Assembly (NCBI GenBank): GCA_024711025.1
Contig: JANJTP010000043.1
Coordinates: forward strand, 62,001-126,000
Origin: Solirubrobacteraceae bacterium
GTDB lineage: Bacteria > Actinomycetota > Thermoleophilia > Solirubrobacterales > Solirubrobacteraceae
Direction: 5' to 3'
Length of the DNA stretch: 64,000 bases
Part shown: positions 1 to 64,000 of the stretch, piece by piece
Layout: the number at the start of each line of letters is the position of its first letter
Position numbering within the stretch: the stretch's first letter is position 1
Translations under genes and position numbers: made by a program
Notes under the pieces: generated by a model
What the model saw: only the letters and a program-made list of their open reading frames with translations
Told to the model about the DNA's origin: nothing
Database searches by the model: none

Positions 1-287
1 CGGCGACCCGAGACGCGGCCCGCGCCCATCTCCAGCCAGTCGTATTTGCGCATGCGATCGGGTCCCACATTCGAGGCCCCGACGACGATCTCGATCTCAA
101 CGAAGGGATGGTCGCCTTCCCCTACTACCTCTCGAACGAGGGAACCGGTCTTGCGCTGAACATCCGGCACGGTGTGGAGATCGCCGGTAGCGACTTCGAG
201 TTTGGCGACGGCATGGAGAGCAGGGTCCTGCGACCGAGGACCGCGGCCAAGGTCGTCGCTCGACGCCAAGTAACTCCCGAAGCCTGA
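1..287 (+). CDS. C-terminal fragment of an unrecognised protein
   Basis: The reading frame starting at base 3 is open from the window edge to a TGA at 285-287 and encodes about 94 residues, so the 5' end lies outside the window. The fragment contains the stretch YLSNEGTGLALNIRHGVEIAG, which resembles the soluble part of small membrane-linked hypothetical proteins seen in actinobacteria, and ends in a basic, proline-containing tail. I cannot assign a function. It ends about 50 bases from the 3' end of the convergent XRE gene. Confidence 0.5.
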   Translation, partial: ATRDAARAHLQPVVFAHAIGSHIRGPDDDLDLNEGMVAFPYYLSNEGTGLALNIRHGVEIAGSDFEFGDGMESRVLRPRTAAKVVARRQVTPEA

Positions 288-333
288 AGTGTCGGCGCTA
301 TAGGACTGCGCCCCGGTCGTGCCGTCGTTCAAC

Positions 334-636
334 CTACGCGGCCGCGTCGGCTGGCACGAGGCGCACATCCACGCCGAGTGCCCGCGTGAGCGCTCCGAGC
401 GTCGCTGTCGTCGGGTTCGCCTGACCTCGCTCGATCCGGCTGATCTCGGCCTGGTCGATGCCAGACCGGTCGGCGAGCTGCTTCTGCGTCAGGTGCTGCG
501 CGCGCCGGCGCTCGGCCAGCTGGCGAGCGAGCGAGAAGTGCAGACGGAATGCCTCGAGCTCGGCGAGCGCCTCGGGACCCTCGGCCCGCGCCTCCACCTC
601 GAGCTCCTGCAGGAAGGTGTCAAAGGACGTGCTCAT
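334..636 (-). CDS. XRE-family antitoxin (HigA-like)
   Basis: This 100-residue protein has an N-terminal helical region (about 1-35) and a Cro/C1-type helix-turn-helix at about 40-95, with the typical pattern LTQKQLADRSGIDQAEISRIERG. Proteins of this size and architecture are the DNA-binding antitoxins of HigB/Gp49-type toxin pairs and usually bind their own promoter. The toxin gene lies directly upstream in the same direction, in the toxin-first order of higBA loci, but is broken, so this appears to be an antitoxin that outlived its toxin. It has its own sigma70-like promoter in the 54-base gap. Confidence 0.85.
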   Translation of the reverse strand: MSTSFDTFLQELEVEARAEGPEALAELEAFRLHFSLARQLAERRRAQHLTQKQLADRSGIDQAEISRIERGQANPTTATLGALTRALGVDVRLVPADAAA

Positions 637-660
637 CGTGGGGTTCGCATGACAGCGTGA

Positions 661-694
661 TATGGGTTATAGACCATACGAGTCCGATGGTCAA
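661..694 (-). promoter_or_regulatory. Promoter and operator of the XRE antitoxin
   Basis: On the minus strand a -35 TTGACC (689-694) and a -10 TATAAC (666-671) are separated by exactly 17 bases. An imperfect inverted repeat, TATGG (661-665) with CCATA (674-678), flanks the -10 box and could be the operator through which the XRE protein represses itself. The promoter lies downstream of the broken toxin, so the antitoxin can be expressed alone. Confidence 0.6.
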
Positions 695-1120
695 CCGCGC
701 TCGCGGCGTTTGAAGTCCGCGAGCCGCTTGCGTGCGGTCGCGATCTCACGCTGCTGGCGCTTTGCATTCGGGTCAGCGCCCTTGTCGTAGCCGCCGAGCA
801 GCAGCACGAGCCGGTCCCCGTGCGCGTGACAGAAGACGCGTAGCAGGGATCCGTTCGCCGCCCGGCTCGGTGCGTACCGGCCTGCCGACGCTGCGCAGGA
901 TCTCCGCGGCGTCGTGGCGCAGGCGGAACTCGAACAGGCCATCACCGAGCTGCTTGCCTTAGCCCGTGCGGCACACGCCGATCCCCTCGACCTGAAGGAT
1001 CTCGGCCATCGCCACACCGATCGCCCGGCGCTGGGTCGGCGTCAGCTCTTCGCGCAGCCATCGAAGCACCGGCTGACCACCATTGGCGTCCTCGTAGAAC
1101 TCAAGCTCATAGTGACCCAC
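691..1120 (-). pseudogene. Broken Gp49/RelE-type toxin
   Basis: From a GTG at 1120 the minus strand reads a protein with the Gp49-like (phage-derived, RelE superfamily) pattern: an N-terminal half with EDANGGQPVLRWLREELTP, an in-frame TAA at 959-961, then GDGLFEFRLRHDAAEILR. A frameshift near 850-880 must be invoked to reach the conserved C-terminal half LLRVFCHAHGDRLVLLLGGY and the family's KRQQREI signature. Family members are normally 110-125 residues and cleave mRNA on the ribosome. With a stop and a frameshift, no functional toxin can be made unless both are sequence errors. The paired XRE antitoxin is intact. Confidence 0.75.
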
Positions 1121-1419
1121 GGGCGCGCCACCCTACGCCAGCTCGCCGACACCGAGCCCTGCTGCCGCACCGGGCAATGCAAGCGCGGAGCACTTCTGTC
1201 GGGCCGCGCGAGCAGCGAGACCCAGAACGGCCGCACACAGTTTGCATTTCCAATGCGGCGCGTCCCCGTAGACGAGTCTCGGACCACGATCGGGCGGGCC
1301 CAGCGGTGCCAGCTGACGGTCTACGCGTGTACGCCGCACCAAGGGGTGCCACCGTGTGCCGGGTCGTTGCGCTTCGAATCTCGAGCACGATCGGGACGCC
1401 GTGACGGAGGGTCACCCTC
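1121..1419. other. Gap with no recognised gene
   Basis: The stretch between the broken toxin and the integrase remnant has long open frames on both strands, but none shows a recognisable family or a good ribosome-binding site. It sits between two pseudogenes and is probably decayed accessory DNA. No terminator, tRNA or repeat was seen. Confidence 0.4.
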
Positions 1420-2026
1420 TTGGGGTGCAGCGCGGTGCCCGATCCCTGGCGAGTGGTCCGGTACCGAGACGCGGGCCGCCGTAATCGCTCCCGCTCGTTC
1501 GTGCGCAAGGCCGACGCCGACCGCTTCGACGCCGAGGTCATCCGCCGCCGCCAGCTCGGGGTGCTGAGCACGCTCGACGCGGGCGCCGAAACCCTCGACG
1601 AGCTCGTCACCAGGACCTGGGCGCCGAATCACGCCGTCACGGTCGCGCCGAAGACGCGCAAGCTCTACACGAGCCTCTACGACCATCACCTCGCGCCGAC
1701 GCTCGGCGACATCGCGCTGCGCGACCTGCGTCCCGAGCTGATCGCACGCTGGCAGGCCGACCCTACGTGCTGCGCCACTCGTTCGCCAGCCTGCTCCTGC
1801 ACGAGGGCCGCAGCTGATCTACGTCGCCCGCCGGCTCGGACACGACGCTCGGCTCACCCTGACGCGCTTACGGGGAAGTCATCGACGAGTTCGAGGACCA
1901 GCCGCGCGTCGGCGCCGAGGAGACGATCCGGCAGGCGCGCGTTCCCCGGCGTGTTCCCTCAGTTCCCCCGGGCCCCTCTCACACCCGCTGGGCCGGAGGG
2001 CGAACGGGCCGAGAACGTCAGTGCTG
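1420..2026 (+). pseudogene. Tyrosine recombinase (integrase) remnant
   Basis: The first part encodes the arm-binding and SAM-like N-terminal domains of an actinobacterial phage-type integrase (WRVVRYRDAG, SFVRKADADRF, then the core-binding region ending IARWQADP near 1770). The sequence then jumps to the catalytic C terminus: YVLRHSFASLLLHEGR is the HxxR box and ARRLGHDARL the Gly-His box, but these lie in other frames, so at least three frameshifts and an internal deletion of most of the catalytic domain are needed to explain it. The catalytic tyrosine region (RYGEVIDEFE-like) is in a further frame. It ends 18 bases from the 3' end of a tRNA-Ala gene, the usual place for such an integrase. 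Confidence 0.85.
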
Positions 2027-2044
2027 ATGGGCTTTCCGCGGTAG

Positions 2045-2117
2045 TGGAGCCAGCCGGGATCGAACCGGCGACCTCCTGCTTGCAAAGCAGGCGCTCTCCC
2101 AGCTGAGCTATGGCCCC
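2045..2117 (-). tRNA. tRNA-Ala (anticodon TGC)
   Basis: The minus strand folds into a complete 73-nt cloverleaf: a 7-bp acceptor stem (GGGGCCA with TGGCTCC, one G-U pair), a D-arm GCTC...GAGC, a 5-bp anticodon stem CCTGC/GCAGG around loop TTTGCAA (anticodon TGC), and a T-arm with loop TTCGATC. The CCA end is not encoded. The 3' end faces the integrase remnant, which suggests the tRNA served as an attachment site. A TACACT -10-like hexamer lies at 2128-2133, the same hexamer found before the tRNA-Ala(CGC) gene. Confidence 0.97.
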
Positions 2118-2167
2118 AGGGAGGGCGAGTGTAGCCCGACCGCGGGGCGCCGATCGACGGCGCGCGG

Positions 2168-3028
2168 CTAGGTCAGCAGCTCCCCGACGGCGATGACGTA
2201 GACGTCACCGGCGACGCGTACGCGGTCCCCCTCGACGTGCGCCTCCAGCCGGCTCGGCCGCCCGACCTCGGCACCCTGCTCGACGGTCACCCGCTCGCAG
2301 TCCGCGTGCCGGTCCAGGTAGGCGCAGAGCGGGCCGGCGGCGGAGCCGGTCGCGGGATCCTCGACGACGCCGCGGGGCGAGTCGAAGAACGCGCGCGCAC
2401 GAGCGTGACCGGCCGGTGCGCTCGCGACGAACGCGTACAACGTGGTCGCGGCCGACCGCTCGAGCAGCGCGGTGAGCGCGGCCCGGTCCGGGGCGCAGCG
2501 CTCGAGCGCATCGACGTCGCGCAGCGCCAGGAGGACGTGTGGCACGCCGGTCGAGACGACCTGAGCCGACAGCTCCCGATCGACGTCCCCGGCCTCGAGC
2601 CCGACGGCGGCGGCGACCGGCCCCGGTTCGAGCCACGGACCGAACACCGCCGGCTCCTGGAGCATCGACGCGCGAGCCGGGAGGTCGGGACGCTCCGCCA
2701 GGTCGACGTCGATCGGCTGCAGCCCGGCCGGGGTCTCCTGGACGTAGCGGACCGACCGCTCGCCGCGCCGGTGAGCGACGGCAACCGCGGTCCCGAGAGA
2801 CGGATGCCCGGCGAACGGCAGCTCGCCCCTGGGCCACCAGATCCGGTTGCGATAGTCGCCCCCGGCGCACGGCTCCTGCACGAACGTCGTCTCGGAGAGC
2901 CCCGTCTCCCGGGCCAGCGCGAGCATGCGCGCGTCGCTCAACCCGTCGGCGTCGTGGACGACGGCGAGCTGGTTGCCGCTCAACGGCTCGACGGCGAATA
3001 CGTCGAGCCAGGTGACCGCCAGACTCAC
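2168..3028 (-). CDS. PhzF-family isomerase/epimerase-like protein
   Basis: This 286-residue protein matches the usual length and two-lobed diaminopimelate-epimerase fold of the PhzF family. Visible hallmarks are the start VTWLDVFAVEPLSGNQLAVV, the segment SETTFVQEP carrying the family's catalytic glutamate, the FAGHPSLGTA turn that begins the second strand set, and EDPATGSAAGP near the C terminus. Members catalyse isomerisations of small acids; most genomic copies have no known substrate, and none can be inferred here. The GTG start directly follows the TAG stop of the upstream acidic gene (TAGGTG), so the two are probably translationally coupled in one operon behind the diguanylate cyclase. 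Confidence 0.85.
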   Translation of the reverse strand: MSLAVTWLDVFAVEPLSGNQLAVVHDADGLSDARMLALARETGLSETTFVQEPCAGGDYRNRIWWPRGELPFAGHPSLGTAVAVAHRRGERSVRYVQETPAGLQPIDVDLAERPDLPARASMLQEPAVFGPWLEPGPVAAAVGLEAGDVDRELSAQVVSTGVPHVLLALRDVDALERCAPDRAALTALLERSAATTLYAFVASAPAGHARARAFFDSPRGVVEDPATGSAAGPLCAYLDRHADCERVTVEQGAEVGRPSRLEAHVEGDRVRVAGDVYVIAVGELLT

Positions 3029-3538
3029 CTAGAAGTCGAAGTCCTTGGGCGGCCGCTGCTCGAACCAGAGCCTGTCGTGCTCGGGGGTCTCCTGCAGGAA
3101 GTCGGGGGTCTCCTCGAGTTCGTCGACCGGCCGCTGGTCCGTAGCGTCGTCGTCCTGCGAGAACCGCGCCTCCTCGTCGGGCGAGCGGGGCGACGGACGC
3201 CGCTCGGCCTCCTGACGCTCCTCGAGCGTGAACTGCTGCGTCGGCTGGTCTCCACCCGCCGGCCCGTGCTCCTCGTCCTCGGGGCTCCCGGGCCCCGACG
3301 CGGGCTCTGCCTCCGTCTCACCCTCGGACGGCTCGACCGGCTGAGTCGACGACTCGTCGTGCCCGACTTCGTCGGCGGCGGGCGACGGCGCCTCCGGCGG
3401 CTCCTCGGGGTGCTCGTGGGAGACCGGCTCGTCGGCCCCGAAGGCCTCGTGCTCGAGGCGCTCGACCTCGCCGGGGTCGGCACCGGTGCGGCGCTTGAGC
3501 TCGAGGTGCTCGCGGATCGCATCGTCCAAGAGTCCCAT
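3029..3538 (-). CDS. Acidic low-complexity protein
   Basis: The protein (169 residues) starts with a short amphipathic helix (MGLLDDAIREHLELKRR) followed by GADPGEVERLEHEAFG, then a long disordered tract rich in Glu, Pro, Asp and Ser, and ends in an aromatic tail (DRLWFEQRPPKDFDF). Proteins with this head-and-tail plan occur widely in actinobacteria as conserved hypotheticals; no function is known to me. The conserved ends and the acidic middle suggest a protein-binding adaptor, which is inference. It lies between the diguanylate cyclase (11 bases upstream) and the PhzF gene (no gap). Confidence 0.75.
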   Translation of the reverse strand: MGLLDDAIREHLELKRRTGADPGEVERLEHEAFGADEPVSHEHPEEPPEAPSPAADEVGHDESSTQPVEPSEGETEAEPASGPGSPEDEEHGPAGGDQPTQQFTLEERQEAERRPSPRSPDEEARFSQDDDATDQRPVDELEETPDFLQETPEHDRLWFEQRPPKDFDF

Positions 3539-3549
3539 CGCGCTGGACC

Positions 3550-5442
3550 TTACTCCGCAGGGACGCCGATCGCGGTCGGTGCGCGCTCGACCCGGTTCTT
3601 GCCGGCGCGCTTGGCGCGGTAGAGCGCCCCGTCGGCCGCGGCGACCAGCGAGGCCGCATCCGGCGCGCCCGGCCTGAGCTGCGCCACGCCGATACTGAGG
3701 GTGATCTGCACTGGGCCGTCGAGCTCCCCGCAGACCGGCATGGCAAGCGAGGCGACCCGCTCGCGGATTCGCTCCGCGACGCGCACCGCCCCGTCGATGT
3801 CGGCTCCCGGCACGATCAGGGCGAGCTCCTCGCCGCCGTAGCGCACCGGCAGGTCCACGTCGCGCGCGCCGCGGCGCAGGATCCTCGCGACCTCGCAGAG
3901 CACCTTGTCGCCGACCTGATGGCCGAGCGTGTCGTTGACCAGCTTGAAGTCGTCGATGTCGAGCATCAGCAGCGAGAGCGCCTGGTCGGGGAAGCGGCTC
4001 ACGCGGTCGACCTCGAGCGTCAGGCGCTCCCCGAACGCACGCCGGTTGGCCAGCCCCGTGAGGGGGTCGGTCAGAGCCTGAGCCGTCGCGGCGCGGTGGC
4101 TCTCGACGTTCGAGATCGACCGCGCCGCCTGACCGGCGAGGTGGCCGAACAGCTTGCGCTCGGACGTCGTGAAGCCCGATCCGGCGCGCGCGATCGCGAT
4201 GAGCGCAACCACTGAGCCCTGCGAGTCCTTCAGCGGCCGGGCGAGTGCGCGGCGAGCGCCGTCGTGGGCCTCGGCGGCGTGGCCGGTTCGTGCGGCGCGA
4301 TGCTCGACCGCGCGCAGAGCCCCCTCCCCCACCCCCTCCTCGCCGGATCGCGCGACGACGCGCCACGAGCCCCCCGGTGGACAGACCGACGCCCGGCCCA
4401 CGTCGGCGCCGACGCCCTCGCGCGCCGCCGCTACGACGACCTCGAGCAGCGCGTCGCGGTCGAGACTGGCCCCGACCGCGTCACCGATCCGCAAGAGGGC
4501 GACGCGCAGGCGCTCGCGCTCCACCAGCAGGTCGGTCTCGCGCCCCTCCAGCCGCGCGACCATCTTGTTGAACTCCTCCCCGAGCGCCGCGAAGTCGTCC
4601 CGGCCGTCGGTCGGGATGCGGGCGCTGTAGTCGCCCCCGCCGATCCTGCGCGCCGCCTCGAGCACGCGGGCGATCTGCCGATGGAGCGAGTGGGCGACGA
4701 GAAACGCGACCGCCAGCATCGCCAGCAGGAAGCCGCCGAGGACCGCCGCGATGAGCATGCGGCCGCGGCGCTGCGCCGCGGCGAGCACCGACTTCGGCTC
4801 GAGGACGAAGACACGCGACGAGGCATCCGGGAAGCTCGTCGAGGCGAAGCCGGCAACGCGGTAGTCCACGCCGTCGGCTGTGACCTCGCTGAGCGCGGAC
4901 CCCAGCACTCCCGGGCGGATCTCCCCGACCGTCGAGCCGGCCAACCACCCGTCGATCGCCACGATGCTCGGGTTGCCCGTGACGCGCTCGACGCTGCCGG
5001 CGAACGATGACGCGATGGCGACGGCGACCATCAGCTCGCCGCGCAGGACCCCGTCGGCCGTCGCGAGCTGCCGGATCTCGGGGAAGACCGCGTCGGACTG
5101 GCCGGCGTCGGCCAGCGGCTCCCCCAAGCGCCTCAGCACGATGCGGCTGGCCGAGGTCTCGCGCAGCCAGCGCTGCAGGCGAATCTCCGCCAGCCCGTGG
5201 TCGCCGCGGCGCAACGCGCGGAGGAGGACCGGGTCGCGGGCTATCCGCTCGGCGACGTCGGCTCCCTGCAGACGCGCCTGGTCCGCGAGGTTGACCGCCA
5301 CCTGCCGGCTCGTCGCGAGCCGGACATCGGCCTTGCCACGCTCCCCGGAGGCGACCAGCCGCGACAGCGCGAAGCCGACCGCGAGCATCGGCACGAGCAC
5401 GATGAGGAGGACGAAGACGGTAAGCCTTCCGCGGAAGCTCAT
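3550..5442 (-). CDS. Membrane diguanylate cyclase (dCache-like/HAMP/GAF/GGDEF)
   Basis: The 630-residue protein has an N-terminal transmembrane helix (RLTVFVLLIVLVPMLAVGFAL), an extracellular sensor of about 200 residues, a second transmembrane helix (LIAAVLGGFLLAMLAVAFLV), a HAMP linker (IGGGDYSARIPTDGRDDFAAL), a GAF-like domain and a GGDEF domain near residue 536. The active-site motif is GGEEL, a tolerated variant of GGEEF, and an RxxD inhibitory site (RDVD) sits five residues before it, so product feedback is likely. It makes cyclic di-GMP from GTP in response to an unknown external signal. I chose the ATG at 5442 over the one at 5463, because the upstream codon overlaps the -10 box of the divergent tRNA. 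Confidence 0.9.
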   Translation of the reverse strand: MSFRGRLTVFVLLIVLVPMLAVGFALSRLVASGERGKADVRLATSRQVAVNLADQARLQGADVAERIARDPVLLRALRRGDHGLAEIRLQRWLRETSASRIVLRRLGEPLADAGQSDAVFPEIRQLATADGVLRGELMVAVAIASSFAGSVERVTGNPSIVAIDGWLAGSTVGEIRPGVLGSALSEVTADGVDYRVAGFASTSFPDASSRVFVLEPKSVLAAAQRRGRMLIAAVLGGFLLAMLAVAFLVAHSLHRQIARVLEAARRIGGGDYSARIPTDGRDDFAALGEEFNKMVARLEGRETDLLVERERLRVALLRIGDAVGASLDRDALLEVVVAAAREGVGADVGRASVCPPGGSWRVVARSGEEGVGEGALRAVEHRAARTGHAAEAHDGARRALARPLKDSQGSVVALIAIARAGSGFTTSERKLFGHLAGQAARSISNVESHRAATAQALTDPLTGLANRRAFGERLTLEVDRVSRFPDQALSLLMLDIDDFKLVNDTLGHQVGDKVLCEVARILRRGARDVDLPVRYGGEELALIVPGADIDGAVRVAERIRERVASLAMPVCGELDGPVQITLSIGVAQLRPGAPDAASLVAAADGALYRAKRAGKNRVERAPTAIGVPAE

Positions 5443-5458
5443 GGGAGCGGGCTCACGG

Positions 5459-5464
5459 TACACT
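5459..5464 (+). promoter_or_regulatory. -10 box of tRNA-Ala(CGC)
   Basis: TACACT lies 12 bases before the tRNA 5' end. The other tRNA-Ala gene has the same hexamer 10 bases upstream. No good -35 box was seen. Confidence 0.45.
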
Positions 5465-5476
5465 CAGCCGTCCTGC

Positions 5477-5549
5477 GGGGCTATAGCTCAGTTGGGAGAG
5501 CGCCTGGATCGCACCCAGGAGGTCGGGGGTTCGAGTCCCCCTAGCTCCA
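5477..5549 (+). tRNA. tRNA-Ala (anticodon CGC)
   Basis: A complete 73-nt cloverleaf: acceptor stem GGGGCTA/TAGCTCC (one G-U pair), D-arm GCTC...GAGC, anticodon stem CCTGG/CCAGG around loop ATCGCAC (anticodon CGC, reading GCG), and T-arm GGGGG-TTCGAGT-CCCCC. CCA is not encoded. A strong intrinsic terminator follows at once. Accessory DNA, including an integrase remnant at 9.1-9.6 kb, lies downstream, so this gene may mark one end of an island. Confidence 0.97.
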
Positions 5550-5557
5550 TCGGAACG

Positions 5558-5589
5558 GAAGCCCTGCTTAGGCGGGGCTTCTGTTGTTT
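5558..5589 (+). terminator. Intrinsic terminator of tRNA-Ala(CGC)
   Basis: A 10-bp stem (GAAGCCCTGC with GCGGGGCTTC, one T-G pair) closes a TTAG loop and is followed by TGTTGTTT. It begins nine bases after the tRNA. Confidence 0.85.
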
Positions 5590-5678
5590 GGAGGGTCGTG
5601 AGACTGCTGCGCTGGGTCGCTGTGGATGCCGCGCGTGGGTACCACTCGAGCGATCGAGGCGACTGTGACCGCCGCGCG

Positions 5679-7716
5679 TCATCTATCCAGCGCCGACCAC
5701 CAGGCTCTTTCGTACACGAGCAGCGCGTCGTACGGCCGTGGACTACCGGCGGCCACACCGAACCCGAGCACGCGCTGGTCGCCGTGTTCCTCAAGGCGTT
5801 GTTCCACCAGCCGCTCCAGGACAGAAGGAAGGCTCGGCTGGTCTTCATCCGGCACGACCGCGGCACAGATCAGGAATGGTTCGACCTCGGCCGAGTACCC
5901 CTGCGTCATGCGTTGGGTCAGGTCGCGCCTCGTTGCACGTCGGCGAAGCCGTTGCACGTTCTTCCAGAACTCGCTCCGTGCGCGACCGCAGGCGTCAAGG
6001 AGCGTGCAGGCGGCGGGAACCCAGCCGTCAGGTCGTTCCGTGCAGATGAGGTCGAGGAAGTCTCGTGTCCGCGCGTCGATGTTCATCGTCGGTCGCGGGG
6101 CTTCGGTCGTGCGTTGGCCGTGCTTCCAGAGATTCCACGCGTCGAGGTCGTCGGTCAGCGAAAGGAGGCGCTGCCTGCCGGGCGGCTTGTTCTCGAAGTA
6201 CAAGCCGTACAGCAAGTAGTGCATCCACCAGTCAAGTTCGTCGCTCGCAGTGAGTTCCCCGAGCCGGTTCAGGCGGGAGCGGCGCCGCAGGAAGTGGATG
6301 AGCTGCACTGGCCAGTCGATCAGGTCGCAGATCTGCTCGAGTTCGTGCAACGTCACGACCCAGGGGAGTGTCACGCCGTCAGGCATCACACGGGTGCCCT
6401 CCAGTCCCCACAGGACCGAAGCCACGGACGAGAGGTCGTCGAGCGTCACCACGACGGGGTGGACTTCACGTATGTCTGCGCCCAGCGTGAGATCGCCGTC
6501 GCCGACGCGCAATGTCGTGTCAGTGCGCCGGAGGGCTTCTCGCGCGTTCGTGCCCTGCGTAGCTGCCTTCGTCAGAGTTTCGCGCAGGTGGCTGATGAGC
6601 GCGTCCCCGCCCCGGCGTGCTCCTGGGCGGAGGGTGGCACTCTTCGCTTCGACGCTGAGCACGGTGTCGCCGCAGCGGATTAGCTGGTCGATCTCCCCCG
6701 CGACGGTTGTTCCGGCATCGTCCGAGAACGTGAACTTGACCGAAGGATGCTGCTCATCGGGCGAGATCGCCTGGCCGATCATCTCGCCGGCGCGCTCCTC
6801 CAGCCATCTGCCGCGGTGGACGATGTAGGCCTTGGTCTGCTTCAGGCACGCTTCGAACAGCCCGCGTAGCGCCCAGACGTCGTTTCCCGGAACGGTCAAC
6901 AAGTAGGCGTCATCCGCAGCCTTCAGGTATGGCTGGTAGCGAACCCCCGCTCCGCGGCAGAGAACCATTCCTCGTCGCCGGGCTGGTCGAGGGGCTGGGA
7001 CAAGGTGGCAAGGAACGCGGCGGCGGTTTCCTCGTCGACCGTGGCTGCCTCCGCGAGTGCCGCCGGGGTCAGCAGCAGCGCATCCCCGATGTGGTTCATT
7101 GCCCACATCAGGGGCATGTACATGGCCGTCTGCTGTGCAGGCGCTTCCTGCCATCCACCAACCGCTGCTCGCCGAAGAGACCTCGCAGGACACCGTGTTC
7201 CTGCCATGGCCACCCTGGGTTGCGCAGCATCAGATTCTGCATCGCGGCGCGACCGCGCGCCGCGCCCTCCGGCGAGGTGAACGCACCCGCAGACCGATAC
7301 CGTCGAAACGACTCCAGAAGAACCGCCTCGTGCGTGAGTCGCCGAATCTCTCCGAGCGGCCGCGCGTCGATCGCCGGAGTGTGTTCGCTCGTGCCGGCGC
7401 GGCCGGTCCGTGTCAGCAGCTCGGCGGCTGCCAGCTCGACGACGAACGAGCGGCCCGGATGCTCCGTCTCGCGATAGGTGTCGGCGTCGAGCGGCATCTC
7501 GCTCATCGACAGTTGGCCGAGCAGATGAACCGCGTCGAACGGCGCCATCAGCGAGCGCAGCTCGGCCCGCCGCTTGCTGATCGCCTCGCCCAGATCGGCG
7601 CCTCCCTGCAACTCGGGGAGCAGCTTCTCAGCGGTTTCGAAGACGTTCAGTACGTTGCGTGGAACCGTGGGGGCACCATCACCGCGTCGTCTTCGTGCGC
7701 GACCGCGCTTACCCAT
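5679..7716 (-). pseudogene. Large PD-(D/E)XK nuclease-like protein, two frameshifts
   Basis: Three minus-strand frames join into one protein of about 670 residues. It begins MGKRGRARRRRGDG at 7716, shifts frame near 7155-7180, and shifts again near 6940-6960 at a run of five G's. The third segment holds VAGEIDQLIRCGDTVLSVEAKS, whose spaced Asp and Glu-x-Lys match the PD-(D/E)XK nuclease core. Aromatic-rich helical segments follow (LDWWMHYLLYGLYFEN). I do not recognise a named family. G+C looks lower than in neighbouring genes and the gene lies between a tRNA and an integrase remnant, which suggests transfer. If the G-run shift is a read error, the gene could still be partly functional. Confidence 0.6.
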
Positions 7717-8261
7717 TGATTGCCGATGATCCGTGAGCCGGTGCGTTCACAGGCGGAACGTAGCGGCGGCACGGGACGGCGCCTAACGCCGCAGTCGCTT
7801 CTCGCCTTTGGGGTCCATCACTTTTACGGTCACAGATTGGGGTCCGCGAGGAGTTGTGGGCGAACCCGGCAGCGGGTCGCGGATTGCTGACGGACGCGAC
7901 GAAGAGGCGTGTGGCGAGTGGTGGCGAGCCTGCGGGTTGCTCGGCGTTGGGGAGCGGCGGTCGGATGCACTTGCCGTGATTGACTGGCGCAGATCGCGTT
8001 GGGGACGTACTTTCCTTCCATGGCCAAGGTGGTCGCCAAGCGCCCCAAGGAGCCGCTCTGGTCGAGGTACTGGCCGAAGATGCCGCGAACCTGGAGATCG
8101 GTGCCGAGGTGGAGGTCCGCCGTGCGCGGCCGGTTCCGCTGGGTGAGTGGCCCGCACCCTTCGGCGCGCTCGCCGACCGGATGCCTTCGATCGAGGTCGA
8201 GGACATCAAGGCGGCGCGCCGCGAGGCGCTCGCCGTAGCCGGTTCTCGGGCGGCCGGCGCT
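7717..8261. other. Gap with a possible degenerate antitoxin-like frame
   Basis: No intact gene is convincing here. On the plus strand an ATG at 8020 opens MAKVVAKRPK, and after a single frame change the reading continues ALVEVLAEDAANLEIGAEVE, then PSIEVEDIKAARREALA. The composite is faintly like AbrB-type or Phd-type antitoxins, but this rests on an assumed frameshift and has no clear ribosome-binding site. On the minus strand the segment ending at 7783 (VTVKVMDPKGEKRLRR) looks protein-like but belongs to no family I recognise. Confidence 0.25.
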
Positions 8262-8786
8262 CTAGTCGCCGAGACCACGCAGTGTCGCCTCGATCTCCGA
8301 CGTGAGGAGGTAGAGGTCGGTGTCGGTGGGGTCATCAGGGTGGAAAGCGTGGAAGCCGAGGCGCTCCCACCAGCCCCGCACCCGCGCGTCCAGCGCTGCA
8401 ACGACGACGGCGCGACAGGCGGCCTTCGCGTTCAGCTCGACCGCCGTCGCCAGCACGTAGGCGACGAGCGCCGTGCCGACACCGAGGCCGGCGAAGTCCT
8501 TGTAGACCGCGAGGCGGCCGAGCAGGAGCGCCGGTACCGGATCGGGCGCTTGCTTCGCGACCTTGCGGGGTGCCGCGCTGCGGTCGATCGCGGTCATGGC
8601 CAGGCTCGCGTAGGCGGCGACCCGATCCTCCGGCGTGGCGATCACCCAGGTGGCGGCAGTGTCGCGACGGCGGTTCTGACCCGCGAAGCGGCGCAGCCAC
8701 TCGTCGAGGGCTGACTCGCCGGAGTCGAAGCGGCTGCGGTCGTGCCGAGCCGGGTCGAGCAGCTCGGGGCGCCGGAGGTCAGTCAA
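8262..8786 (-). CDS. GNAT-family toxin of a DUF1778-GNAT pair
   Basis: From a TTG at 8786, which overlaps the antitoxin stop (TTGACTGA), the protein is 174 residues, typical of TacT/AtaT-like acetyltransferase toxins. It opens with RFDSGESALDEWLRR, the family's N-terminal signature, and has the acetyl-CoA pyrophosphate loop LGRLAVYKDFAGLGVGTALV. The C-terminal RGWWERLGFHAF corresponds to the substrate-side strand. Family members acetylate aminoacyl-tRNA and block translation; the tRNA target here cannot be told from sequence. An upstream ATG at 8825 lies inside the antitoxin gene and is less likely. The pair appears intact, unlike most of its neighbours. Confidence 0.85.
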   Translation of the reverse strand: MTDLRRPELLDPARHDRSRFDSGESALDEWLRRFAGQNRRRDTAATWVIATPEDRVAAYASLAMTAIDRSAAPRKVAKQAPDPVPALLLGRLAVYKDFAGLGVGTALVAYVLATAVELNAKAACRAVVVAALDARVRGWWERLGFHAFHPDDPTDTDLYLLTSEIEATLRGLGD

Positions 8787-9057
8787 CCCAGCGGAACCGC
8801 TGTGGGCGATCGAGCGCCGTGGCAAGCCGCTCGTTCACGCGCGCGGGCTGCGCGAGCGCGTCGCTGAACGCCTGCGCCGCTTGTGGGGAAAGCTCGACCA
8901 CCGTGCGTTCAGCGAGCACCTCCTCGGCATGGCGAGACGCCGCGCCCAGCACGAACGCTGAGAGGTTCTGATGCGCCGCATCGGCGGCGCGCTCGAGAAG
9001 CTGCTTGCGCTGCGGGTCGACACGGATCTGCAGACGCTGTTCCTTGGTCGCACTCAT
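8779..9057 (-). CDS. DUF1778 (TacA-like) ribbon-helix-helix antitoxin
   Basis: This 92-residue protein begins MSATKEQRLQIRVDPQRKQ and continues with the ribbon-helix-helix pattern LLERAADAAHQNLSAFVLGA. Its C-terminal arm (AQAFSDALAQPARVNERL) matches the toxin-wrapping tail of DUF1778 antitoxins. It neutralises the GNAT toxin encoded directly downstream, with which it shares an 8-base overlap. The start codon lies inside an inverted repeat and directly behind a -10 box, so the mRNA is probably leaderless and autorepressed. Confidence 0.88.
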   Translation of the reverse strand: MSATKEQRLQIRVDPQRKQLLERAADAAHQNLSAFVLGAASRHAEEVLAERTVVELSPQAAQAFSDALAQPARVNERLATALDRPQRFRWVD

Positions 9058-9092
9058 GTACTCACTATGGCAGTACATCGGTTCGGTGTCAA
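9056..9092 (-). promoter_or_regulatory. Promoter and operator of the DUF1778-GNAT pair
   Basis: On the minus strand, TTGACA (9087-9092) and CATAGT (9064-9069) are 17 bases apart, and the ATG follows the -10 box after six bases. A perfect 7-bp inverted repeat, ATGTACT (9056-9062) and AGTACAT (9072-9078), surrounds the -10 box and covers the start codon. This is where a ribbon-helix-helix antitoxin would be expected to bind. Confidence 0.65.
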
Positions 9093-9095
9093 CAC

Positions 9096-9612
9096 CTACG
9101 CCACCACCGTCGCAGCTGCCGCGTCGACCACCCCAAACGCGGCGTTCACCGCGACGATCGCCGCCGCGTCGATCTTGCTGTGCAGGTAGCGGTTGGTGGT
9201 GCGCAGCTCGGCGTGGCCGAGCACGTCGCGGACGGTCACGAGGGGCAACGAGCGGGCGAGGACGGAGCCGGTCGCGTGGCGCAGGCCGTGGAGCTTGAGC
9301 GGGCGCAGGCAAGCCGCCTCGGCGGCGCGCTTGTAGCGGCGCGTACGGCTGAGGGATCGAGGCGGCGGCCGAGCCGGTTGCAGAACACGTAGTCCTCGGG
9401 ACCGGTGAAGTGGTCGCGCTGCCCGAGCCGGGCGAGCGCCTCGGCGGCGGGGCGCGGGATGGGCACCTGACGGCCGCGTCTGCCCTTCGGCTCCTTCTCG
9501 ACGCCGGCGCTCACCGCCCGCTCGACGTTGATGATCGCGCCCGAGAGGTCGGGCAGGAAGCGGACGCACCGCCAGGGGATCTCGGCTACGCGAGCCGCGA
9601 GAACGGCTCAGG
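9096..9612 (-). pseudogene. Tyrosine recombinase C-terminal remnant
   Basis: One frame encodes [20 protein letters not shown], then [17 protein letters not shown] and [16 protein letters not shown], the middle of an integrase catalytic domain. Near 9340 the reading must change frame to reach LKLHGLRHATGSVLA (HxxR box), VRDVLGHAELRTTNRYLHSK (Gly-His box and catalytic tyrosine). The N-terminal DNA-binding domains and the first catalytic arginine are missing. It has both a 5' truncation and a frameshift, so it is inactive. It marks the right edge of the accessory block that starts after tRNA-Ala(CGC). Confidence 0.82.
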
Positions 9613-9757
9613 CGTGCCGGGACTCCCGCGAAGCGAGGTCAGACCGTACCCCCGACGCACTGCTCGAGTACAAGCTCGGCTCTCGCGACCGCTCGGCCGT
9701 TACGATCGCCGCAGGTCGAGCGGCTGGGGCTCGTTCTCCGCATGGAGGTGCTTCGCA

Positions 9758-10249
9758 ATGGCTGAGAGGAAACGCGTAACGAAAGCCACACAGCGGTCCG
9801 CCGAGAGAGCCGCCGGCAACGTGTCCGGGGGGTTCACGGAAGAGGAACGAGCCGCGATGAGGGAGCGCGCCCACGAGCTGAAGGCGGCTGCGCGCCGCGG
9901 CCCTCGGGCGGGCAAGGCGGACGGGGAGAGCGACGTGCTCGCGAAGATCGCCGAGATGCCGCAGCCGGATCGCGCCATGGCCGAGCGGCTCCACGCCATC
10001 GTCAAAGCCAGCGCGCCGGATCTCGCGCCGAGAACCTGGTACGGGATGCCCGCGTATGCCAAGGACGGCGATGTCGTCTGCTTCTTCCAGAGCGCGCAGA
10101 AGTTCAAGTCGAGGTACGCGACGTTCGGCTTCAGCGACAAGGCGCGCCTCGACGATGGCGCCATGTGGCCGACCTCCTTCGCTCTCAAGGAGCTGACCGC
10201 CGCCGAAGAGAAGAAGATCGGCGCGCTCGTGAAGAGAGCCGTGAGCTGA
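9758..10249 (+). CDS. DUF1801-domain protein
   Basis: The ATG at 9758 is preceded by a clear ribosome-binding site (GGAGG, 9 bases away). The 163-residue protein has a basic N terminus of about 55 residues and a DUF1801 (YdhG-like, frataxin-fold) domain, with [40 protein letters not shown] and [20 protein letters not shown]. Some relatives bind iron, but most are uncharacterised. It stands alone, at the first intact chromosomal position after the island debris. Confidence 0.8.
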
Positions 10250-10331
10250 GCCACCCGGCCGCGCTCGGCCGCTGCGCTGCCGCCAAGGACCCCCCGCGTG
10301 ACTGCGTGCAAAGCGCCCGCGGGCGTCCTGC

Positions 10332-11042
10332 TCAGCGGTGGAACGCCACCAGCTCGGCATGCTCCACCGGCCCCTTCAGCGCGCGCTCGCGTACGACGCC
10401 GATGCCCTTGACGTACCACTTGCCGTCACGCACCCCCGGCTCGAGCGGGGTCCACTCACGCGTCATGAGCGCCGTCCCGCGGAAGGCGCCGAACGGCACC
10501 GTGACCGACGCGTGGCGACTGACGATGCGGAAGTGATCCTCGGCATGGCCGGGGTAGTGCTCCTGGGCGTACGACCGGCCGACCCGTGGGCGGGCCGGCA
10601 TGAAGATGCCCGGGCGGGCGCCGTCCAGGCCCGCGCGCCACGAGCCCTCGCGGCTGACGACGCGACCGTGGCGGTTCAGCTCGGCCGTGCTCTCGCCGTA
10701 GTACCAGACGGCTCCGTGCGCGCTCTGGGTGTACCAGTCGGTCGTGCGCTCCGCCAGCTTGCCGTCGAGCCACACGCGGTCGTCGACCACCGCGCACGGC
10801 ACGCCGCCGATTCGCTTGACGGCACCGGTGACGCGCACGATCTCGCGCAGGCGCCGGCCGTCCTTCACGCCGCGGTACTCCCAGCGCATCCCCTTCAACA
10901 GCGGGAACCACGGGTTCGTGACGCGGGACGTGAAGCCACCATTGGCCTCGACACCCCGTGAGTCCTCCGCGCGAGCCGGAGAGCCGCCCGCGATTGCCGC
11001 GAGCAGAGATGCGGCGAGCACGAACGTCGCGCCCACGCGCAT
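10332..11042 (-). CDS. Secreted protein of unknown function
   Basis: The start at 11042 gives 236 residues with a clear Sec signal peptide (RVGATFVLAASLLAAIAGGS, then PARA-ED). The mature part opens with NPWFPLLKGMRWEYRGVKDG and has many beta-strand-forming stretches with conserved-looking Trp and Tyr (TTDWYTQSAHGAVWYYGES, GIFMPARPRVGRSYAQEHYP). This resembles a family of exported actinobacterial hypotheticals without known activity. A longer frame reaches upstream to 11198 but has no signal-like start. No partner genes are adjacent. Confidence 0.7.
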   Translation of the reverse strand: MRVGATFVLAASLLAAIAGGSPARAEDSRGVEANGGFTSRVTNPWFPLLKGMRWEYRGVKDGRRLREIVRVTGAVKRIGGVPCAVVDDRVWLDGKLAERTTDWYTQSAHGAVWYYGESTAELNRHGRVVSREGSWRAGLDGARPGIFMPARPRVGRSYAQEHYPGHAEDHFRIVSRHASVTVPFGAFRGTALMTREWTPLEPGVRDGKWYVKGIGVVRERALKGPVEHAELVAFHR

Positions 11043-11444
11043 CCGTCGTCCGCGTCGACGGACACCAGGTGTCCGCTGAAGGCGTCGACCTCGAAATCCC
11101 TGCTGCAACGGCTGCGGCGCACTGCAGATCTTTGCCGCCGTCTGGACGAGACGCACCGACCGCACCGCCGAGCAGGATGATCTTCCGGGTGCCTTCATGG
11201 CCAGCCTCCCCTGGATGATCGGGACTACACGCCCACGCTAGACCGACTCCCTAAAGAGGAGCTTCGGGTCGTCGAGCAGCTACGCGCGAGCAGACGGCGG
11301 CCGGCTCGCCCGCCCACCGGTCACCCGGGCGGCGCTGACGATCGATCGGGAGGCGGGCCCGTCTCCCGCGACCCCGCCCGACTTGACAGACTCCCGGCGT
11401 CCCACGTAGACATCGCTCGTGACCGCGGGCCGCCAACGAGCGCG
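11043..11444. other. Divergent intergenic region
   Basis: This 400-base gap separates the divergent secreted-protein and luciferase-like genes. It carries a candidate promoter for the plus-strand gene near 11383-11412. Short open frames have no recognisable content. I saw no repeat or RNA structure. Confidence 0.4.
11383..11412 (+). promoter_or_regulatory. Candidate promoter of the luciferase-like gene
   Basis: A perfect -35 TTGACA (11383-11388) is followed after 18 bases by TAGACA (11407-11412), a weak -10. The start codon is 32 bases further on. Confidence 0.4.
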
Positions 11445-12290
11445 ATGGCGCTGAAGCTCGGCATCTTCGCGGTCCCGGACGCGACCGACCCCGCCGCGAC
11501 GGTCGAGCAGGTGGTGGCCGCCGATCGTGTTGGCCTCGACCTCGTCGGGATCCAGGATCACCCCTACCAGCGGCGCTTCTTCGACACCTGGACGCTGCTC
11601 GCGTACCTCGCCGCGCGAACCGAGCGGATCCGCCTCGTCCCCGACGTGATCGACCTCCCGCTGCGACCACCGGCGGTGCTCGCCAAGGCGGCCGCCTCGC
11701 TCGACGTGCTGAGCGGCGGACGCGTCGAGCTCGGGCTCGGAGCGGGTGCGTTCTGGGACGGGATCGCGGCCATGGGCGGCCCGCGCCGCACGCCAAAGGA
11801 GTCGGTCGACGCGCTCGTCGAGGCGATCGCCGTCATCCGGGGGATGTGGTCACAGGAGCGCTCGGTGAAGGTCGAGGGCGAGCACTACCGCGTCGTCGGC
11901 GCCCATCCCGGGCCGACGCCGGCACACCCGATGGGGATCTGGCTCGGCGCCTACGGCCCGCGCATGCTTCGCTTGACCGGTCGGCTCGCCGACGGCTGGC
12001 TGCCGAGCCTCGGCGGGCGGTACATGCAGCCGCAGGACGCGCCCGCGATGCACGCCGCGATCGACGATGCGGCGCGCGGCGCGGGCCGACGCCCCGAGGA
12101 CGTCGAGCGCGCCCTCAACGTGATGGGGCTCTCCTCGAGCCGGGCCGGCTGGGCCGACGAGCTGGCGCGGATCGCCGACGGCCTGCGCTTCTCGACGCTG
12201 CTCGTCGGCGTGCCCGCGGAGGACCCGGTCGGCTTCGTGCGCCGACTCGGCGAGGACGTCGCGCCGCGCGTGCGAGAGCTGATCGGCTGA
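11445..12290 (+). CDS. Luciferase-like, probably F420-dependent oxidoreductase
   Basis: The 281-residue protein has the TIM-barrel pattern of the bacterial luciferase/F420 family: LKLGIFAVPDATDPAATVEQ, LDLVGIQDHPYQRRFFDTWT, then TERIRLVPDVIDLPLRPPAV and LDVLSGGRVELGLGAGAFWD. That last Gly-rich segment is typical of the actinobacterial F420-binding members. These enzymes carry out hydride transfers on diverse substrates; none can be assigned. It is followed in the same direction, after 150 bases, by a DsbA-like gene. Confidence 0.85.
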   Translation: MALKLGIFAVPDATDPAATVEQVVAADRVGLDLVGIQDHPYQRRFFDTWTLLAYLAARTERIRLVPDVIDLPLRPPAVLAKAAASLDVLSGGRVELGLGAGAFWDGIAAMGGPRRTPKESVDALVEAIAVIRGMWSQERSVKVEGEHYRVVGAHPGPTPAHPMGIWLGAYGPRMLRLTGRLADGWLPSLGGRYMQPQDAPAMHAAIDDAARGAGRRPEDVERALNVMGLSSSRAGWADELARIADGLRFSTLLVGVPAEDPVGFVRRLGEDVAPRVRELIG

Positions 12291-12428
12291 CCGAGGCGCC
12301 GTCGGCGACGCCCCGTCAGCGACGCCCCGCGGTCGAAGCCGGCGAGTGCCGGCGACCCGGGGCCGCCGCCGCCCGAAGCGGCGTTGCGCCGACGCACCGG
12401 TGGGCTGGGCGCGCGAGCGCGGGCGTGG

Positions 12429-12434
12429 GATAGT
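12429..12434 (+). promoter_or_regulatory. -10 box giving a leaderless DsbA-like mRNA
   Basis: GATAGT ends seven bases before the GTG at 12441, which has no ribosome-binding site. The same spacing recurs at six other genes in the window. Confidence 0.4.
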
Positions 12435-12440
12435 CGGGCG

Positions 12441-12980
12441 GTGAGAAGCGACCTGATCGATCCGGTCAACGAGCAGGTCGATCACCTTCGCGGCCCGGCG
12501 AGCGCGACGGTCAGCCTCGTCGAGTACGGCGACTTCGAGTGCCCCTTCACGAGAGCGCTCGCGCGACCGCTCCAGCGCATGGTCGAGACGCTCGACGGGC
12601 GCATGCGTCTCGCGTTCCGCCACTTCCCGCTGCGCGCGATCCACCCGCAAGCGCAGGCGGCCTCCGAGATGGCCGAGGCGGCGGCTCTCCAGGGCCGCTT
12701 CTGGGAGATGCACGACGCGCTCTTCCGCCAGCAGCTACACGGGCTCCTGGACGCCGACCTGCGGCGGTGCGCCGACGCGCTCGGTCTCGACGCGGGGCGC
12801 GTCGAGACCGACCTGGCGACGGACCTCCCGGCGGCACGCGTGCAGCGCGACGTCGAGGGCGGGCTGCGCGGCGGCGTTTCCGGCACGCCCACGCTGTTCG
12901 TCGACGGCGTCCGCTACACCGGCGAGCACCGTCCGTCGGCGATCCGCGCGGCGATCCTCGAGGCCGTCGAGCGACGCTGA
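12441..12980 (+). CDS. DsbA/thioredoxin-like protein with a single-cysteine active site
   Basis: From the GTG at 12441 the protein is 179 residues with the DsbA-like fold found in bacterial oxidoreductases and fused to some NhaA antiporters (DHLRGPASATVSLVEYGDFE is the family start). The active-site helix begins C34-P-F-T37, so the second cysteine of CxxC is replaced by threonine, while the cis-proline loop is present (GGVSGTPTLFVDG). There is no signal peptide or membrane segment, so it is probably cytoplasmic. It may act as a monothiol reductase or glutathione-transferase-like protein; disulfide oxidation is unlikely. Confidence 0.85.
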   Translation: MRSDLIDPVNEQVDHLRGPASATVSLVEYGDFECPFTRALARPLQRMVETLDGRMRLAFRHFPLRAIHPQAQAASEMAEAAALQGRFWEMHDALFRQQLHGLLDADLRRCADALGLDAGRVETDLATDLPAARVQRDVEGGLRGGVSGTPTLFVDGVRYTGEHRPSAIRAAILEAVERR

Positions 12981-13006
12981 CCGCGGACAGCCGCGATCGC
13001 GCCTGA

Positions 13007-13054
13007 GGCGCTTCGCGGCGAGGCGGGATCGCTGGGGCGCTTCGCGGCGAGGCG
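13007..13054 (+). repeat. Two copies of a 19-base direct repeat
   Basis: GGCGCTTCGCGGCGAGGCG occurs exactly at 13007-13025 and 13036-13054, in the gap between convergent genes. It may be a slippage product; no function is evident. Confidence 0.6.
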
Positions 13055-13172
13055 CGAACGCTCGAGGGAGCCCGGGCACCCACGGGCGGCGGCCGCCTGC
13101 CAGGGGCCGCCGATCGCGGGCGGCTCGGCGCCGGCGCGGCACGCAGCCGCCCCGGCGCCACCGGCCGTCCGC

Positions 13173-13904
13173 TCAGCGGAAGCGGCTCGGGAACTGCTTC
13201 ATGATCCCCGAGCTCAGCGCGTCGGCCATCACCAGGATGTGGCGGTGGATCGCGTCGTAGTCGCGCACATCCTGCGCGTAGTTGCCGGCGAGTCGGTGCT
13301 GGGCCTCGCTGAGCGTCTCGTCGAGATGGGTCTTCATCATCGACCGCAGCACGCCGCGCGGCCAGTTGCGGGGGTTGGCGGAGTGCAGGAAGTCGGCGAT
13401 CTGCCTGCCGTTGGCGTACCACGCCGTGCTCGCCTCGCCGATCTGGGCCTGGTCGCCGGACTTAGCGGCCTGCAGCAGGGTGACGGCGCCGAGGATGTGG
13501 CCGCGCAGCAGCCCGGTCAGCCGCTTCGCGGCGGCCCGGCCGTAGTAGGGCCGGATCGCATTGCCGATGTCGGCCTGGTTGGCGAGCAGGCGGTCCTCGG
13601 TGGCCTGAAGATCGGGCAGGCCCCCGGCGAAGCTGACGATCGCGAGGCGCGTCCAGGTGATGTGGTCCTCCCACAGCTTGCGCATCGCGTCGTGGAACGC
13701 AGCCTGGCGAGCGGTGAGCGCGTGTGCCCGCGCGGTGTCATGAGCAGCCGGCGCGTGAGCGTGGGCGGCGTGCGAGTGCACGCCCTCGGCGTGCGTCGCG
13801 CCGGCGCCCGAGGTCGCGACGACCATCGCCGCGCTGACCAGCGCTATCAGCGCGATCGCCGACAGCTGGAGCCGGCGAGCGCCGAATCGCTTTGCGAGTG
13901 ACAT
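13173..13904 (-). CDS. Exported His-rich helical protein of unknown function
   Basis: The ATG at 13904 has a good ribosome-binding site (AAAGGA). The 243-residue protein has a signal-type helix (LQLSAIALIALVSAAMVVAT), then a histidine-rich stretch (HAEGVHSHAAHAHAPAAHD), then an all-helical domain with KLWEDHITWTRLAIVSFAGG, RPYYGRAAAKRLTGLLRGHI and a C-terminal GIMKQFPSRF. The helical domain is like a hypothetical family, also in Bacillus-type bacteria, that starts with RMLWEQHVYWTR-like sequence. The His-rich segment suggests metal binding, which is inference. The same frame runs upstream without a stop into the membrane gene. Confidence 0.75.
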   Translation of the reverse strand: MSLAKRFGARRLQLSAIALIALVSAAMVVATSGAGATHAEGVHSHAAHAHAPAAHDTARAHALTARQAAFHDAMRKLWEDHITWTRLAIVSFAGGLPDLQATEDRLLANQADIGNAIRPYYGRAAAKRLTGLLRGHILGAVTLLQAAKSGDQAQIGEASTAWYANGRQIADFLHSANPRNWPRGVLRSMMKTHLDETLSEAQHRLAGNYAQDVRDYDAIHRHILVMADALSSGIMKQFPSRFR

Positions 13905-14342
13905 GTCAGGTCCTTTCATTGCGCGAGCGGCACGGCGCCGCCCGACTGGTTGGCAGAGCCGAAGTGCCGCGACGAGCCCGACCAGCTGGACGGCCTGGGT
14001 CTCCAGGCCCAGCGCGTCGAACGGCTCGTCGTGCTCGCCGAGCAGGGGCAGGCCGCTGGTGCGGCTCGCCACGTAGGCGGCCACGAGGACGGCGAGCGCC
14101 CCCGCGGCGAGCGCAGCGGGGTTGCGCGGCCGGCGAGCGCGCACGAGAGCGGCGGCGAGCGCGAGCAGCAGCAGCGTCGCCGCCACGAACGCGGCACCGA
14201 GTCGCGGGGCCTCCCGCAGATGCTCGGGAGCCAGTCCGGCGTGCACCCCCGCACTCGCCGCCAAGACGGCGGCCACGAGGTTGCGCAGCGCGATGGAGCC
14301 GGTGTGGCCGAGGGCCGTGGGGGGCGAGCCGTCTGCGTTCAT
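13905..14342 (-). CDS. Small four-helix membrane protein, no own stop codon
   Basis: From the ATG at 14342 (alternative 14366) this encodes four hydrophobic segments: SIALRNLVAAVLAASAGVHA, LGAAFVAATLLLLALAAALV, PAALAAGALAVLVAAYVASR and QAVQLVGLVAALRL, with HAGLAPEHLREAP and GLPLLGEHDEPFDALGLETQ between them. It resembles small actinobacterial membrane hypotheticals. In the sequence as given it continues in frame into the next gene, whose own ribosome-binding site and ATG lie at the junction. In another frame a TGA at 13916-13918 sits just before that ribosome-binding site, so a one-base error or real frameshift near the 3' end is likely. Confidence 0.6.
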
Positions 14343-14417
14343 CTGGGCCGTTCGCGTCCGGCCCACGGCTCGTCTTACGTCGGCTCGAGCGAACCAACCC
14401 GCTCGGGACTTACACCT

Positions 14418-14669
14418 CTAGCTCTCGGGTGAAGCTGCGTCCGACGCGAGCAGCGCGACGAGGCTGTCGTGGTCCTCGTGGCACGCGGGGCAGCCCTCGA
14501 GGTGCGCGCGCATGCCCGGAATCGCGGCCTCGGCGTCGCGGCCGTCGCGCTCGATCTCCACGTATCGGTCGAGCTGCTCGAAGCACTCATCGCAGCTCAC
14601 CTCCGGCTCGGCCGGTCCGAGCAGCCGGCCCAGCAGGTCGGCCGATCGCTTCGAGTCCCGGCTGCTCAT
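14418..14669 (-). CDS. Zinc-binding anti-sigma factor
   Basis: The 83-residue protein has the zinc anti-sigma pattern: CDECFEQLDRYVEIERDG with a first Cys pair, and HLEGCPACHEDH, the HxxxCxxC motif. It lacks a membrane helix and is therefore a soluble anti-sigma factor, possibly redox-sensitive. The start overlaps the stop of the sigma gene by four bases (ATGA), so the two proteins are made together, as is usual for ECF sigma/anti-sigma pairs. Confidence 0.88.
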   Translation of the reverse strand: MSSRDSKRSADLLGRLLGPAEPEVSCDECFEQLDRYVEIERDGRDAEAAIPGMRAHLEGCPACHEDHDSLVALLASDAASPES

Positions 14670-15331
14670 CTCGTACCTCCGGCGGTCGCCCGGCCCGGCT
14701 CGAGCCCCTCCTCGGCGAGCCGGGCGCGCAACTTGCGACGTGCGTCGTGCAGGGTCTTGTAGAGCGCGCCGCGGGTCGTCGCGAGCCGCTCGGCGAGGAC
14801 GTCGATCGGCACGTCGTCGAGCGTCAGCGCCGTCAGCACGGCGCGCTGGTGCGGGGTCAGCGCCTCGGCGATCGCACGGCCCACCGCGCCCAGCAGCTCG
14901 GCCGTCTGCGCATCCTCGTGCGGCGATGCGGCGCGGTCGGCGAGGCGCGCCCAGCCGTCGTCCTCCAACGCCACCTCGCGCCCCTGCCAGGCGCGCCGCC
15001 GGACCTTGACCGCAGCCTCGAGCAGCGCGAACTTGTACGCCCACGTCGTGAAGCGGCTGTCGCCGCGGAACGTGGGCAGCTTTCGCATCACCGCCATCAG
15101 CGCGTCGTCGGCGGCCTGGGTCGCGAGGTCGTCGACCTCGCCCGGGTCGAGCGCGACCCCGACGGCGCGCCGGCGACGGGCGACCTCGAAGCGCGCGGCG
15201 CGCAGGAGCAGCGCGTGCAGGCGCTCGATCGCGTCCTCCCTGCGATGCCCGGCAGCCGACAGCGCCGCCAGCCACTCCAGCGACTCGCCGTCGGCCCCGC
15301 GTCCGGCTGGAGAGAACGATGTCTCGGGCAT
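14666..15331 (-). CDS. ECF-type RNA polymerase sigma factor
   Basis: The ATG at 15331 gives 221 residues. Region 2 is visible in LMAVMRKLPTFRGDSRFTTW and AYKFALLEAAVKVRRRAW (the FRGDSRFTTWAYKFA segment corresponds to the -10-recognition helix), and region 4 in LTPHQRAVLTALTLDDVPID and LAERLATTRGALYKTLHDAR (helix-turn-helix for the -35). The N-terminal extension of about 30 residues is longer than average. It directs RNA polymerase to a private regulon and is held by the overlapping zinc anti-sigma factor. A perfect hairpin covers its ribosome-binding site. An alternative start at 15400 would place the hairpin in the coding region. Confidence 0.9.
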   Translation of the reverse strand: MPETSFSPAGRGADGESLEWLAALSAAGHRREDAIERLHALLLRAARFEVARRRRAVGVALDPGEVDDLATQAADDALMAVMRKLPTFRGDSRFTTWAYKFALLEAAVKVRRRAWQGREVALEDDGWARLADRAASPHEDAQTAELLGAVGRAIAEALTPHQRAVLTALTLDDVPIDVLAERLATTRGALYKTLHDARRKLRARLAEEGLEPGRATAGGTR

Positions 15332-15334
15332 GAG

Positions 15335-15361
15335 GATCCCTCCCCCGACGGGGGAGGGATC
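15335..15361 (-). promoter_or_regulatory. Perfect hairpin over the sigma-factor ribosome-binding site
   Basis: Two 13-base arms (GATCCCTCCCCCG at 15335-15347 and CGGGGGAGGGATC at 15349-15361) are perfect complements around one central base, ending three bases before the ATG at 15331. In the mRNA, the GGGAGG ribosome-binding site lies within the downstream arm and would be masked. It could be a translational switch, an operator or an mRNA stability element. Confidence 0.65.
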
Positions 15362-15430
15362 GGCCACGCTAACAGCCTCGGCAATGGCCGCCACCGCCAT
15401 GCCCTGTTGGCGTCCGTTGCGGCGCCGTCC

Positions 15431-17725
15431 TTACCTCGAGTCGGCCGAATGCTCCGCGCGGCGCCGCCGCGTGGCCTCCATCATGTTCTCCAGCGCGGCG
15501 ACGGCCTCCGTCCAGCCGCGGGTCTTCAGGCCGCAGTCGGGGTTGACCCAGAGCCGCTCACGGCCGACGCGGGCTTCCGCCAGCTCGAGCAGTCGCTCGA
15601 TCTCGTCGGCCGACGGCACCCGAGGCGAGTGGATGTCGTACACGCCGGGGCCGATCTCGTTCGGGTACTCCAGCTTCCCGGGGAACGCGTCGAGCACCTC
15701 CATGCCCGAGCGCGACGCCTCGATCGACAGCACGTCGGCGTCGAGGCGGACGATGTGCTCCATCATGTCGCCGAACTCCGAGTAGCACATGTGGGTGTGA
15801 ATCTGGGTGTCGTCGCGAACCGGAGCGACGGTGAGGCGGAAGCAGTCGACCGCCCAGCGCACGTACTCCTCGCGCTCTGACTCGCGCAGCGGCAGCCCCT
15901 CGCGCAGGGCCGCCTCGTCGACCTGGATGGCGAACGCTCCCGCACGCTCGAGGTCGAGCACCTCGTCCTGGAGCGCGAGCGCGATCTGGGTGCAGGTCTC
16001 GCGCCGCGGCCGGTCGTCGCGCACGAACGACCATTGCAGGATCGTGACCGGCCCGGTGAGCATCCCCTTGACCGGCCGCTCGGTCAGCGACTGCGCGTGG
16101 CGCCACCAGCCGACTGTCATCGGCGCCGGGCGCGACACGTCGCCGAAGAGGATCGGCGGCTTCACGCAGCGACTGCCGTACGACTGCACCCAGCCGTGGG
16201 CGGAGAAGGCGAACCCGGCGAGCTGCTCGCCGAAGTACTCGACCATGTCGTTGCGCTCCGCCTCACCGTGCACGAGCACGTCGAGCCCGAGCCGCTCCTG
16301 CACGGAGATCGCCTCGGCGATCCGGCTCTCCATGAACCGGTCGTAGGCGCCCTGATCGAGCTCGCCCCCTCGCAGCGCTCGCCGCGCGGCTCGGATGTCG
16401 TCGGTCTGCGGGTACGAGCCGATCGTCGTGGTCGGAAGCTCGGGCAGCTCGACGCGAGCCCGCTGTGCCTCGTGGCGGGCGGGATAGGCGCGGGCGCGCT
16501 CGTAGTCCCCCGCCGTCAGCGCGGCGGCGCGATCGCGAACCGCCGCGTCGTTGGTGTGGGTCGAGGCTCGCCTCGCGGCGATCGCCGCGCGCGCCGGGGC
16601 GAACAGCTCGTCGCGGCGCTCACCGCGCGCGCCGGCGGCCTCGCGCAGCACCGTCAGCTCGGCGAGCCGCTCCGCCGTGAACGCCAGCCAGCCGCGGACC
16701 TCGGCCGCGATGCCCGTCTCGCGGGCGGCTTCGTACGGCAGGTGCAGCAGCGAGCAGGACGGGGCGATCGTGATCCGCTCGTCGCCGAGCGCGGACGACG
16801 CCGCGTCGATCTGCTCGATCGCTCGGTCGTGGTCGGTGATCCAGACGTTGCGGCCGTCGACGACGCCCAGCGAAAGCCGTGTGTCGCGATCGCGCAGCAG
16901 CTCGAGCGCGGGCGCGAGCTGGCCGGGGGCGCGCACCAGGTCCAGATGCACCTCGTGCATCGGCAGCGAGAGGACGCGCTCCAGCGTCGTCCCGTCGTCG
17001 AGGCCCACGAAGTACGTCGCCAGGCAGAGCCCCAGGTCGGTGGCGCCGGCGAGCTCCGTCCACGCGCCGGCGAACGCGTCGAGCTCGTCCGGGCGACGGT
17101 CCAGGGCAAGGCACGGCTCGTCGATCTGGACCTCTGTCGCCCCGGCCGCCGCGAGCTCGCGCAGGAGCTGCCGGTAGACGGGAACGAACGCGTCCAGCGC
17201 GTCGAGCGGGCGCTCGAGCCCCTTCGAGAGCAGCAGGAAGCTGAGCGGGCCGAGCACGACCGGCCGTGCGGCCAGGCCCAGCTCGGCACTCTCGCGCAAC
17301 GGCCCGGTCCAGTGGTCGGCCCGCAGCCGGAGCTCCTGTCCCGGTCGCAGCTCGGGAACGAGGTAGTGGTAGTTGGTGTCGAACCACTTGGTCATCTCGA
17401 GCGGCGGCGCTCCGGCCGTGCCCCGCGCGAGCGCGAAGTAGCCGTCGAGTCCCTTCGCTCCGACGTCGCCGAAGCGCTCCGGCAGCGCACCGAGGGCCCA
17501 CGCGGTATCGAGCACGTGGTCGTAGAGGCTGAAGTCTCCGACCGGCAGGACGTCGATCCCCGCCGCGGACGCTCGACGCCAGGTCGCGGCGCGCAATGCG
17601 CGCGCGGTCTGCGCCAGCTCGTCCGAGCCGGTCTTCCCCGCCCAGTAGGACTCCAGGGCCGGCTTCAGCTCACGGTCGGGTCCGACGCGCGGAAGCCCGA
17701 GAACTGCGGTGCGTGCCATCCGCAT
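15431..17725 (-). CDS. metE: Cobalamin-independent methionine synthase
   Basis: At 764 residues this matches the usual MetE length and two-barrel structure. The N-terminal half begins TAVLGLPRVGPDRELKPALE and the C-terminal half TTTIGSYPQTDDIRAARRAL. Zinc and homocysteine ligands are visible in IHTHMCYSEFGDMM (His and Cys) and WVNPDCGLKTRGW (Cys). It transfers a methyl group from methyltetrahydrofolate to homocysteine without B12, in the cytoplasm. No cobalamin riboswitch is present: the upstream membrane gene ends 10 bases away, so the gene is read from an upstream promoter. Confidence 0.97.
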   Translation of the reverse strand: MRMARTAVLGLPRVGPDRELKPALESYWAGKTGSDELAQTARALRAATWRRASAAGIDVLPVGDFSLYDHVLDTAWALGALPERFGDVGAKGLDGYFALARGTAGAPPLEMTKWFDTNYHYLVPELRPGQELRLRADHWTGPLRESAELGLAARPVVLGPLSFLLLSKGLERPLDALDAFVPVYRQLLRELAAAGATEVQIDEPCLALDRRPDELDAFAGAWTELAGATDLGLCLATYFVGLDDGTTLERVLSLPMHEVHLDLVRAPGQLAPALELLRDRDTRLSLGVVDGRNVWITDHDRAIEQIDAASSALGDERITIAPSCSLLHLPYEAARETGIAAEVRGWLAFTAERLAELTVLREAAGARGERRDELFAPARAAIAARRASTHTNDAAVRDRAAALTAGDYERARAYPARHEAQRARVELPELPTTTIGSYPQTDDIRAARRALRGGELDQGAYDRFMESRIAEAISVQERLGLDVLVHGEAERNDMVEYFGEQLAGFAFSAHGWVQSYGSRCVKPPILFGDVSRPAPMTVGWWRHAQSLTERPVKGMLTGPVTILQWSFVRDDRPRRETCTQIALALQDEVLDLERAGAFAIQVDEAALREGLPLRESEREEYVRWAVDCFRLTVAPVRDDTQIHTHMCYSEFGDMMEHIVRLDADVLSIEASRSGMEVLDAFPGKLEYPNEIGPGVYDIHSPRVPSADEIERLLELAEARVGRERLWVNPDCGLKTRGWTEAVAALENMMEATRRRRAEHSADSR

Positions 17726-17735
17726 GACCTACCCA

Positions 17736-18215
17736 TCAGCTCAACGCGACGAACGCGCCGACGATCGCGCCGTAGAGCAGGTGCGCCGCCACCGTCACGA
17801 GCGGCGTCGAGCGGCCGTAGTTGAGCATCAGGAAGCCCGGCGCCTCCAGCAGCGGCGTCGAGTCGGCCGCGGTCCACGGCGTGCCCATGCGCGGATGGAC
17901 CACGGGCAGCACGACGCTGACCAGCACGGTCACCGCGAACAGCCCGTGCACGAGCCCGAGCAGCGTGCCGAGCGCCCAGCCGCTCGTGTCGATCGCGCTG
18001 AAGACGCCGAAGTAGATCAGCGAGAAGACGAGCCCCGCCAGGAGGTGCAGCACATAGCCGAGCGCCTTCGCCGCGGTCCGCTCTCGCGCGAACGCCGTGC
18101 CGAGCAGGAAGGGGAGGTCCATCCGGGTCAGGTGCAGCTCGCTCGCGGCGCGCATCGCCGTCGTCAGCACGGCGGTGCCCAGCAGGCCGCCGGTGATGGC
18201 GCCCCACACCGTCAT
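17736..18215 (-). CDS. Four-helix membrane protein
   Basis: The 159-residue protein has four clear hydrophobic helices (AITGGLLGTAVLTTAMRAAS, YVLHLLAGLVFSLIYFGVFS, LLGLVHGLFAVTVLVSVVLP, TVAAHLLYGAIVGAFVALS). Between helices 3 and 4 is a short soluble loop with HPRMGTPWTAAD. The arrangement resembles small hypothetical membrane proteins often found near glucoamylase-like genes; no function is known to me. Its ATG overlaps the stop of the upstream GH15 gene (ATGA), so the two are co-translated. Confidence 0.75.
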   Translation of the reverse strand: MTVWGAITGGLLGTAVLTTAMRAASELHLTRMDLPFLLGTAFARERTAAKALGYVLHLLAGLVFSLIYFGVFSAIDTSGWALGTLLGLVHGLFAVTVLVSVVLPVVHPRMGTPWTAADSTPLLEAPGFLMLNYGRSTPLVTVAAHLLYGAIVGAFVALS

Positions 18216-20026
18216 GCGGTCATCTCGCCGGACACCACGACCGCGGCGTTGATCAGCGCCAGATGCACGAGCGCCTGCGGGAAGTTGCCGAGGAACTCGC
18301 CGCTCCGGGGATCGATCTCCTCCGCGTAGAGCCCGACGTCGTTGGCCAGCGCGATCAGCTCGTCGAGCAGCTCGCCGGCACGCTCGACGCGGCCGGTCCG
18401 CGCGAGCGCCTCGACCAGCCAGAACGAGCAGGCGAGGAACGCGCCCTCTCGCCCGGCGAGCCCGTCCTCGCCGAGATAGCGGTGCACGAGCGGCCCGTTC
18501 GCGAGCTCGCGCTGCACCGCGTCGACGGTCGCTCTCACGCGCTCGCCCGGCGGCTCGCCGAAGCCGACGAGCGCCGTGAACAGGAGGCTTGCGTCGAGCT
18601 CCTCGCCGCCGGCGAAGCGCACGTAGCTCTGCTTGGCCTCCGACCAGCAGCGCTCGTCGACGAAGCGCCTGGCGGCGTCGGCCTGCGCTCGCCAGCGACC
18701 GGCGCTCCGTGCCGGGAGGTGCCCGTCGCGCGCCAGCGCCTGCGCGCGGTCGAGAGCCGCCCAGCACATGACCTTCGAGTGGGTGAAGTGCCGCGGGGCG
18801 CTGCGCACCTCCCAGATGCCGGAGTCCGGCAGCTCCCATGTGCGAGCCACGAGGTCGGCGCTGCGAGCGAGCCGGCGGGCGGTCTCGCGATCGAGGCGGT
18901 GGCCGTATCCGACGTGCAGCGCCATGGTCTCGAAGAGATCGCCGTAGACATCCAGCTGGCGCTGGCGCACGGCCTCGTTGCCGACCCGCACCGGCGCCGA
19001 GCCGCGGTAGCCGGCGAGCCGCAGGATCCGCTCGGGCACCTTCGCTCCGCCGTCGAGCCGGTAGAGGACGCGCAGCTGCGGACTGGTGAGCTGCGAGGCG
19101 TGGAGCAGCCACCAGAGGAACGCCTCGGACTCCGGCACGCAGCTCAGGCGCTGCAGCGCCTGGAGGGTGAAGAAGGAGTCGCGCACCCAGGAGTAGCGAT
19201 AGTCCCAGTTGCGCTCGCCGCCGATCGTCTCGGGGAGCGACGTCGTCGCTGCGGCGGCGATCGCCCCCGAGGGGGCATGGAACAGCAGCTTGAGCGCCAG
19301 CGCGCTGCGCACCACCGCCTCGCGCCAGGGCCCGTCGTGCTGCGTCCGCCCGGCCCACCGGCGCCAGAAGGCCGTCGTCTCGGAGAGCCGCCGCTCGACG
19401 TCGACCCGCGCGGGCAGCACCAGCGGCTCGTCATGGGCCGCGCTGAGCGCCAGCAGCGCCGTCCGCCCCTGCTCGACGACGACCCGTCCCGCGATCGCGT
19501 CGGTCGTGACCTCCGGCCGCCCCGCCGACCAGGCGCACACGGCGATCGCGTCTCCGCGCGCGGTCACGACCGGCACGCCGCTGCGCCGCTCCACGCGAGT
19601 CGGCCAGGAGGCGTAGCCGGGGCGCGGCGTCACGCGCCAGCGCATCGCCACCGAGCCGGCCAGCCCGTCGACGCGGCGTACGAGCTCGCGTCCCGGCGCG
19701 AGCTCCGCGCCCGGGATCGTCATGGCGTCGGTCACGCACACTGCGCCGTCTGCCGTCCGAAACGTCGTCAGCAGCACGTTCGACGCGTCGGCGTAGCGTC
19801 GCTCGACCGCGAACGGCGCCTCCGGGGCAAGCTCGAAGCGCCCGCCGCGCCGGCTGTCGAGCAGCGCCCCGAAGACGCTCGGCGAGTCGAGGTCGGGCAG
19901 GCAGAGCCAGTCCACCGATCCGCCGCGGCTCACCAGCGCGACCGTCCGGCCGTCGCCGATCGCCGCGTAGTCCCGGATCGGCACGTAGCCGTCGCCCCCG
20001 ACCGCCGGGCCGGCATCGCTCGCCAT
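18212..20026 (-). CDS. Glycoside hydrolase family 15 (glucoamylase/trehalase-like)
   Basis: The 604-residue protein has the full GH15 plan: an N-terminal beta-sandwich (IRDYAAIGDGRTVALVSRGG, SVDWLCLPDLDSPSVFGALL) and an (alpha/alpha)6 barrel. Barrel signatures include GGERNWDYRYSWVRDSFFTL, the conserved active-site region, and EEIDPRSGEFLGNFPQALVH near the end, which carries the catalytic-base glutamate. There is no signal peptide, so it acts inside the cell, probably on trehalose, maltooligosaccharides or a glycosylated metabolite. The frame is open far upstream but that part is antisense to the oxidase gene; I chose the ATG at 20026. Confidence 0.92.
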   Translation of the reverse strand: MASDAGPAVGGDGYVPIRDYAAIGDGRTVALVSRGGSVDWLCLPDLDSPSVFGALLDSRRGGRFELAPEAPFAVERRYADASNVLLTTFRTADGAVCVTDAMTIPGAELAPGRELVRRVDGLAGSVAMRWRVTPRPGYASWPTRVERRSGVPVVTARGDAIAVCAWSAGRPEVTTDAIAGRVVVEQGRTALLALSAAHDEPLVLPARVDVERRLSETTAFWRRWAGRTQHDGPWREAVVRSALALKLLFHAPSGAIAAAATTSLPETIGGERNWDYRYSWVRDSFFTLQALQRLSCVPESEAFLWWLLHASQLTSPQLRVLYRLDGGAKVPERILRLAGYRGSAPVRVGNEAVRQRQLDVYGDLFETMALHVGYGHRLDRETARRLARSADLVARTWELPDSGIWEVRSAPRHFTHSKVMCWAALDRAQALARDGHLPARSAGRWRAQADAARRFVDERCWSEAKQSYVRFAGGEELDASLLFTALVGFGEPPGERVRATVDAVQRELANGPLVHRYLGEDGLAGREGAFLACSFWLVEALARTGRVERAGELLDELIALANDVGLYAEEIDPRSGEFLGNFPQALVHLALINAAVVVSGEMTA

Positions 20027-20088
20027 GCCATCGTTTGTGCCCTCCGGAGGCCCATCCTTACCCCAGGCGATGGGGTTTGCGCATGTTA

Positions 20089-20100
20089 TGCTCGCGAGCA
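20089..20100. promoter_or_regulatory. 12-base palindrome between GH15 and oxidase genes
   Basis: TGCTCGCGAGCA is a perfect palindrome 32 bases before the GTG of the FAD-linked oxidase, overlapping a possible -10 (TTATGCT). It could be an operator for the divergent pair. Confidence 0.35.
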
Positions 20101-20131
20101 CGGGTCGCTCACGACCAAGAGGGGTGGAGCT

Positions 20132-21529
20132 GTGAGCATCGTTTCCGTGGATGACGCGGCCGTGCGCGAGTTGCGACACGGCTTCGAGGGCCGGGTGATC
20201 CTTCCCAGGCAGGAGGGCTACGAGGAGGCGCGGGCGCTCTTCAACGCGATGATCGACCGCCATCCGGCCGTCATCGCGCAGTGCGCGAGCGTGGGCGACG
20301 TCGAGTCCGCGGTGCGCTTCGGGCGCGACGGCGGGCTGACGACCGCCGTCAGGAGCGGCGGGCACTCGGTGGCGGGCATGTCGACGGTCGACGACGGCCT
20401 CGTCGTCGACGTGCGCAACATGAAGGCGATCGACGTCGATCCGGAGCGGCGGACCGTCCGCTGCGGCGCCGGCGTCACCTGGGGCGAGCTCGACGCGGCG
20501 ACGCAGGTCCACGGGCTCGCGACGACCGGCGGACGCGTCTCGACCACCGGCGTCGCCGGGTTCACGCTCGGCGGCGGGTCAGGCTGGCTCGAGCGCAAGC
20601 ACGGCCTCGCCTGCGACAACCTGATCGCCGTCGAGCTCGTGACCGCGGCGAGCGACTTGGTGCGCGCGAGCGAGAGCGAGCACCCCGAGCTCTTCTGGGC
20701 GCTTCACGGCGGCGGCGGCAACTTCGGCGTGGCGACGGCGTTCGAGCTTCAGCTGCACCCGCTGGGCCCGACGGTGCTCGGCGGGCTGATGCTCTGGCCG
20801 GGGGAGCGCGGCCGCGAGGTGGCCGAGGCGGTGCGCGAGGAGATAGCAGGCGGCCCCGACGAGCTGGCGCTGGCGGTCGTGTACCTCACCGGGCCGCCCG
20901 AGGACTTCGTGCCGCCCGAGCTGCAGGGCCGGCTCTGCTGCGGGCTCGCCCTGCTCTGGGCCGGTCCCGAGCTGGGCGACGGCGAGCCGCACGCGCGGCG
21001 ACTGCGCGAGCTGGAGCCCGCCGTCGACCTCGTCGGCCCGATGCCGTACGCCGAGCTGCAGCGCATGATCGACGACCCGCCGGGGCTGCGGAACTACTGG
21101 ACCGCCGACTACCTCGACGAGCTGAGCGACGAGGCGATCGACGTGTTCGCCTCGCACTCCGAGCGGATGCCCATCCCCTCGGCGTGCCAGGCGATCCTTT
21201 TCCCGTGGGGTGGCCAGGTGGCGCGTGTCTCGCCGAACGACACGCCGATGGCCAGACGCGACGCCGAATGGGTCTCCCACCCGTTCGTGCTGTGGGAGAG
21301 CGCCGCCGACGACGAGCGGCACCTCGCCTGGGGCCGCGGGATCTCGGCCGACCTCAAGCCGTTCACCAGCGGCGGCGTGTACCTCAACTTCATCGGCGAC
21401 GAGGGTCAGGACCGCGTCCGCGCCGCCTTCGGCGACGGCTATGACCGGCTCTCGCGCGTCAAATCGCTCTACGACCCGGACAACTTCTTCCACCTCAACC
21501 AGAACATCAGGCCGGCGGTCGTCGGCTAG
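20132..21529 (+). CDS. FAD-linked oxidase with BBE domain
   Basis: A GTG at 20132 has a ribosome-binding site (GGGGTGGAG). The 465-residue protein carries a PP-loop FAD-binding domain: AVRSGGHSVAGMSTVDDGLV holds the histidine that usually bonds FAD covalently, and GVAGFTLGGGSGWLERKHGL is the second FAD loop. It ends with the berberine-bridge-enzyme motif YDPDNFFHLNQNIRP. Relatives oxidise sugars, alcohols or amines with oxygen. The usual second covalent Cys cannot be placed with confidence. It is divergent from GH15 and convergent with the carboxylase genes, so context does not give the substrate. Confidence 0.88.
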   Translation: MSIVSVDDAAVRELRHGFEGRVILPRQEGYEEARALFNAMIDRHPAVIAQCASVGDVESAVRFGRDGGLTTAVRSGGHSVAGMSTVDDGLVVDVRNMKAIDVDPERRTVRCGAGVTWGELDAATQVHGLATTGGRVSTTGVAGFTLGGGSGWLERKHGLACDNLIAVELVTAASDLVRASESEHPELFWALHGGGGNFGVATAFELQLHPLGPTVLGGLMLWPGERGREVAEAVREEIAGGPDELALAVVYLTGPPEDFVPPELQGRLCCGLALLWAGPELGDGEPHARRLRELEPAVDLVGPMPYAELQRMIDDPPGLRNYWTADYLDELSDEAIDVFASHSERMPIPSACQAILFPWGGQVARVSPNDTPMARRDAEWVSHPFVLWESAADDERHLAWGRGISADLKPFTSGGVYLNFIGDEGQDRVRAAFGDGYDRLSRVKSLYDPDNFFHLNQNIRPAVVG

Positions 21530-21614
21530 CTGCCGGCGCCGGCCGGTGTCACCGCCCGGCCCACGATCGGGGCGCACGGCACCGGATCGGCCGTACGCGA
21601 CCGCTCGCCGATCG

Positions 21615-24422
21615 CTAGTCGTCCAGCGGCTCTCCCAGCCAGTCCCGATAGAACGTCTCGAGGTCCGGCAGGAAGTCATGGACGACCGGGTAGCCGGGCG
21701 GCACCGACTCGATGTCGAGCAGCGCCAGCGAGATGGGGTCGTAGTACTCGCGAAGCTCGTTCCACTCCGGGTCCGGGTACATCTTGTCGGGGAAGACCTC
21801 GAGCATCGCCTCGACGCTGCGGCGCACGTGGATCCGCGCGCCGAGCTTCCAGTTCTCACGGTAGTCGCCGAAGACGTGGCCGGAGTCGGACTTCACCACT
21901 CGCTCGCCGGACGGCAGCTCGACGATGCACAGGTGCAGGCCGAACGGCAGCAGCACGCGGTCCTCGGGGAAGGGCCACCGGCGCTGCACGATCCGCAGGT
22001 ACGTCCTGAAGCGCTCGCCGTCCTTGTAGCCGGACTGGAGCTGGCGGACCTGCGTGTCGGGCAGGGCGCCGTCGAGCAGCGCCTCCAGGGTCTCATCGGT
22101 CACCGGCTCGACCGATCCCGAGGTCCGGTGCGGAAGCTCCGCGCGAACCTCCGTTCGTGGCTGCCGCTGCAGGTCCTCGGGATCGCGACCGGCGAGCAGT
22201 CGCTCGGAGATCGCCACCGTCGGCGTCGGAACATCGAACAGGAACCCGTCGTCCAGGCCCCAGAAGGAGCGGAGCTCCCCGGCCCACTTCGGCGACAGGC
22301 GCATCGACTCGGCGTACATGCGCTGCACGGGCAGGATGAAGCGCTCGCCGCCGGTGGTCGCGTGGGCGAGCACCCGCTCGCGCTCTGCGGCCATCCACTC
22401 CGCGACCGGCACCGAGCGACGCTCGCGCTCGCGGCGCAGCTGGGCGCGACGCTCGGCCGTCGCCTGCTCGTCGAGCGTCCCGTCGCGGATCACGACGCCG
22501 TAGACCGACTCCGCGAGCCGCGCGATCAGGTACCCGCCGGCTACGTCGTCGACGACCGCGAGCGGCTCGCGCTCCAGCGGGTCGCCGATCCCGGCGCCGC
22601 CGCGCATCGGCGAGAGGTACAGATCGCCCTGGCGCATGGCCTCGGGCATCGTCAGCGTGCGCTGGTCGAAGTCGGCGCGCCCCTCGACTAGCGCCGCGAT
22701 CTGCGACTCCTCGGGGTTGCCGTCTGCCACCGGGTACGGCAGGCGCCCGCCGACCAGCTCGAAGATGCTCGACTCGCGGACGTTGTGGCGGTAGCTCGTC
22801 GCGCCCGGATACCCGCCCCAGAGGCCGGACTGCATCGTCACCCGCGCATTTCCGATGTTCTGGGTCTCGAAGAACTCGGTGCCCCAGCAGAGCCGCAGGC
22901 TCTCCCAGCCGGAGCCGCCGCGGAAGCGCCCCGAGCCCGCGGTCGAAGGCTTGACCGCCGCACCGAGGTAGAGGAACGGCTCGTTGATCTCCCAGACCTC
23001 GCAGTCGCCCATGTCACCCTGCGGGTTCCACATCGCCGCGGCGTAGTCGAGCCCGTCGGTGAACATCCGCGCGCCGCCACCGACGCACGAGATCGAGAAG
23101 TTGGTCGCCGCGGCCTGCTCGCCGTGGTGGTCGATGCCACCGCCCTGGAAGGTGTTGGCGGACATCGCGTACGGCGCCAGCACCTCCTCGACGAAGCCGC
23201 GGGCCTGGAGGCTCATCGACAGCGACTTGAGGACCCCGGTGAAGCTGGGCACGAGGAAGCGCCACGGCGAGCCGGTCGAGGCCTGCGGGTTCTGGTGGTT
23301 GGCCCATGAGCCCGGCGGGAAGTTCGTTCCGAGCGCGTAGTAGGCGCCGTCGTTGATCTTGTCGTTGGCGATCAGCGTCTGGGTGAGCAGCACCCAGAGC
23401 CCGCCCTGCATCGCCGCGGTCGTGCAGTTGGCCGAGTGGTAGCCCCACGACGAGGCGCCCTCGAGGTCGAGCTCCAGGCGCGCATCGGCCGTTACGCGAA
23501 CCTCGACCGGCGCATGCATGAGCGTGTCGACGCGCGCGTGCTGGGGCATCATCGGCTCGTCGGCCATCGTCAGCTCCGAGAACGCCGGAGCGCGATACCG
23601 GCCCGGGACGGCCATGTCGAACAGGCGCGTTCGGAACGACCGCCGGCCGTCCTCGATCAGCTCGGCACAGAACTGCAGGTAGGTGTCGACGCCGACGTCG
23701 TCGATCAGCGCCTCGACCTGGCGCCGGGCGAGCTGGCAGCCGGCGAGGCGGGTGCGCTCGTCGAGCGTCCAGTACTTGGAGAGGCGGGTGCCGCGTGCCG
23801 CAGCCTGGACGTGGTCCTTGAACAGCCGGTCGTTCGCCCCGATCTTCCGCGCGGGGATGTCGATGCCGTCCTCGAAGCGGCTGATCGGGCCGAGCGGCAG
23901 GCTTCCGGGGGTGCTGGCGCCGATCTCGATGACGTGCGTGACGCCGGCGACCCAGCCGACCAGCCGCCCCTCGTGGTGGATCGGGACGATCGTCTGCACG
24001 TCGGCGTTGTGGACGTCGCCGATCAGCGCGTCGTTGTTGCAGAAGATGTCGCCCGGGTTGATGCCGGGGTCGTCCTCGTAGCCCTCGCGGATCATGTACT
24101 TGATCGCGTCGGACATCGTGTGGACGTGCACGATGACGCCGGTCGAGAGCGCGACCGAGTCCCCTTCGGGCGTGTAGACGGCGAAGCAGAGCTCGCCCAG
24201 CTCCTTGACGATCGGGCTGGCCGAGATGTTGAGCGCCGTCTCGCGCGCGGTGACGAGGCCGCCGCGCAGGCGCGAGAAGACCTTCTCGAAGAGGATCGGC
24301 TCGCTCTCCTTGAGCTCGAGACGGCCGCTGAGCCCGGCGTAGGCGCCCGTGTCGTGGAAGAGGCGCTCGCGCTCCTCGAGCCGGCCGCGGAGGCTGAGCG
24401 TGGATTCGGTGATCGTGATCAT
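21615..24422 (-). CDS. Acetone-carboxylase-type alpha subunit fused to a gamma domain
   Basis: Residues 1 to about 760 align by eye along the whole acetone carboxylase alpha subunit: EPILFEKVFSRLRGGLVTAR, GDIFCNNDALIGDVHNAD, VGWVAGVTHVIEIGAS. Manganese ligands of the family (His, Asp, His) correspond to H138, D141 and H163. The last 170 residues match the small gamma subunit (FGDYRENWKLGARIHVRR, ESVPPGYPVVHDFLPDLETF), normally a separate protein. The gamma zinc site is lost: the usual CxC reads SDSGH and the CPGC segment reads DPIS. The enzyme class carboxylates a ketone to a 3-oxo acid with ATP hydrolysis. The substrate may not be acetone itself. It follows the beta subunit after 9 bases. 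Confidence 0.88.
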   Translation of the reverse strand: MITITESTLSLRGRLEERERLFHDTGAYAGLSGRLELKESEPILFEKVFSRLRGGLVTARETALNISASPIVKELGELCFAVYTPEGDSVALSTGVIVHVHTMSDAIKYMIREGYEDDPGINPGDIFCNNDALIGDVHNADVQTIVPIHHEGRLVGWVAGVTHVIEIGASTPGSLPLGPISRFEDGIDIPARKIGANDRLFKDHVQAAARGTRLSKYWTLDERTRLAGCQLARRQVEALIDDVGVDTYLQFCAELIEDGRRSFRTRLFDMAVPGRYRAPAFSELTMADEPMMPQHARVDTLMHAPVEVRVTADARLELDLEGASSWGYHSANCTTAAMQGGLWVLLTQTLIANDKINDGAYYALGTNFPPGSWANHQNPQASTGSPWRFLVPSFTGVLKSLSMSLQARGFVEEVLAPYAMSANTFQGGGIDHHGEQAAATNFSISCVGGGARMFTDGLDYAAAMWNPQGDMGDCEVWEINEPFLYLGAAVKPSTAGSGRFRGGSGWESLRLCWGTEFFETQNIGNARVTMQSGLWGGYPGATSYRHNVRESSIFELVGGRLPYPVADGNPEESQIAALVEGRADFDQRTLTMPEAMRQGDLYLSPMRGGAGIGDPLEREPLAVVDDVAGGYLIARLAESVYGVVIRDGTLDEQATAERRAQLRRERERRSVPVAEWMAAERERVLAHATTGGERFILPVQRMYAESMRLSPKWAGELRSFWGLDDGFLFDVPTPTVAISERLLAGRDPEDLQRQPRTEVRAELPHRTSGSVEPVTDETLEALLDGALPDTQVRQLQSGYKDGERFRTYLRIVQRRWPFPEDRVLLPFGLHLCIVELPSGERVVKSDSGHVFGDYRENWKLGARIHVRRSVEAMLEVFPDKMYPDPEWNELREYYDPISLALLDIESVPPGYPVVHDFLPDLETFYRDWLGEPLDD

Positions 24423-24431
24423 GGGGCTGCC

Positions 24432-26564
24432 TCAGTCCTTGCTGTCGCCGAGGTGGAAGATGCGGTGGCGGTCGAGGTCGGCCGTCCGGCCGGGCGGGAC
24501 CGCGAGCGTGGTCGAGGGGGACTCGACGATCGCCGGGCCGACGATCCGCTGGCCGGCTCGCACGTCGTCCTGCTCGAAGACGGGCGTCTCGACGGCGCGG
24601 CCCGTCTCGGTCCACCAGATCGATCGCGTCGCCTTCGGCTCCGCCGGGTGGTCGACGAGCGGCTCGTCGGGCAGGACCGGCTTCTCGACCGGCGCGGAGG
24701 CGATGACCGCAACGGCGGTGATCGCGTAGCCGAGCTCCGGTGAGCTGGCCCCCGTCGCGTAGATCTGCGCGTAGAGCTCCTCGAAGCGCTCGACGAGCGC
24801 CTCGAGGTCGTAGGGCCGCTCATCGGGCGCCGAGACCTCGATGTCGTTGAGCTGGCCGGCGTACTGCATCCGCACGAGCCGGCGGATCTGCACGTCACCG
24901 GCGTCGACGCCCGTACGCGTGAACGCCTCGACTCCCCGCTCGGCGAGCGCGCCCCATGCGTCCCGCAGCCGCTCGCCGACGTCACCGGGCCGGTCGGGAC
25001 GCACGTCGAGCGCGTAGGTCTGGTCGAAGCGGTAGGAGAAATCGGCGCACGCACAGCCGAACGCGGAGAAGCCGGCGGCCCAGGTCGGCACGAGGACGTC
25101 GGCGTACCCGGCGCCGCGCGTGTAGCCACCGACGTGCAGCGGACCGCCGCCGCCGTAGCAGAAGAGCGTGTAGTCGACGGTCGAGTAACCCTTGCCGAGG
25201 ACCCGGGCGAGCGCCGCGTAGCGAAGCTGCTCCTCGAACAGGTCGACGATCCCGCCGGCGGCCTGCTCGAGGTCGAGGCCCAGCGGATCGGCGATCTGGC
25301 GGCGCACCGCGGCCCGGGCACGCTCCATGTCCAGCGTCACGGCGCCGCCGAGGAAGTACTCGGCGTTGAGCCGCCCGAGGACGAGGTTCAGGTCGGTGAC
25401 GGTGACCGTCTCGACCCCGCCCTCAGGCCAGGCGGTGCCGATCCTGGCGCCAGCCGAGTCGGGGCCGATCTCCGGACGGTTGGACGACGGGTCGATGCGC
25501 ACGTACGAGCCTGTCCCCGCACCGATGGACTCGATCTCGACCATCGGCAGGTTGAGCAGGAAGCGGCCGATGTCGGGGGTCTGGCGGATCGTCAGCTCCC
25601 CCTCGTTGACGAGCGCCAGGTCGAAGCTGGTGCCGCCGATGTCCGAGCAGACGGCACGGTCGACGCCGAGCTCGTCGGCGAGGTGGCGAGCGCCGACGAC
25701 GCCGCCGATCGGCCCGGAGACGAGCGTGCGCGCCAGCTCGTTCGAGTCGATCGCGATCGTCCCGCCGTGGGCCGCCATGACGCGCAGGTCGAAGCCGGCG
25801 CCGGCGTCCGATACCGCCCGCTCGAGCTTGCCGAGCTGGTGGCGCGAGGGCTCGGCCGCGTAAGCCTCGATCAGCGTCGAGTTCAGGCGCGGGAAATCGC
25901 CGCGCAGCGGGTAGAGGAGCGCCGAGAGGAAGACGGGGACCGGCTCGCCGCCGCGCTCCCGCTGGACGTCGGCGATGATCTCGCCGACCCGCCGCTCATG
26001 CGCGGGGTTGACGAAGCTCTGCAGGAGGCAGACGACGATGCCCTGGACGCCGTCGTCCAGGAGGGCGCTCGCAGCCGCACGCGCCTCCTCCTCGTAGAGC
26101 GGGATCGCCTCGTTGCCGAAGACGTCGATCCGCCCGCGCACGCCCTTCATCCGGGAGCGCGGGACGAGCGGCTCGTTGTGGTAGTGCGTCGTGACGTGGA
26201 GGCGGTCCGAGTACGTCATGCCCAGCCAGGTCTGCAGCCCGCGCTCGAGCCGCAGGTAGTCCTCCAGGCCGGCGGAGACGATGCACCCGACCTGCTGGCC
26301 CTTGCGCTCGAGCAGGCGGTTGAGCATCGCCGTGCCGGAGAAGACGCCGGAGACGATCGACGGGAAGGCCTGCTCGGCGGTGGTGCCCCACTGCGCGAGC
26401 GCATCGTCGGTCGAGGCGAGCAGGCCGCGGGACTCGTCGTCGGGCGTCGTCTGGGCCTTGCCGACGACGAACGCGCCGTCGCTGTCGACGAGGAAGCTGT
26501 CGGTCATCGTCCCGCCGGCGTCGTAGGCGATGACGCGGGGGCTGCGGCGAATGGTCACGTCCAT
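24432..26564 (-). CDS. Acetone-carboxylase-type beta subunit (hydantoinase A family)
   Basis: The 710-residue protein matches the 717-residue beta subunit of acetone carboxylase. It opens with the phosphate loop AYDAGGTMTDSFLVDSDGAF and continues VVGKAQTTPDDESRGLLAST; the second ATPase loop is DIGGTSFDLALV, and SGPIGGVVGARHLADELGVD is the hydantoinase A core. This subunit uses ATP to phosphorylate the ketone and bicarbonate. It is the first gene after a divergent GntR regulator and has a near-consensus promoter (26658-26686). The alternative reading as an N-methylhydantoinase or 5-oxoprolinase subunit is less likely given the partner gene. Confidence 0.9.
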   Translation of the reverse strand: MDVTIRRSPRVIAYDAGGTMTDSFLVDSDGAFVVGKAQTTPDDESRGLLASTDDALAQWGTTAEQAFPSIVSGVFSGTAMLNRLLERKGQQVGCIVSAGLEDYLRLERGLQTWLGMTYSDRLHVTTHYHNEPLVPRSRMKGVRGRIDVFGNEAIPLYEEEARAAASALLDDGVQGIVVCLLQSFVNPAHERRVGEIIADVQRERGGEPVPVFLSALLYPLRGDFPRLNSTLIEAYAAEPSRHQLGKLERAVSDAGAGFDLRVMAAHGGTIAIDSNELARTLVSGPIGGVVGARHLADELGVDRAVCSDIGGTSFDLALVNEGELTIRQTPDIGRFLLNLPMVEIESIGAGTGSYVRIDPSSNRPEIGPDSAGARIGTAWPEGGVETVTVTDLNLVLGRLNAEYFLGGAVTLDMERARAAVRRQIADPLGLDLEQAAGGIVDLFEEQLRYAALARVLGKGYSTVDYTLFCYGGGGPLHVGGYTRGAGYADVLVPTWAAGFSAFGCACADFSYRFDQTYALDVRPDRPGDVGERLRDAWGALAERGVEAFTRTGVDAGDVQIRRLVRMQYAGQLNDIEVSAPDERPYDLEALVERFEELYAQIYATGASSPELGYAITAVAVIASAPVEKPVLPDEPLVDHPAEPKATRSIWWTETGRAVETPVFEQDDVRAGQRIVGPAIVESPSTTLAVPPGRTADLDRHRIFHLGDSKD

Positions 26565-26657
26565 GGGAACGGCGGCTCTCCTCGGAGGGGGGCGTCGGCG
26601 CTGTGGGAGCCCGCCGGCGACGGTGCGACGGGGCGGTCGGGCTGCGACCGCATGTAA

Positions 26658-26686
26658 TGAATACAGTGTGTGCGCTTATCTGTCAA
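26658..26686 (-). promoter_or_regulatory. Promoter of the carboxylase operon
   Basis: On the minus strand TTGACA (26681-26686) and TATTCA (26658-26663) are 17 bases apart. Spacer positions 6-13 read GCGCACAC, matching the GCGTACAY found in the same register in the two SDR promoters at 41.4 and 42.3 kb. Confidence 0.7.
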
Positions 26687-26711
26687 GCGGGTCCCTGGCC
26701 GATGTGTCGCT

Positions 26712-26741
26712 TTGCATCCATAGGATGCAGGCGGTTAGACT
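26712..26741 (+). promoter_or_regulatory. Promoter and autoregulatory palindrome of the GntR gene
   Basis: TTGCAT (26712-26717) and TAGACT (26736-26741) are 18 bases apart and the ATG follows after six bases, so the mRNA is probably leaderless. A perfect 7-bp inverted repeat, TGCATCC (26713-26719) and GGATGCA (26723-26729), overlaps the -35 box and is a likely binding site for the regulator itself. Confidence 0.6.
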
Positions 26742-26747
26742 GCGGAC

Positions 26748-27461
26748 ATGCCGCCCAAGACCGTCGACGACGAGCCGCTCCCACTCGATCTCTCGCTCGA
26801 CGGCGCCGAGGCCGACGAGCCGCTCGTCGACTCGGTCTACCGCGCGCTGCGCGACGCGATCTGCGACGGGCGGCTCGAGGCGAACCGCAAGCTCGCCCAG
26901 ATCCCACTCGCCGAGTACCTGGGGATCTCGCGCACGCCGGTGCGCGACGCGCTCCAGCGACTCGCGCAGGAGGGCCTCGTCCGTGCGGTCTCCTGGCGCG
27001 GCTTCGTCGTCAGCGAGTTCTCCTCGCGCGACGTGCTCGACATCTACGAGGTGCGCATCGCGCTCGAGCCGCTGGCGGTCGGCGATGCCGTCCCGCGCTA
27101 CACGCGGATGGACGTCGCGCGCCTCGCCGACAACTGCGCCTCGCTCGCCGCGACGCCGGTCGAGGACGTCGGCCGCCTCTACGACCTCAACAGCGAGTTC
27201 CACCGCGAGCTCGTCGCGCCCAGCGACAACCGGCTGCTCGTGCGGCTGCTCGACCAGCTCTGGCAGATGCCCGCCTCGCTGCGGCTCTTCCACGCTCAGG
27301 CGGCGCTCGGCACCGCCCTCAAGGAAAGCGTCGTCGCCCACCGCGGGATCGTCGCGGCGATCGAGGCCGGCGACGTCGAGCTTGCGGTCGAGCGCACGCG
27401 CGAGCACATCCGCCGCGCCCAGCTCGAGACGATCGACGCGCTCGACGAGCCGGCGCGCTGA
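26748..27461 (+). CDS. GntR-family (FadR-type, FCD domain) transcriptional regulator
   Basis: The 237-residue protein has a winged helix at about 25-95 (VDSVYRALRDAICDGRLEAN, LAEYLGISRTPVRDALQRLA) and an all-helical FCD effector domain (DIYEVRIALEPLAVGDAVPR, SEFHRELVAPSDNRLLVRLL, ESVVAHRGIVAAIEAGDVEL). The FCD domain normally binds a carboxylic acid, often through a metal held by Asp and His residues. Its position divergent from the carboxylase genes makes it the probable regulator of those genes and, through the shared promoter word, of the SDR-led operon. Confidence 0.92.
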   Translation: MPPKTVDDEPLPLDLSLDGAEADEPLVDSVYRALRDAICDGRLEANRKLAQIPLAEYLGISRTPVRDALQRLAQEGLVRAVSWRGFVVSEFSSRDVLDIYEVRIALEPLAVGDAVPRYTRMDVARLADNCASLAATPVEDVGRLYDLNSEFHRELVAPSDNRLLVRLLDQLWQMPASLRLFHAQAALGTALKESVVAHRGIVAAIEAGDVELAVERTREHIRRAQLETIDALDEPAR

Positions 27462-27498
27462 CCGCCGGAGGCGGTGACCGGCGCACCGCGCCCGCCGG

Positions 27499-28707
27499 TC
27501 AGCCCGGCTCGCCATCCCGACCGGCCCCGGCGGGCGCCGAGAGTTCCGTCAGCACCTCCTCGGTGTGCTCGCCGAGGCGCGGAGCCGGGGCTCCGATGCT
27601 CAGCGGCGTGCGCGAGAGCGAGAACGGTGAGCCGATCGTCCAGATCGTCCCGGCCGTCGGGTGCTCGAGCTCGACGATGCCGCCGCGCGCCACCAGGTGC
27701 GGATCGGCGAAGAGATCCTCGACGTCGAGGATCGGCCCGCACGGGACGCCGCTGGCCTCCAGCAGCGACAGCCAGTGCGCCGCCGGCTCGGCTGAGAAGG
27801 TGTCGGTCAGCTCCGCCGCGAGAACCTCCTGGTGCTCCACGCGAGCAGGATTCGTCGCGAAGCGCGCATCGCCGGCCAGCTCCGGACGCTCCAGCGCCTC
27901 GCAGAGCCTGACGAAGTTGCGATCGGTGGCGATCGCCAGGTTGAACCAGCCGTCGGCGGCGTGAAACGGCCCGTACGGAGCGACGTCACCCCACGCCGAG
28001 AGCTCGATCTCGTCGGCGGCGGTGACCATGCGGTACGCCTGCGCGTAGAGGATCGCCTGGAACAGGTCGGCCTGGACGAGCTGACCGAGCCCGTCGACCG
28101 CTCGCGCGTAGAGCGCGGCGAGGATGCCCTGCGTCGCCAGTGAGGCGCAGTACGTGTCGGCGACGGTGACGACCATCAACCGCGGATCTCCGACACCGCC
28201 CTGGCGCGCCATCACGCCGCCCATACCCTGGAGGATGAGGTCGAACGCCGGACGGTCGCGATACGGCCCGTCCGGCCCGAAGCCGGTGATCGAGCAGTAG
28301 ACGAGACCCTCGTTCTCCTCGCGCAGCGTCTCGTAGTCGATGCCCAGCCGCTCGGTCACGCCGGGGCGGAAGTTCTCGATGACGACGTCGGCCCGGCCCG
28401 CCAGCTGCTGCGCCCGACTGCGCCCCTCAGCCGTCTTCAGGTCGATGACGACGCTGCGCTTGCCACGGCCGAGCGCCATGTAGTTCATGCCCTCGCCGCC
28501 GAGAAACGGCGGCCCGAAGTGCCGCGCCTCGTCACCGCCCGGAGCCTCGACCTTGACGACCTGCGCGCCGAGGTCGGCGAGCGTCATGCTGGCCAGCGGG
28601 CCGGCGAACAGGCGCGAGAAGTCGAGCACGCGGATTCCCGCGAGGGGCCCCGGGGCGCTCGGCCGGGCCGGCGGGCGGGGCCGCGGCGGAGTCTCCGCGC
28701 CACTCAT
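27499..28707 (-). CDS. Family III CoA-transferase (CaiB/BaiF type)
   Basis: The 402-residue protein has the interlocked-dimer CoA-transferase pattern: LAGIRVLDFSRLFAGPLASM at the start, LGAQVVKVEAPGGDEARHFG, IENFRPGVTERLGIDYETL and the catalytic aspartate in RPAFDLILQGMGG. It moves CoA between carboxylic acids. In this operon it could activate the carboxylic acid made by the upstream enzymes before thiolysis; that is inference. Its ATG overlaps the stop of the gamma-glutamyl hydrolase gene (ATGA). It is the last gene of the minus-strand run and converges on the GntR gene. Confidence 0.9.
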   Translation of the reverse strand: MSGAETPPRPRPPARPSAPGPLAGIRVLDFSRLFAGPLASMTLADLGAQVVKVEAPGGDEARHFGPPFLGGEGMNYMALGRGKRSVVIDLKTAEGRSRAQQLAGRADVVIENFRPGVTERLGIDYETLREENEGLVYCSITGFGPDGPYRDRPAFDLILQGMGGVMARQGGVGDPRLMVVTVADTYCASLATQGILAALYARAVDGLGQLVQADLFQAILYAQAYRMVTAADEIELSAWGDVAPYGPFHAADGWFNLAIATDRNFVRLCEALERPELAGDARFATNPARVEHQEVLAAELTDTFSAEPAAHWLSLLEASGVPCGPILDVEDLFADPHLVARGGIVELEHPTAGTIWTIGSPFSLSRTPLSIGAPAPRLGEHTEEVLTELSAPAGAGRDGEPG

Positions 28708-29435
28708 GCGGGCACCCTCGCCGGCGCGGGTCGGCGCGCCTCGCGCACCACCCAGTCATAGACGAGCTGGTGCGTCGGCGCGCGATCGAGGCCCAGCTCC
28801 GGGTGCCAGATGACGCCGAGCACCCGTGACTCGCGGTCCTCGACGGCCTCGACGGAGCCGTCGGCCGCGACCACCGACGCGACGAGTCCCTCGCCGATGC
28901 GCGCCGGTGCCTGGTGGTGGACGCACGTCGCGTCGACCTCCGAGCGCCCGAAGACCTCGCGGGCCAGCGTCTCGGGCACGACGCCGACGTTGTGGACGCG
29001 CATCGACCCCAGCTCGGGGGAGTGCGCATCCCGTGCCGCGGGGTGCTCGACTCCGTCGCGCAGCGTGCCGCCGTAGGCGACGTTGATCAGCTCCATGCCG
29101 CGGCAGATGCCGAGCACCGGGATCCCGCGCTCGCGGGCCCCCGCCAGGAGAGCCAGCTCGAAGCGATCGCGCACCGGGTCGGCGTCGAGCGCCGCCTTCG
29201 GCGGGCCGCCGTAGAGCTCCGGTGACAGGTCGCAGCCGCCGGAGAGCACGAGGCCGTCGAGCAGCTCGAGCGTCGCGTCGACGACCGCGTCGACGTCCTC
29301 GTCGACCGAGGGCAGGACGAGCGGGGTGCCGCCGGCGCGCACGACGGCACGCACATAGGCGCGGCCGACGTAGTGCGAGGCCAGCTCGCCCTCGGTCACC
29401 GGCATCCCGCCGCGTCCGCTCGACAGCCCGATCAT
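28704..29435 (-). CDS. Class I glutamine-amidotransferase-like gamma-glutamyl hydrolase (PuuD-like, C26)
   Basis: The 243-residue protein has the peptidase C26/PuuD fold, with LDGLVLSGGCDLSPELYG, the nucleophile elbow IPVLGICRGMELINV (Cys), and the His-Glu pair in GVIWHPELGLDR. PuuD-like enzymes hydrolyse gamma-glutamyl amides such as gamma-glutamyl-GABA. That fits the two glutamine-synthetase-family genes in the same operon, which would make such amides. The ATG at 29435 is likely, although an upstream in-frame GTG at 29475 is possible. Confidence 0.85.
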   Translation of the reverse strand: MIGLSSGRGGMPVTEGELASHYVGRAYVRAVVRAGGTPLVLPSVDEDVDAVVDATLELLDGLVLSGGCDLSPELYGGPPKAALDADPVRDRFELALLAGARERGIPVLGICRGMELINVAYGGTLRDGVEHPAARDAHSPELGSMRVHNVGVVPETLAREVFGRSEVDATCVHHQAPARIGEGLVASVVAADGSVEAVEDRESRVLGVIWHPELGLDRAPTHQLVYDWVVREARRPAPARVPA

Positions 29436-29563
29436 GGGGCGACCGGCCGCGTTGACTGTGTTTGATGCATTCACTTGCGTGCTCCAGCTTCTACCGTGTT
29501 CTCCTAGGACAGCAGCTCGACGCTCGGGGCCCATGCCGGCGCGGGCCCGCCGTCCGGCGAGCC

Positions 29564-31333
29564 TCAGGCGCGCGTCGCCAGCACGTCGCGCAGGCCGATC
29601 GCCATCTCCTCCACCGTGTCGCACGGAACGATTCCCTCGTCGCGCAGCATCGACCGCACGTCGACGGCCTCGGCGCCATCGAGGTCCTCGTTCAGCCGAC
29701 CGCCGAAGAAGACAGCCGGCCGTACGCCACGCGCATCGAGCTGCTCGTGGAGTTGGCGGCCGAGGCTCAGCGCCATCCCGTTGTACGTCGACATCGCGAT
29801 CGCGTCGGCGGCGGTTTCGACGGCGACCTTCGCGATCTCCGGCGAGTGGACGCTGGTCCCGAGGTCGACGACCTTCGCACCGCACGCGCCGAGCGCCTCG
29901 GTCACGACGAACAGCCCGTACTCGTGGATGTCGCCGGACGCCGCGACGACCCTGATCCCGCGCAGGTCGGGCAGCGGGCCGGAGCGGCGCAGGTTGGCGA
30001 GCACCTCGTCCTTGCGGGCGAGCAGCCTGACCAGCGTGTCGCTGGCGACGACCGGCTCGAAGCCGCGCGGATAGCCGGAATGCGGCTCGCCGGCGTTGAA
30101 GAGCTCCTCGATGGTGGAAGCGCCGAGGCGCCTCGTAGCCAGCAGCAGCGCCAGCGGGTCCCTGATGTCGACCCCGATGTCCTCCAGCCCCGACAGCAGG
30201 TTCGCGAGCACGCGCCGGCCCCCCGCGACCATCCGATCGCGCATCTCATAGATCGGGGCCCAGTCGATGATCCCCGGACAGGCGCGGGCCCGCTGCTCGG
30301 CTTCGTTGGCGATGACGAGCGAGTCGATCAGCTCGGAAACCGTCGGTATGCGCGTCGCCTCGGAGACCGGCGTCGCGTGGACGGCGCCACCGGTCGGATG
30401 CTTCAACTCGCGCGCGATCGTGTACATGACGTCGGTCGCAACGATCACGGCGTTGCGATCGAAGTCCTCCTCGACGCCGAACGAGTTCGTGTCGCCGTGG
30501 GTGAACGACGGCGGAACGCGATTGACGTTGGCGACCTCCATCGCCAGCCCGAACGCCTGCTTGCGGATGGGGTCGGCGAACGTCGAGCCGTAGCTCTGCG
30601 AGTGGGCGGCGCCGATCAGCTCCTCGGCGACGTAGCGATGGAACATGCACCAGCCGAGCGACGTCGCCAGGTCGTGGAACGAGGCGCAGAAGCCGTCCTC
30701 CACATAGGACTCGAGCACCACGCCGTCGGAGCGCTTGGCCGCGATCATCGCGACGGCCTGCACGGCGCGGGCCATCTGCTCGACGTCGTCATCCCAGAGC
30801 GGGTAGCCGTACTGGTGCTGGGCGAGGCTCCCGATGTAGCCGAAGCCGGCGCGCAGCAGCGCCTCCGTGTTGATCACCGCCGCCGGACTCCCGACGTTGT
30901 GGTCGTTCCAGACCGGCATCACCGGGGTGTCCCGCGCCGCGCCGACCCAGTCGGCCTCGTCGTACATCATGATCCCCGTCTCGGCCAGCGCCTGCTCGCG
31001 CAGGCCCGGCGGCAGGCCCATGCGTCGATCGGGGATCAGCGAGACGCGGTCGAGCCGGAAGCCGCGCCGCTTGCCGGCGGCGGCGATCTCGTTGATCGCG
31101 TCGCCGGTCTCCGCCCACGTCTTGTAGCCGAGGTTGATGTAGGTGGTGATCGTGCCGTCGTCGCGGCAACGCTCCTTGAAGGCACGATCGCTCGCGGCGC
31201 CGTGGATCTCCGTGTAGCGCGCGCGGCCGACCGGAATCGCCTCGGCGCGCTCCTTCGCCTCGCGTACCAGCCGACGGCCGTCGGGGAGATCGGACGGGAT
31301 GAGCTGTTGCAGATCGACCTGCGGCGAGGCCAT
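29564..31333 (-). CDS. B12-dependent glutamate-mutase-like protein, E and S domains fused
   Basis: An ATG at 31333 with an AGGAG ribosome-binding site gives 589 residues. Residues 1 to about 440 resemble the catalytic E subunit of methylaspartate (glutamate) mutase (TITTYINLGYKTWAETGDAI, MPVWNDHNVGSPAAVINTEA). Residues about 455-589 are a cobalamin-binding domain like the S subunit, with GDIHEYG (467-473, the DxHxxG motif supplying the lower cobalt ligand), STYNGMA and FFGGRLNED. In known systems these are two proteins. The family carries out radical carbon-skeleton rearrangements with adenosylcobalamin. The neighbouring GlmL-type gene supports this. The substrate need not be glutamate. Confidence 0.85.
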   Translation of the reverse strand: MASPQVDLQQLIPSDLPDGRRLVREAKERAEAIPVGRARYTEIHGAASDRAFKERCRDDGTITTYINLGYKTWAETGDAINEIAAAGKRRGFRLDRVSLIPDRRMGLPPGLREQALAETGIMMYDEADWVGAARDTPVMPVWNDHNVGSPAAVINTEALLRAGFGYIGSLAQHQYGYPLWDDDVEQMARAVQAVAMIAAKRSDGVVLESYVEDGFCASFHDLATSLGWCMFHRYVAEELIGAAHSQSYGSTFADPIRKQAFGLAMEVANVNRVPPSFTHGDTNSFGVEEDFDRNAVIVATDVMYTIARELKHPTGGAVHATPVSEATRIPTVSELIDSLVIANEAEQRARACPGIIDWAPIYEMRDRMVAGGRRVLANLLSGLEDIGVDIRDPLALLLATRRLGASTIEELFNAGEPHSGYPRGFEPVVASDTLVRLLARKDEVLANLRRSGPLPDLRGIRVVAASGDIHEYGLFVVTEALGACGAKVVDLGTSVHSPEIAKVAVETAADAIAMSTYNGMALSLGRQLHEQLDARGVRPAVFFGGRLNEDLDGAEAVDVRSMLRDEGIVPCDTVEEMAIGLRDVLATRA

Positions 31334-32778
31334 CAAATTCTCCTGGCGGGTTCGTGGGTCGACGAGGCGAGCTCGGCCTCGAGGAGGGCTCGGGCCGCGT
31401 GCTCGTCCTCGCCGGCGAGCAGGCCGGCGGCGGCGAGCACGTAGCGCTCGTCCACCGCGGCGCGCGCCGCGCGCGGCAGCAGCCGCTCCTCGCGGCCGCG
31501 GTGGGCGAGCGCGAGGCAGCCCTCGATGTCCGCGGAGCCGATGCGCCCGAAGATCCCTCCGGTTCCGAGGACGAGCGGGACATGGGTGAGGTCGCGCCCG
31601 TCGCGCTCGAGCACCGCGCCGTCGGCGGTCAGCGTGACGCGGCGCTGCCCGGCGTGGCGGCGTAGCGCGACAGCTATGGCGGCACGTGCGAGCCGGCAGT
31701 CGATCTCCTGCTCGAACGGGCTGTCGGGCAGGTACGCCGGCTCAGCGGCGCGCAGGGCGGCCGGCTCAACCAGCGTGTCGCGCTCGTCGTCGGTCAGCAG
31801 ACCCTCGCCGTACGCGGCATCGACGATCCCGGGGGCATTCCAGCGCATTCCGAGGTCGGCCTCGACGGTCCGGGCGCTCACGGCCTGGGGCAGTAGGCTC
31901 CGCTTGTAGCCCTTGGACTCGGCAGCCTCGCCGGGCAGCGTCGAGTGTACGTCGGTCGTCGCACCGCCGACGTCGACGACGATCACCCCGCCCGGCAGGC
32001 CGCGGTCGGCGAGCACTCGCGCGAGGAGTTCGACCCCGGTCAGCACGGCGTCCGGTGTCGCCATCCGCACGAGCCGTTCGAGGCGACCCTCCGCGCCCGC
32101 GAGCTTGCCGCCGATAACGTGGCTGATGAACAGCTCCCGGATCACGTCGCGTACGCCGTCCGGGGCGAGCGAACCGATCTCCGGCATGACGTTGGGTGCA
32201 CGCACCACGCACCGACCGGCGGCCGCGAGGACGGCCTCCGCCTGGGGCTGTGCGTCGACGTTCCCAGCGATCACAATCGGCACGTCGCCGGCCTCGCCGG
32301 CGAGCGCGGATGCGCTCGACAGCAGCGTCGTGGACTCCCCGCCGTCGGTGCCGCCGACAAGCAAGAGGATGTCGGGAGCGTCGGCGAGCAGCTCACGCGC
32401 GCCGGCGGCATCGGCGAGCCCGCCGCTGACGACACGTACCACCCTCGCGCCGGCGCTCAGCGCCGCCATGCGGCCCGCCTCGGCGGTGAGGTCCTCGACG
32501 AGCCCGACAACCCCGAGCCTGAGCCCGCCTCCGGCACTCGAGCAGGCGACCATGCGTTCCGGCTCGATCCCGGGCAGCACGCGCTCGAGCTCAGCAAGGG
32601 CGCCTTCGAGACCCTCGAAGACGTCGGTGTCGACCGTCGTGCGGTGCTGGACGGAGCCGAGCAACGCGCCCTGGGCGCTGATCGCGCGCAGCTTGGTGAA
32701 CGTGCTGCCGAAGTCGACGAGCGCAATGACCTCGCCGACACCCGCCGCACCGTTGGCGCTCGCTCCCGCACCGCTCAT
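31333..32778 (-). CDS. GlmL/MutL-type ATPase
   Basis: The 481-residue protein has the actin-like ATPase fold of GlmL: IALVDFGSTFTKLRAISAQG (phosphate-1 loop), DILLLVGGTDGGESTTLLSS, GGVIVVDVGGATTDVHSTLP (phosphate-2 loop) and LGTGGIFGRIGSADIEGCLA near the end. GlmL proteins accompany glutamate mutase and are thought to act as chaperones or reactivators of the B12 enzyme. The stop overlaps the start of the mutase (TGATG), and its own start overlaps the glutamine-synthetase-family gene. I chose the ATG at 32778; an upstream codon at 32814 lies inside the preceding gene. Confidence 0.88.
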   Translation of the reverse strand: MSGAGASANGAAGVGEVIALVDFGSTFTKLRAISAQGALLGSVQHRTTVDTDVFEGLEGALAELERVLPGIEPERMVACSSAGGGLRLGVVGLVEDLTAEAGRMAALSAGARVVRVVSGGLADAAGARELLADAPDILLLVGGTDGGESTTLLSSASALAGEAGDVPIVIAGNVDAQPQAEAVLAAAGRCVVRAPNVMPEIGSLAPDGVRDVIRELFISHVIGGKLAGAEGRLERLVRMATPDAVLTGVELLARVLADRGLPGGVIVVDVGGATTDVHSTLPGEAAESKGYKRSLLPQAVSARTVEADLGMRWNAPGIVDAAYGEGLLTDDERDTLVEPAALRAAEPAYLPDSPFEQEIDCRLARAAIAVALRRHAGQRRVTLTADGAVLERDGRDLTHVPLVLGTGGIFGRIGSADIEGCLALAHRGREERLLPRAARAAVDERYVLAAAGLLAGEDEHAARALLEAELASSTHEPARRI

Positions 32779-34019
32779 CGCAGCGGCACCTCGCCATAGC
32801 GCTCCCGCTCCCAATCGGCCGACGAGGTCATGAGCACCTCGACCTCGGGAGCCAGCGCCTCCAGATAGGCGTCGAGCAGCAGGCGCGGCAGCAGTCGGGC
32901 GGCCAGCTCGCTGTCGCGCAGGCGCTCGTACGACTCCAGGAACGTTCGCGGCAACGCCGGCAGATCCTGCTCGTAGGCGTTGCCCACGATCGGCGGCGGC
33001 GGCTCGATCTCGCGGCGCATGCCGTCGAGGCCGGCGAGGATCTGCGCGCCGATCGTAAGGTAGAGGTTGCAGTCGGCGCCGCCGTCGCGGTGCTCGATGC
33101 GCGTGGCGCCCGGGCTACCCAGGACCGCGCGGACGGCGGCCGTGCGGTTGTCGGTCGCCCAGGCGACGACCGTCGGCGCGAACGAGCCGTCGGCGCGCCG
33201 GTGGTAGCCGTTCGGGGTCGGCGAGCCGAGCAGCGCCAGCTCGGTCATCGATTCCAGCAGGCCGGCGAGGTAGCCGCGGCCCTCGGCGCTCAGCTCGTCC
33301 TCGCCCCCGTGGAAGATGTTGCGGTCGTCGCGCCAGAGGCTCTGGTGGACATGCGCACCGCTGCCCGACTGGTCGGTCCAGGGCTTGGCCAGGAAGGTCG
33401 CGTCGAGCCCGGCGCGACGCGCCAGGATGCCGGTGAAGAGGCGCAGCAGCACGCCCTGGTCGGCGGCTGCGAGCGCGGGCCCGTGGGCGATGTTGACCTC
33501 GAACTGCCCGCCCGAGTACTCCGGGTTGGATGCCTCGATCGCGATCGCCATCGCACGCAGCTCGTTGCGGATCGCCGCGAGGACCGGCTCGCACTCGATG
33601 CGCGAGACGCTGTAGTTGTCGATCCACGGATAGACGGGCCTGCCGGTCGCGGGATCGACGAGGTAGAACTCGAGCTCGACCGCCGCGGCGACCTCGCAGC
33701 CGACCTCGCCGGCGCTCGCGGCAGAGGCCCGCAGGAAGCTGCGCGCGCACAGCGGGCTCGGGGCGCCCTCGTCGAGCAGGTCCGCGAGGACGACGCTCAC
33801 GTCGGCGTCCCACGGCAGCCCGCGCAGCGTCGACCAGTCCGGCTCGAGCCGCAGGCGTCCCTCGCCGCCGGCAGGCGACTGCACCGACCCGAAGCCCGCG
33901 CGCACGTCGGCTGCGTCGACGTGCAGCGCGCCGCGCTCGGCGGCCCGGCGCGTCGCCCGCATCACGTGCGCCCGACCGACCAGATCGGTCCAGACGACGT
34001 CGATCCACTCGGCGCTCAT
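32775..34019 (-). CDS. Glutamine-synthetase-family gamma-glutamyl amide ligase (probably active)
   Basis: The 414-residue protein has the beta-grasp start and the GS catalytic barrel with key motifs intact: AAAVELEFYLVDPATGRPVY (metal-binding Glu pair), NPEYSGGQFEVNIAHGPALA (Gly-Gln and Glu), TFLAKPWTDQSGSGAHVHQS (metal-binding His), and ATRIEHRDGGADCNLYLTIG (Arg and Glu). Members of this sub-family (PuuA, GlnA3-like, IpuC) join glutamate to an amine other than ammonia with ATP. With the PuuD-like hydrolase downstream, a gamma-glutamylated intermediate is likely. It overlaps the GlmL gene downstream and the degenerate GS gene upstream. Confidence 0.88.
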   Translation of the reverse strand: MSAEWIDVVWTDLVGRAHVMRATRRAAERGALHVDAADVRAGFGSVQSPAGGEGRLRLEPDWSTLRGLPWDADVSVVLADLLDEGAPSPLCARSFLRASAASAGEVGCEVAAAVELEFYLVDPATGRPVYPWIDNYSVSRIECEPVLAAIRNELRAMAIAIEASNPEYSGGQFEVNIAHGPALAAADQGVLLRLFTGILARRAGLDATFLAKPWTDQSGSGAHVHQSLWRDDRNIFHGGEDELSAEGRGYLAGLLESMTELALLGSPTPNGYHRRADGSFAPTVVAWATDNRTAAVRAVLGSPGATRIEHRDGGADCNLYLTIGAQILAGLDGMRREIEPPPPIVGNAYEQDLPALPRTFLESYERLRDSELAARLLPRLLLDAYLEALAPEVEVLMTSSADWERERYGEVPLR

Positions 34020-35215
34020 CAGCTCTGCATCCAATACCGCTCGATCTCCCAGTCGGTGACGGCCGCGGCGAACGACCGCGTCTCGTGCCGGAGCAGCGGC
34101 AGCGCGTTGTCGATCAACGCGCTGCCCAGCCAGTCTGCGACCCAGGGCGCCTCGACGAGGCGGTCGGCGGCCTCGTCGAGCGTCCGCGCCGAGGCCACGG
34201 GCGCGGTGCTCGTCGGCGCCCCGGCGGCCACCGCGGCCGCGGCCAGCACCGCGGCCAGCGCCGTCGTCGGGTCGGCCTCGCTCGATGCCCGGAGCGAGCC
34301 GATGGCCACACAGGACGCCCGGCGCTCGATCGTCGGCTCGCCCGGCGGCCCCGCCTTGAACGCCGTGATCGACGGCTGCAGCAGGGCGCGCACGTCGGCG
34401 ATCGCGCGCAGCAGCGCGGACGGCTCCGGTGCGGGCGAAGCGGGCCCATCGAGCTCGAGGTCGATCTCGAGCTGCGCGGGGCGCCCGGCCCCGGGAACGA
34501 CCGTCATGAAGACCGCGTTGAGCCCCTGCTGAAGCGCCACCTCCTTGACCGCCGCCTTCGCGACGAACGCCAGATCGGCAGCCTCACCCGCCTCGAGCGC
34601 CTCGAGTCCCAGGCGGAAGGAGCCGTCCCGTCGCGCGTCCAGCGACGCGACGGGAACGCCCGACGCGAGCAGCGCCTCGGCCGCGGCACGTAGGACCCCC
34701 TTGCCGGGCTCTCCCCTGCCGAGGCCGCCCGGAAGCAGCGCCACGCTCTCCCGGGGCGAGCGCATCAGCCTCCCGGAGAGCGTCAGCGACGCACGCACGC
34801 CGACCCCAGACTGGGCGAGCCGCGCAAGGACCGCGCGCAGAACGTTGCGCGGCGCGACCGCCAGCCGCTCGCCGTGATGGCTCTGCAGCTCGCCGAGGAC
34901 AAATGCCTCGCCGTCGGCCCAACAGGCCGGCCGCAGCGTGCCGACGTCGGGTCGCAGGTACATGTCCGGGTAGCCGGTCTCGAAGTTCGAGAAGGGCGTC
35001 TCCTGGATGATCGCGCAGCCGACGTCGACGACGATCATCCCGTCGCAGAAGCCGATCCGGCGGTCGGGGTCCGCAAGGAAGTCGTCGACCGGCACGCGCT
35101 TGCCGCGCCAGCCGCCGAGGCGGTCCGGCCACGAGACGCGCACCGTGTGGACGGTGCCGTCGGCGGCCGCCCGCCGGAGCCACTCGAGCCGCTCGTGCGC
35201 GATCTCGATCGTCAT
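34019..35215 (-). CDS. Degenerate glutamine-synthetase-like protein (likely pseudoenzyme)
   Basis: The 398-residue protein follows the glutamine-synthetase plan in its N-terminal third (TVRVSWPDRLGGWRGKRVPV, YPDMYLRPDVGTLRPACWAD). In the catalytic barrel the conserved residues are missing: where the metal-binding Glu pair should be it has RASLTLSGRL; where the active paralogue has TFLAKPWTDQSGSGAHVHQS it has NAVFMTVVPGAGRPAQLEID, without the metal-binding His; and IEHRDGG is replaced by VAIGSLRAS. It is open over its full length, so it is not a decaying pseudogene. It may pair with the active enzyme encoded directly downstream, with which it overlaps. Confidence 0.75.
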   Translation of the reverse strand: MTIEIAHERLEWLRRAAADGTVHTVRVSWPDRLGGWRGKRVPVDDFLADPDRRIGFCDGMIVVDVGCAIIQETPFSNFETGYPDMYLRPDVGTLRPACWADGEAFVLGELQSHHGERLAVAPRNVLRAVLARLAQSGVGVRASLTLSGRLMRSPRESVALLPGGLGRGEPGKGVLRAAAEALLASGVPVASLDARRDGSFRLGLEALEAGEAADLAFVAKAAVKEVALQQGLNAVFMTVVPGAGRPAQLEIDLELDGPASPAPEPSALLRAIADVRALLQPSITAFKAGPPGEPTIERRASCVAIGSLRASSEADPTTALAAVLAAAAVAAGAPTSTAPVASARTLDEAADRLVEAPWVADWLGSALIDNALPLLRHETRSFAAAVTDWEIERYWMQS

Positions 35216-36417
35216 GCCTCCACCCGTTCGAACAGCGTCGCGATTCCCTGACCTGCGGCGATGCAGAGCGAGGCGATCCCGTAGCGTGCCCCGCGTCGCT
35301 CCATCTCGTGCAGCAGGGTGACGGTCAGCCGCGTGCCCGAGTTGCCGAGGGCGTGGCCGAGCGCGAGTGCGCCGCCGTTGACGTTGAGGCGCTCGTCGTC
35401 GAGGTCGAGCTCGCGGACACAGGCGATCACCTGGGCGGCGAACGCCTCGTTGATCTCGACCAGCTCGACGTCGTCGAGCGCGACGCCGGTGCGCTCGAGC
35501 AGCCGCCTGATGGCGAGGACCGGTGCGATCGAGAAGCGCTGCGGCTCGACCGCGGCGAGCGCCGTCCCGACGACGCGGGCCAGGGGGCGGGCACCCGGCG
35601 GCAGCGGCGCGTCCTGCGCCGCGAGCACCAGCGCGCTGGCCCCGTCGCTGACAGGTGACGCGTTGCCGGCCGTGATGTCCGGCGCCTGCGGGTCGTAGGG
35701 CCGCAGGCGCGCGAGCCGCTCCAGCGAGGTGTCGGCGCGGATCGTCTCGTCGACGGCGAGGGCCGCGCCGGTGCCCGGCGCGGGCACGATCGTCAGCTCA
35801 TCGGCGAAGCGTCCGGCCGCGGCCGCGGCGGCAGCGCGCAGATGGCTGCGCTCGGCGAAGCGATCCATCTCCTCGCGCGAGATGCCCATCTCATCCGCGA
35901 TGAGCTGCGCGCCCTGCGGCATCTCGATCATCGTCCCGTCGGCCTCGAGCGCCGGGTGCTGGGGCCCGCCGGCACCGCTGAACATCGCGTCGCGCGCCGC
36001 TATCGGGCCGACGTACTTCGCGCCGAGCGGCTTGCGGATCGGCCAGGTCGAGCGGCTCATCGACTCCACCCCGGCCGCCACCCCGGCATCGATCGACCCG
36101 GCCGCGATCGCGTGAGCGAGAGCGTTGAGGGCCGCAAGCCCGGAGCCGCAGAAGCGATTCACGGACATGCCCGCGGTGCTGGTCGGAAGCCCCGCAAGCA
36201 GCGCCGCGTAGCGTGCGACATTGCCCATCGCCTCGCCCGAAGCGTTGACGATGCCGACGGAGACCTCCTCGATCGCCTCGGGCGCGAGCGGCGAGCGCGC
36301 CAGCGCCTCGGCGAGCACGTGTGCGAGCAGGTCGTCGGGGCGAACCTCCGACAGCGCGCCGCCGTGACGACCGACGGGGGTCCGTACCGCGGAGAGGATC
36401 AGCGGCGTGCGCGGCAT
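35212..36417 (-). CDS. Thiolase (acetyl-CoA acetyltransferase-like)
   Basis: The 401-residue protein keeps all thiolase catalytic elements: the nucleophile SVNRFCGSGLAALNALAHAI (Cys90), ELVEINEAFAAQ, GGALALGHALGNSGTR (catalytic His) and LCIAAGQGIATLFE (second Cys). It cleaves a 3-oxoacyl-CoA with CoA or runs the reverse condensation. In this locus it could split the 3-oxoacyl-CoA formed after ketone carboxylation and CoA transfer. I chose the ATG at 36417; a GTG at 36432, overlapping the permease stop (GTGA), is also possible. Its stop overlaps the degenerate GS start. Confidence 0.93.
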   Translation of the reverse strand: MPRTPLILSAVRTPVGRHGGALSEVRPDDLLAHVLAEALARSPLAPEAIEEVSVGIVNASGEAMGNVARYAALLAGLPTSTAGMSVNRFCGSGLAALNALAHAIAAGSIDAGVAAGVESMSRSTWPIRKPLGAKYVGPIAARDAMFSGAGGPQHPALEADGTMIEMPQGAQLIADEMGISREEMDRFAERSHLRAAAAAAAGRFADELTIVPAPGTGAALAVDETIRADTSLERLARLRPYDPQAPDITAGNASPVSDGASALVLAAQDAPLPPGARPLARVVGTALAAVEPQRFSIAPVLAIRRLLERTGVALDDVELVEINEAFAAQVIACVRELDLDDERLNVNGGALALGHALGNSGTRLTVTLLHEMERRGARYGIASLCIAAGQGIATLFERVEA

Positions 36418-36428
36418 CGGTCCCGTGA

Positions 36429-37295
36429 TCACGCTGCGCCTCCGTGGCCGCGCGTACGGCGCGAGCGCGCGATCGTGACCGTCGAGATCGTGACGAGCGC
36501 GACCGAGACGATCGCGATGACCGTCAGGATCGCGTTGACGACCGGGGAGAAGCCCTGGCGCAGCAGCGTCCAGATGTGGACGGGCAGGGTCTGCTCGTTG
36601 CCGCTGACGAAGAAGGTGACGATCACCTCGTCGAACGAGACCGTGAACCCGAGCACCGCCCCGGCGATCAGCGACGTGCGGATCGACGGGAAGATCACAT
36701 TGGCAAACGTGCGCAGAGGCCCGGCGCCGAGGTCCATCGAGGCCTGCTCGAGCGATGGATCCAGCGCCTGCAGGCGCTGGGCGACGACGAACATGATGAT
36801 CGGCGTGATGAAGGCGATGTGCGCAACGATGATCGCCAGCAGGCCCGGCTGGATCCCGATCTGGCGGAACGCGAGCAGCAGCGAGATGCCGAGCACCATC
36901 CCGGGCATCACGAACGGCAGCCCGATCAGCGCCTGCAGGATCCGCAGGCCGCGCATCTGCGAGCGGGTGAAGAGGATCGCGAAGCCGGTGCCGGCGATCA
37001 TGGAGACGACGACCGCGACGATGGAAACCTTGGCGCTGTAGAGCAGCGCGTCGATCATCGCACCGTCGTGTGCGAGCTTGGTGTACCAGTCGGTGGTGAA
37101 GCCCTTGAGGGGCAGGCTCTGGACGGCGCCCTTGTTGAAGGAGAACACCGCCATCACCAGGAGCGGCGCGTAGAGGAAGAGAAAGACCAGCCCGGCGAAT
37201 GCGAGCGCTGCTACGCGCCGAGCGCCCGGCCTGACCTCGGCCGACGGGTGCGGCACGGCAGCGGCCGGGAGGGCCGTAGGTGCGGCGGCGCTCAC
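36429..37295 (-). CDS. ABC transporter permease (PotC-like)
   Basis: The 288-residue protein has six predicted membrane helices, starting with VAALAFAGLVFLFLYAPLLV, and the cytoplasmic EAA loop QASMDLGAGPLRTFANVIFP that docks on the ATPase. It is the second permease of a spermidine/putrescine-type importer (2.A/3.A PotABCD class). The start is a GTG that overlaps the stop of the first permease (GTGA). Its stop lies just before the thiolase gene. Confidence 0.92.
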   Translation of the reverse strand: MSAAAPTALPAAAVPHPSAEVRPGARRVAALAFAGLVFLFLYAPLLVMAVFSFNKGAVQSLPLKGFTTDWYTKLAHDGAMIDALLYSAKVSIVAVVVSMIAGTGFAILFTRSQMRGLRILQALIGLPFVMPGMVLGISLLLAFRQIGIQPGLLAIIVAHIAFITPIIMFVVAQRLQALDPSLEQASMDLGAGPLRTFANVIFPSIRTSLIAGAVLGFTVSFDEVIVTFFVSGNEQTLPVHIWTLLRQGFSPVVNAILTVIAIVSVALVTISTVTIARSRRTRGHGGAA

Positions 37296-38172
37296 GCTGT
37301 CTCTCCCTCGAGGACGTAGCGCTTGCGCAGCAACAGCGACGCAAGCCCGAGGAAGACCAGCGCGCAGACGACGGTCGTCAGTGCGAGCGCCGCCCCGTAG
37401 GGCCAGTTGTTGAGGCCGCCGAACGCCTGCAGCACGAAGCTGCCGATCATCGTGCCGCTGAAGCCGCCGACGAGCGCCGGCGTGACGTAGTCGCCGAAGA
37501 CGATGACGAAGACGAGCATGTAGCCGACGACGACCGCCGGGCGGGCGATCGGCCAGATCACCGTCCGCAGCGTGTGCCACGAGGACGCACCGCAGTCGCC
37601 GGCCGCCTCGTAGAGGCTCGGCGGGATCCGGTCCAGCAGCGTATACGCGGCCAGGAAGACGTAGGGGATCCCGACGTAGGTCATCACGATCCCGACCGCC
37701 CACGGCGAGAACAGGAAGATGCCCGACGGTTTGCTGATCAGCCCCGTCTGCTCGAGGAAGCCGTTGAGGATGCCGTTCTCGCCGAGGATGATCTTCCACG
37801 AGAAGACGCGCATCAGGAAGCTCACCCACAGCGGCACGATCACCAGCAGCGCCGCGAGAAACTTGCGCCGGCCGAAGTAGCGCACGACGACGTAGGCGAG
37901 CGGGAATGCGATGAGCGTCGCGAGCGTCGCCGCGACCGTCGCGATCAGGAACGAGCGCAGCAGCAGCGTCAGCACGGTGTCCGAGTGGATCACCTGCGAG
38001 TAGTTGTCCAGCGTGAACGTCTTCTGAACCCCGAAGATCTGGTTCTTCCAGAAGCTGTAGAGGACGAGGATGACGTTCGGCGCCAGCACGAAGACGGCGA
38101 TCCAGAGGAGCGCCGGCGCAGTCGTCAGGGCGCGACCCAGCGACCGAGGCATGCGCGCGGCAACGACGCTCA

Positions 38173-38173
<1 letters not shown>
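37292..38173 (-). CDS. ABC transporter permease (PotB-like)
   Basis: The 293-residue protein has six hydrophobic helices (APALLWIAVFVLAPNVILVL first) and an EAA loop, EAAGDCGASSWHTLRTVIWP. Sequence features such as LLVIVPLWVSFLMRVFSWK and ILGENGILNGFLEQTGLI are typical of PotB. Together with the adjacent PotC-like permease it forms the membrane channel. Start and stop both overlap the neighbouring transporter genes, so the subunits are translated in a fixed ratio. Confidence 0.93.
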
Positions 38174-39332
<1,159 letters not shown>

Positions 39333-39336
<4 letters not shown>

Positions 39337-40517
39337 AGGCCCGACTTGAACTCGTTCCAAGCGGAGAGCCACTCGTCGACGTTCGGGACACGCTTGAGGA
39401 GCTTGATCCGCTCGAAGAAGGACGCGCCCTCAGCCGTGTAGGGCAGCAGCGTCGTGTTGAGTGCCTTCTCGTCGAGACCGGCCGAAACGGCCTCCTGCGA
39501 CTTCGCGGCATCCAGCGTCAGGATGCTGGTGTTGCTCGTCGCCGCCGCAAATCGCGCCTGCCACGAAACCGACATCGTGTAGTCGATGAAGTCGTACGCC
39601 AAGGCGGCCTTCTTCTCGCCGGCCTTGGTCAGCACGTAGTTGTCGCTCCATGCCGCGGCCCCCTCCTTCGGGATCGTCTGCTTGAGCTCGATCCCGTCGT
39701 CGCGCAGCTTGACCTGGGTTCCGATGTTGTAGAGCACTCCGAGGTGGACCTCACCGCCTCCGAAGTCCGTCGTCTGGTCGTCGATCGAGGCCGCGACGTG
39801 GTTCACCTGCCCCCGCAGGTCCATCAGCGCCTTCTTCATCTGCGTCATCTGCTGCTCGTCGAGGTCGAACGGGTTCTCGAACCCGAGCATGATCGGGATG
39901 AACGGCATGATCGTCGTCGGGTCGTCGACAAGGCTGACCTTGCCCTTGTACTTGGGGTCGTAGAGGACGCGCCAGGAGTCCGGGTCCGGTGAGACCTTGT
40001 CCGGAAGCCAGCAGAGCGGCTCGTCGCCCCAGTTGTAGACGATCGCGTAGTTCTTGCCCTTGTACTCGGTCGCATCCCGCCACTTGAGGCCGGGCAGGAT
40101 GTTCTTCATGTTCGGGACCTTGCTTTCGTCGACCGGGACGATGAGCCCCGCGTCGACGTAGTTCTCGACCCAGCCGGACGTCGCGAGGACCAGGTCGAAG
40201 GCATCCGGGCTGGCGCGCACCTTCGCGAAGCCGTCCGGGACGCCGCCGAAGAGCTGCGTGTTGACCTTGACGCCGCGCAGCTTCTCGTACTCGGCGATCC
40301 ACTTCTTGTCGTGGTAGCCCGACCAGGTGAAGACGTTGAGCGTCTCGCCCTTGAACGAGTCGGGCGACACCGCGGCGCCGCTTGTCGTCGTCGTCGTCGA
40401 CGACTCCGACCCCCCGCAGCCGGGTAGCCCGGCGAAAGCGGCACCGCCGAGCGCCGCGAGCGCCAGGGCCTGGCGACGGGTGTATTTGGAGCCGACTGAC
40501 TTGAACGGTTCCGGCAT
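39333..40517 (-). CDS. Polyamine-type ABC transporter substrate-binding lipoprotein
   Basis: An ATG at 40517 sits behind a strong ribosome-binding site (GGAGGAG). The 394-residue protein has a twin-arginine motif (KYTRRQALALAALGG) and a lipobox (FAGLPGCGG), so it is a Tat-exported lipoprotein. The mature part is PotD-like (class D): LNVFTWSGYHDKKWIAEYEK, NYAIVYNWGDEPLCWLPDKV and YVLTKAGEKKAALAYDFIDY. The usual acidic and aromatic pocket residues of polyamine binders cannot be fully assigned by eye, so the ligand is open. Confidence 0.9.
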
Positions 40518-40564
40518 CTGCACTCTCCTCCTCGGGAACGCTCGGATCGGCGACGGTCCGCCGC

Positions 40565-41326
40565 TCAGGGCATTGGGGCGATGGCGGTCTGACCGCCATC
40601 GACGAACAGCGTCGAGCCCGTCAGGAAGTCGGGCGCGTCGGTCGCCAGGTAGGCGATGAAGCCGGCGAGCTCCTCAGGGCGGCCGAGGCGCGCCAGCGGG
40701 TTGATCCGCCGCAGATCCTCCGGGGTCGCCGCCTCGACGAACTCGGCGATCATCGGCGTGTCGACCCAGCCGGGCGCCACCGCGGTGACCGCGATGCCGT
40801 GCTCGGCCAGGTCGACGGCCATCGACCGGGCAACCGAGATAATCGCGGCCTTGGCCGCGCTGTAGTGGGCGGTCTCGGGCTCCGAGACGGCACCGTTGAT
40901 CGATGAGATCAGGATGATCCGCCCGTGGCCGGCGTCGCGCATGCGCCGGGCGGCAGCGACCGCGCACAGGACGCTGCCACGCAGCACGACGTCGAGGCAG
41001 CGGTCCCACGCGTCGGCCGTCATGTCGAGGATGTGAACGGGCTCGAAGCTTGCCGCCGCAGTGACGAGGACGTCGATCGAGCCGAAGCGGTCGGCCGCTT
41101 CGGCGACCAGCGCCTCGCAATCCTCGGGGCGGCCGACGTCTGCGACGCGGTGCTCGATGACCGCGCCGGGCACGGCCGCACGCACCTGACGGCACGCATC
41201 CTCGAGCGCCTCTTCGCGGCGCCCACCGATCAGCACTGCCAGGCCGGCCGCCGCGAGCGCCTGGGCGCTGGCGAGGCCGATGCCGCTGCCACCTCCGGTG
41301 ACGACGGCGACCGATCGCTCACTCAT
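40565..41326 (-). CDS. Short-chain dehydrogenase/reductase (first gene of the long operon)
   Basis: The 253-residue SDR has the nucleotide loop VAVVTGGGSGIGLASAQALA, the catalytic Ser in IILISSINGAVSEPETAHYS and the Tyr-x3-Lys pair YSAAK, with VAPGWVDTPMI after it. An AGGAG ribosome-binding site precedes the ATG at 41326. The basic residues after the first strand (GGRREE) favour NADP(H). Its promoter is nearly identical to that of the next SDR. A role in oxidising an alcohol to a ketone in the same pathway is inference. Confidence 0.92.
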   Translation of the reverse strand: MSERSVAVVTGGGSGIGLASAQALAAAGLAVLIGGRREEALEDACRQVRAAVPGAVIEHRVADVGRPEDCEALVAEAADRFGSIDVLVTAAASFEPVHILDMTADAWDRCLDVVLRGSVLCAVAAARRMRDAGHGRIILISSINGAVSEPETAHYSAAKAAIISVARSMAVDLAEHGIAVTAVAPGWVDTPMIAEFVEAATPEDLRRINPLARLGRPEELAGFIAYLATDAPDFLTGSTLFVDGGQTAIAPMP

Positions 41327-41423
41327 CTGCAGAATCTCCTCTGGACGAAGGGAGCCGCGCAGCCCGTCCCGCGGACCCGAAGCCGACACGCCGCCAGCGC
41401 ATCTCCCCCTCCAATGAACGAAC

Positions 41424-41452
41424 AGAATATCCGGTGTACGCGCTGCATGCAA
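41424..41452 (-). promoter_or_regulatory. Promoter of the SDR-transporter-mutase operon
   Basis: On the minus strand TTGCAT (41447-41452) and TATTCT (41424-41429) flank a 17-base spacer that contains GCGTACAC at positions 6-13. The region 41427-41454 matches 42337-42364 at 24 of 28 bases. The leader to the ATG is about 90 bases and shows no riboswitch-like fold. Confidence 0.75.
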
Positions 41453-41457
41453 GTAGT

Positions 41458-41498
41458 AAAAGGGCCTCCGCCCCAGCCCGGAACCCGGGCTGGGGCGG
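41458..41498 (-). terminator. Intrinsic terminator after the second SDR
   Basis: A perfect 14-bp stem (CCGCCCCAGCCCGG at 41468-41481 and its complement at 41485-41498) with a 3-base loop is followed, in the minus direction, by a short TTTT tract. It separates the second SDR from the next promoter. Confidence 0.85.
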
Positions 41499-41502
41499 CA
41501 GC

Positions 41503-42252
41503 TCACTGCGCCAAGAAGCCCCCGTCGATGATCAGCTCGGTGCCGGTTATGTACGAGGCCTCGTCCGATGCCAGGAAGAGCACTCCCTGCGAGATCTCCC
41601 GTGGCTGCGCGCCGCGCTTCATCGGCGTCGCCTCGGCGACGGCCCGCTCCACCTCGGGCCCCTCCTCGGCGCTCATCGGCGTCAGGACCAGGCCCGGACA
41701 GACGCTGTTGACGCGGATCCCGTCGCCGACGTGCGTCAATGCCGCGCTCTTGGTCATCAGCGCCACCGCGCCCTTGCTCGCCTGGTAGGCGATGTACTCC
41801 TCCGCGCCGACGAGCCCCCAGATCGAGGACGTGTTGACGATCGAGCCGGTCCCGGCCCGCTGCATGGCTGGAATCGCCGCCTTCATGCCGAGGAAGACGC
41901 CGGTTTGATTGACGGCGATCACCTGCGCCCAGTGCTCCTCGGTCTCGTCGAGGATGCTCGGCATCCCGAGGATCCCGGCGTTGTTCACGAGCACGTCGAG
42001 CTTCCCGTAGAGCTTCTCCGCGAGGGCGACGGCCGCCTGCCAGTCGGCGCTGCGGGTCACGTCGAGGCGTGTATACGTGACATCGAAGCCTCGCTCGGAA
42101 AGGGCGCCCGCCGTCGCCTCGCCTTCGGCATCGAGGATGTCGCCGAGCACCACGCTGGCGCCCTGCTCCGCGAAGAGCTCGGCATGAGAGGCCCCCTGTC
42201 CCCGTGCTGCCCCCGAGATCAGGGCGACCTTCCCAGTCAACCGACCGCTCAT
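41503..42252 (-). CDS. Short-chain dehydrogenase/reductase (monocistronic)
   Basis: The 249-residue SDR has VALISGAARGQGASHAELFA as its nucleotide loop, an Asp after the second strand (VVLGDILDAEGEA) that favours NAD, the LVNNAGILG motif, catalytic Ser (IVNTSSIWGLVGAEEY) and the pair YQASK. The C-terminal ELIIDGGFLAQ is standard. It has its own promoter and terminator. The promoter match to the long operon suggests shared control and a related oxidation step. Confidence 0.92.
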   Translation of the reverse strand: MSGRLTGKVALISGAARGQGASHAELFAEQGASVVLGDILDAEGEATAGALSERGFDVTYTRLDVTRSADWQAAVALAEKLYGKLDVLVNNAGILGMPSILDETEEHWAQVIAVNQTGVFLGMKAAIPAMQRAGTGSIVNTSSIWGLVGAEEYIAYQASKGAVALMTKSAALTHVGDGIRVNSVCPGLVLTPMSAEEGPEVERAVAEATPMKRGAQPREISQGVLFLASDEASYITGTELIIDGGFLAQ

Positions 42253-42333
42253 CTGCAACCTCTCCTCTCGAAGGCGTGCGCCTGCCGGGGCACGGGATCG
42301 TCGATCTGCCATCACCCGACAACGACGCATGAG

Positions 42334-42362
42334 TTTATATCCGATGTACGCATTGGATGCAA
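42334..42362 (-). promoter_or_regulatory. Promoter of the second SDR
   Basis: TTGCAT (42357-42362) and TATAAA (42334-42339) are 17 bases apart on the minus strand. The spacer carries GCGTACAT at positions 6-13, as in the promoter at 41424-41452. Confidence 0.78.
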
Positions 42363-42395
42363 GTCTCATTCGCCACGACACGCGTGGTTCCTCGC

Positions 42396-43409
42396 TCAGC
42401 CCGCCAGGTCGACGATCGTCTTGCCGAGGTTCGCTCCGTCGAAGAGCCCGAGGAACGTGGGCACCGCCGCCTCGAGCCCGTGGGCGCGCGTCTCGTCGGC
42501 AACCACCGTTCCGGCGGCCAGCCAACCGCGCATCCGGCGCTCGAACTCGGGACGGCGGTCGTGGTGATCGCTGACGAGGAAGCCGCGCATCGTCAGCCGC
42601 TTGCCGAAGAAGTGGTGCAGGTTTCGAGGTCCGGGCGGCGCGATCGGCGTGTCGTATCCGCTGGCCGCACCGCACTTCGCGATTCGCCCTCCGATCGCCA
42701 TCGCGTCGAGCGCCGCCTCGAGCTGCCGCCCACCGACGTTGTCGAACAGCCCGTCGATGCCGCCCGGCGCAAACTCGCCGAGCGCCCGGCGCGTCGAACG
42801 CGTCCGGTAGTTGAACGCGGCGTCGAAGCCATAGCGCTCAGTCACGGACCGGACCTTCGCGTCGCTGCCGGCGCTTCCGATCGTACGAGCGCCCAGCAGC
42901 CTGGAGATCTGGCCGGCAACGCTGCCGACGGCCCCCGCCGCAGTCGTGATGAAGATGCTCTCGCCGGGACGCGGCACGATGATGTCGCAGACGCCGACGT
43001 ACGCGGTAAGGCCGGTTGCGCCCATGACGCCGAGGAACGCGCCGTGATCGTGGCCGGCCGGCGGCTCGCCGAGCGAGCGCATCTCCCCGGCGCCGGCGAC
43101 GAAACGCTCGCACCAGCCGTGCTGGCTGGCGACCCAGTCGCCGGGTGCGAGCCCGGCCGCCCGCGAGCTCACCACGACCCCGACGGCGTCGCCGTCGAGC
43201 GCCGCGCGCAGGGGCCACGGCGCGAAGTACGAGGAGTCGCCCGACATGCGAAGGCGCATGTAGGGATCGACGGAGAAGAAGTGGTTCTCGACGAGCGCCT
43301 CGCCCTCAGCCGGCGGCGCGAGCACCGCTTCGACGAGCTCGAAATCGCCTTCGGCGGCGGCCCCCCGCGGCCGCCGGGCGAGCTGGATCTGCCGCGTGGT
43401 CTCGCTCAT
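42396..43409 (-). CDS. MDR-family NADP-dependent oxidoreductase (CurA/PTGR-like)
   Basis: The ATG at 43409 gives 337 residues. The protein lacks the zinc ligands of alcohol dehydrogenases and matches the leukotriene B4/prostaglandin reductase branch: QIQLARRPRGAAAEGDFELV at the start, VDPYMRLRMSGDSSYFAPW, GVMGATGLTAYVGVCDI, the Gly-rich loop ITTAAGAVGSVAGQI and IDGLFDNVGGRQLEAALDAM. These enzymes reduce carbon-carbon double bonds next to a carbonyl. A longer upstream frame is antisense to the divergent crotonase gene and was not used. Confidence 0.9.
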   Translation of the reverse strand: MSETTRQIQLARRPRGAAAEGDFELVEAVLAPPAEGEALVENHFFSVDPYMRLRMSGDSSYFAPWPLRAALDGDAVGVVVSSRAAGLAPGDWVASQHGWCERFVAGAGEMRSLGEPPAGHDHGAFLGVMGATGLTAYVGVCDIIVPRPGESIFITTAAGAVGSVAGQISRLLGARTIGSAGSDAKVRSVTERYGFDAAFNYRTRSTRRALGEFAPGGIDGLFDNVGGRQLEAALDAMAIGGRIAKCGAASGYDTPIAPPGPRNLHHFFGKRLTMRGFLVSDHHDRRPEFERRMRGWLAAGTVVADETRAHGLEAAVPTFLGLFDGANLGKTIVDLAG

Positions 43410-43461
43410 GGCCCGCGTACTGTATATGCTGAATTCGATTCTTGGGGAGGAGCGAGAGACG

Positions 43462-44301
43462 GTGGCCGAGCCCATCGAGCTGGAGGAGGACCTGCGGACG
43501 TTGACGCTGAGCCGCCGCGGCGCACTCGTGACGATCACGATCGACCACCCGCCGATCAACCTTCTCGACCAGACGATGCTCGACGACCTCGAGCGCTGCG
43601 TCGCCTGGCTCGAGTGCGACCGGACCTCGAACGTCTGCGTGCTGCAGAGCGCCCACCCCGCGTTCTTCGTCGCCCACTACGACGTCCAGCTGCTACTGCG
43701 CGAGGGGCCGCGGCGCACGATCGGGCCCGGCGAGTTCAACCTGCTCATGGAGCGCTTGCGCCATCTGCCCCAGCTGACCGTGGGGAAGATCGAGGGGATC
43801 GCGCGTGGCGGCGGCAGCGAGCTGCTCCTCGCGCTCGACCTGCGCTACGCCGAGCTCGAGCGCACGGTGGTCGGCCAGCCCGAGGTCGCGCTGGGCATCA
43901 TCCCGGGAGGCGGCGCGACCCAGCGCCTGCCCGCACTCGTCGGCCGCTCGCGGGCGCTGGAGATGATCGTCGGCGGCGGCGATCTCGACGCCGCGGTCGC
44001 GGAGCGCTACGGCTACGTCACCCGCGCGCTGCCCGCCGATCGGCTCGGCCGCTTCGTCGACGATCTCGCGCGTCGCGTCGCGTCGTTCCCGCGCGCCGCG
44101 GTCACGGCGGCGAAGGCCGCAGTCAACGCCTCCGAATGCCGAGCCGGCGACGGCTTCGCGGCCGAGGCCGCAGCGTTCGCCGCGGTCCGCGACAGCACCG
44201 AAGCGCAGCGGCGGATGAGCCGGTTCCTGAGCCTCGGCGGGCAGACCGACGAGGTGGAGCGACGCCTCCCCGACATCTTCGGCGACCTCGCCGCGTCGTA
44301 G
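43462..44301 (+). CDS. Enoyl-CoA hydratase/isomerase family protein
   Basis: A GTG at 43462, 10 bases after a GGAGG ribosome-binding site, gives 279 residues. The crotonase fold shows in LVTITIDHPPINLLDQTMLD, in the first oxyanion-hole strand (NVCVLQSAHPAFFVAHYDVQ), in the second (IEGIARGGGSELLLALDLRY), and in QPEVALGIIPGGGATQRLPA. The substrate is unknown. The short region shared with the MDR gene contains GCGTACT (43415-43421), a partial match to the locus promoter word. Confidence 0.9.
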   Translation: MAEPIELEEDLRTLTLSRRGALVTITIDHPPINLLDQTMLDDLERCVAWLECDRTSNVCVLQSAHPAFFVAHYDVQLLLREGPRRTIGPGEFNLLMERLRHLPQLTVGKIEGIARGGGSELLLALDLRYAELERTVVGQPEVALGIIPGGGATQRLPALVGRSRALEMIVGGGDLDAAVAERYGYVTRALPADRLGRFVDDLARRVASFPRAAVTAAKAAVNASECRAGDGFAAEAAAFAAVRDSTEAQRRMSRFLSLGGQTDEVERRLPDIFGDLAAS

Positions 44302-44490
44302 CCGACCCCACCTCGCCGAATGCGCCGCTCACGCACGCTCGCAGCTCACCGAGACGTCGAGCGGGCCGGTGAGCGTCCGCAGCACGACGCCGTCGTCACC
44401 GACCTCGACCGGAGGCGCGCGGCTCTCACCGGGCCGCGGCGTCCCGACCAAGTACCGCGCTCCGCGCTCGGCCCGCGCCGCGTGGCCGTT
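44302..44490 (-). other. In-frame extension after the transketolase stop
   Basis: After the transketolase TAG (44491-44493) the same frame stays open for 54 codons and looks coding (ERGARYLVGTPRPGESRAPP, then VEVGDDGVVLRTLTGPLDVS). There is no start codon with a ribosome-binding site. It could be the remains of another gene, a read-through tail, or chance in high-GC DNA. Confidence 0.25.
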
Positions 44491-46488
44491 CTACAGCAGC
44501 CCGCGCACCCGCTCGGCCACCGCCTCGGCGCTGATCCCGAGGCGCTGGAGGACCTCGCCCCCCGGCGCTGAGGCGCCGAAGCGGTCGATGCCGACGACGC
44601 TGTCGACCCAGCGCTCCCAGCCCATCGTGATCCCGGCCTCGACCGCGACCGACGGCAGCTCCGACGGGATCGTCGACTCCTGGTACTCGACGTCCTGGGC
44701 GGCGAACAGCTCCCAGGACGGGAACGAGACGACGCGCGTCGGCACGCCCTCGGCGGCGAGCAGGTCGGAGGCGGCGAGCGCGACCGAGAGCTCGGCCCCC
44801 GTGCCGACGACCGTCGCGCGTGCGCCCGGCGCGTCGCGCAGCAGGTACGCACCGCGACGCAGGCCGTCGGCGCCCGCGAGCGCACCGTCGCCGTCGCCGT
44901 CGCGCGGCAGCACCGGCACGTTCTGCCGGCTCAGCGCGAGGACGACGGGACCGTCGCAGTCCTCGAGGATCGTGCGCCATGCCTCGGCCGTCTCGTCCGG
45001 ATCGCCGGGCCTGATGACGGTGAGGCGCGGGATCGCCCGCAGCGCCGCGATGTGCTCGACCGGCTGATGGGTCGGGCCGTCCTCGCCGAGCGCCACCGAG
45101 TCGTGCGAGAAGACCCAGGCGACGGGCAGCGCCATCAGCGCCGACAGGCGGATCGAGGCGCGCATGTAGTCGGAGAACTGCAGGAAGGTCGAGCCGTACG
45201 GGCGGACGATGCCGCCGTGCGCGGCCATCCCGTTGACGACCGCCCCCATCGCATGCTCGCGCACGCCGAAGTAGACGTTGCGTCCCGCCTGCGTCGCGTC
45301 GTAGCGCTCGCTCTCGCCGCCCGGAAACTCGGTCTTCGTCGACTCCGACAGGTCGGCGGCACCGCCCAGCATCGTCGGCACGAACGCGCTGAACGCGGCC
45401 ATCGCCTTGTGGCCGGCGACGCGGGTCGCGAGGCTGTCGGCGCCCCAGTCGGGCGGCAGCGCGCCGTCGAGCCCGGGCAGCGGCCTGCCCGCCCAGGCCG
45501 CGTCCCAGACCTTCGCGCGCTCCGGGTCGGCGTCGCGCCAGGCCCGCTCGCGCGCTCCCCACTCGCCGCGCAGCGCGCCGCCGCGCGCGCGCTGGCTCAT
45601 GTGCTCGCGCACCGCATCGGGCACCGCGAAATCGCCGTCCGGGTCGAGGCCCATGACCTCCTTCGCCGCCCGGACCTCGTCCTCGCCGAGCGGCGCTCCG
45701 TGCGCCTTGCTCGTTCCCATGCGGTTCGGCGCCGGGTAGCCGATGATCGAGCGCACGCGGATCAGCGACGGGCGCTCCTCGTCGCCGATCGCCCGCTCGA
45801 TCGCGTGCTCGAGCAGCGTCAGGTCGTTGACGTCGGGAACCTCTTGGACGTGCCAGCCGTAGGCCTCGAAGCGCCCCGTCACGTCCTCCTTGAAGCTCAG
45901 CGAGGTCGGCCCGTCGAGCGAGATGTCGTTGTCGTCGTAGAGGTAGACGAGGCGGCCCAGCCGCAGATGGCCGGCGAGCGAGGCGGCCTCCGAGGCGACG
46001 CCCTCCATCAGGTCGCCGTCCGAGCAGATCGCGAAGACGCGGTGGTCCTGGACCTCGCGCCCGAAGCGCTCGCGCAGCAGCCGCTCGGCCATCGCCATCC
46101 CCACGCCGTTCGCGAACCCCTGCCCGAGCGGACCGGTCGTGACCTCGACGCCGGGCGTGACGTGCTCCGCGTCGCGCTCGGGATGGCCGGGCGTGATCGA
46201 GCCCCACTGACGGAACGCCTTCAGGTCGTCGATCGAGACGCCGTAGCCGGTCAGGTGCAGCAGCGCGTAGAGCAGCATCGACCCGTGCCCGGCGCTGAGG
46301 ACGAAACGGTCGCGATCCGGCCAGCGCGGGTCGGCCGGATCGTGGCGCATGATCCGCGTGTAGAGCAGGTATGCCGCGGGCGCCATGCCCATCGGCAGGC
46401 CCGGGTGGCCGGAGTTGGCCCGCTGCACCGCGTCCATGGCGAGGGCGCGGATCGCGTTGATGGAGTCGCGGGCGATGTCGTCGGTCAC
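44491..46488 (-). CDS. tkt: Transketolase
   Basis: From the GTG at 46488 the protein is 665 residues, the normal length. The thiamine diphosphate motif is [20 protein letters not shown] ending in YDDND, and the start [23 protein letters not shown] is standard. The pyrimidine domain has [20 protein letters not shown], and [20 protein letters not shown] is a conserved active-site loop. It moves two-carbon units in the pentose phosphate pathway. A -10 box six bases upstream suggests a leaderless mRNA; a longer form from an ATG at 46512 would overlap the divergent pyrophosphatase start. Confidence 0.96.
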
Positions 46489-46493
46489 GGCCG

Positions 46494-46500
46494 TAGTATC
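46494..46500. promoter_or_regulatory. Overlapping divergent -10 boxes for tkt and ppa
   Basis: On the minus strand GATACT (46495-46500) ends seven bases before the transketolase GTG. On the plus strand TAGTAT (46494-46499) lies 12 bases before the pyrophosphatase ATG. The two -10 boxes share five bases, so one site may direct both transcripts. Confidence 0.45.
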
Positions 46501-46510
46501 GCCATTGACC

Positions 46511-46996
46511 ATGATCCACTGCTTCGTGGAGATCCCCAAGGGCTCCCGCAACAAGTACGAGTGGGACGAGCAGCTCGGCGCGATCAAGCTCGACCGCTTT
46601 CTCTTCTCTTCGGTCGTCTACCCGACCGACTACGGCTTCATCCCCGACACCCTCGGAGAGGACGGCGATCCGCTGGACGCGATGGTCTGCGTGAGCGAGC
46701 CGACCTTCCCCGGCTGCGTGATCCCCGTGAAGGTCATCGCGCTCTTCCGGATGCGCGATGACAAGGGCGTCGACGACAAGGTCGTCTGCGTGCCGCAGGA
46801 GGACCCGAACTGGAACCACATGGAGGTCCTCGACGACATCCCCCAGCCGCTGCGCGACGAGATCAGCCACTTCTTCTCGATCTACAAGCAGCCCGAGGGC
46901 AAGCACGTGAAGGTCGACGGCTGGTTCCCCAAGGACCAGGCGCTGCGGGTGATCGACGAGGCCCGAGCGCGCCGGCAGCGGGTGCGCGCGGCATGA
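46511..46996 (+). CDS. ppa: Inorganic pyrophosphatase (family I)
   Basis: The 161-residue protein is a soluble family I pyrophosphatase: [40 protein letters not shown] and the metal-binding [10 protein letters not shown]. It also has [20 protein letters not shown] and a C-terminal [20 protein letters not shown]. It hydrolyses pyrophosphate and pulls biosynthetic reactions forward. No ribosome-binding site precedes the ATG. The stop overlaps the start of the downstream hydrolase (ATGA). Confidence 0.97.
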
Positions 46997-47907
46997 GCGT
47001 CGCTTTCGAGCGCGCCCCCGAGACGCGCTTCGCCGACCTGCCCGAGCTGCCGTACGAGCCGCGCTACCTCGAGTGGCAGGGGCTGCGGCTGGCGCGGATC
47101 GACGAGGGCGCCGGCTCGCCGATCGTGCTGCTCCACGGCGAGCCGACGTGGTCCTTCCTCTGGCGGCGGGTGATGGGTCCGCTGCTCGATGCCGGCCACC
47201 GCTGCATCGCGCCGGACATGCCCGGCTTCGGCCGCTCGGACAAGCCGACCGACCTCGACTGGTACAGCTACGACCGCCACAACGAGGCGATGCTGTTCGT
47301 CCTCGACGAGCTCGACGTGCGGGATGCGACGCTCGTCGTGCACGACTGGGGCGGGCCGGTCGGCCTGCGCGCCGCCGTCGAGCGCCCCGAGCGGATCGGG
47401 CGGATCGTGGTCCTCGACACCGGCGTGTTCACCGGCCGCCAGCGGATGGCCGAAGCCTGGCACCGCTTCCGCGACTTCGTCGAGCAGACCGAGGACCTGC
47501 CGATCAGCGCGCTCGTCGCGGGCGGCACCAAGCGCGCGCTGAGCCCCGAGGTGCTGGCCGCGTACGACGCGCCGTTCCCGACGCCCGCGTCGAAGGCCGG
47601 CGCCCGCGCGTTCCCGCTGATGATCCCGCTCTCGCCCGACGACCCGGGCGCCGAGGCCGGCCGCCGCGTGACCGAGGCGCTGCGCTCCGACCCGCGCCCG
47701 AAGCTCGCCCTGTGGGCGGCGGAGGACCCCGTGATCCCGCTCGAGGGCGGCCGGCGGGTCGCAGCGGCGCTCGGCATCGACGAGCTCGAGGTGATCGAGG
47801 ACGCCGCGCACTTCCTGCAGGAGGACCAGGGGCCCGTGGTCGGCGAGCGGATCGCCGGCTGGCTGGCCGAGCGGGAACCGCCCCGTTCCGCGCCGCGTAC
47901 CGGCTGA
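46993..47907 (+). CDS. Haloalkane-dehalogenase-like alpha/beta hydrolase
   Basis: The 304-residue protein has the DhlA/DhmA-type alpha/beta-hydrolase signature: SPIVLLHGEPTWSFLWRRVM (oxyanion His-Gly), the nucleophile elbow LVVHDWGGPVGLRAAVERPE with Asp as nucleophile, and the catalytic His in EDAAHFLQEDQGPVVGERIA. An Asp nucleophile and the HGEPTW motif favour haloalkane dehalogenase over ester hydrolase. Halide-stabilising Trp would be the one after the Asp. It is co-translated with pyrophosphatase, whose product pull has no obvious connection to it. Confidence 0.85.
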   Translation: MSVAFERAPETRFADLPELPYEPRYLEWQGLRLARIDEGAGSPIVLLHGEPTWSFLWRRVMGPLLDAGHRCIAPDMPGFGRSDKPTDLDWYSYDRHNEAMLFVLDELDVRDATLVVHDWGGPVGLRAAVERPERIGRIVVLDTGVFTGRQRMAEAWHRFRDFVEQTEDLPISALVAGGTKRALSPEVLAAYDAPFPTPASKAGARAFPLMIPLSPDDPGAEAGRRVTEALRSDPRPKLALWAAEDPVIPLEGGRRVAAALGIDELEVIEDAAHFLQEDQGPVVGERIAGWLAEREPPRSAPRTG

Positions 47908-47969
47908 CGCGGGCGCCCCACACGTGAGCGCGCGGCGCTCCCGTGGCGTCTCGACACCCACACCACGCA

Positions 47970-48023
47970 GTCCGCGACTGACGCGGCCGGCCGCCCGCCT
48001 TCCCGGCTGCGTCAGTCGCGGAC
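47970..48023. terminator. Convergent hairpin between hydrolase and deacetylase
   Basis: Two perfect 15-base arms, GTCCGCGACTGACGC (47970-47984) and GCGTCAGTCGCGGAC (48009-48023), enclose 24 bases. The right arm overlaps the deacetylase stop codon. Without a T-tract, it is probably a bidirectional, Rho-assisted or structural 3' end. Confidence 0.5.
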
Positions 48024-48788
48024 GCCGGCCACTCGGCGCAGCGCATCGAACGCGGCCGGGCTGACGCGCTTGATCGCGTCCTTGATCACGTACGCCGCCC
48101 ACTGCGATCCGCACGCGCGCGCATCGCCGGTGGCGAAGGCGACCGCCCGCGCGGGCGAGGTCGAGGAGAGGATCGTGAAGCGACCGGTCACCCACATCGC
48201 TCCGTGGCGATGCAGGCGAGCCGACGGCACCGAGGTCAGGAGCACCCCGTAGCCGACGCGCTCGGCCGCGGCGATCACGCTGCCCGACAAGAAGCCGCCG
48301 GGCACCGAGGCGGTCCGCGGAGGCCTGCCGAGCAGCTCGTGCAGCTCGTCGCGGCTGCGCGCCCACTCCTCGAGGATGGCGGCGTCGGAGAGCGACGCCA
48401 TGTACTTGGGGTGCGAGTGGGAGTGCGAGCCGACGTCGTGGCCGCGCCGTGCGAGCTCGCGCACCTCGTCGGCGGTGACGAAGCCCGGCATTCCGATCCT
48501 GCCCGTCGTCACGAAGAAGTGGCCGCGCCAGCCGCGTCGCTCGAGCTCCTCCGCGACATGGAGCGCCGAGCTGCCGCCGTCGTCGAACGTGAACGCCGCA
48601 GGCGGACAGGGTCCGTCGCCGGCCAGCAGCCCGAAGCCCAGGCTCGTGGCCTGCAGGCCATCGAGATGCTCGGCGAACCCCGCCTCCTCGAGCTTGTACC
48701 TCGAGCCGGCCGTGCCCGGGAAGCCCGACACCTCGGGCCGCCCCTCGGGCACGACGTCGTGGTACATCAGCACCCGAGGACCGCTCAC
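48012..48788 (-). CDS. Polysaccharide deacetylase
   Basis: From the GTG at 48788 the protein is 258 residues. The NodB-type domain shows RVLMYHDVVPEG at the start, the catalytic Asp pair in AFTFDDGGSSALHVAEELER, and the metal-binding SHSHSHPKYMASLSDAAILE (HxxxH). It removes acetyl or other N-acyl groups from a sugar in the polysaccharide made by this locus. There is no signal peptide, so it may act on a cytoplasmic lipid-linked sugar. A longer upstream frame lacks typical content. Confidence 0.85.
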   Translation of the reverse strand: MSGPRVLMYHDVVPEGRPEVSGFPGTAGSRYKLEEAGFAEHLDGLQATSLGFGLLAGDGPCPPAAFTFDDGGSSALHVAEELERRGWRGHFFVTTGRIGMPGFVTADEVRELARRGHDVGSHSHSHPKYMASLSDAAILEEWARSRDELHELLGRPPRTASVPGGFLSGSVIAAAERVGYGVLLTSVPSARLHRHGAMWVTGRFTILSSTSPARAVAFATGDARACGSQWAAYVIKDAIKRVSPAAFDALRRVAGVRD

Positions 48789-48969
48789 GGCCGTGCGGCG
48801 ACGCGGCGCCCCACTCGCCGGCCGCGACCTGCCCGCGGCTCCGGGAGAGCCGTGGTCGGCCAGGCCCGACGTCTTTCGGGCGCCGGTCGACGGCTGCCAT
48901 CGCGCGGCCTTTGCGAACGGTCTCACCTCACTGCGCCCGGCGAGTATCCGTCGAGGCACGCCCACCGCC

Positions 48970-49938
48970 CTAGTAGCCCCGCGTCTTGATCCGCGCGGCG
49001 ACGTCGCGAAGCCGTCCGAGGAGCGGCACCCGCGAACGGCGGAAGAAGGGCACGGTGACGAGGCGCGGTCCGTACTTGAGCTTGTAGGCACCCCCGCCGC
49101 CCATGTCGAGCGTCCTGTAGCCGGCGGCCTTCCATCGGCGCATCGCATACCAGAAGATCGCCTCGTTGGGGCGCATATGCTGATGCGGGCGCCAGCTGGC
49201 GCCGCCCCAGAAGTACGCGGTGCCGTTCATGGCCGGGAAGATCCCGGTGGCGATCCGCTCGCCCTCCGGCGAGAGGGCACGCAGCAGCAGCAGCCGGCCG
49301 GACGGCTCGAGCGAGCCGATCAGGTCGCGGACGCGCTGCACCGGATATGTCGGCTCGAGGCCCTGCTTGGCGAAGACGTCCTCGAGCTGCGCGTAGTACT
49401 CGTCGGCGAAGCCCTCGCCCGATGCCTCCTCGATCCTCACGCCGCACTTCTCGGACTTGCGCAGCGCGCGCCGACAGGCGCTGGACATGCGCGCGAGCAT
49501 CTCGTCCTCCGCGGACGCGAGGTCGAGCTCGTAGGTGTGCAGGTCGGTCCAGGCCAGCCTCGCGGGTTCGGGCGAAGGCGCCTCGAGCAGGCGATCGCGC
49601 AGCTCCAGATGCAGGCAGCCCAGCTCGTGGAAGGCGAACGGCGCGAGCGCCGACGCCGCCGCCCATCGGTCCACGCCGTCGCGCAGGTTGAAGCCCATCC
49701 ACGGGGTCGTCCATCCGGGAAACGGGCTGCCGAGGATGCGCACGCCGTAGGAGCTCACGACGGCGCCCGTGAACCAGCCGACGCGCTCGCCGCCGGCAAG
49801 CACCTCGGCGACGACCGGCTCCGCTCGCTGGCTGCGACCCAGGAAGTCGAGCCACTCCCGGGTCTGGAAGAGCACGCGATCGCTCATCGCATCCATGGCC
49901 GACCAGTCGCAGCGCTCGAACGCGACGCGCTCGAGCAC
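48970..49938 (-). CDS. FemAB-like peptidyl/acyl transferase (GNAT fold)
   Basis: The protein (322 residues from the GTG at 49938; the true start could be up to 50091) has the FemAB/XrtA-associated architecture of two GNAT-like halves: FERCDWSAMDAMSDRVLFQT REWLDFL, then SSACRRALRKSEKCGVRIEE, and MNGTAYFWGGASWRPHQHM RPNEAIFWYAMRRW. The last part, DMGGGGAYKLKYGP, resembles the CoA/aminoacyl-tRNA-binding C terminus. Members add amino acids to peptidoglycan or acyl groups to surface polymers. The locus suggests the second role. Confidence 0.75.
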   Translation of the reverse strand: MLERVAFERCDWSAMDAMSDRVLFQTREWLDFLGRSQRAEPVVAEVLAGGERVGWFTGAVVSSYGVRILGSPFPGWTTPWMGFNLRDGVDRWAAASALAPFAFHELGCLHLELRDRLLEAPSPEPARLAWTDLHTYELDLASAEDEMLARMSSACRRALRKSEKCGVRIEEASGEGFADEYYAQLEDVFAKQGLEPTYPVQRVRDLIGSLEPSGRLLLLRALSPEGERIATGIFPAMNGTAYFWGGASWRPHQHMRPNEAIFWYAMRRWKAAGYRTLDMGGGGAYKLKYGPRLVTVPFFRRSRVPLLGRLRDVAARIKTRGY

Positions 49939-50028
49939 CAACCGTCGTTGGTCGGACGCTGGGTGCACGGGATGCGAGAGAACGACGCCCTCCGACCGGA
50001 GAAGCACACGCCGCTTGCCGGATCCGCG

Positions 50029-50034
50029 AGTATA
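50029..50034 (-). promoter_or_regulatory. -10 box between FemAB-like and ATP-grasp genes
   Basis: TATACT on the minus strand (TATACG on the plus strand, 50031-50036) lies between the divergent genes. No clear -35 was found. Three tandem CGGCCGG units follow at about 50066-50088. Confidence 0.35.
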
Positions 50035-50039
50035 CGCCG

Positions 50040-51203
50040 ATGTGGGGTGGACGCCGGGCGGACGCGGCCGGCGGCCGGCGGCCGGCGGCATGCGTCATGG
50101 GAGAGATCGACCTCGTGCGGGCGCTCGGCCTGGCGAGGATCCGATCCGCCGTCGTCGTCGATCCCGGAAATCCCGCCCGCTACTCCCGTTCGACCGCGCA
50201 CGTCCTGCCGTACTTCGACTCGCGGACGGAGCCCGAGGCGCGCGTGGCGGCCGTGGTCGCGTACGCCGAGGGCCAGTCGGAGAAGCCGGTCCTCTTCTAC
50301 GACAACGACTGGTCGCTGCTGCTCGTCTCGCGCCATCGCGCCCGGCTCGCGAGCGCCCTGCGCTTCGTCGTGCCCAAGCCCGACCTCGTCGAGGCGCTCG
50401 TCGACAAGGAGCGCTTCCAGGAGCTGTCCGAGCGCCTGTCGCTGCCGGTCCCGCGGGCCCGGCGCGTGCGGCTCTCCGAGACGGTCGAGGTCGACCTTCG
50501 CTACCCGCTCGTCGCCAAGCCGCTGACGCGTGATCACGCGACATGGCGCCCGGTGGCCCGTGCGAAGGCCATCCGGGTCGGGGATCCCGCGGCCCTGCGC
50601 GAGCTCGGCCGGCGGCTGGCCGGCAGCGCGCTCGACGTCCTGCTCCAGGAGGAGGTGCCCGGGCCGGAGAGCCGGATCGAGAGCTACCACGTGTACGCGG
50701 ACGCCGATGGCGCGATCGCCGGCGAGTTCACGGGCCGCAAGCTCAGGACGTATCCGCAGGGCTTCGGGTACACCAGCGCCCTCGAGATCACCTCCGCGCG
50801 CGACGTCGCCGATCTGGGCCGCGAGCTGACCCGGCGTCTCGGCCTGCGCGGGGTCGCGAAGCTGGACTTCAAGCGCGACGACGAGGGGCGCCTGCATCTC
50901 CTGGAGGTCAACCCGCGCTTCAACCTCTGGCACCATCCGGGGGCACTGGCCGGCGTCAACCTCCCGGCCCTGGTGTACGCGGACCTCACCGGCGGGGCGC
51001 GGCCCGGCGTGCGTCCGGCGCGCGCGGGGGTGCGCTGGTGCAGCCTCGCCCACGACCTGCAGGCCGCCCGGCTCGAGGGCTGGAGCGTGACGCGCTGGCT
51101 GCGATGGGTCGCGCGATGCGAGGCGAAGTCCGGCCTGGCGCTCGCCGACCCGCTGCCGCTGGCCCGGGGGCTCGCGTGGCGCGTCGCCCACCGACGGGAC
51201 TGA
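50040..51203 (+). CDS. ATP-grasp ligase
   Basis: The 387-residue protein has an N-terminal Rossmann-like part (CVMGEIDLVRALGLARIRSA), a central lid (LVAKPLTRDHATWRPVARAK, VLLQEEVPGPESRIESYHVY) and the metal-binding end of ATP-grasp enzymes (RGVAKLDFKRDDEGRLHLLE, VNPRFNLWHHPGALAGVNLP). Such enzymes join a carboxylate to an amine through an acyl-phosphate. In a polysaccharide locus the product may be an amide-linked sugar substituent. I use the ATG at 50040 because the Rossmann strand needs it; the ATG at 50097 would cut it. Confidence 0.82.
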   Translation: MWGGRRADAAGGRRPAACVMGEIDLVRALGLARIRSAVVVDPGNPARYSRSTAHVLPYFDSRTEPEARVAAVVAYAEGQSEKPVLFYDNDWSLLLVSRHRARLASALRFVVPKPDLVEALVDKERFQELSERLSLPVPRARRVRLSETVEVDLRYPLVAKPLTRDHATWRPVARAKAIRVGDPAALRELGRRLAGSALDVLLQEEVPGPESRIESYHVYADADGAIAGEFTGRKLRTYPQGFGYTSALEITSARDVADLGRELTRRLGLRGVAKLDFKRDDEGRLHLLEVNPRFNLWHHPGALAGVNLPALVYADLTGGARPGVRPARAGVRWCSLAHDLQAARLEGWSVTRWLRWVARCEAKSGLALADPLPLARGLAWRVAHRRD

Positions 51204-51206
51204 CCG

Positions 51207-52022
51207 GTGCGCTACGCCGTCCTGGCCGACATCCACGGCAACCTCGAGGCGCTGCGCGCGGCGCTCGCCGAGGCCCGCCGCCGCAGCGCGCCGGAGCTCC
51301 TCGTGCTCGGAGACCTCGTCGGCTACGGCCCCGAGCCCAACGGCTGCGTCGAGCTCGTCGCCGAGCTCGACGCCACCTGCGTCAGGGGCAACCACGATCT
51401 CATCGCGCTCGGGCGACTGAGCGACGAGCGCTGCATCCCGTTGGCCAGGGAGAGCCTGCGCTGGACCCGCGAGGTGCTGCGGCCGGAGGCGAGCCGGTTC
51501 CTGGAGCGGCTGCCGCTCCGCGCCCGGGCGCAGGGCGGCGTCGTCCTCGCCCACGGCTCGCTCGACGATCCCGAGACGTACACCGCGTCACCCCAGGACG
51601 CGGCCGCGCAGCTCGCCCGGCTCGCGGAGGTCGACCCGGGCGCCCGCTTCCTCCTGCTCGGCCACACCCACCGGCCGCTGGCGCTGAGCGCCCTGCGGGG
51701 ATGGTCGGCGACGTCCGGGGCGATCTCCCTCGCCGGCGGCGACCGGGCGGTCCTGAACCCGGGCTCCGTCGGGCAGTCGCGCGAGTGGCGGGCGCGCGTG
51801 CGACTGCTGATCCTCGACACGGAGCACGACACGGCGGAGTTCGTCGCCGTGCCGTACGACGACGAGCGCAGCCGTGCGGCGCTGCGCCGCAGCGGCCTGT
51901 CCGAACGCGGGGTGCACCTTCGCCCGTCGGCTCCGAGGTACCTCGCCCGCGCGGCACGGGCCCGCGTCCAGGCCCGGCGCCTGCGCCGGCGCAGCGTCCC
52001 GGCGTCGCTCGCGGGCCCGTGA
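51207..52022 (+). CDS. Metallophosphoesterase (YfcE/DevR type)
   Basis: The GTG start lies 3 bases after the ATP-grasp stop. The 271-residue protein has all metal-binding motifs: YAVLADIHGNLEALRAALAE (D-x-H), LVLGDLVGYGPEPNGCVELV (GD), CVRGNHDLIALG (GNHD), VVLAHGSLDDPE and LLLGHTHRPLAL (GHxH). It hydrolyses a phosphodiester or phosphomonoester. The C-terminal 40 residues are Arg- and Ala-rich and grade into a tandem repeat that continues past the stop. Confidence 0.88.
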   Translation: MRYAVLADIHGNLEALRAALAEARRRSAPELLVLGDLVGYGPEPNGCVELVAELDATCVRGNHDLIALGRLSDERCIPLARESLRWTREVLRPEASRFLERLPLRARAQGGVVLAHGSLDDPETYTASPQDAAAQLARLAEVDPGARFLLLGHTHRPLALSALRGWSATSGAISLAGGDRAVLNPGSVGQSREWRARVRLLILDTEHDTAEFVAVPYDDERSRAALRRSGLSERGVHLRPSAPRYLARAARARVQARRLRRRSVPASLAGP

Positions 52023-52111
52023 CGGCGCCGGCGTCGCCCGCGGGCGCCCCTGACGGCGCCGTCGTCGCTCGCGGGCGCCCGTGACGACGCCGTCGTCGCT
52101 CGCGGCGTCGG
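52021..52111 (+). repeat. 31-base tandem repeat, about 2.9 copies
   Basis: Units start at 52021, 52052 and 52083, each opening GACG(G/A)CGCCG and carrying GTCG(C/T)(C/T)CGCGGGC. A degenerate further copy precedes them inside the coding end of the phosphoesterase. The period is not a multiple of three, so expansion would shift a reading frame. Confidence 0.75.
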
Positions 52112-52200
52112 CCGCCGCGTCGCCGTGCGCCCGGAGCACGTCGCCGGCCGACCTCGCACACCCTGGCCGAAAGGCCCCCATCGCAGGTGGCGCCCGGCGT

Positions 52201-52206
52201 TACGAT
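52201..52206 (+). promoter_or_regulatory. -10 box giving a leaderless epimerase mRNA
   Basis: TACGAT ends 7 bases before the ATG at 52214, and no ribosome-binding site is present. Confidence 0.45.
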
Positions 52207-52213
52207 CGCAGCC

Positions 52214-53203
52214 ATGTCGCTCAGCGGTCGGCGCGTCCTGGTCACCGGCGCGGGAGGATTCATCGGCGGCCACCTCGTCGCGAGGCTCGTGGAGGACGGA
52301 GCCGCCGTGCGGGCGTTCGTCCGCTACAACTCGCGCAACGACCGCGGAACGCTCGACTGGCTCGATCCGGCGGTCGCGTCGCAGGTCGAGACCGTGCTCG
52401 GCGATCTACGCGACGTCGAGTCGGTGACGCAGGCGGCCGAGGCGACCGACGTCGTGCTGCACCTCGGCGCCCAGATCGCGATCCCCTACTCCTACGTCAA
52501 TCCCCGCGACTTCTTCGAGACCAACGTCCTGGGGACGCTCAACGTGGCGCAGGCCGCACTGCGCGCCGGTGCGCAGCACGTCGTGCACACCTCGACCAGC
52601 GAGGTGTACGGGACGGCGCAGACCGTCCCGATCACCGAGCGCCACCCGCTCGAGCCGCAATCGCCCTACGCGGCGAGCAAGCTGGCGGCCGACAAGCTGA
52701 TGGACGCCTGGCATCGCTCCTACGGCCTTCCCGTGACCATCCTGAGGCCGTTCAACACCTTCGGGCCCTTCCAGTCGGCTCGCGCGATCGTCCCGACGAT
52801 CGTGAGCCAGGCGCTGGCCGGCGGGCCGGTGCGGCTCGGCTCCCTGCATCCCCGCCGCGACCTGACCTTCGTCGCGGACACGGTCGCCGGATTCCTCGCG
52901 GCCGCCGAGTCCCCGGACGCCGTCGGGCGGACGATCCAGCTGGGGACCGGCGTCGACGTCTCCGTCGGGGATCTCGTCGACCTCGTGGCGGAGGTCCTCG
53001 GGCGCGAGCTCGAGGTCGAGACCGAGGCCGAGCGCGTCAGGCCGGCGAAGAGTGAGGTGCAGCGACTCGTCTCGGACCCCTCGCTGGCCCGGACGCTCAC
53101 CGGCTGGGAGCCGCGCGTCGACCTGCGCGAGGGGCTCAGACGGACCGTCGAGTGGATCGACGCCAACTCAGACCGCTTCCGCACCGACCACTATGTGATC
53201 TGA
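52214..53203 (+). CDS. NAD-dependent nucleotide-sugar epimerase/dehydratase
   Basis: The 329-residue extended SDR has the Rossmann loop VLVTGAGGFIGGHLVARLVE, then VVLHLGAQIAIPYSYVNPRD, the Ser/Thr triad STSEVYGTAQTVPITERHPL and the pair YAASK. RPFNTFGPFQSARAIVPTIV and RRDLTFVADTVAGFLAA complete the nucleotide-sugar site. The pattern resembles GDP-mannose or UDP-GlcNAc dehydratases of the RmlB/WbpM-like group, but the exact substrate is not clear. It opens the plus-strand part of the polysaccharide locus. Confidence 0.9.
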   Translation: MSLSGRRVLVTGAGGFIGGHLVARLVEDGAAVRAFVRYNSRNDRGTLDWLDPAVASQVETVLGDLRDVESVTQAAEATDVVLHLGAQIAIPYSYVNPRDFFETNVLGTLNVAQAALRAGAQHVVHTSTSEVYGTAQTVPITERHPLEPQSPYAASKLAADKLMDAWHRSYGLPVTILRPFNTFGPFQSARAIVPTIVSQALAGGPVRLGSLHPRRDLTFVADTVAGFLAAAESPDAVGRTIQLGTGVDVSVGDLVDLVAEVLGRELEVETEAERVRPAKSEVQRLVSDPSLARTLTGWEPRVDLREGLRRTVEWIDANSDRFRTDHYVI

Positions 53204-53254
53204 CACGTCGCCCGGGCGCGCGCCGCGCGTTCGCAGCGACAGCGACACCCCCGA

Positions 53255-54646
53255 ATGGCCGACGCCGAGCACCAGGCAGGCACCACCGGAGCGCCGGCCA
53301 ACGCGCTGCTCCGAACCGCGGCGCAGACGTACGGCTCGCAGCTCGGCGTCGCCGTGCTGTCCCTGGGCAACGCCCTGATCGTCGCGCGGTCGCTGGGCGC
53401 GGTCGGACGGGGGGAGGTCGCGTTCCTCACGGCCATCGCCTGGCTGGGCTCCAACATCTCGACGTTCGGCGTCCAGGAGGCGAACGTCAACCTCGCCGCG
53501 GCCGAGCCGCACCTGCGGCGCTCGCTCGCGACGAACTCGCTGATCCTGTCCGTGCTGCTCGGAGCAGCATGCGCCGGGGCCATCGCCGCGCTCGTCGCGA
53601 TCGTCCCGGCGGCCGGCGGGAGCGCAAGCCACCTGCTGCTGTGGCTCGTCCTGATCTCGCTGCCGATGCTCATCCTCAGCACCTACCTGAGGTTCCTCAT
53701 CCAGGGCGAGTACGGGTTCGGGGTCACGAACCTGGCGTGGCTGCTGCCGTCGGTCGTCAACTTCTCGGTCAACGGAGCGCTGGCGCTGGCCGGCGTGCTG
53801 AGCGTCGGAACCGCCGTGGCGACTTGGATCGGGGGGCAGCTCCTCGGCACGGCGATCATGGCCCGGTACGTCATGCGCTACTCGGTCGGCTTCGGCCGGC
53901 CCGACCTGGCCCTCGCCCGGCGCACGCTCAGCTTCGGCGGCAAGAGCCACGTGGGGCGGATCATGCTGCTGGCCAACTACCGGCTCGACCAGTGGATCCT
54001 CGGGGCGATCGCGGGCGCCCGGGAGCTCGGGCTCTACAGCGTCGCCGTGGCGTGGGCCGAGGCCCTGTTCCTCCTGCCCACCGCCCTGTCGGCCGTGCAG
54101 CGGCCCGACATCGTCCGCTCGTCGCGACGGGAGGCCGTCCGGTTGACCGCGCGCGTGTTCCGCGTGTCGCTCCTGGCGACCGCGGCGATGGCCGTCGGCC
54201 TCATCGTGCTCGCCCCGTTCCTGTGCGTCACCATCTTCGGCTCCGAGTTCCGCGGCTCCATCTTCGACCTGCGCGTGCTGGCGCTCGGGGCATTCGGGAT
54301 CGTCGCCCTCAAGCAGCTCGGCAGCTCGCTGACAGGGCGCAGGCGCCCGACGGCCGCAAGCCTCTCGATCGGCTGCGCGTTCGTGTGCACCGTCGCGCTG
54401 GACTTCGCGCTCATCCCCTCGCACGGCGACGCCGGGGCGGCCATCGCCTCCTCGACGGCGTACACGATCGGCGGCGTCGTCATCGCGATCGTCTTCACGC
54501 GCACGCTCGGCGGCCGGGCGGCCGACCTCGTGCCACGGCCGTCCGATGCGCGGGAGACCTGGAGCGGGGTCCGCGCCGCGCTGCGACGTCGTCGCGCCGG
54601 GCCCCTGTCCGCGGCCGAGGAGGCGACGAAGACGACCGCCGCCTAG
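53255..54646 (+). CDS. Polysaccharide flippase (Wzx-like, MATE superfamily)
   Basis: The 463-residue protein has about twelve hydrophobic helices, beginning QLGVAVLSLGNALIVARSLG and AVGRGEVAFLTAIAWLGSNI. The Arg-containing loop FGGKSHVGRIMLLANYRLDQ WILG and the long helix GVVIAIVFTRTLGGRA near the end are typical of the Wzx/PST family. It moves lipid-linked repeat units across the membrane. No good ribosome-binding site precedes the ATG. It is convergent with and overlaps the glycosyltransferase gene by four bases. Confidence 0.9.
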   Translation: MADAEHQAGTTGAPANALLRTAAQTYGSQLGVAVLSLGNALIVARSLGAVGRGEVAFLTAIAWLGSNISTFGVQEANVNLAAAEPHLRRSLATNSLILSVLLGAACAGAIAALVAIVPAAGGSASHLLLWLVLISLPMLILSTYLRFLIQGEYGFGVTNLAWLLPSVVNFSVNGALALAGVLSVGTAVATWIGGQLLGTAIMARYVMRYSVGFGRPDLALARRTLSFGGKSHVGRIMLLANYRLDQWILGAIAGARELGLYSVAVAWAEALFLLPTALSAVQRPDIVRSSRREAVRLTARVFRVSLLATAAMAVGLIVLAPFLCVTIFGSEFRGSIFDLRVLALGAFGIVALKQLGSSLTGRRRPTAASLSIGCAFVCTVALDFALIPSHGDAGAAIASSTAYTIGGVVIAIVFTRTLGGRAADLVPRPSDARETWSGVRAALRRRRAGPLSAAEEATKTTAA

Positions 54647-55860
54647 GGTCGGCCGGGCTCCCGGGCGCCTCCCCGGGCGAACGCGGCGATCCGCGCGGAC
54701 TGGCGCTCGAGCGTGCACTCGCGAGCCAGCTCGGGCCCGCGCGCGCTGAGTCGCTCGTGCAGCTCCGGCTCCTCGGTGACCCGCAGCACGGCGGCTACCA
54801 GGGCATCGAGATCAGCGGGGGGAACGAGGATCGCCGCGCGTCCGCCGTCGACCGCCGTGGCGACGCCCCCTACGTCCGTCGCCACGACCGGCGTCCCGCT
54901 CGCGAAGGCCTCGATGAGCACGGCCGGCACGCCCTCGGTGCGCGACACGTGCACGAACAGGTCGGCCTCGCGATACCGCCGGAGGAGCTCGGGCCCGAAG
55001 GGCACGAACCCCAGGAACTCGATCCGGTCGCTCACGCCGAGCTCCGCCGCCCGGGCGCGCACCGCGCCCTCGAGCGCGCCGGTCCCGGCCCACGCCAGGA
55101 AGTAGCGCCCGGGCCGCAGGCGCTCCAGCGCCGCCATCGCCTCGACGAGCAGGAGCGGGTTCTTCTCCTGGTCGATGCGCCCGACCGTGAACAGGCTCAC
55201 GCGGTCCGCCGAGGGGCGCCGGGCCGGCGCGCTCACGAGGTCGGCGTCCCGGACCAGCGAGACCGCGATCCTCAGCAGCGAGGCGCGGGGGCCGCCGTAT
55301 CGATGCTCGATCTCGGGGCCGACGACGGTGGTCGGCAGGATGCGGGAGAGCGCGCGGAACGCGGCGTCGAGGCCGCGAGCGGCGAGCAGCACCGGCTGCC
55401 AGTGCCTGCCCGGGAGCCGGCTCCTGAAGTACTCGACGGTGTCCTGCCGCACGCCGAGCACGACCCGCCGGCGCCGCGCGAGCGCCAGCGCGACGAGCAG
55501 GAACGAGAACGGGTGCGGCCCCGTCACCCAGACGACGTCGGTCGTCGCCAGGCCGCGCCAGAACCCGCGAGCCGTGCCGAGCGTGGCCCGGGCGACCTGC
55601 CCGATCCTGCTGAGATCGTCGTACGGGGGCAGCGGAGCCAGCTCGACGCCGGCGCGGAGCAGCAGCGGGACGTCGCGGGGCAGGTCGGGGTGGGCGCGGC
55701 CGAAGAGGACGGTGCGGCCGAAGTGGCCCCCCACTTCGCAGGCGAACGTCAGGAAGGGGAAGTCGGCGGCGTCGGTCGCGACCCGGCGGCCTTCCGGCGT
55801 CTCGACGACGCCGAACGGGCCGTCGACATAGATCCCGAGAGTCTGTGCGCGGTCGGTCAC
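54643..55860 (-). CDS. Glycosyltransferase, GT4 family
   Basis: From the GTG at 55860 the protein is 405 residues. The C-terminal GT-B domain has SLFTVGRIDQEKNPLLLVEA, then RIEFLGFVPFGPELLRRYRE and the donor-binding signature FVHVSRTEGVPAVLIEAFAS, which includes the EGxP-x4-E motif. The N-terminal half contains VWVTGPHPFSFLLVALALAR. It transfers a sugar from a nucleotide donor during repeat-unit assembly, with net retention of configuration expected for GT4. Confidence 0.92.
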   Translation of the reverse strand: MTDRAQTLGIYVDGPFGVVETPEGRRVATDAADFPFLTFACEVGGHFGRTVLFGRAHPDLPRDVPLLLRAGVELAPLPPYDDLSRIGQVARATLGTARGFWRGLATTDVVWVTGPHPFSFLLVALALARRRRVVLGVRQDTVEYFRSRLPGRHWQPVLLAARGLDAAFRALSRILPTTVVGPEIEHRYGGPRASLLRIAVSLVRDADLVSAPARRPSADRVSLFTVGRIDQEKNPLLLVEAMAALERLRPGRYFLAWAGTGALEGAVRARAAELGVSDRIEFLGFVPFGPELLRRYREADLFVHVSRTEGVPAVLIEAFASGTPVVATDVGGVATAVDGGRAAILVPPADLDALVAAVLRVTEEPELHERLSARGPELARECTLERQSARIAAFARGGAREPGRP

Positions 55861-55926
55861 GTGATCTCGATCGGCCCACGCTTGGCGGGCAGCAGCAGCG
55901 TACGCGATGCGCATCCGTCGCCGCCA

Positions 55927-55951
55927 GCGCGAGTCGCGATTAGACTCGCGC
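55927..55951 (+). promoter_or_regulatory. Inverted repeat over the -10 box of the asparagine-synthase gene
   Basis: Two perfect 9-base arms (GCGCGAGTC at 55927-55935 and GACTCGCGC at 55943-55951) enclose 7 bases. A TAGACT -10 box (55941-55946) lies inside, 9 bases before the ATG. This suits a repressor site. Confidence 0.45.
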
Positions 55952-55955
55952 CGGG

Positions 55956-57845
55956 ATGTGCGGCGTCTGCGGCAGGATCTCGCTCAACGGCCGGTACGTG
56001 GATCGCGAGGCGCTCGAGCACGCGAACGACACGCTGCTCCATCGCGGACCCGACAGCGGCGGCGTCTTCGTCGAGGGGATCGCGGGCCTGGCGGCTCGCC
56101 GCCTGGCGATCATCGACCTCGCCGGCGGCGACCAGCCGATAGCCAACGAGGACGGGACCGTCCACGTCGTCCAGAACGGCGAGATCTACAACTACCGCGA
56201 GCTGCGCGACGAGCTCGAGCGCCGCGGCCATCGCTTCGCGACGCGATCGGACACCGAGGTCCTGGCCCACCTCTACGAGGAGCGCGGGCCGCGCTTCGCG
56301 GAGGCGCTGCGCGGGATGTTCGCCGTCGCGATCTGGGACGGGCGCGCGCGCCGGCTCGTCGTCGCGCGCGACCGCTTCGGCATCAAGCCGCTCTACTACT
56401 CCCTGAGCGGCGACTCGCTGTCCTTCGCTTCGGAGCTGAAGGCCCTCGTCGGGCAGCCCGGCTTCTCGCGCGAGGTCGACCTCGACGCGCTGGAGGCGTT
56501 CCTCGCCTTCGCCTGCATCCCCGCCCCGCTGACGATCTTCCGCGCCGCGCGCAAGCTTCCGGCCGGCTGCCTGTTGATCTGGGAGCAGGAGCGGGACGGC
56601 CGCGGCGTGCGGGTGGAGCGCTACGCCCGTCCGACGGCGGCTCCCCGCGAGACGCTCCGCGGCGAGGGCGAATCGGCACTCGCCGAGGAGCTCCTCGATC
56701 GCCTGCGGGACTCGGTGCGCGCGCACCTGGTCGCCGACGTCCCCGTGGGGATCCTGCTCTCCGGCGGCATCGACTCGTCGCTGCTCACGGCGCTCGCCGC
56801 GCAGGAGGCCGGCACGCGGGTCAGCACCTTCTCGATCGGCTTCGAGGAGCGCCTGTTCGACGAGCGCGAGAACGCGCGGCTCGTCGCGCGGCGCTACGGC
56901 ACCGACCATCACGAGCTCGTGCTGCGCCCCGATGCGGCGGAGCTGCTCCCGCTCCTCGCCGACGTCTACGACGAGCCCTTCGCGGACTCCTCGGCGATCC
57001 CGACCTACCTGGTCTCGAAGCTCGCTCGCGAGCACGTCAAGGTCGCGCTCTCCGGGGAGGGAGGCGACGAGCTCTTCGGCGGCTACTTCAACTACGTCGG
57101 CCACAGGCTGGCGCCGCGACTCGGACGGATCGCCTCCCTGTTGCAGCCCGCGATCGCAAGGCTCCCGACCTCGACGGGGAGCGCGAGCTCGCTCGACTAC
57201 AAGGCGAAGCACTTCGCCCGCGGCGCCGCCTGCCCGCCGCTCGAGCGCCACGCCATCTGGAAGAGCATGCTCACGGCCGAGCAGCGCGCCGACGTGCTGC
57301 GCCCGGAGTGCCGCGGGAGCGATCCGGTCGACCTGCTGGCGCCGACGTACGCGGAGACGGAGGGCGCCGAGGAGCTGGCGCGCATCATGGACCTCGACCT
57401 CAACGTCTTCCTCGTCGAGGACATGCTGGTGAAGACCGACCGAGCGAGCATGGCACGCTCGCTCGAGCTGCGCGTGCCGTTCCTCGACACCGCGATGACC
57501 GACTTCGCGCTGGCCCTCCCCTCGCGGCACAAGGTGCGCGGACTGGCCAAGAAGCGCCTCTTGCGCAAGGCCAGCGCCGCGCTGCTCCCGCAGGAGGTCG
57601 TGAAGGGCCGCAAGCAGGGGTTCTCGATGCCGGTCGCCGCGTGGCTGCGAACCGACCTCCAGCCGTTCGTCCGCGAGGTACTCTCTCCGGAGCAGATCCG
57701 CCGTCAGGGGTTCCTTCGCCCCGACGCCGTGACGCGCATGGTCGACGCGCATGTCGCCGGCGAGCAGGACCTCAGTCGCCAGATCTGGTGCCTCTTGGCC
57801 TTCTCCCTGTGGTTCGATCGCTACTCCGACCAGGCTCGCCCGTAG
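55956..57845 (+). CDS. Asparagine synthase (glutamine-hydrolysing) family protein
   Basis: The 629-residue protein starts MCGVCG, so Cys2 is the glutaminase nucleophile; RGPDSGG and NGEIYNY are glutaminase-domain motifs. The synthetase domain carries the pyrophosphate loop SGGIDSS (269-275) and SGEGGDELFGGYFNY. It transfers glutamine ammonia to a carboxylate through an adenylate. Copies within surface-polysaccharide loci often amidate sugar acids or peptide substituents, and that is the more likely job here than making free asparagine. Confidence 0.93.
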   Translation: MCGVCGRISLNGRYVDREALEHANDTLLHRGPDSGGVFVEGIAGLAARRLAIIDLAGGDQPIANEDGTVHVVQNGEIYNYRELRDELERRGHRFATRSDTEVLAHLYEERGPRFAEALRGMFAVAIWDGRARRLVVARDRFGIKPLYYSLSGDSLSFASELKALVGQPGFSREVDLDALEAFLAFACIPAPLTIFRAARKLPAGCLLIWEQERDGRGVRVERYARPTAAPRETLRGEGESALAEELLDRLRDSVRAHLVADVPVGILLSGGIDSSLLTALAAQEAGTRVSTFSIGFEERLFDERENARLVARRYGTDHHELVLRPDAAELLPLLADVYDEPFADSSAIPTYLVSKLAREHVKVALSGEGGDELFGGYFNYVGHRLAPRLGRIASLLQPAIARLPTSTGSASSLDYKAKHFARGAACPPLERHAIWKSMLTAEQRADVLRPECRGSDPVDLLAPTYAETEGAEELARIMDLDLNVFLVEDMLVKTDRASMARSLELRVPFLDTAMTDFALALPSRHKVRGLAKKRLLRKASAALLPQEVVKGRKQGFSMPVAAWLRTDLQPFVREVLSPEQIRRQGFLRPDAVTRMVDAHVAGEQDLSRQIWCLLAFSLWFDRYSDQARP

Positions 57846-59002
57846 CCCCGCGGATCGCGCGGAGGGGGCTCCTCGCCGTGACTGCGGCGCTCGCGATCGG
57901 CGCGGTCGGATGCGACGGGTCGCGCGCCAGCGAGAAGCCCACCGTCCGACCGGCCGCTACCGGATGGCGCCTCCACGAGGGTCTTGCGCCGTCGCGCGGC
58001 GGCACGCGCTACGTCTCGCCCCGCGGCTCGGATCGGACGCGCGGCACCAGGCGCTCGCCCTGGCGCACCGTCCAGAAGGCGCTCGACACGCTGCGCCCCG
58101 GCCAGACGGCGGTCGTGCGCCGCGGCACGTACGCCGAGAACCTCGTCATGACGCGCGCCGGCACGCCCCGCGCGCCGATCACCGTGCGCGGCGAACGCGG
58201 CGCCGTGCTGACCGCCGGCCGGGGGCAGAGGGACAACGTGCCGCTCGAGCTCGCCGGCGGCTCGGCGTACGTGCGGATCGAGGGGGTCGTGATCCGCGGC
58301 GCGACCGGTCCCTCGACCACCAACGTCTACGCCTCGGGAGACGCCCACGACATCGAGCTCTCGCGCTGCGTGATACGCGACTCCCAGAGGCAGGGGTTCT
58401 TCAGCGAGCGCACGACCAGCCGCATCGCGATCCTGCGGTCGACGGTGCGCGACAACGGCGGCGACGGCCCCAACCAGCTCGACCACAACATCTACATCGA
58501 AGGGCGCGGCCATCTCATCGCGAACGACGTCGTCAGCGGGGCGCGCAACGGCTTCGGCATCCAGATCTACCCGTCGAGCGACCACATCGTCGTCGCGAAC
58601 AACACGATCGTGGGCAACTACCGCGACGGGATCATCGTGGGCAGCGACGACGCGACGACGACGAGCGGGGCGCTGATCGTCAACAACATCGTCGCCCGCA
58701 ACGGCCGCTACGGCATCTCCACGTACTGGGGCGGGCGCCGAGGCACGGGCAACGTCGCGCGCAACAACCTCGGCTGGCGCAACGCCGAGGGCAGCTTCGT
58801 CGGCGACGGGATCGCCTACAAGGGCAACCGGGTCGCCAACCCGCGCTTCGCCCGCGCCTCCACGGGCGACTTCCACCTGCGCAGGAGGAGCCCGGCGCTG
58901 GGCCGTGCGCTGCGTCCGTGGGCGCCGCGCCGCGACCGGGACGGCCGTCGTCGCCCGGTGGGCGCGGGCCCCGACATCGGTGCCTACGAGCGCGGTCGCT
59001 GA
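57809..59002 (+). CDS. Right-handed beta-helix lipoprotein
   Basis: The coding frame runs to 59002 and gives about 397 residues from a GTG at 57809, or 374 from a GTG at 57878. The start shows an Arg-rich n-region, a hydrophobic core and the lipobox IGAVGC. The mature part is a pectate-lyase-like beta-helix (DUF1565 type): GTRYVSPRGSDRTRGTRRSP, VQKALDTLRPGQTAVVRRGT Y, and repeated rungs such as IVVANNTIVGNYRDGIIVGS and NNIVARNGRYGISTYWGG. It probably binds or cleaves the secreted polysaccharide. The start overlaps the asparagine-synthase gene end. Confidence 0.85.
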   Translation: MVRSLLRPGSPVAPRIARRGLLAVTAALAIGAVGCDGSRASEKPTVRPAATGWRLHEGLAPSRGGTRYVSPRGSDRTRGTRRSPWRTVQKALDTLRPGQTAVVRRGTYAENLVMTRAGTPRAPITVRGERGAVLTAGRGQRDNVPLELAGGSAYVRIEGVVIRGATGPSTTNVYASGDAHDIELSRCVIRDSQRQGFFSERTTSRIAILRSTVRDNGGDGPNQLDHNIYIEGRGHLIANDVVSGARNGFGIQIYPSSDHIVVANNTIVGNYRDGIIVGSDDATTTSGALIVNNIVARNGRYGISTYWGGRRGTGNVARNNLGWRNAEGSFVGDGIAYKGNRVANPRFARASTGDFHLRRRSPALGRALRPWAPRRDRDGRRRPVGAGPDIGAYERGR

Positions 59003-60432
59003 GGCAGCGCGCGCCCGCGCGCTCGGGCGGACGGCGGGATCAGCTTCGGCAGCGCGAGCGCGATGCCGATCACGATCCAGAGGGCGCGCGCCGTCTCGGT
59101 CTCGATGAACGTCGAGGAGATCGTCCATCCGACGAGGCTCAGCAGGCAGGCGTTCGCGACGCGGCCGGGGAGCTCGGCACCGACCCGGAACGCCCGCACC
59201 GCCGTTCGCCGCAGCGTCAGCGCCGTGCTGGCGATGATGCCGAGGAAGAGCGCGATGCCGACGAGGCCGAGCTCCGCGGTCGTGCCGATGTACGCGCTGT
59301 GCGCCTGGATGCCGGTCTCGCGCGGGGCGAACTTCGTCAGGTCCACGCCCGGCGTGCTGAGCAGGTACTCGCTCGAGACCGACGGGAACGCCCCGAACCC
59401 GACGCCGAGCACGGGGTGGTCGTCGATCGCGTGGCGTGCGGCCTTCCAGATCTCGGTGCGCCCGGATCCGGCGCTGGAGCCGGTCTCCTGGCCGCCTGTG
59501 AAGATCGTCTGCGCGCGCTTGAAGACCTCGGTGCGAAAGCCGGGCCGCGAGAAGAGCCCCAGCAGGCCCAGCGTGAGGATGAGCATCACGAGCGCCTTCT
59601 GACGCGGCGTCCCGAGCATCGCCCTCGCGGGCATGAACGGGAGCACGGCGACGATCGCGATGAGCGCGATGAGCCCGCCGCGCGAGAGCGTCGCGAGCGC
59701 GGACGCGAGGGTCGTGAGCGCGGCGCCGTAGATGAGCAGCCGCATCAGCTGGTCGCGCGTGGCCGACGCGAGGACGAGCATCAGCGGGAACGCGACTATC
59801 TGGATGTTGGCGAAGAAGTTGGGATCCCCGACGCCGCCCTGCGCACGCCCGGACTGCAGCGAGTCCGCGGAGCCGCCGAGGCCCGCGAACGTCAGCAGCG
59901 AGAGCAGGCCGACGACGAACGACGCGAGCGCCATCACGGAGAGCACGCCCCGCAGGTCGCTCTCGCTCGTGATCAGCACGGCGAAGGCGGACATGTAGAC
60001 GACCGCGATCGCCAGCGATGCCAGCAGGGTCCGCGTCTCGACCTGGCTGCTGGACCAGAGCGTGCTCGCCAGCGCCCAGACCGCGTAGCCGGTGACCCAG
60101 GCGACCGGCAGCGCGAGCCACATCGTCGCCCGGCCGCGCAGCCAGGCGAGGACGACGAAGAGCAGGGCGACCGGCGCCAGCAGACGGCTGACGGTGACCC
60201 CGCCGAGCGCGATCACCTCCATGAAGATCGACGCCGCGAGGATCAGCAGCAGCGAGGACGGCCGGAGCACCGACGCGGCGACGACGATGACGACGACCGC
60301 CACCGCAATCGCCGCCGCCGTCCCCTGCGTGGCGGCCGCCCCGAGCCCGGCGGCGGCCGCGGCCGCGATGATCGCCCACCAGTGCGGCTGCGACCGCCGG
60401 CGGCGGACGGCGGCCCGCGCCACGGTGCTCAC
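58984..60432 (-). CDS. O-antigen ligase/polymerase-like membrane protein
   Basis: From the GTG at 60432 the protein is 482 residues with about ten to twelve membrane helices. The large periplasmic loop has the Wzy/WaaL-type pattern: SGRTEIWKAARHAIDDHPVL, then GVGFGAFPSVSSEYLL and ETGIQAHSAYIGTTAELGLV, with RxxxW and H-x-x-Y (AHSAY) positions. It would polymerise or ligate the repeat unit after flipping. It is divergent from the APH-like gene and overlaps the beta-helix gene end by 19 bases. Confidence 0.88.
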   Translation of the reverse strand: MSTVARAAVRRRRSQPHWWAIIAAAAAAGLGAAATQGTAAAIAVAVVVIVVAASVLRPSSLLLILAASIFMEVIALGGVTVSRLLAPVALLFVVLAWLRGRATMWLALPVAWVTGYAVWALASTLWSSSQVETRTLLASLAIAVVYMSAFAVLITSESDLRGVLSVMALASFVVGLLSLLTFAGLGGSADSLQSGRAQGGVGDPNFFANIQIVAFPLMLVLASATRDQLMRLLIYGAALTTLASALATLSRGGLIALIAIVAVLPFMPARAMLGTPRQKALVMLILTLGLLGLFSRPGFRTEVFKRAQTIFTGGQETGSSAGSGRTEIWKAARHAIDDHPVLGVGFGAFPSVSSEYLLSTPGVDLTKFAPRETGIQAHSAYIGTTAELGLVGIALFLGIIASTALTLRRTAVRAFRVGAELPGRVANACLLSLVGWTISSTFIETETARALWIVIGIALALPKLIPPSARARGRALPQRPRS

Positions 60433-60530
60433 GTTCGCCCCCCGCGTACGGCCCGGGGCCGCCGGCGGCACGTCGCGGCCCGGTCCGACGGCGCGTCGGC
60501 GAGGCCGGCGGCAGCGGGCCGACCTGCTGA

Positions 60531-60536
60531 TACGGT
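60531..60536 (+). promoter_or_regulatory. -10 box giving a leaderless APH-like mRNA
   Basis: TACGGT ends 7 bases before the GTG at 60543, and there is no ribosome-binding site. Confidence 0.5.
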
Positions 60537-60542
60537 GCGCGC

Positions 60543-61931
60543 GTGCGCGCACCGTCGGGGGGAGCCAATGTGCTTCACGGCTGGCTTCCGGCCGCCCTCC
60601 CCGCCGAGGCCCGCCGGTTCCGCAGCGCCGATCGCCAGCTCGCCGAGACGCTCGCGGATGCCGGAGCGGAGCTCGTGGACCGCGCGCCGGATGTCGAGAT
60701 CGCCGACGCCGGCGACGTTCGCGGCGACGCGATGCAGGCGATCGTCTGCATCGACGAGGCGCAGCCCGAGGGCGGCTCGCTCCTCGTTCGCGCTCCGCGG
60801 CGAGCGCTGGCCAGCGGCAGGACGCGTCTGCGCGCCGCCGGCGCCCGGCGCGCGATCCGCCGGCGCGGCTACCGGGACGCCCAGACCCTCATGTGGGATC
60901 TCGAGCACTTCGTCTGGCTGCCGGACGTCCGCGTCCGGCTGCGGGGCCACACCGTCGCCGAGCTGCTCCCACAGCGCGCCGTCGTGGTCGGCCGGCGCGA
61001 CGGCAGCGAGCCGACGCTGCTCGATGCGGTCGTGTCCGAGGCGGGCTCGCTGGTCGGGGGCGGGCTCCGGCACGGGTGGCCGCTCGCGCGGGCCGCGATG
61101 ATGGTCGTCGTCTGCGAGCAGGCGGTCCTGCGGCTGTCCGTAGGGCGGGGACGAGCCAAGCTCGAGCGTCAACAAGCGGCTCTCGACGCGCTCCGCGCTA
61201 CGGACCCGGAGCCGGTGATCGCCGACCGGCTGCCGTGGGCGCTCGGGCAGGGCCGCACGGGGCTCGCGGACTGGTCGCTCGACACGAAGCTCGTCGGGGC
61301 CACCGCGGGAGCTCGCCTTCCGCCCTCCCTGCTCGCCGACTGCGTCGACTTCCTGGTCGCTCTGCATCGTGCCGGTCAGCGGCCGCCGCCGGACAAGCGG
61401 TCGATCGCCTCGACCGCCGAGATCGTCGCCGCCGTGGCGACCCGCGACGGGGATGCGCAGCGCCTGCGCGCGCTCGGCGCCGCGCTCGAGGAGCGGCTGC
61501 GGGACGTCCCCCGGGGCTATGGGCACGGCGACTTCTGGACGCGCAACCTCCTCGTCGCGGGCGATCGCCTCACCGGCGTGATCGACTGGGACGGCGCCGA
61601 CCCCGACTGCCTGCCGCTCGTCGATCTCCTGCACCTGCGTCTGAGCGCGCGCCGCGAGCAGACCCGCGAATACCTCGGCGCGGCCCTCGTCAGCCACCTG
61701 CTGCCGTGGGCGAAGGCCGGCGGGGACGACATAGCGCGCGGCTACGCGCAGCGCATCGGCCTGCGGCTCGAGCCGGACCTCCTGGAGGCGATCGTCGTGG
61801 CGTACTGGCTGGCGCGCCTTGCCTTCGAGATCGAGATGTTCAGCGACCGCGTGCGGCGCCCCGTCTGGTTGCGCGGGAACGTCGACGCGGTCGTCGATGT
61901 GGTGTCGCACGGCTCCCATCCCTGGCGCTAG
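60543..61931 (+). CDS. Aminoglycoside-phosphotransferase-like kinase (APH/CHK family)
   Basis: The 462-residue protein has a C-terminal kinase domain with GHGDFWTRNLL (catalytic HGD at 328-330, metal-binding N335) and VIDWDGADPDCLPLVDLLHL (metal-binding D348). The N-terminal 110 residues are an extra domain of unknown type. Standard APH enzymes are about 270 residues, so this is a long form. In a polysaccharide locus it may phosphorylate a sugar or add a phospho-substituent; drug resistance is less likely. The GTG start is probably leaderless. Confidence 0.82.
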   Translation: MRAPSGGANVLHGWLPAALPAEARRFRSADRQLAETLADAGAELVDRAPDVEIADAGDVRGDAMQAIVCIDEAQPEGGSLLVRAPRRALASGRTRLRAAGARRAIRRRGYRDAQTLMWDLEHFVWLPDVRVRLRGHTVAELLPQRAVVVGRRDGSEPTLLDAVVSEAGSLVGGGLRHGWPLARAAMMVVVCEQAVLRLSVGRGRAKLERQQAALDALRATDPEPVIADRLPWALGQGRTGLADWSLDTKLVGATAGARLPPSLLADCVDFLVALHRAGQRPPPDKRSIASTAEIVAAVATRDGDAQRLRALGAALEERLRDVPRGYGHGDFWTRNLLVAGDRLTGVIDWDGADPDCLPLVDLLHLRLSARREQTREYLGAALVSHLLPWAKAGGDDIARGYAQRIGLRLEPDLLEAIVVAYWLARLAFEIEMFSDRVRRPVWLRGNVDAVVDVVSHGSHPWR

Positions 61932-61932
61932 G

Positions 61933-63366
61933 TCAGGCCCCGTCGGCCCGCGCGCTCGTCAGCACCACCCCTATGTCGTTGAGCCCGAGCCGCTGCAGCA
62001 TCGCGCCCGCGCTCTCCGCCCGCGGACGGACGGTCTGGCCGGCGCGGGCGACCACGACGACGCTGTCCGACAGGAGGGCGAGCCGCGAGGGATCGCCCGC
62101 CGCCAGCGGAGAGCCGAGGATGATCACGTAGTCGGCCTGCTCCCGCAGCGCCTGCACGAGTGCCGCGCCGCGATCGCCCCGCGCCATCGTCGCCAACGCG
62201 GCCTGCCACCCCTCGAGCGTCAGCACCCGCAGACGGCCGGCGCGCATCCCGTCGCGGGTGTGAGCCGTGAGGTCGAGCTGCTGCAGCAGCTCGTCGACGG
62301 ACCCGTCCGCAATGTCCGGCGCCGACGGGTCCGCGGGCGCCCCGCCTCCCGCGGATCCACCGGCGAAGTCGAGATGGCTGCGCAGGTCGGCCTCCTGAGG
62401 ATCGCAGTCGACGCAGATCACGTCGCTCCCGGTCTGCGCGAGCGCGATCGCGAGGCTGGCGACGACGGCGACGGCGCCCTCGCCGCGCTGCGTGCTGGTC
62501 ACCAGGCTCACGCTGCCGAGCCCGTGCTCGGAGCGGCCGTTTCGCATCAGCTCGAAGTTCAGCGCGAGCGTCTGCACGGCGTCGTCGACCATGGCCGCGC
62601 GGTGCGTGGAGCGACCCCGGCCGCCGGCGAGGCTGGCGATCACGGGCGCCCCGAACGCCGCCTCCGCCTCGTCACGGGTGCGGATCCGGTCGTCCAGGCG
62701 CTCGCGGACAAATGCCAGCACGAGACCGACGACAAGGCCGACGACGCCCGCCGTCATGGCCGTCGACGCGCGCTGCGGGGAGATCGCCTTCGGATCGGCG
62801 TGGGCGGCGTTGAAGATCGTCGCGAAGAGGATCGGCGTGGTCGAGCCGCCGCCGAACGAACCGGCGCGGACGCCGAGCTTCCTGTCGACCTCCGCGGTGA
62901 ACGACCGTCCGAACTCGTCGAGGATCGTGCGCGCCTTCTCGGGCGTGTCCGCCGTGTAGGCGACCTCGAGCACCGAGCTGCCGGGCTGCACGACGACCTT
63001 CAGCTTCTTGTCGATCTCCTCGGGCGTCATGTCGAGGCCGAGCCTCCTGATGACCGACGAGGCGACGACCTCGCTCTCGAGCAGCGTCGTCATCGTCTGG
63101 GTCAGCGACTGGCTGCCGATCACCGGCTGCACGTCGCCGCCCGCCTGGCCGACGACGAGCTTCATCTCGGCCCTGTACTTGGGCGTCTGCAGGCCGGTCA
63201 CGACGATGGCGGCGCCGACGGCCAGGAACGTGACGAGCGCGACGACCCACCACTGGCGCTTGACTACGTCCGCGAGGCGTCGCGGACGAGGGCTCTTGGG
63301 CTCGTCGTGCACGAACGGTCTCCCGTTGGCCGCCCGCGCTCCGGACGACTCGGTCAGGCGTGGCAT
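61933..63366 (-). CDS. Wzz/BY-kinase-like chain-length regulator with degenerate ATPase
   Basis: The 477-residue protein has two membrane helices (about 39-57 and 204-222) around a Wzz-type periplasmic domain. A MinD/BY-kinase-like domain follows: VSLVTSTQRGEGAVAVVASL is where Walker A should be, but the usual GEGKT reads GEGAVA with no lysine; VICVDCDPQEADLRSHLDF is a Walker A' with Asp present; the Walker B region reads YVIILGSP with no Asp. There is no C-terminal tyrosine cluster. It probably sets chain length but does not act as a kinase. A good ribosome-binding site precedes the ATG. Confidence 0.85.
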   Translation of the reverse strand: MPRLTESSGARAANGRPFVHDEPKSPRPRRLADVVKRQWWVVALVTFLAVGAAIVVTGLQTPKYRAEMKLVVGQAGGDVQPVIGSQSLTQTMTTLLESEVVASSVIRRLGLDMTPEEIDKKLKVVVQPGSSVLEVAYTADTPEKARTILDEFGRSFTAEVDRKLGVRAGSFGGGSTTPILFATIFNAAHADPKAISPQRASTAMTAGVVGLVVGLVLAFVRERLDDRIRTRDEAEAAFGAPVIASLAGGRGRSTHRAAMVDDAVQTLALNFELMRNGRSEHGLGSVSLVTSTQRGEGAVAVVASLAIALAQTGSDVICVDCDPQEADLRSHLDFAGGSAGGGAPADPSAPDIADGSVDELLQQLDLTAHTRDGMRAGRLRVLTLEGWQAALATMARGDRGAALVQALREQADYVIILGSPLAAGDPSRLALLSDSVVVVARAGQTVRPRAESAGAMLQRLGLNDIGVVLTSARADGA

Positions 63367-63452
63367 CTTAGTCCCTTCCTCGGTGATCGGAGACGGGGTG
63401 GACGGGGGTTGCGCAGCCGGGTGCAGGGGTCGCGCGACGAGCGCCGTGCGGA

Positions 63453-63458
63453 TACGTT
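63453..63458 (+). promoter_or_regulatory. -10 box giving a leaderless methyltransferase mRNA
   Basis: TACGTT ends 7 bases before the ATG at 63465. No ribosome-binding site is seen. Confidence 0.45.
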
Positions 63459-63464
63459 TGCGCC

Positions 63465-64000
63465 ATGGCGGAGGCTGCCGGCGACAGGGACGAGACGACC
63501 GAGGTCCATGCCGCCTACGCTCGCCAGGCGCGCCGCTGGAAGCACGGCAGCTACCGCTCCTGGGAGCCGGGGAACCTCTTCATCGAGTACGAGAGCGAGC
63601 GCGTCGTCCTGCGCCTGCTGGAGCGCCGCGGGCTGCTGCCGCTCGCCGACCGGGAGATCCTCGACGTCGGCTGTGGATCGGGGCGCGCCCTGCTGCGCCT
63701 GCTCGCACGCGGCGCTCGCGTCCCAGGCCTCCACGGCGTGGACGTCCAGCAGGAGCTGATCGAGGAGGCGCGCGGCGCCGCGCCGAGCCTGGACTTCCGC
63801 GTCGGCGACGCCACGGAGCTGCCGTTCGCGGACGACAGCTTCGACATCGTCCTCGCCTCCACCATGCTCAGCTCGATGCGCAGCGATGCCTCGCGCGCTC
63901 AGGCTGCGAGGGAGATGCTGCGAGTCGTCCGCCCCTCCGGCTGCATCGTCGTCTACGAGTTCTCCGTGAACCCGCGCAACGCGGAGGTCCGGCCGCTGCG
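63465..64000 (+). CDS. Class I SAM-dependent methyltransferase (partial, runs off the window)
   Basis: The first 178 residues are present and the gene continues beyond the window. Motif I is EILDVGCGSGRALLRLLARG; VHAAYARQARRW KHGSYR precedes it. LDFRVGDATELPFADDSFDI is motif II and the post-I acidic residue, with LASTMLSSMRSDASRAQAAR EMLRVVRPSGCIVVYEF following. This is the UbiE/Methyltransf_11 type. It may methylate a sugar or lipid in the adjacent polysaccharide pathway. Confidence 0.88.
   Translation, partial: MAEAAGDRDETTEVHAAYARQARRWKHGSYRSWEPGNLFIEYESERVVLRLLERRGLLPLADREILDVGCGSGRALLRLLARGARVPGLHGVDVQQELIEEARGAAPSLDFRVGDATELPFADDSFDIVLASTMLSSMRSDASRAQAAREMLRVVRPSGCIVVYEFSVNPRNAEVRPL

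Follow-up and report, generated by a model that had tools for sequence, protein, structure and literature searches.

A predicted two-box operator at four promoters of a catabolic gene cluster and its candidate GntR regulator

Analysis of a 64 kb window (64,000 nucleotides, the whole stretch of DNA studied here) indicated that a GntR regulator very probably controls the catabolic cluster at 21615-43454, turning it on and off as one unit. In the reading that we consider likely, the FCD-type GntR protein with its gene at 26748 represses four promoters of the cluster, its regulon, through a 17-bp two-box operator, and a metabolite releases it. Four predicted operators, spread over 15 kb, are located at the promoters of gntR, hyuAB, SDR1 and SDR2, and the unit conserved among them, as read from the aligned sequences, is a 17-bp site consisting of two 8-bp boxes at a 9-bp pitch, TGNATNCA-N-TGNRTNCA. 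Because the sites are conserved, overlie promoter-like sequence and co-occur with gntR, we infer that the GntR protein would bind this motif at gntR, hyuAB, SDR1 (along with the downstream transporter genes) and SDR2. When the inducer is absent, bound GntR would cover either the -35 element and the spacer or the spacer and the -10 element, blocking RNA polymerase, and it would also repress its own gene. Release would then come from a metabolite of the pathway, and by analogy with other FCD regulators this is probably a small organic acid.

The region 21615-43454 is an unusual catabolic cluster, which includes two glutamine-synthetase-like proteins, a peptidase-C26 hydrolase, MutL, a B12-binding mutase-like protein, HyuAB with a fused acetone-carboxylase-gamma domain, CaiB, a thiolase and a polyamine-type transporter. 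Both hyuA (24432-26564, minus strand) and hyuB (21615-24422, minus strand) belong to the hydantoinase/acetone-carboxylase family and together span 21615-26564. SDR1 (40565-41326, minus strand), followed on the same strand by the polyamine-type transporter genes, and SDR2 (41503-42252, minus strand) are adjacent paralogues. Between SDR2 and SDR1, and ending just before the SDR1 promoter, lies a perfect stem-loop of 14 bp that has a short run of T on the minus strand (41468-41498). It is likely to be a terminator, and the separation of SDR2 from SDR1 would explain why SDR1 and the transporter genes behind it have a promoter and operator of their own. A literature search on the combination of hydantoinase, glutamate mutase, GntR and polyamine returned nothing. 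Should the proposed regulon be correct, an uncharacterised FCD regulator would gain a defined predicted operator and regulon, and the hydantoinase/carboxylase, the glutamine-synthetase-like enzymes, the B12-binding mutase-like protein, the polyamine-type transporter and the SDRs could be assigned to one pathway and tested jointly.

The predicted operator at the gntR promoter (26713-26729, plus strand), which was missing from the sites listed in the initial annotation, reads TGCATCC-ATA-GGATGCA. Of the four sites it has the lowest position-weight-matrix score (11.6 bits), its support being the perfect 17-bp dyad and its counterpart in the orthologous promoter of G173, a genome of another family (TGCATGCACCAAATTCA). 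The proposed gntR -10 element (TAGACT, in the 26736-26748 region) stops 6 bases before the ATG, which would leave the gntR mRNA with little or no leader. At hyuAB, the predicted operator (26658-26674, plus strand, with the hyu promoter on the opposite strand) reads TGAATACA-G-TGTGTGCG, with a weaker third box, CGCATGTA, at 26649-26656; its 17 bases are identical in G173 (TGAATACAGTGTGTGCG), and the identity stops at the motif boundaries. The sites at SDR1 (41435-41451, minus strand) and SDR2 (42345-42361, minus strand) read TGCATGCA-G-CGCGTACA and TGCATCCA-A-TGCGTACA, respectively, the latter being an exact consensus match, and their G173 counterparts are CTTGCATTCAACGAGTGCACCGGATAT and GTTGCATGCAGTGAGTTCATTTGCTAG. 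Promoter-like sequences, assigned from the letters alone, are TTGACA-N17-TATTCA for hyuAB (26658-26686, minus strand), TTGCAT-N17-TATTCT for SDR1 (41424-41452, minus strand) and TTGCAT-N17-TATAAA for SDR2 (42334-42362, minus strand). A strict consensus promoter scan flagged none of these three; they match the sigma-70 consensus poorly, and the exact -35 and -10 elements are therefore uncertain.

The operator covers the -35 element and the spacer at SDR1, SDR2 and gntR, and the spacer and the -10 element, on the opposite strand, at hyu, an arrangement that favours repression by occlusion. GntR may alternatively act as an activator, or as both repressor and activator, at some of the promoters, since at SDR1, SDR2 and gntR the sites overlap a poor -35 element (TTGCAT), where an activator could assist polymerase. 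We regard this as unlikely, because the site runs through the spacer, and over the -10 element at hyu, positions that usually block polymerase, and FCD regulators of catabolic clusters are mostly repressors.

The proposed repressor (26748-27461, plus strand) contains a GntR-type winged helix (Pfam GntR, 1.6e-15) and a C-terminal FCD domain (5.4e-25), both matches exceeding the gathering score, which places the protein in the FadR (FCD) subfamily, and the DNA-binding domain is preceded by an N-terminal stretch of about 26 residues. The best NCBIfam match, PhnR (TIGR03338), scored 93.8 bits, under the curated cut-off of 271.5, and the NanR-family score was 46.6 against a cut-off of 260 bits. By sequence, the nearest solved structures are FCD-type GntR proteins such as 3fms, 3sxy, 6z74 and McbR. 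Among 232 genomes of its order, a single close relative turned up, with 67% identity, in G173, besides six proteins of 41-47% identity; no further close GntR was present in 396 genomes sampled across the phylum, and a scan of contigs with the GntR protein gave two distant relatives only, one of them in an Acidimicrobiaceae MAG.

The motif was derived by comparison with the syntenic cluster of G173 and with eight further genomes. The G173 cluster has the same gene order, with identities of 82% for HyuB/HyuA, 68% for GntR, 77% for CaiB, 77% for the B12-binding mutase-like protein, 68-77% for the transporter, 69% for SDR1 and 77% for SDR2. In six more distant genomes gntR is directly followed by hyuA, and each gntR-hyuA junction carries one of TGAATGCACTGTGTACA, TGAATACATTGTGTGCA, TGAATTCATTGTGTACA, TGAATTCAGTGTGTGCA, TGAATTCATTGTGTACG and TGTATTCACTGTGTTCA. 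In these distant genomes a mere 12-20 bases or so separate the hyu site from the start codon that follows, and at this position it could serve as a roadblock as well. Two genomes, G001 and G185, additionally carry TGTATTCATTGCATACC and TGTATTCATTCCATACA at a TTGACA-N17-TATTCA promoter before potC, the same arrangement as in the hyuAB promoter. Two boxes at a 9-bp pitch occur in all sites; the Acidimicrobiaceae MAG has three tandem boxes at this pitch before hyuA, and three are also seen, weakly, at the hyu site of the window and before potC in G185. In 19 aligned sites, T1, G2, C7, A8 and T14 are invariant.

An earlier candidate motif, TGCATNCA-N5-TNCA, has three occurrences in the 64 kb window and another three in the G173 contig of 46 kb, and each set consists of the sites before gntR, SDR1 and SDR2. 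It fits the gntR and SDR sites of both syntenic genomes, is absent from the more distant contigs and is unspecific genome-wide at one mismatch (42 matches versus 70 in the reversed control), and the two-box motif was adopted in its place.

With a leave-one-genome-out matrix, which provides the independent test, the hyu site was the best position in 10 of 10 contigs (3 to 64 kb), scoring 18 to 30 bits; in the window itself, it was followed in rank by the neighbouring hyu box, SDR1 and SDR2. Across 30 hyuA loci (58-100% identity), the motif was present with 0-1 mismatch within 260 bp upstream in all nine that adjoin a gntR homologue and in none of the 21 without an adjacent gntR, where the best matches had 4-5 mismatches, the same as in shuffled sequence (Fisher p = 7e-8 for co-occurrence). 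At up to one mismatch, the window contains six two-box matches when both strands are counted, versus 0.08 expected. At the same tolerance the motif occurs at five places in its own genome, four in the cluster and the fifth on another contig, C60, and at six in G173, four of them on the cluster contig; exact matches were found in 17 of the 232 genomes of the order, eight of these at a gntR-hyuA cluster. Genome-wide specificity was assessed by pattern searches rather than matrix scores, and both it and the association test are not fully independent, as some of the test genomes had also served to refine the motif.

Co-occurrence is not binding, and the motif does not contain the conserved GT..AC of the FadR-subfamily consensus; the sites may thus be real and be bound by another regulator encoded elsewhere, the GntR neighbour being incidental. 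This appears quite improbable in view of the perfect co-occurrence with gntR over the 30 hyuA loci, the presence of a site before gntR itself in both syntenic genomes and the targeting, genome-wide, of the cluster alone.

Binding by the neighbouring GntR protein is accordingly the reading that we prefer for the shared sequence at these promoters, which the initial annotation had described as a spacer word, GCGYACAY, common to the hyu (carboxylase), SDR1 and SDR2 promoters. The three words are present as described (3 found at up to 2 mismatches, versus 0.19 expected), and the 17-base spacing is correct at all three promoters. A genome-wide scan for TTG-N8-GCGYACAY-N4-TAT gave exactly three matches in 3.14 Mb, the three named promoters, and the same three places only at up to one mismatch, with 0 in the reversed control. 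The rarity holds for the word beside TTG and TAT, whereas GCGYACAY alone occurs 13 times in the window versus 11.5 expected. The reported match of 24 of 28 bases between the SDR promoters was recovered at a 2-3-base shift (41427-41454 and 42337-42364), but 41424-41452 and 42334-42362 agree in 22 of 29. The spacer is indeed conserved; the conservation is not limited to it, since the -35 element is conserved too.

As the operator core, GCGYACAY had to be abandoned, as it is not kept in G173, where the orthologous promoters read GAGTGCAC, GAGTTCAT and TCGCACAC, and it stands in the wrong register at hyu, where a motif built without the window's own genome scored -12 bits in the claimed register and +24.9 in the true one. 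At the SDR promoters the word (as GCGTACAY) is the second box with its flank, while GCGCACAC at the hyu promoter is the second box reverse-complemented and shifted by 2 bp, the first box overlapping the -10 element. The three-way alignment of the word is partly accidental, the predicted shared operator is not. Although wrong in the detail of the word, the proposal of an operator that overlaps these promoters, is tied to the GntR gene at 26748 and links genes 15 kb apart receives strong support from comparative genomics.

The likeness might also reflect only shared promoter sequence recognised by a sigma factor, or a duplicated SDR promoter, given that SDR1 and SDR2 are adjacent paralogues and that the -35 element TTGCAT is part of the match. 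This is very improbable, however, as the motif positions stay constant while the -10 element changes (TATAAA at SDR2 here, TAGGGT in G173), the hyu site stands in a shifted position and the opposite orientation with respect to its promoter, and the rest of the genome is almost free of the pattern. That the period-3 spacing of the variable positions (3, 6, 9, 12 and 15 in the aligned sites) betrays a conserved short coding sequence is refuted for the main sites, and has a negligible chance overall, as many hyu sites start with the stop codon TGA in that frame and the main sites are intergenic and lie on either strand relative to neighbouring genes.

The predicted operator belongs with the FadR/VanR-type GntR operators, in a conserved two-box form at a 9-bp pitch. 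Atu1419 of Agrobacterium fabrum is a VanR-type FCD GntR repressor with the palindromic operator ATGTATACAT, whose sites lie over the -10 element or between -10 and -35 and which controls its own gene and neighbouring catabolic genes (PMC7797058). The regulator studied here is likewise of the FCD type and shares the 8-bp frame (TGNATNCA fits TGTATACA), but box positions 3 and 6 are free, and two boxes at a 9-bp pitch replace single palindromes far apart. In the case of NanR, an FCD GntR protein of Escherichia coli, several dimers bind closely spaced GGTATA direct repeats cooperatively (PMC8012715). Both systems share a fixed pitch between two or three neighbouring boxes, as well as an N-terminal stretch before the DNA-binding domain, whereas the boxes here are palindromic TGNATNCA rather than GGTATA direct repeats. 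FadR-subfamily operators are palindromes before the regulator gene and target operons, with extra half-sites 7-12 nt from the main site centre and the consensus TKGT-N2-3-ACMA, and exceptions within the subfamily have been described (PMC4494728). In contrast, the motif here retains just the G and C of GT..AC, and its second box comes close to the first in strength. The sites likewise depart from the FadR-subfamily operator consensus GTM-N0-1-KAC, box positions 3 and 6 being free, which bears on the operator and not on the membership of the protein.

It is conceivable, though we hold this only tentatively, that each 8-bp TGNATNCA box is a full palindrome for one GntR dimer and that two to three dimers stack at the 9-bp pitch, about one helical turn, to give cooperative, switch-like control of the cluster, the equivalent in palindromic boxes of NanR's repeat operator. 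Since the boxes are self-complementary, covariation cannot distinguish a single dimer on the 17-bp site from a pair of dimers, one on each 8-bp box. The fixed-pitch two-box architecture offers a clean case for studying GntR dimer packing on DNA.

Two weak candidate sites in the window are not established. The first (43421-43437, minus strand, CGAATTCAGCATATACA) lies between curA and the enoyl-CoA hydratase gene and scored 19.3 bits leave-one-out, inside the range of shuffled maxima. The second (29457-29473, minus strand, TGAATGCATCAAACACA; 16.8 bits) is found where the peptidase-C26 (GATase) gene begins; a comparably weak site occupies this gene start in G173 too, but it overlaps codons. The same genome harbours a paralogous cluster on another contig (L110, G000:C62:29000-43000), with identities of 69% for HyuA, 75% for HyuB, 60% for CaiB, 48% for the GATase and 36% for GntR, and a transporter also present. 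This paralogous cluster, which served as an internal control, lacks the operator; each of two related pathways may be under its own GntR regulator, with a site of its own kind. In G173, a strong double box, TATATTCACTGAATGCA (L079, G173:C80:25261-25277), precedes an acetoacetate-decarboxylase-like gene located before curA, which suggests that the regulon is larger in that genome.
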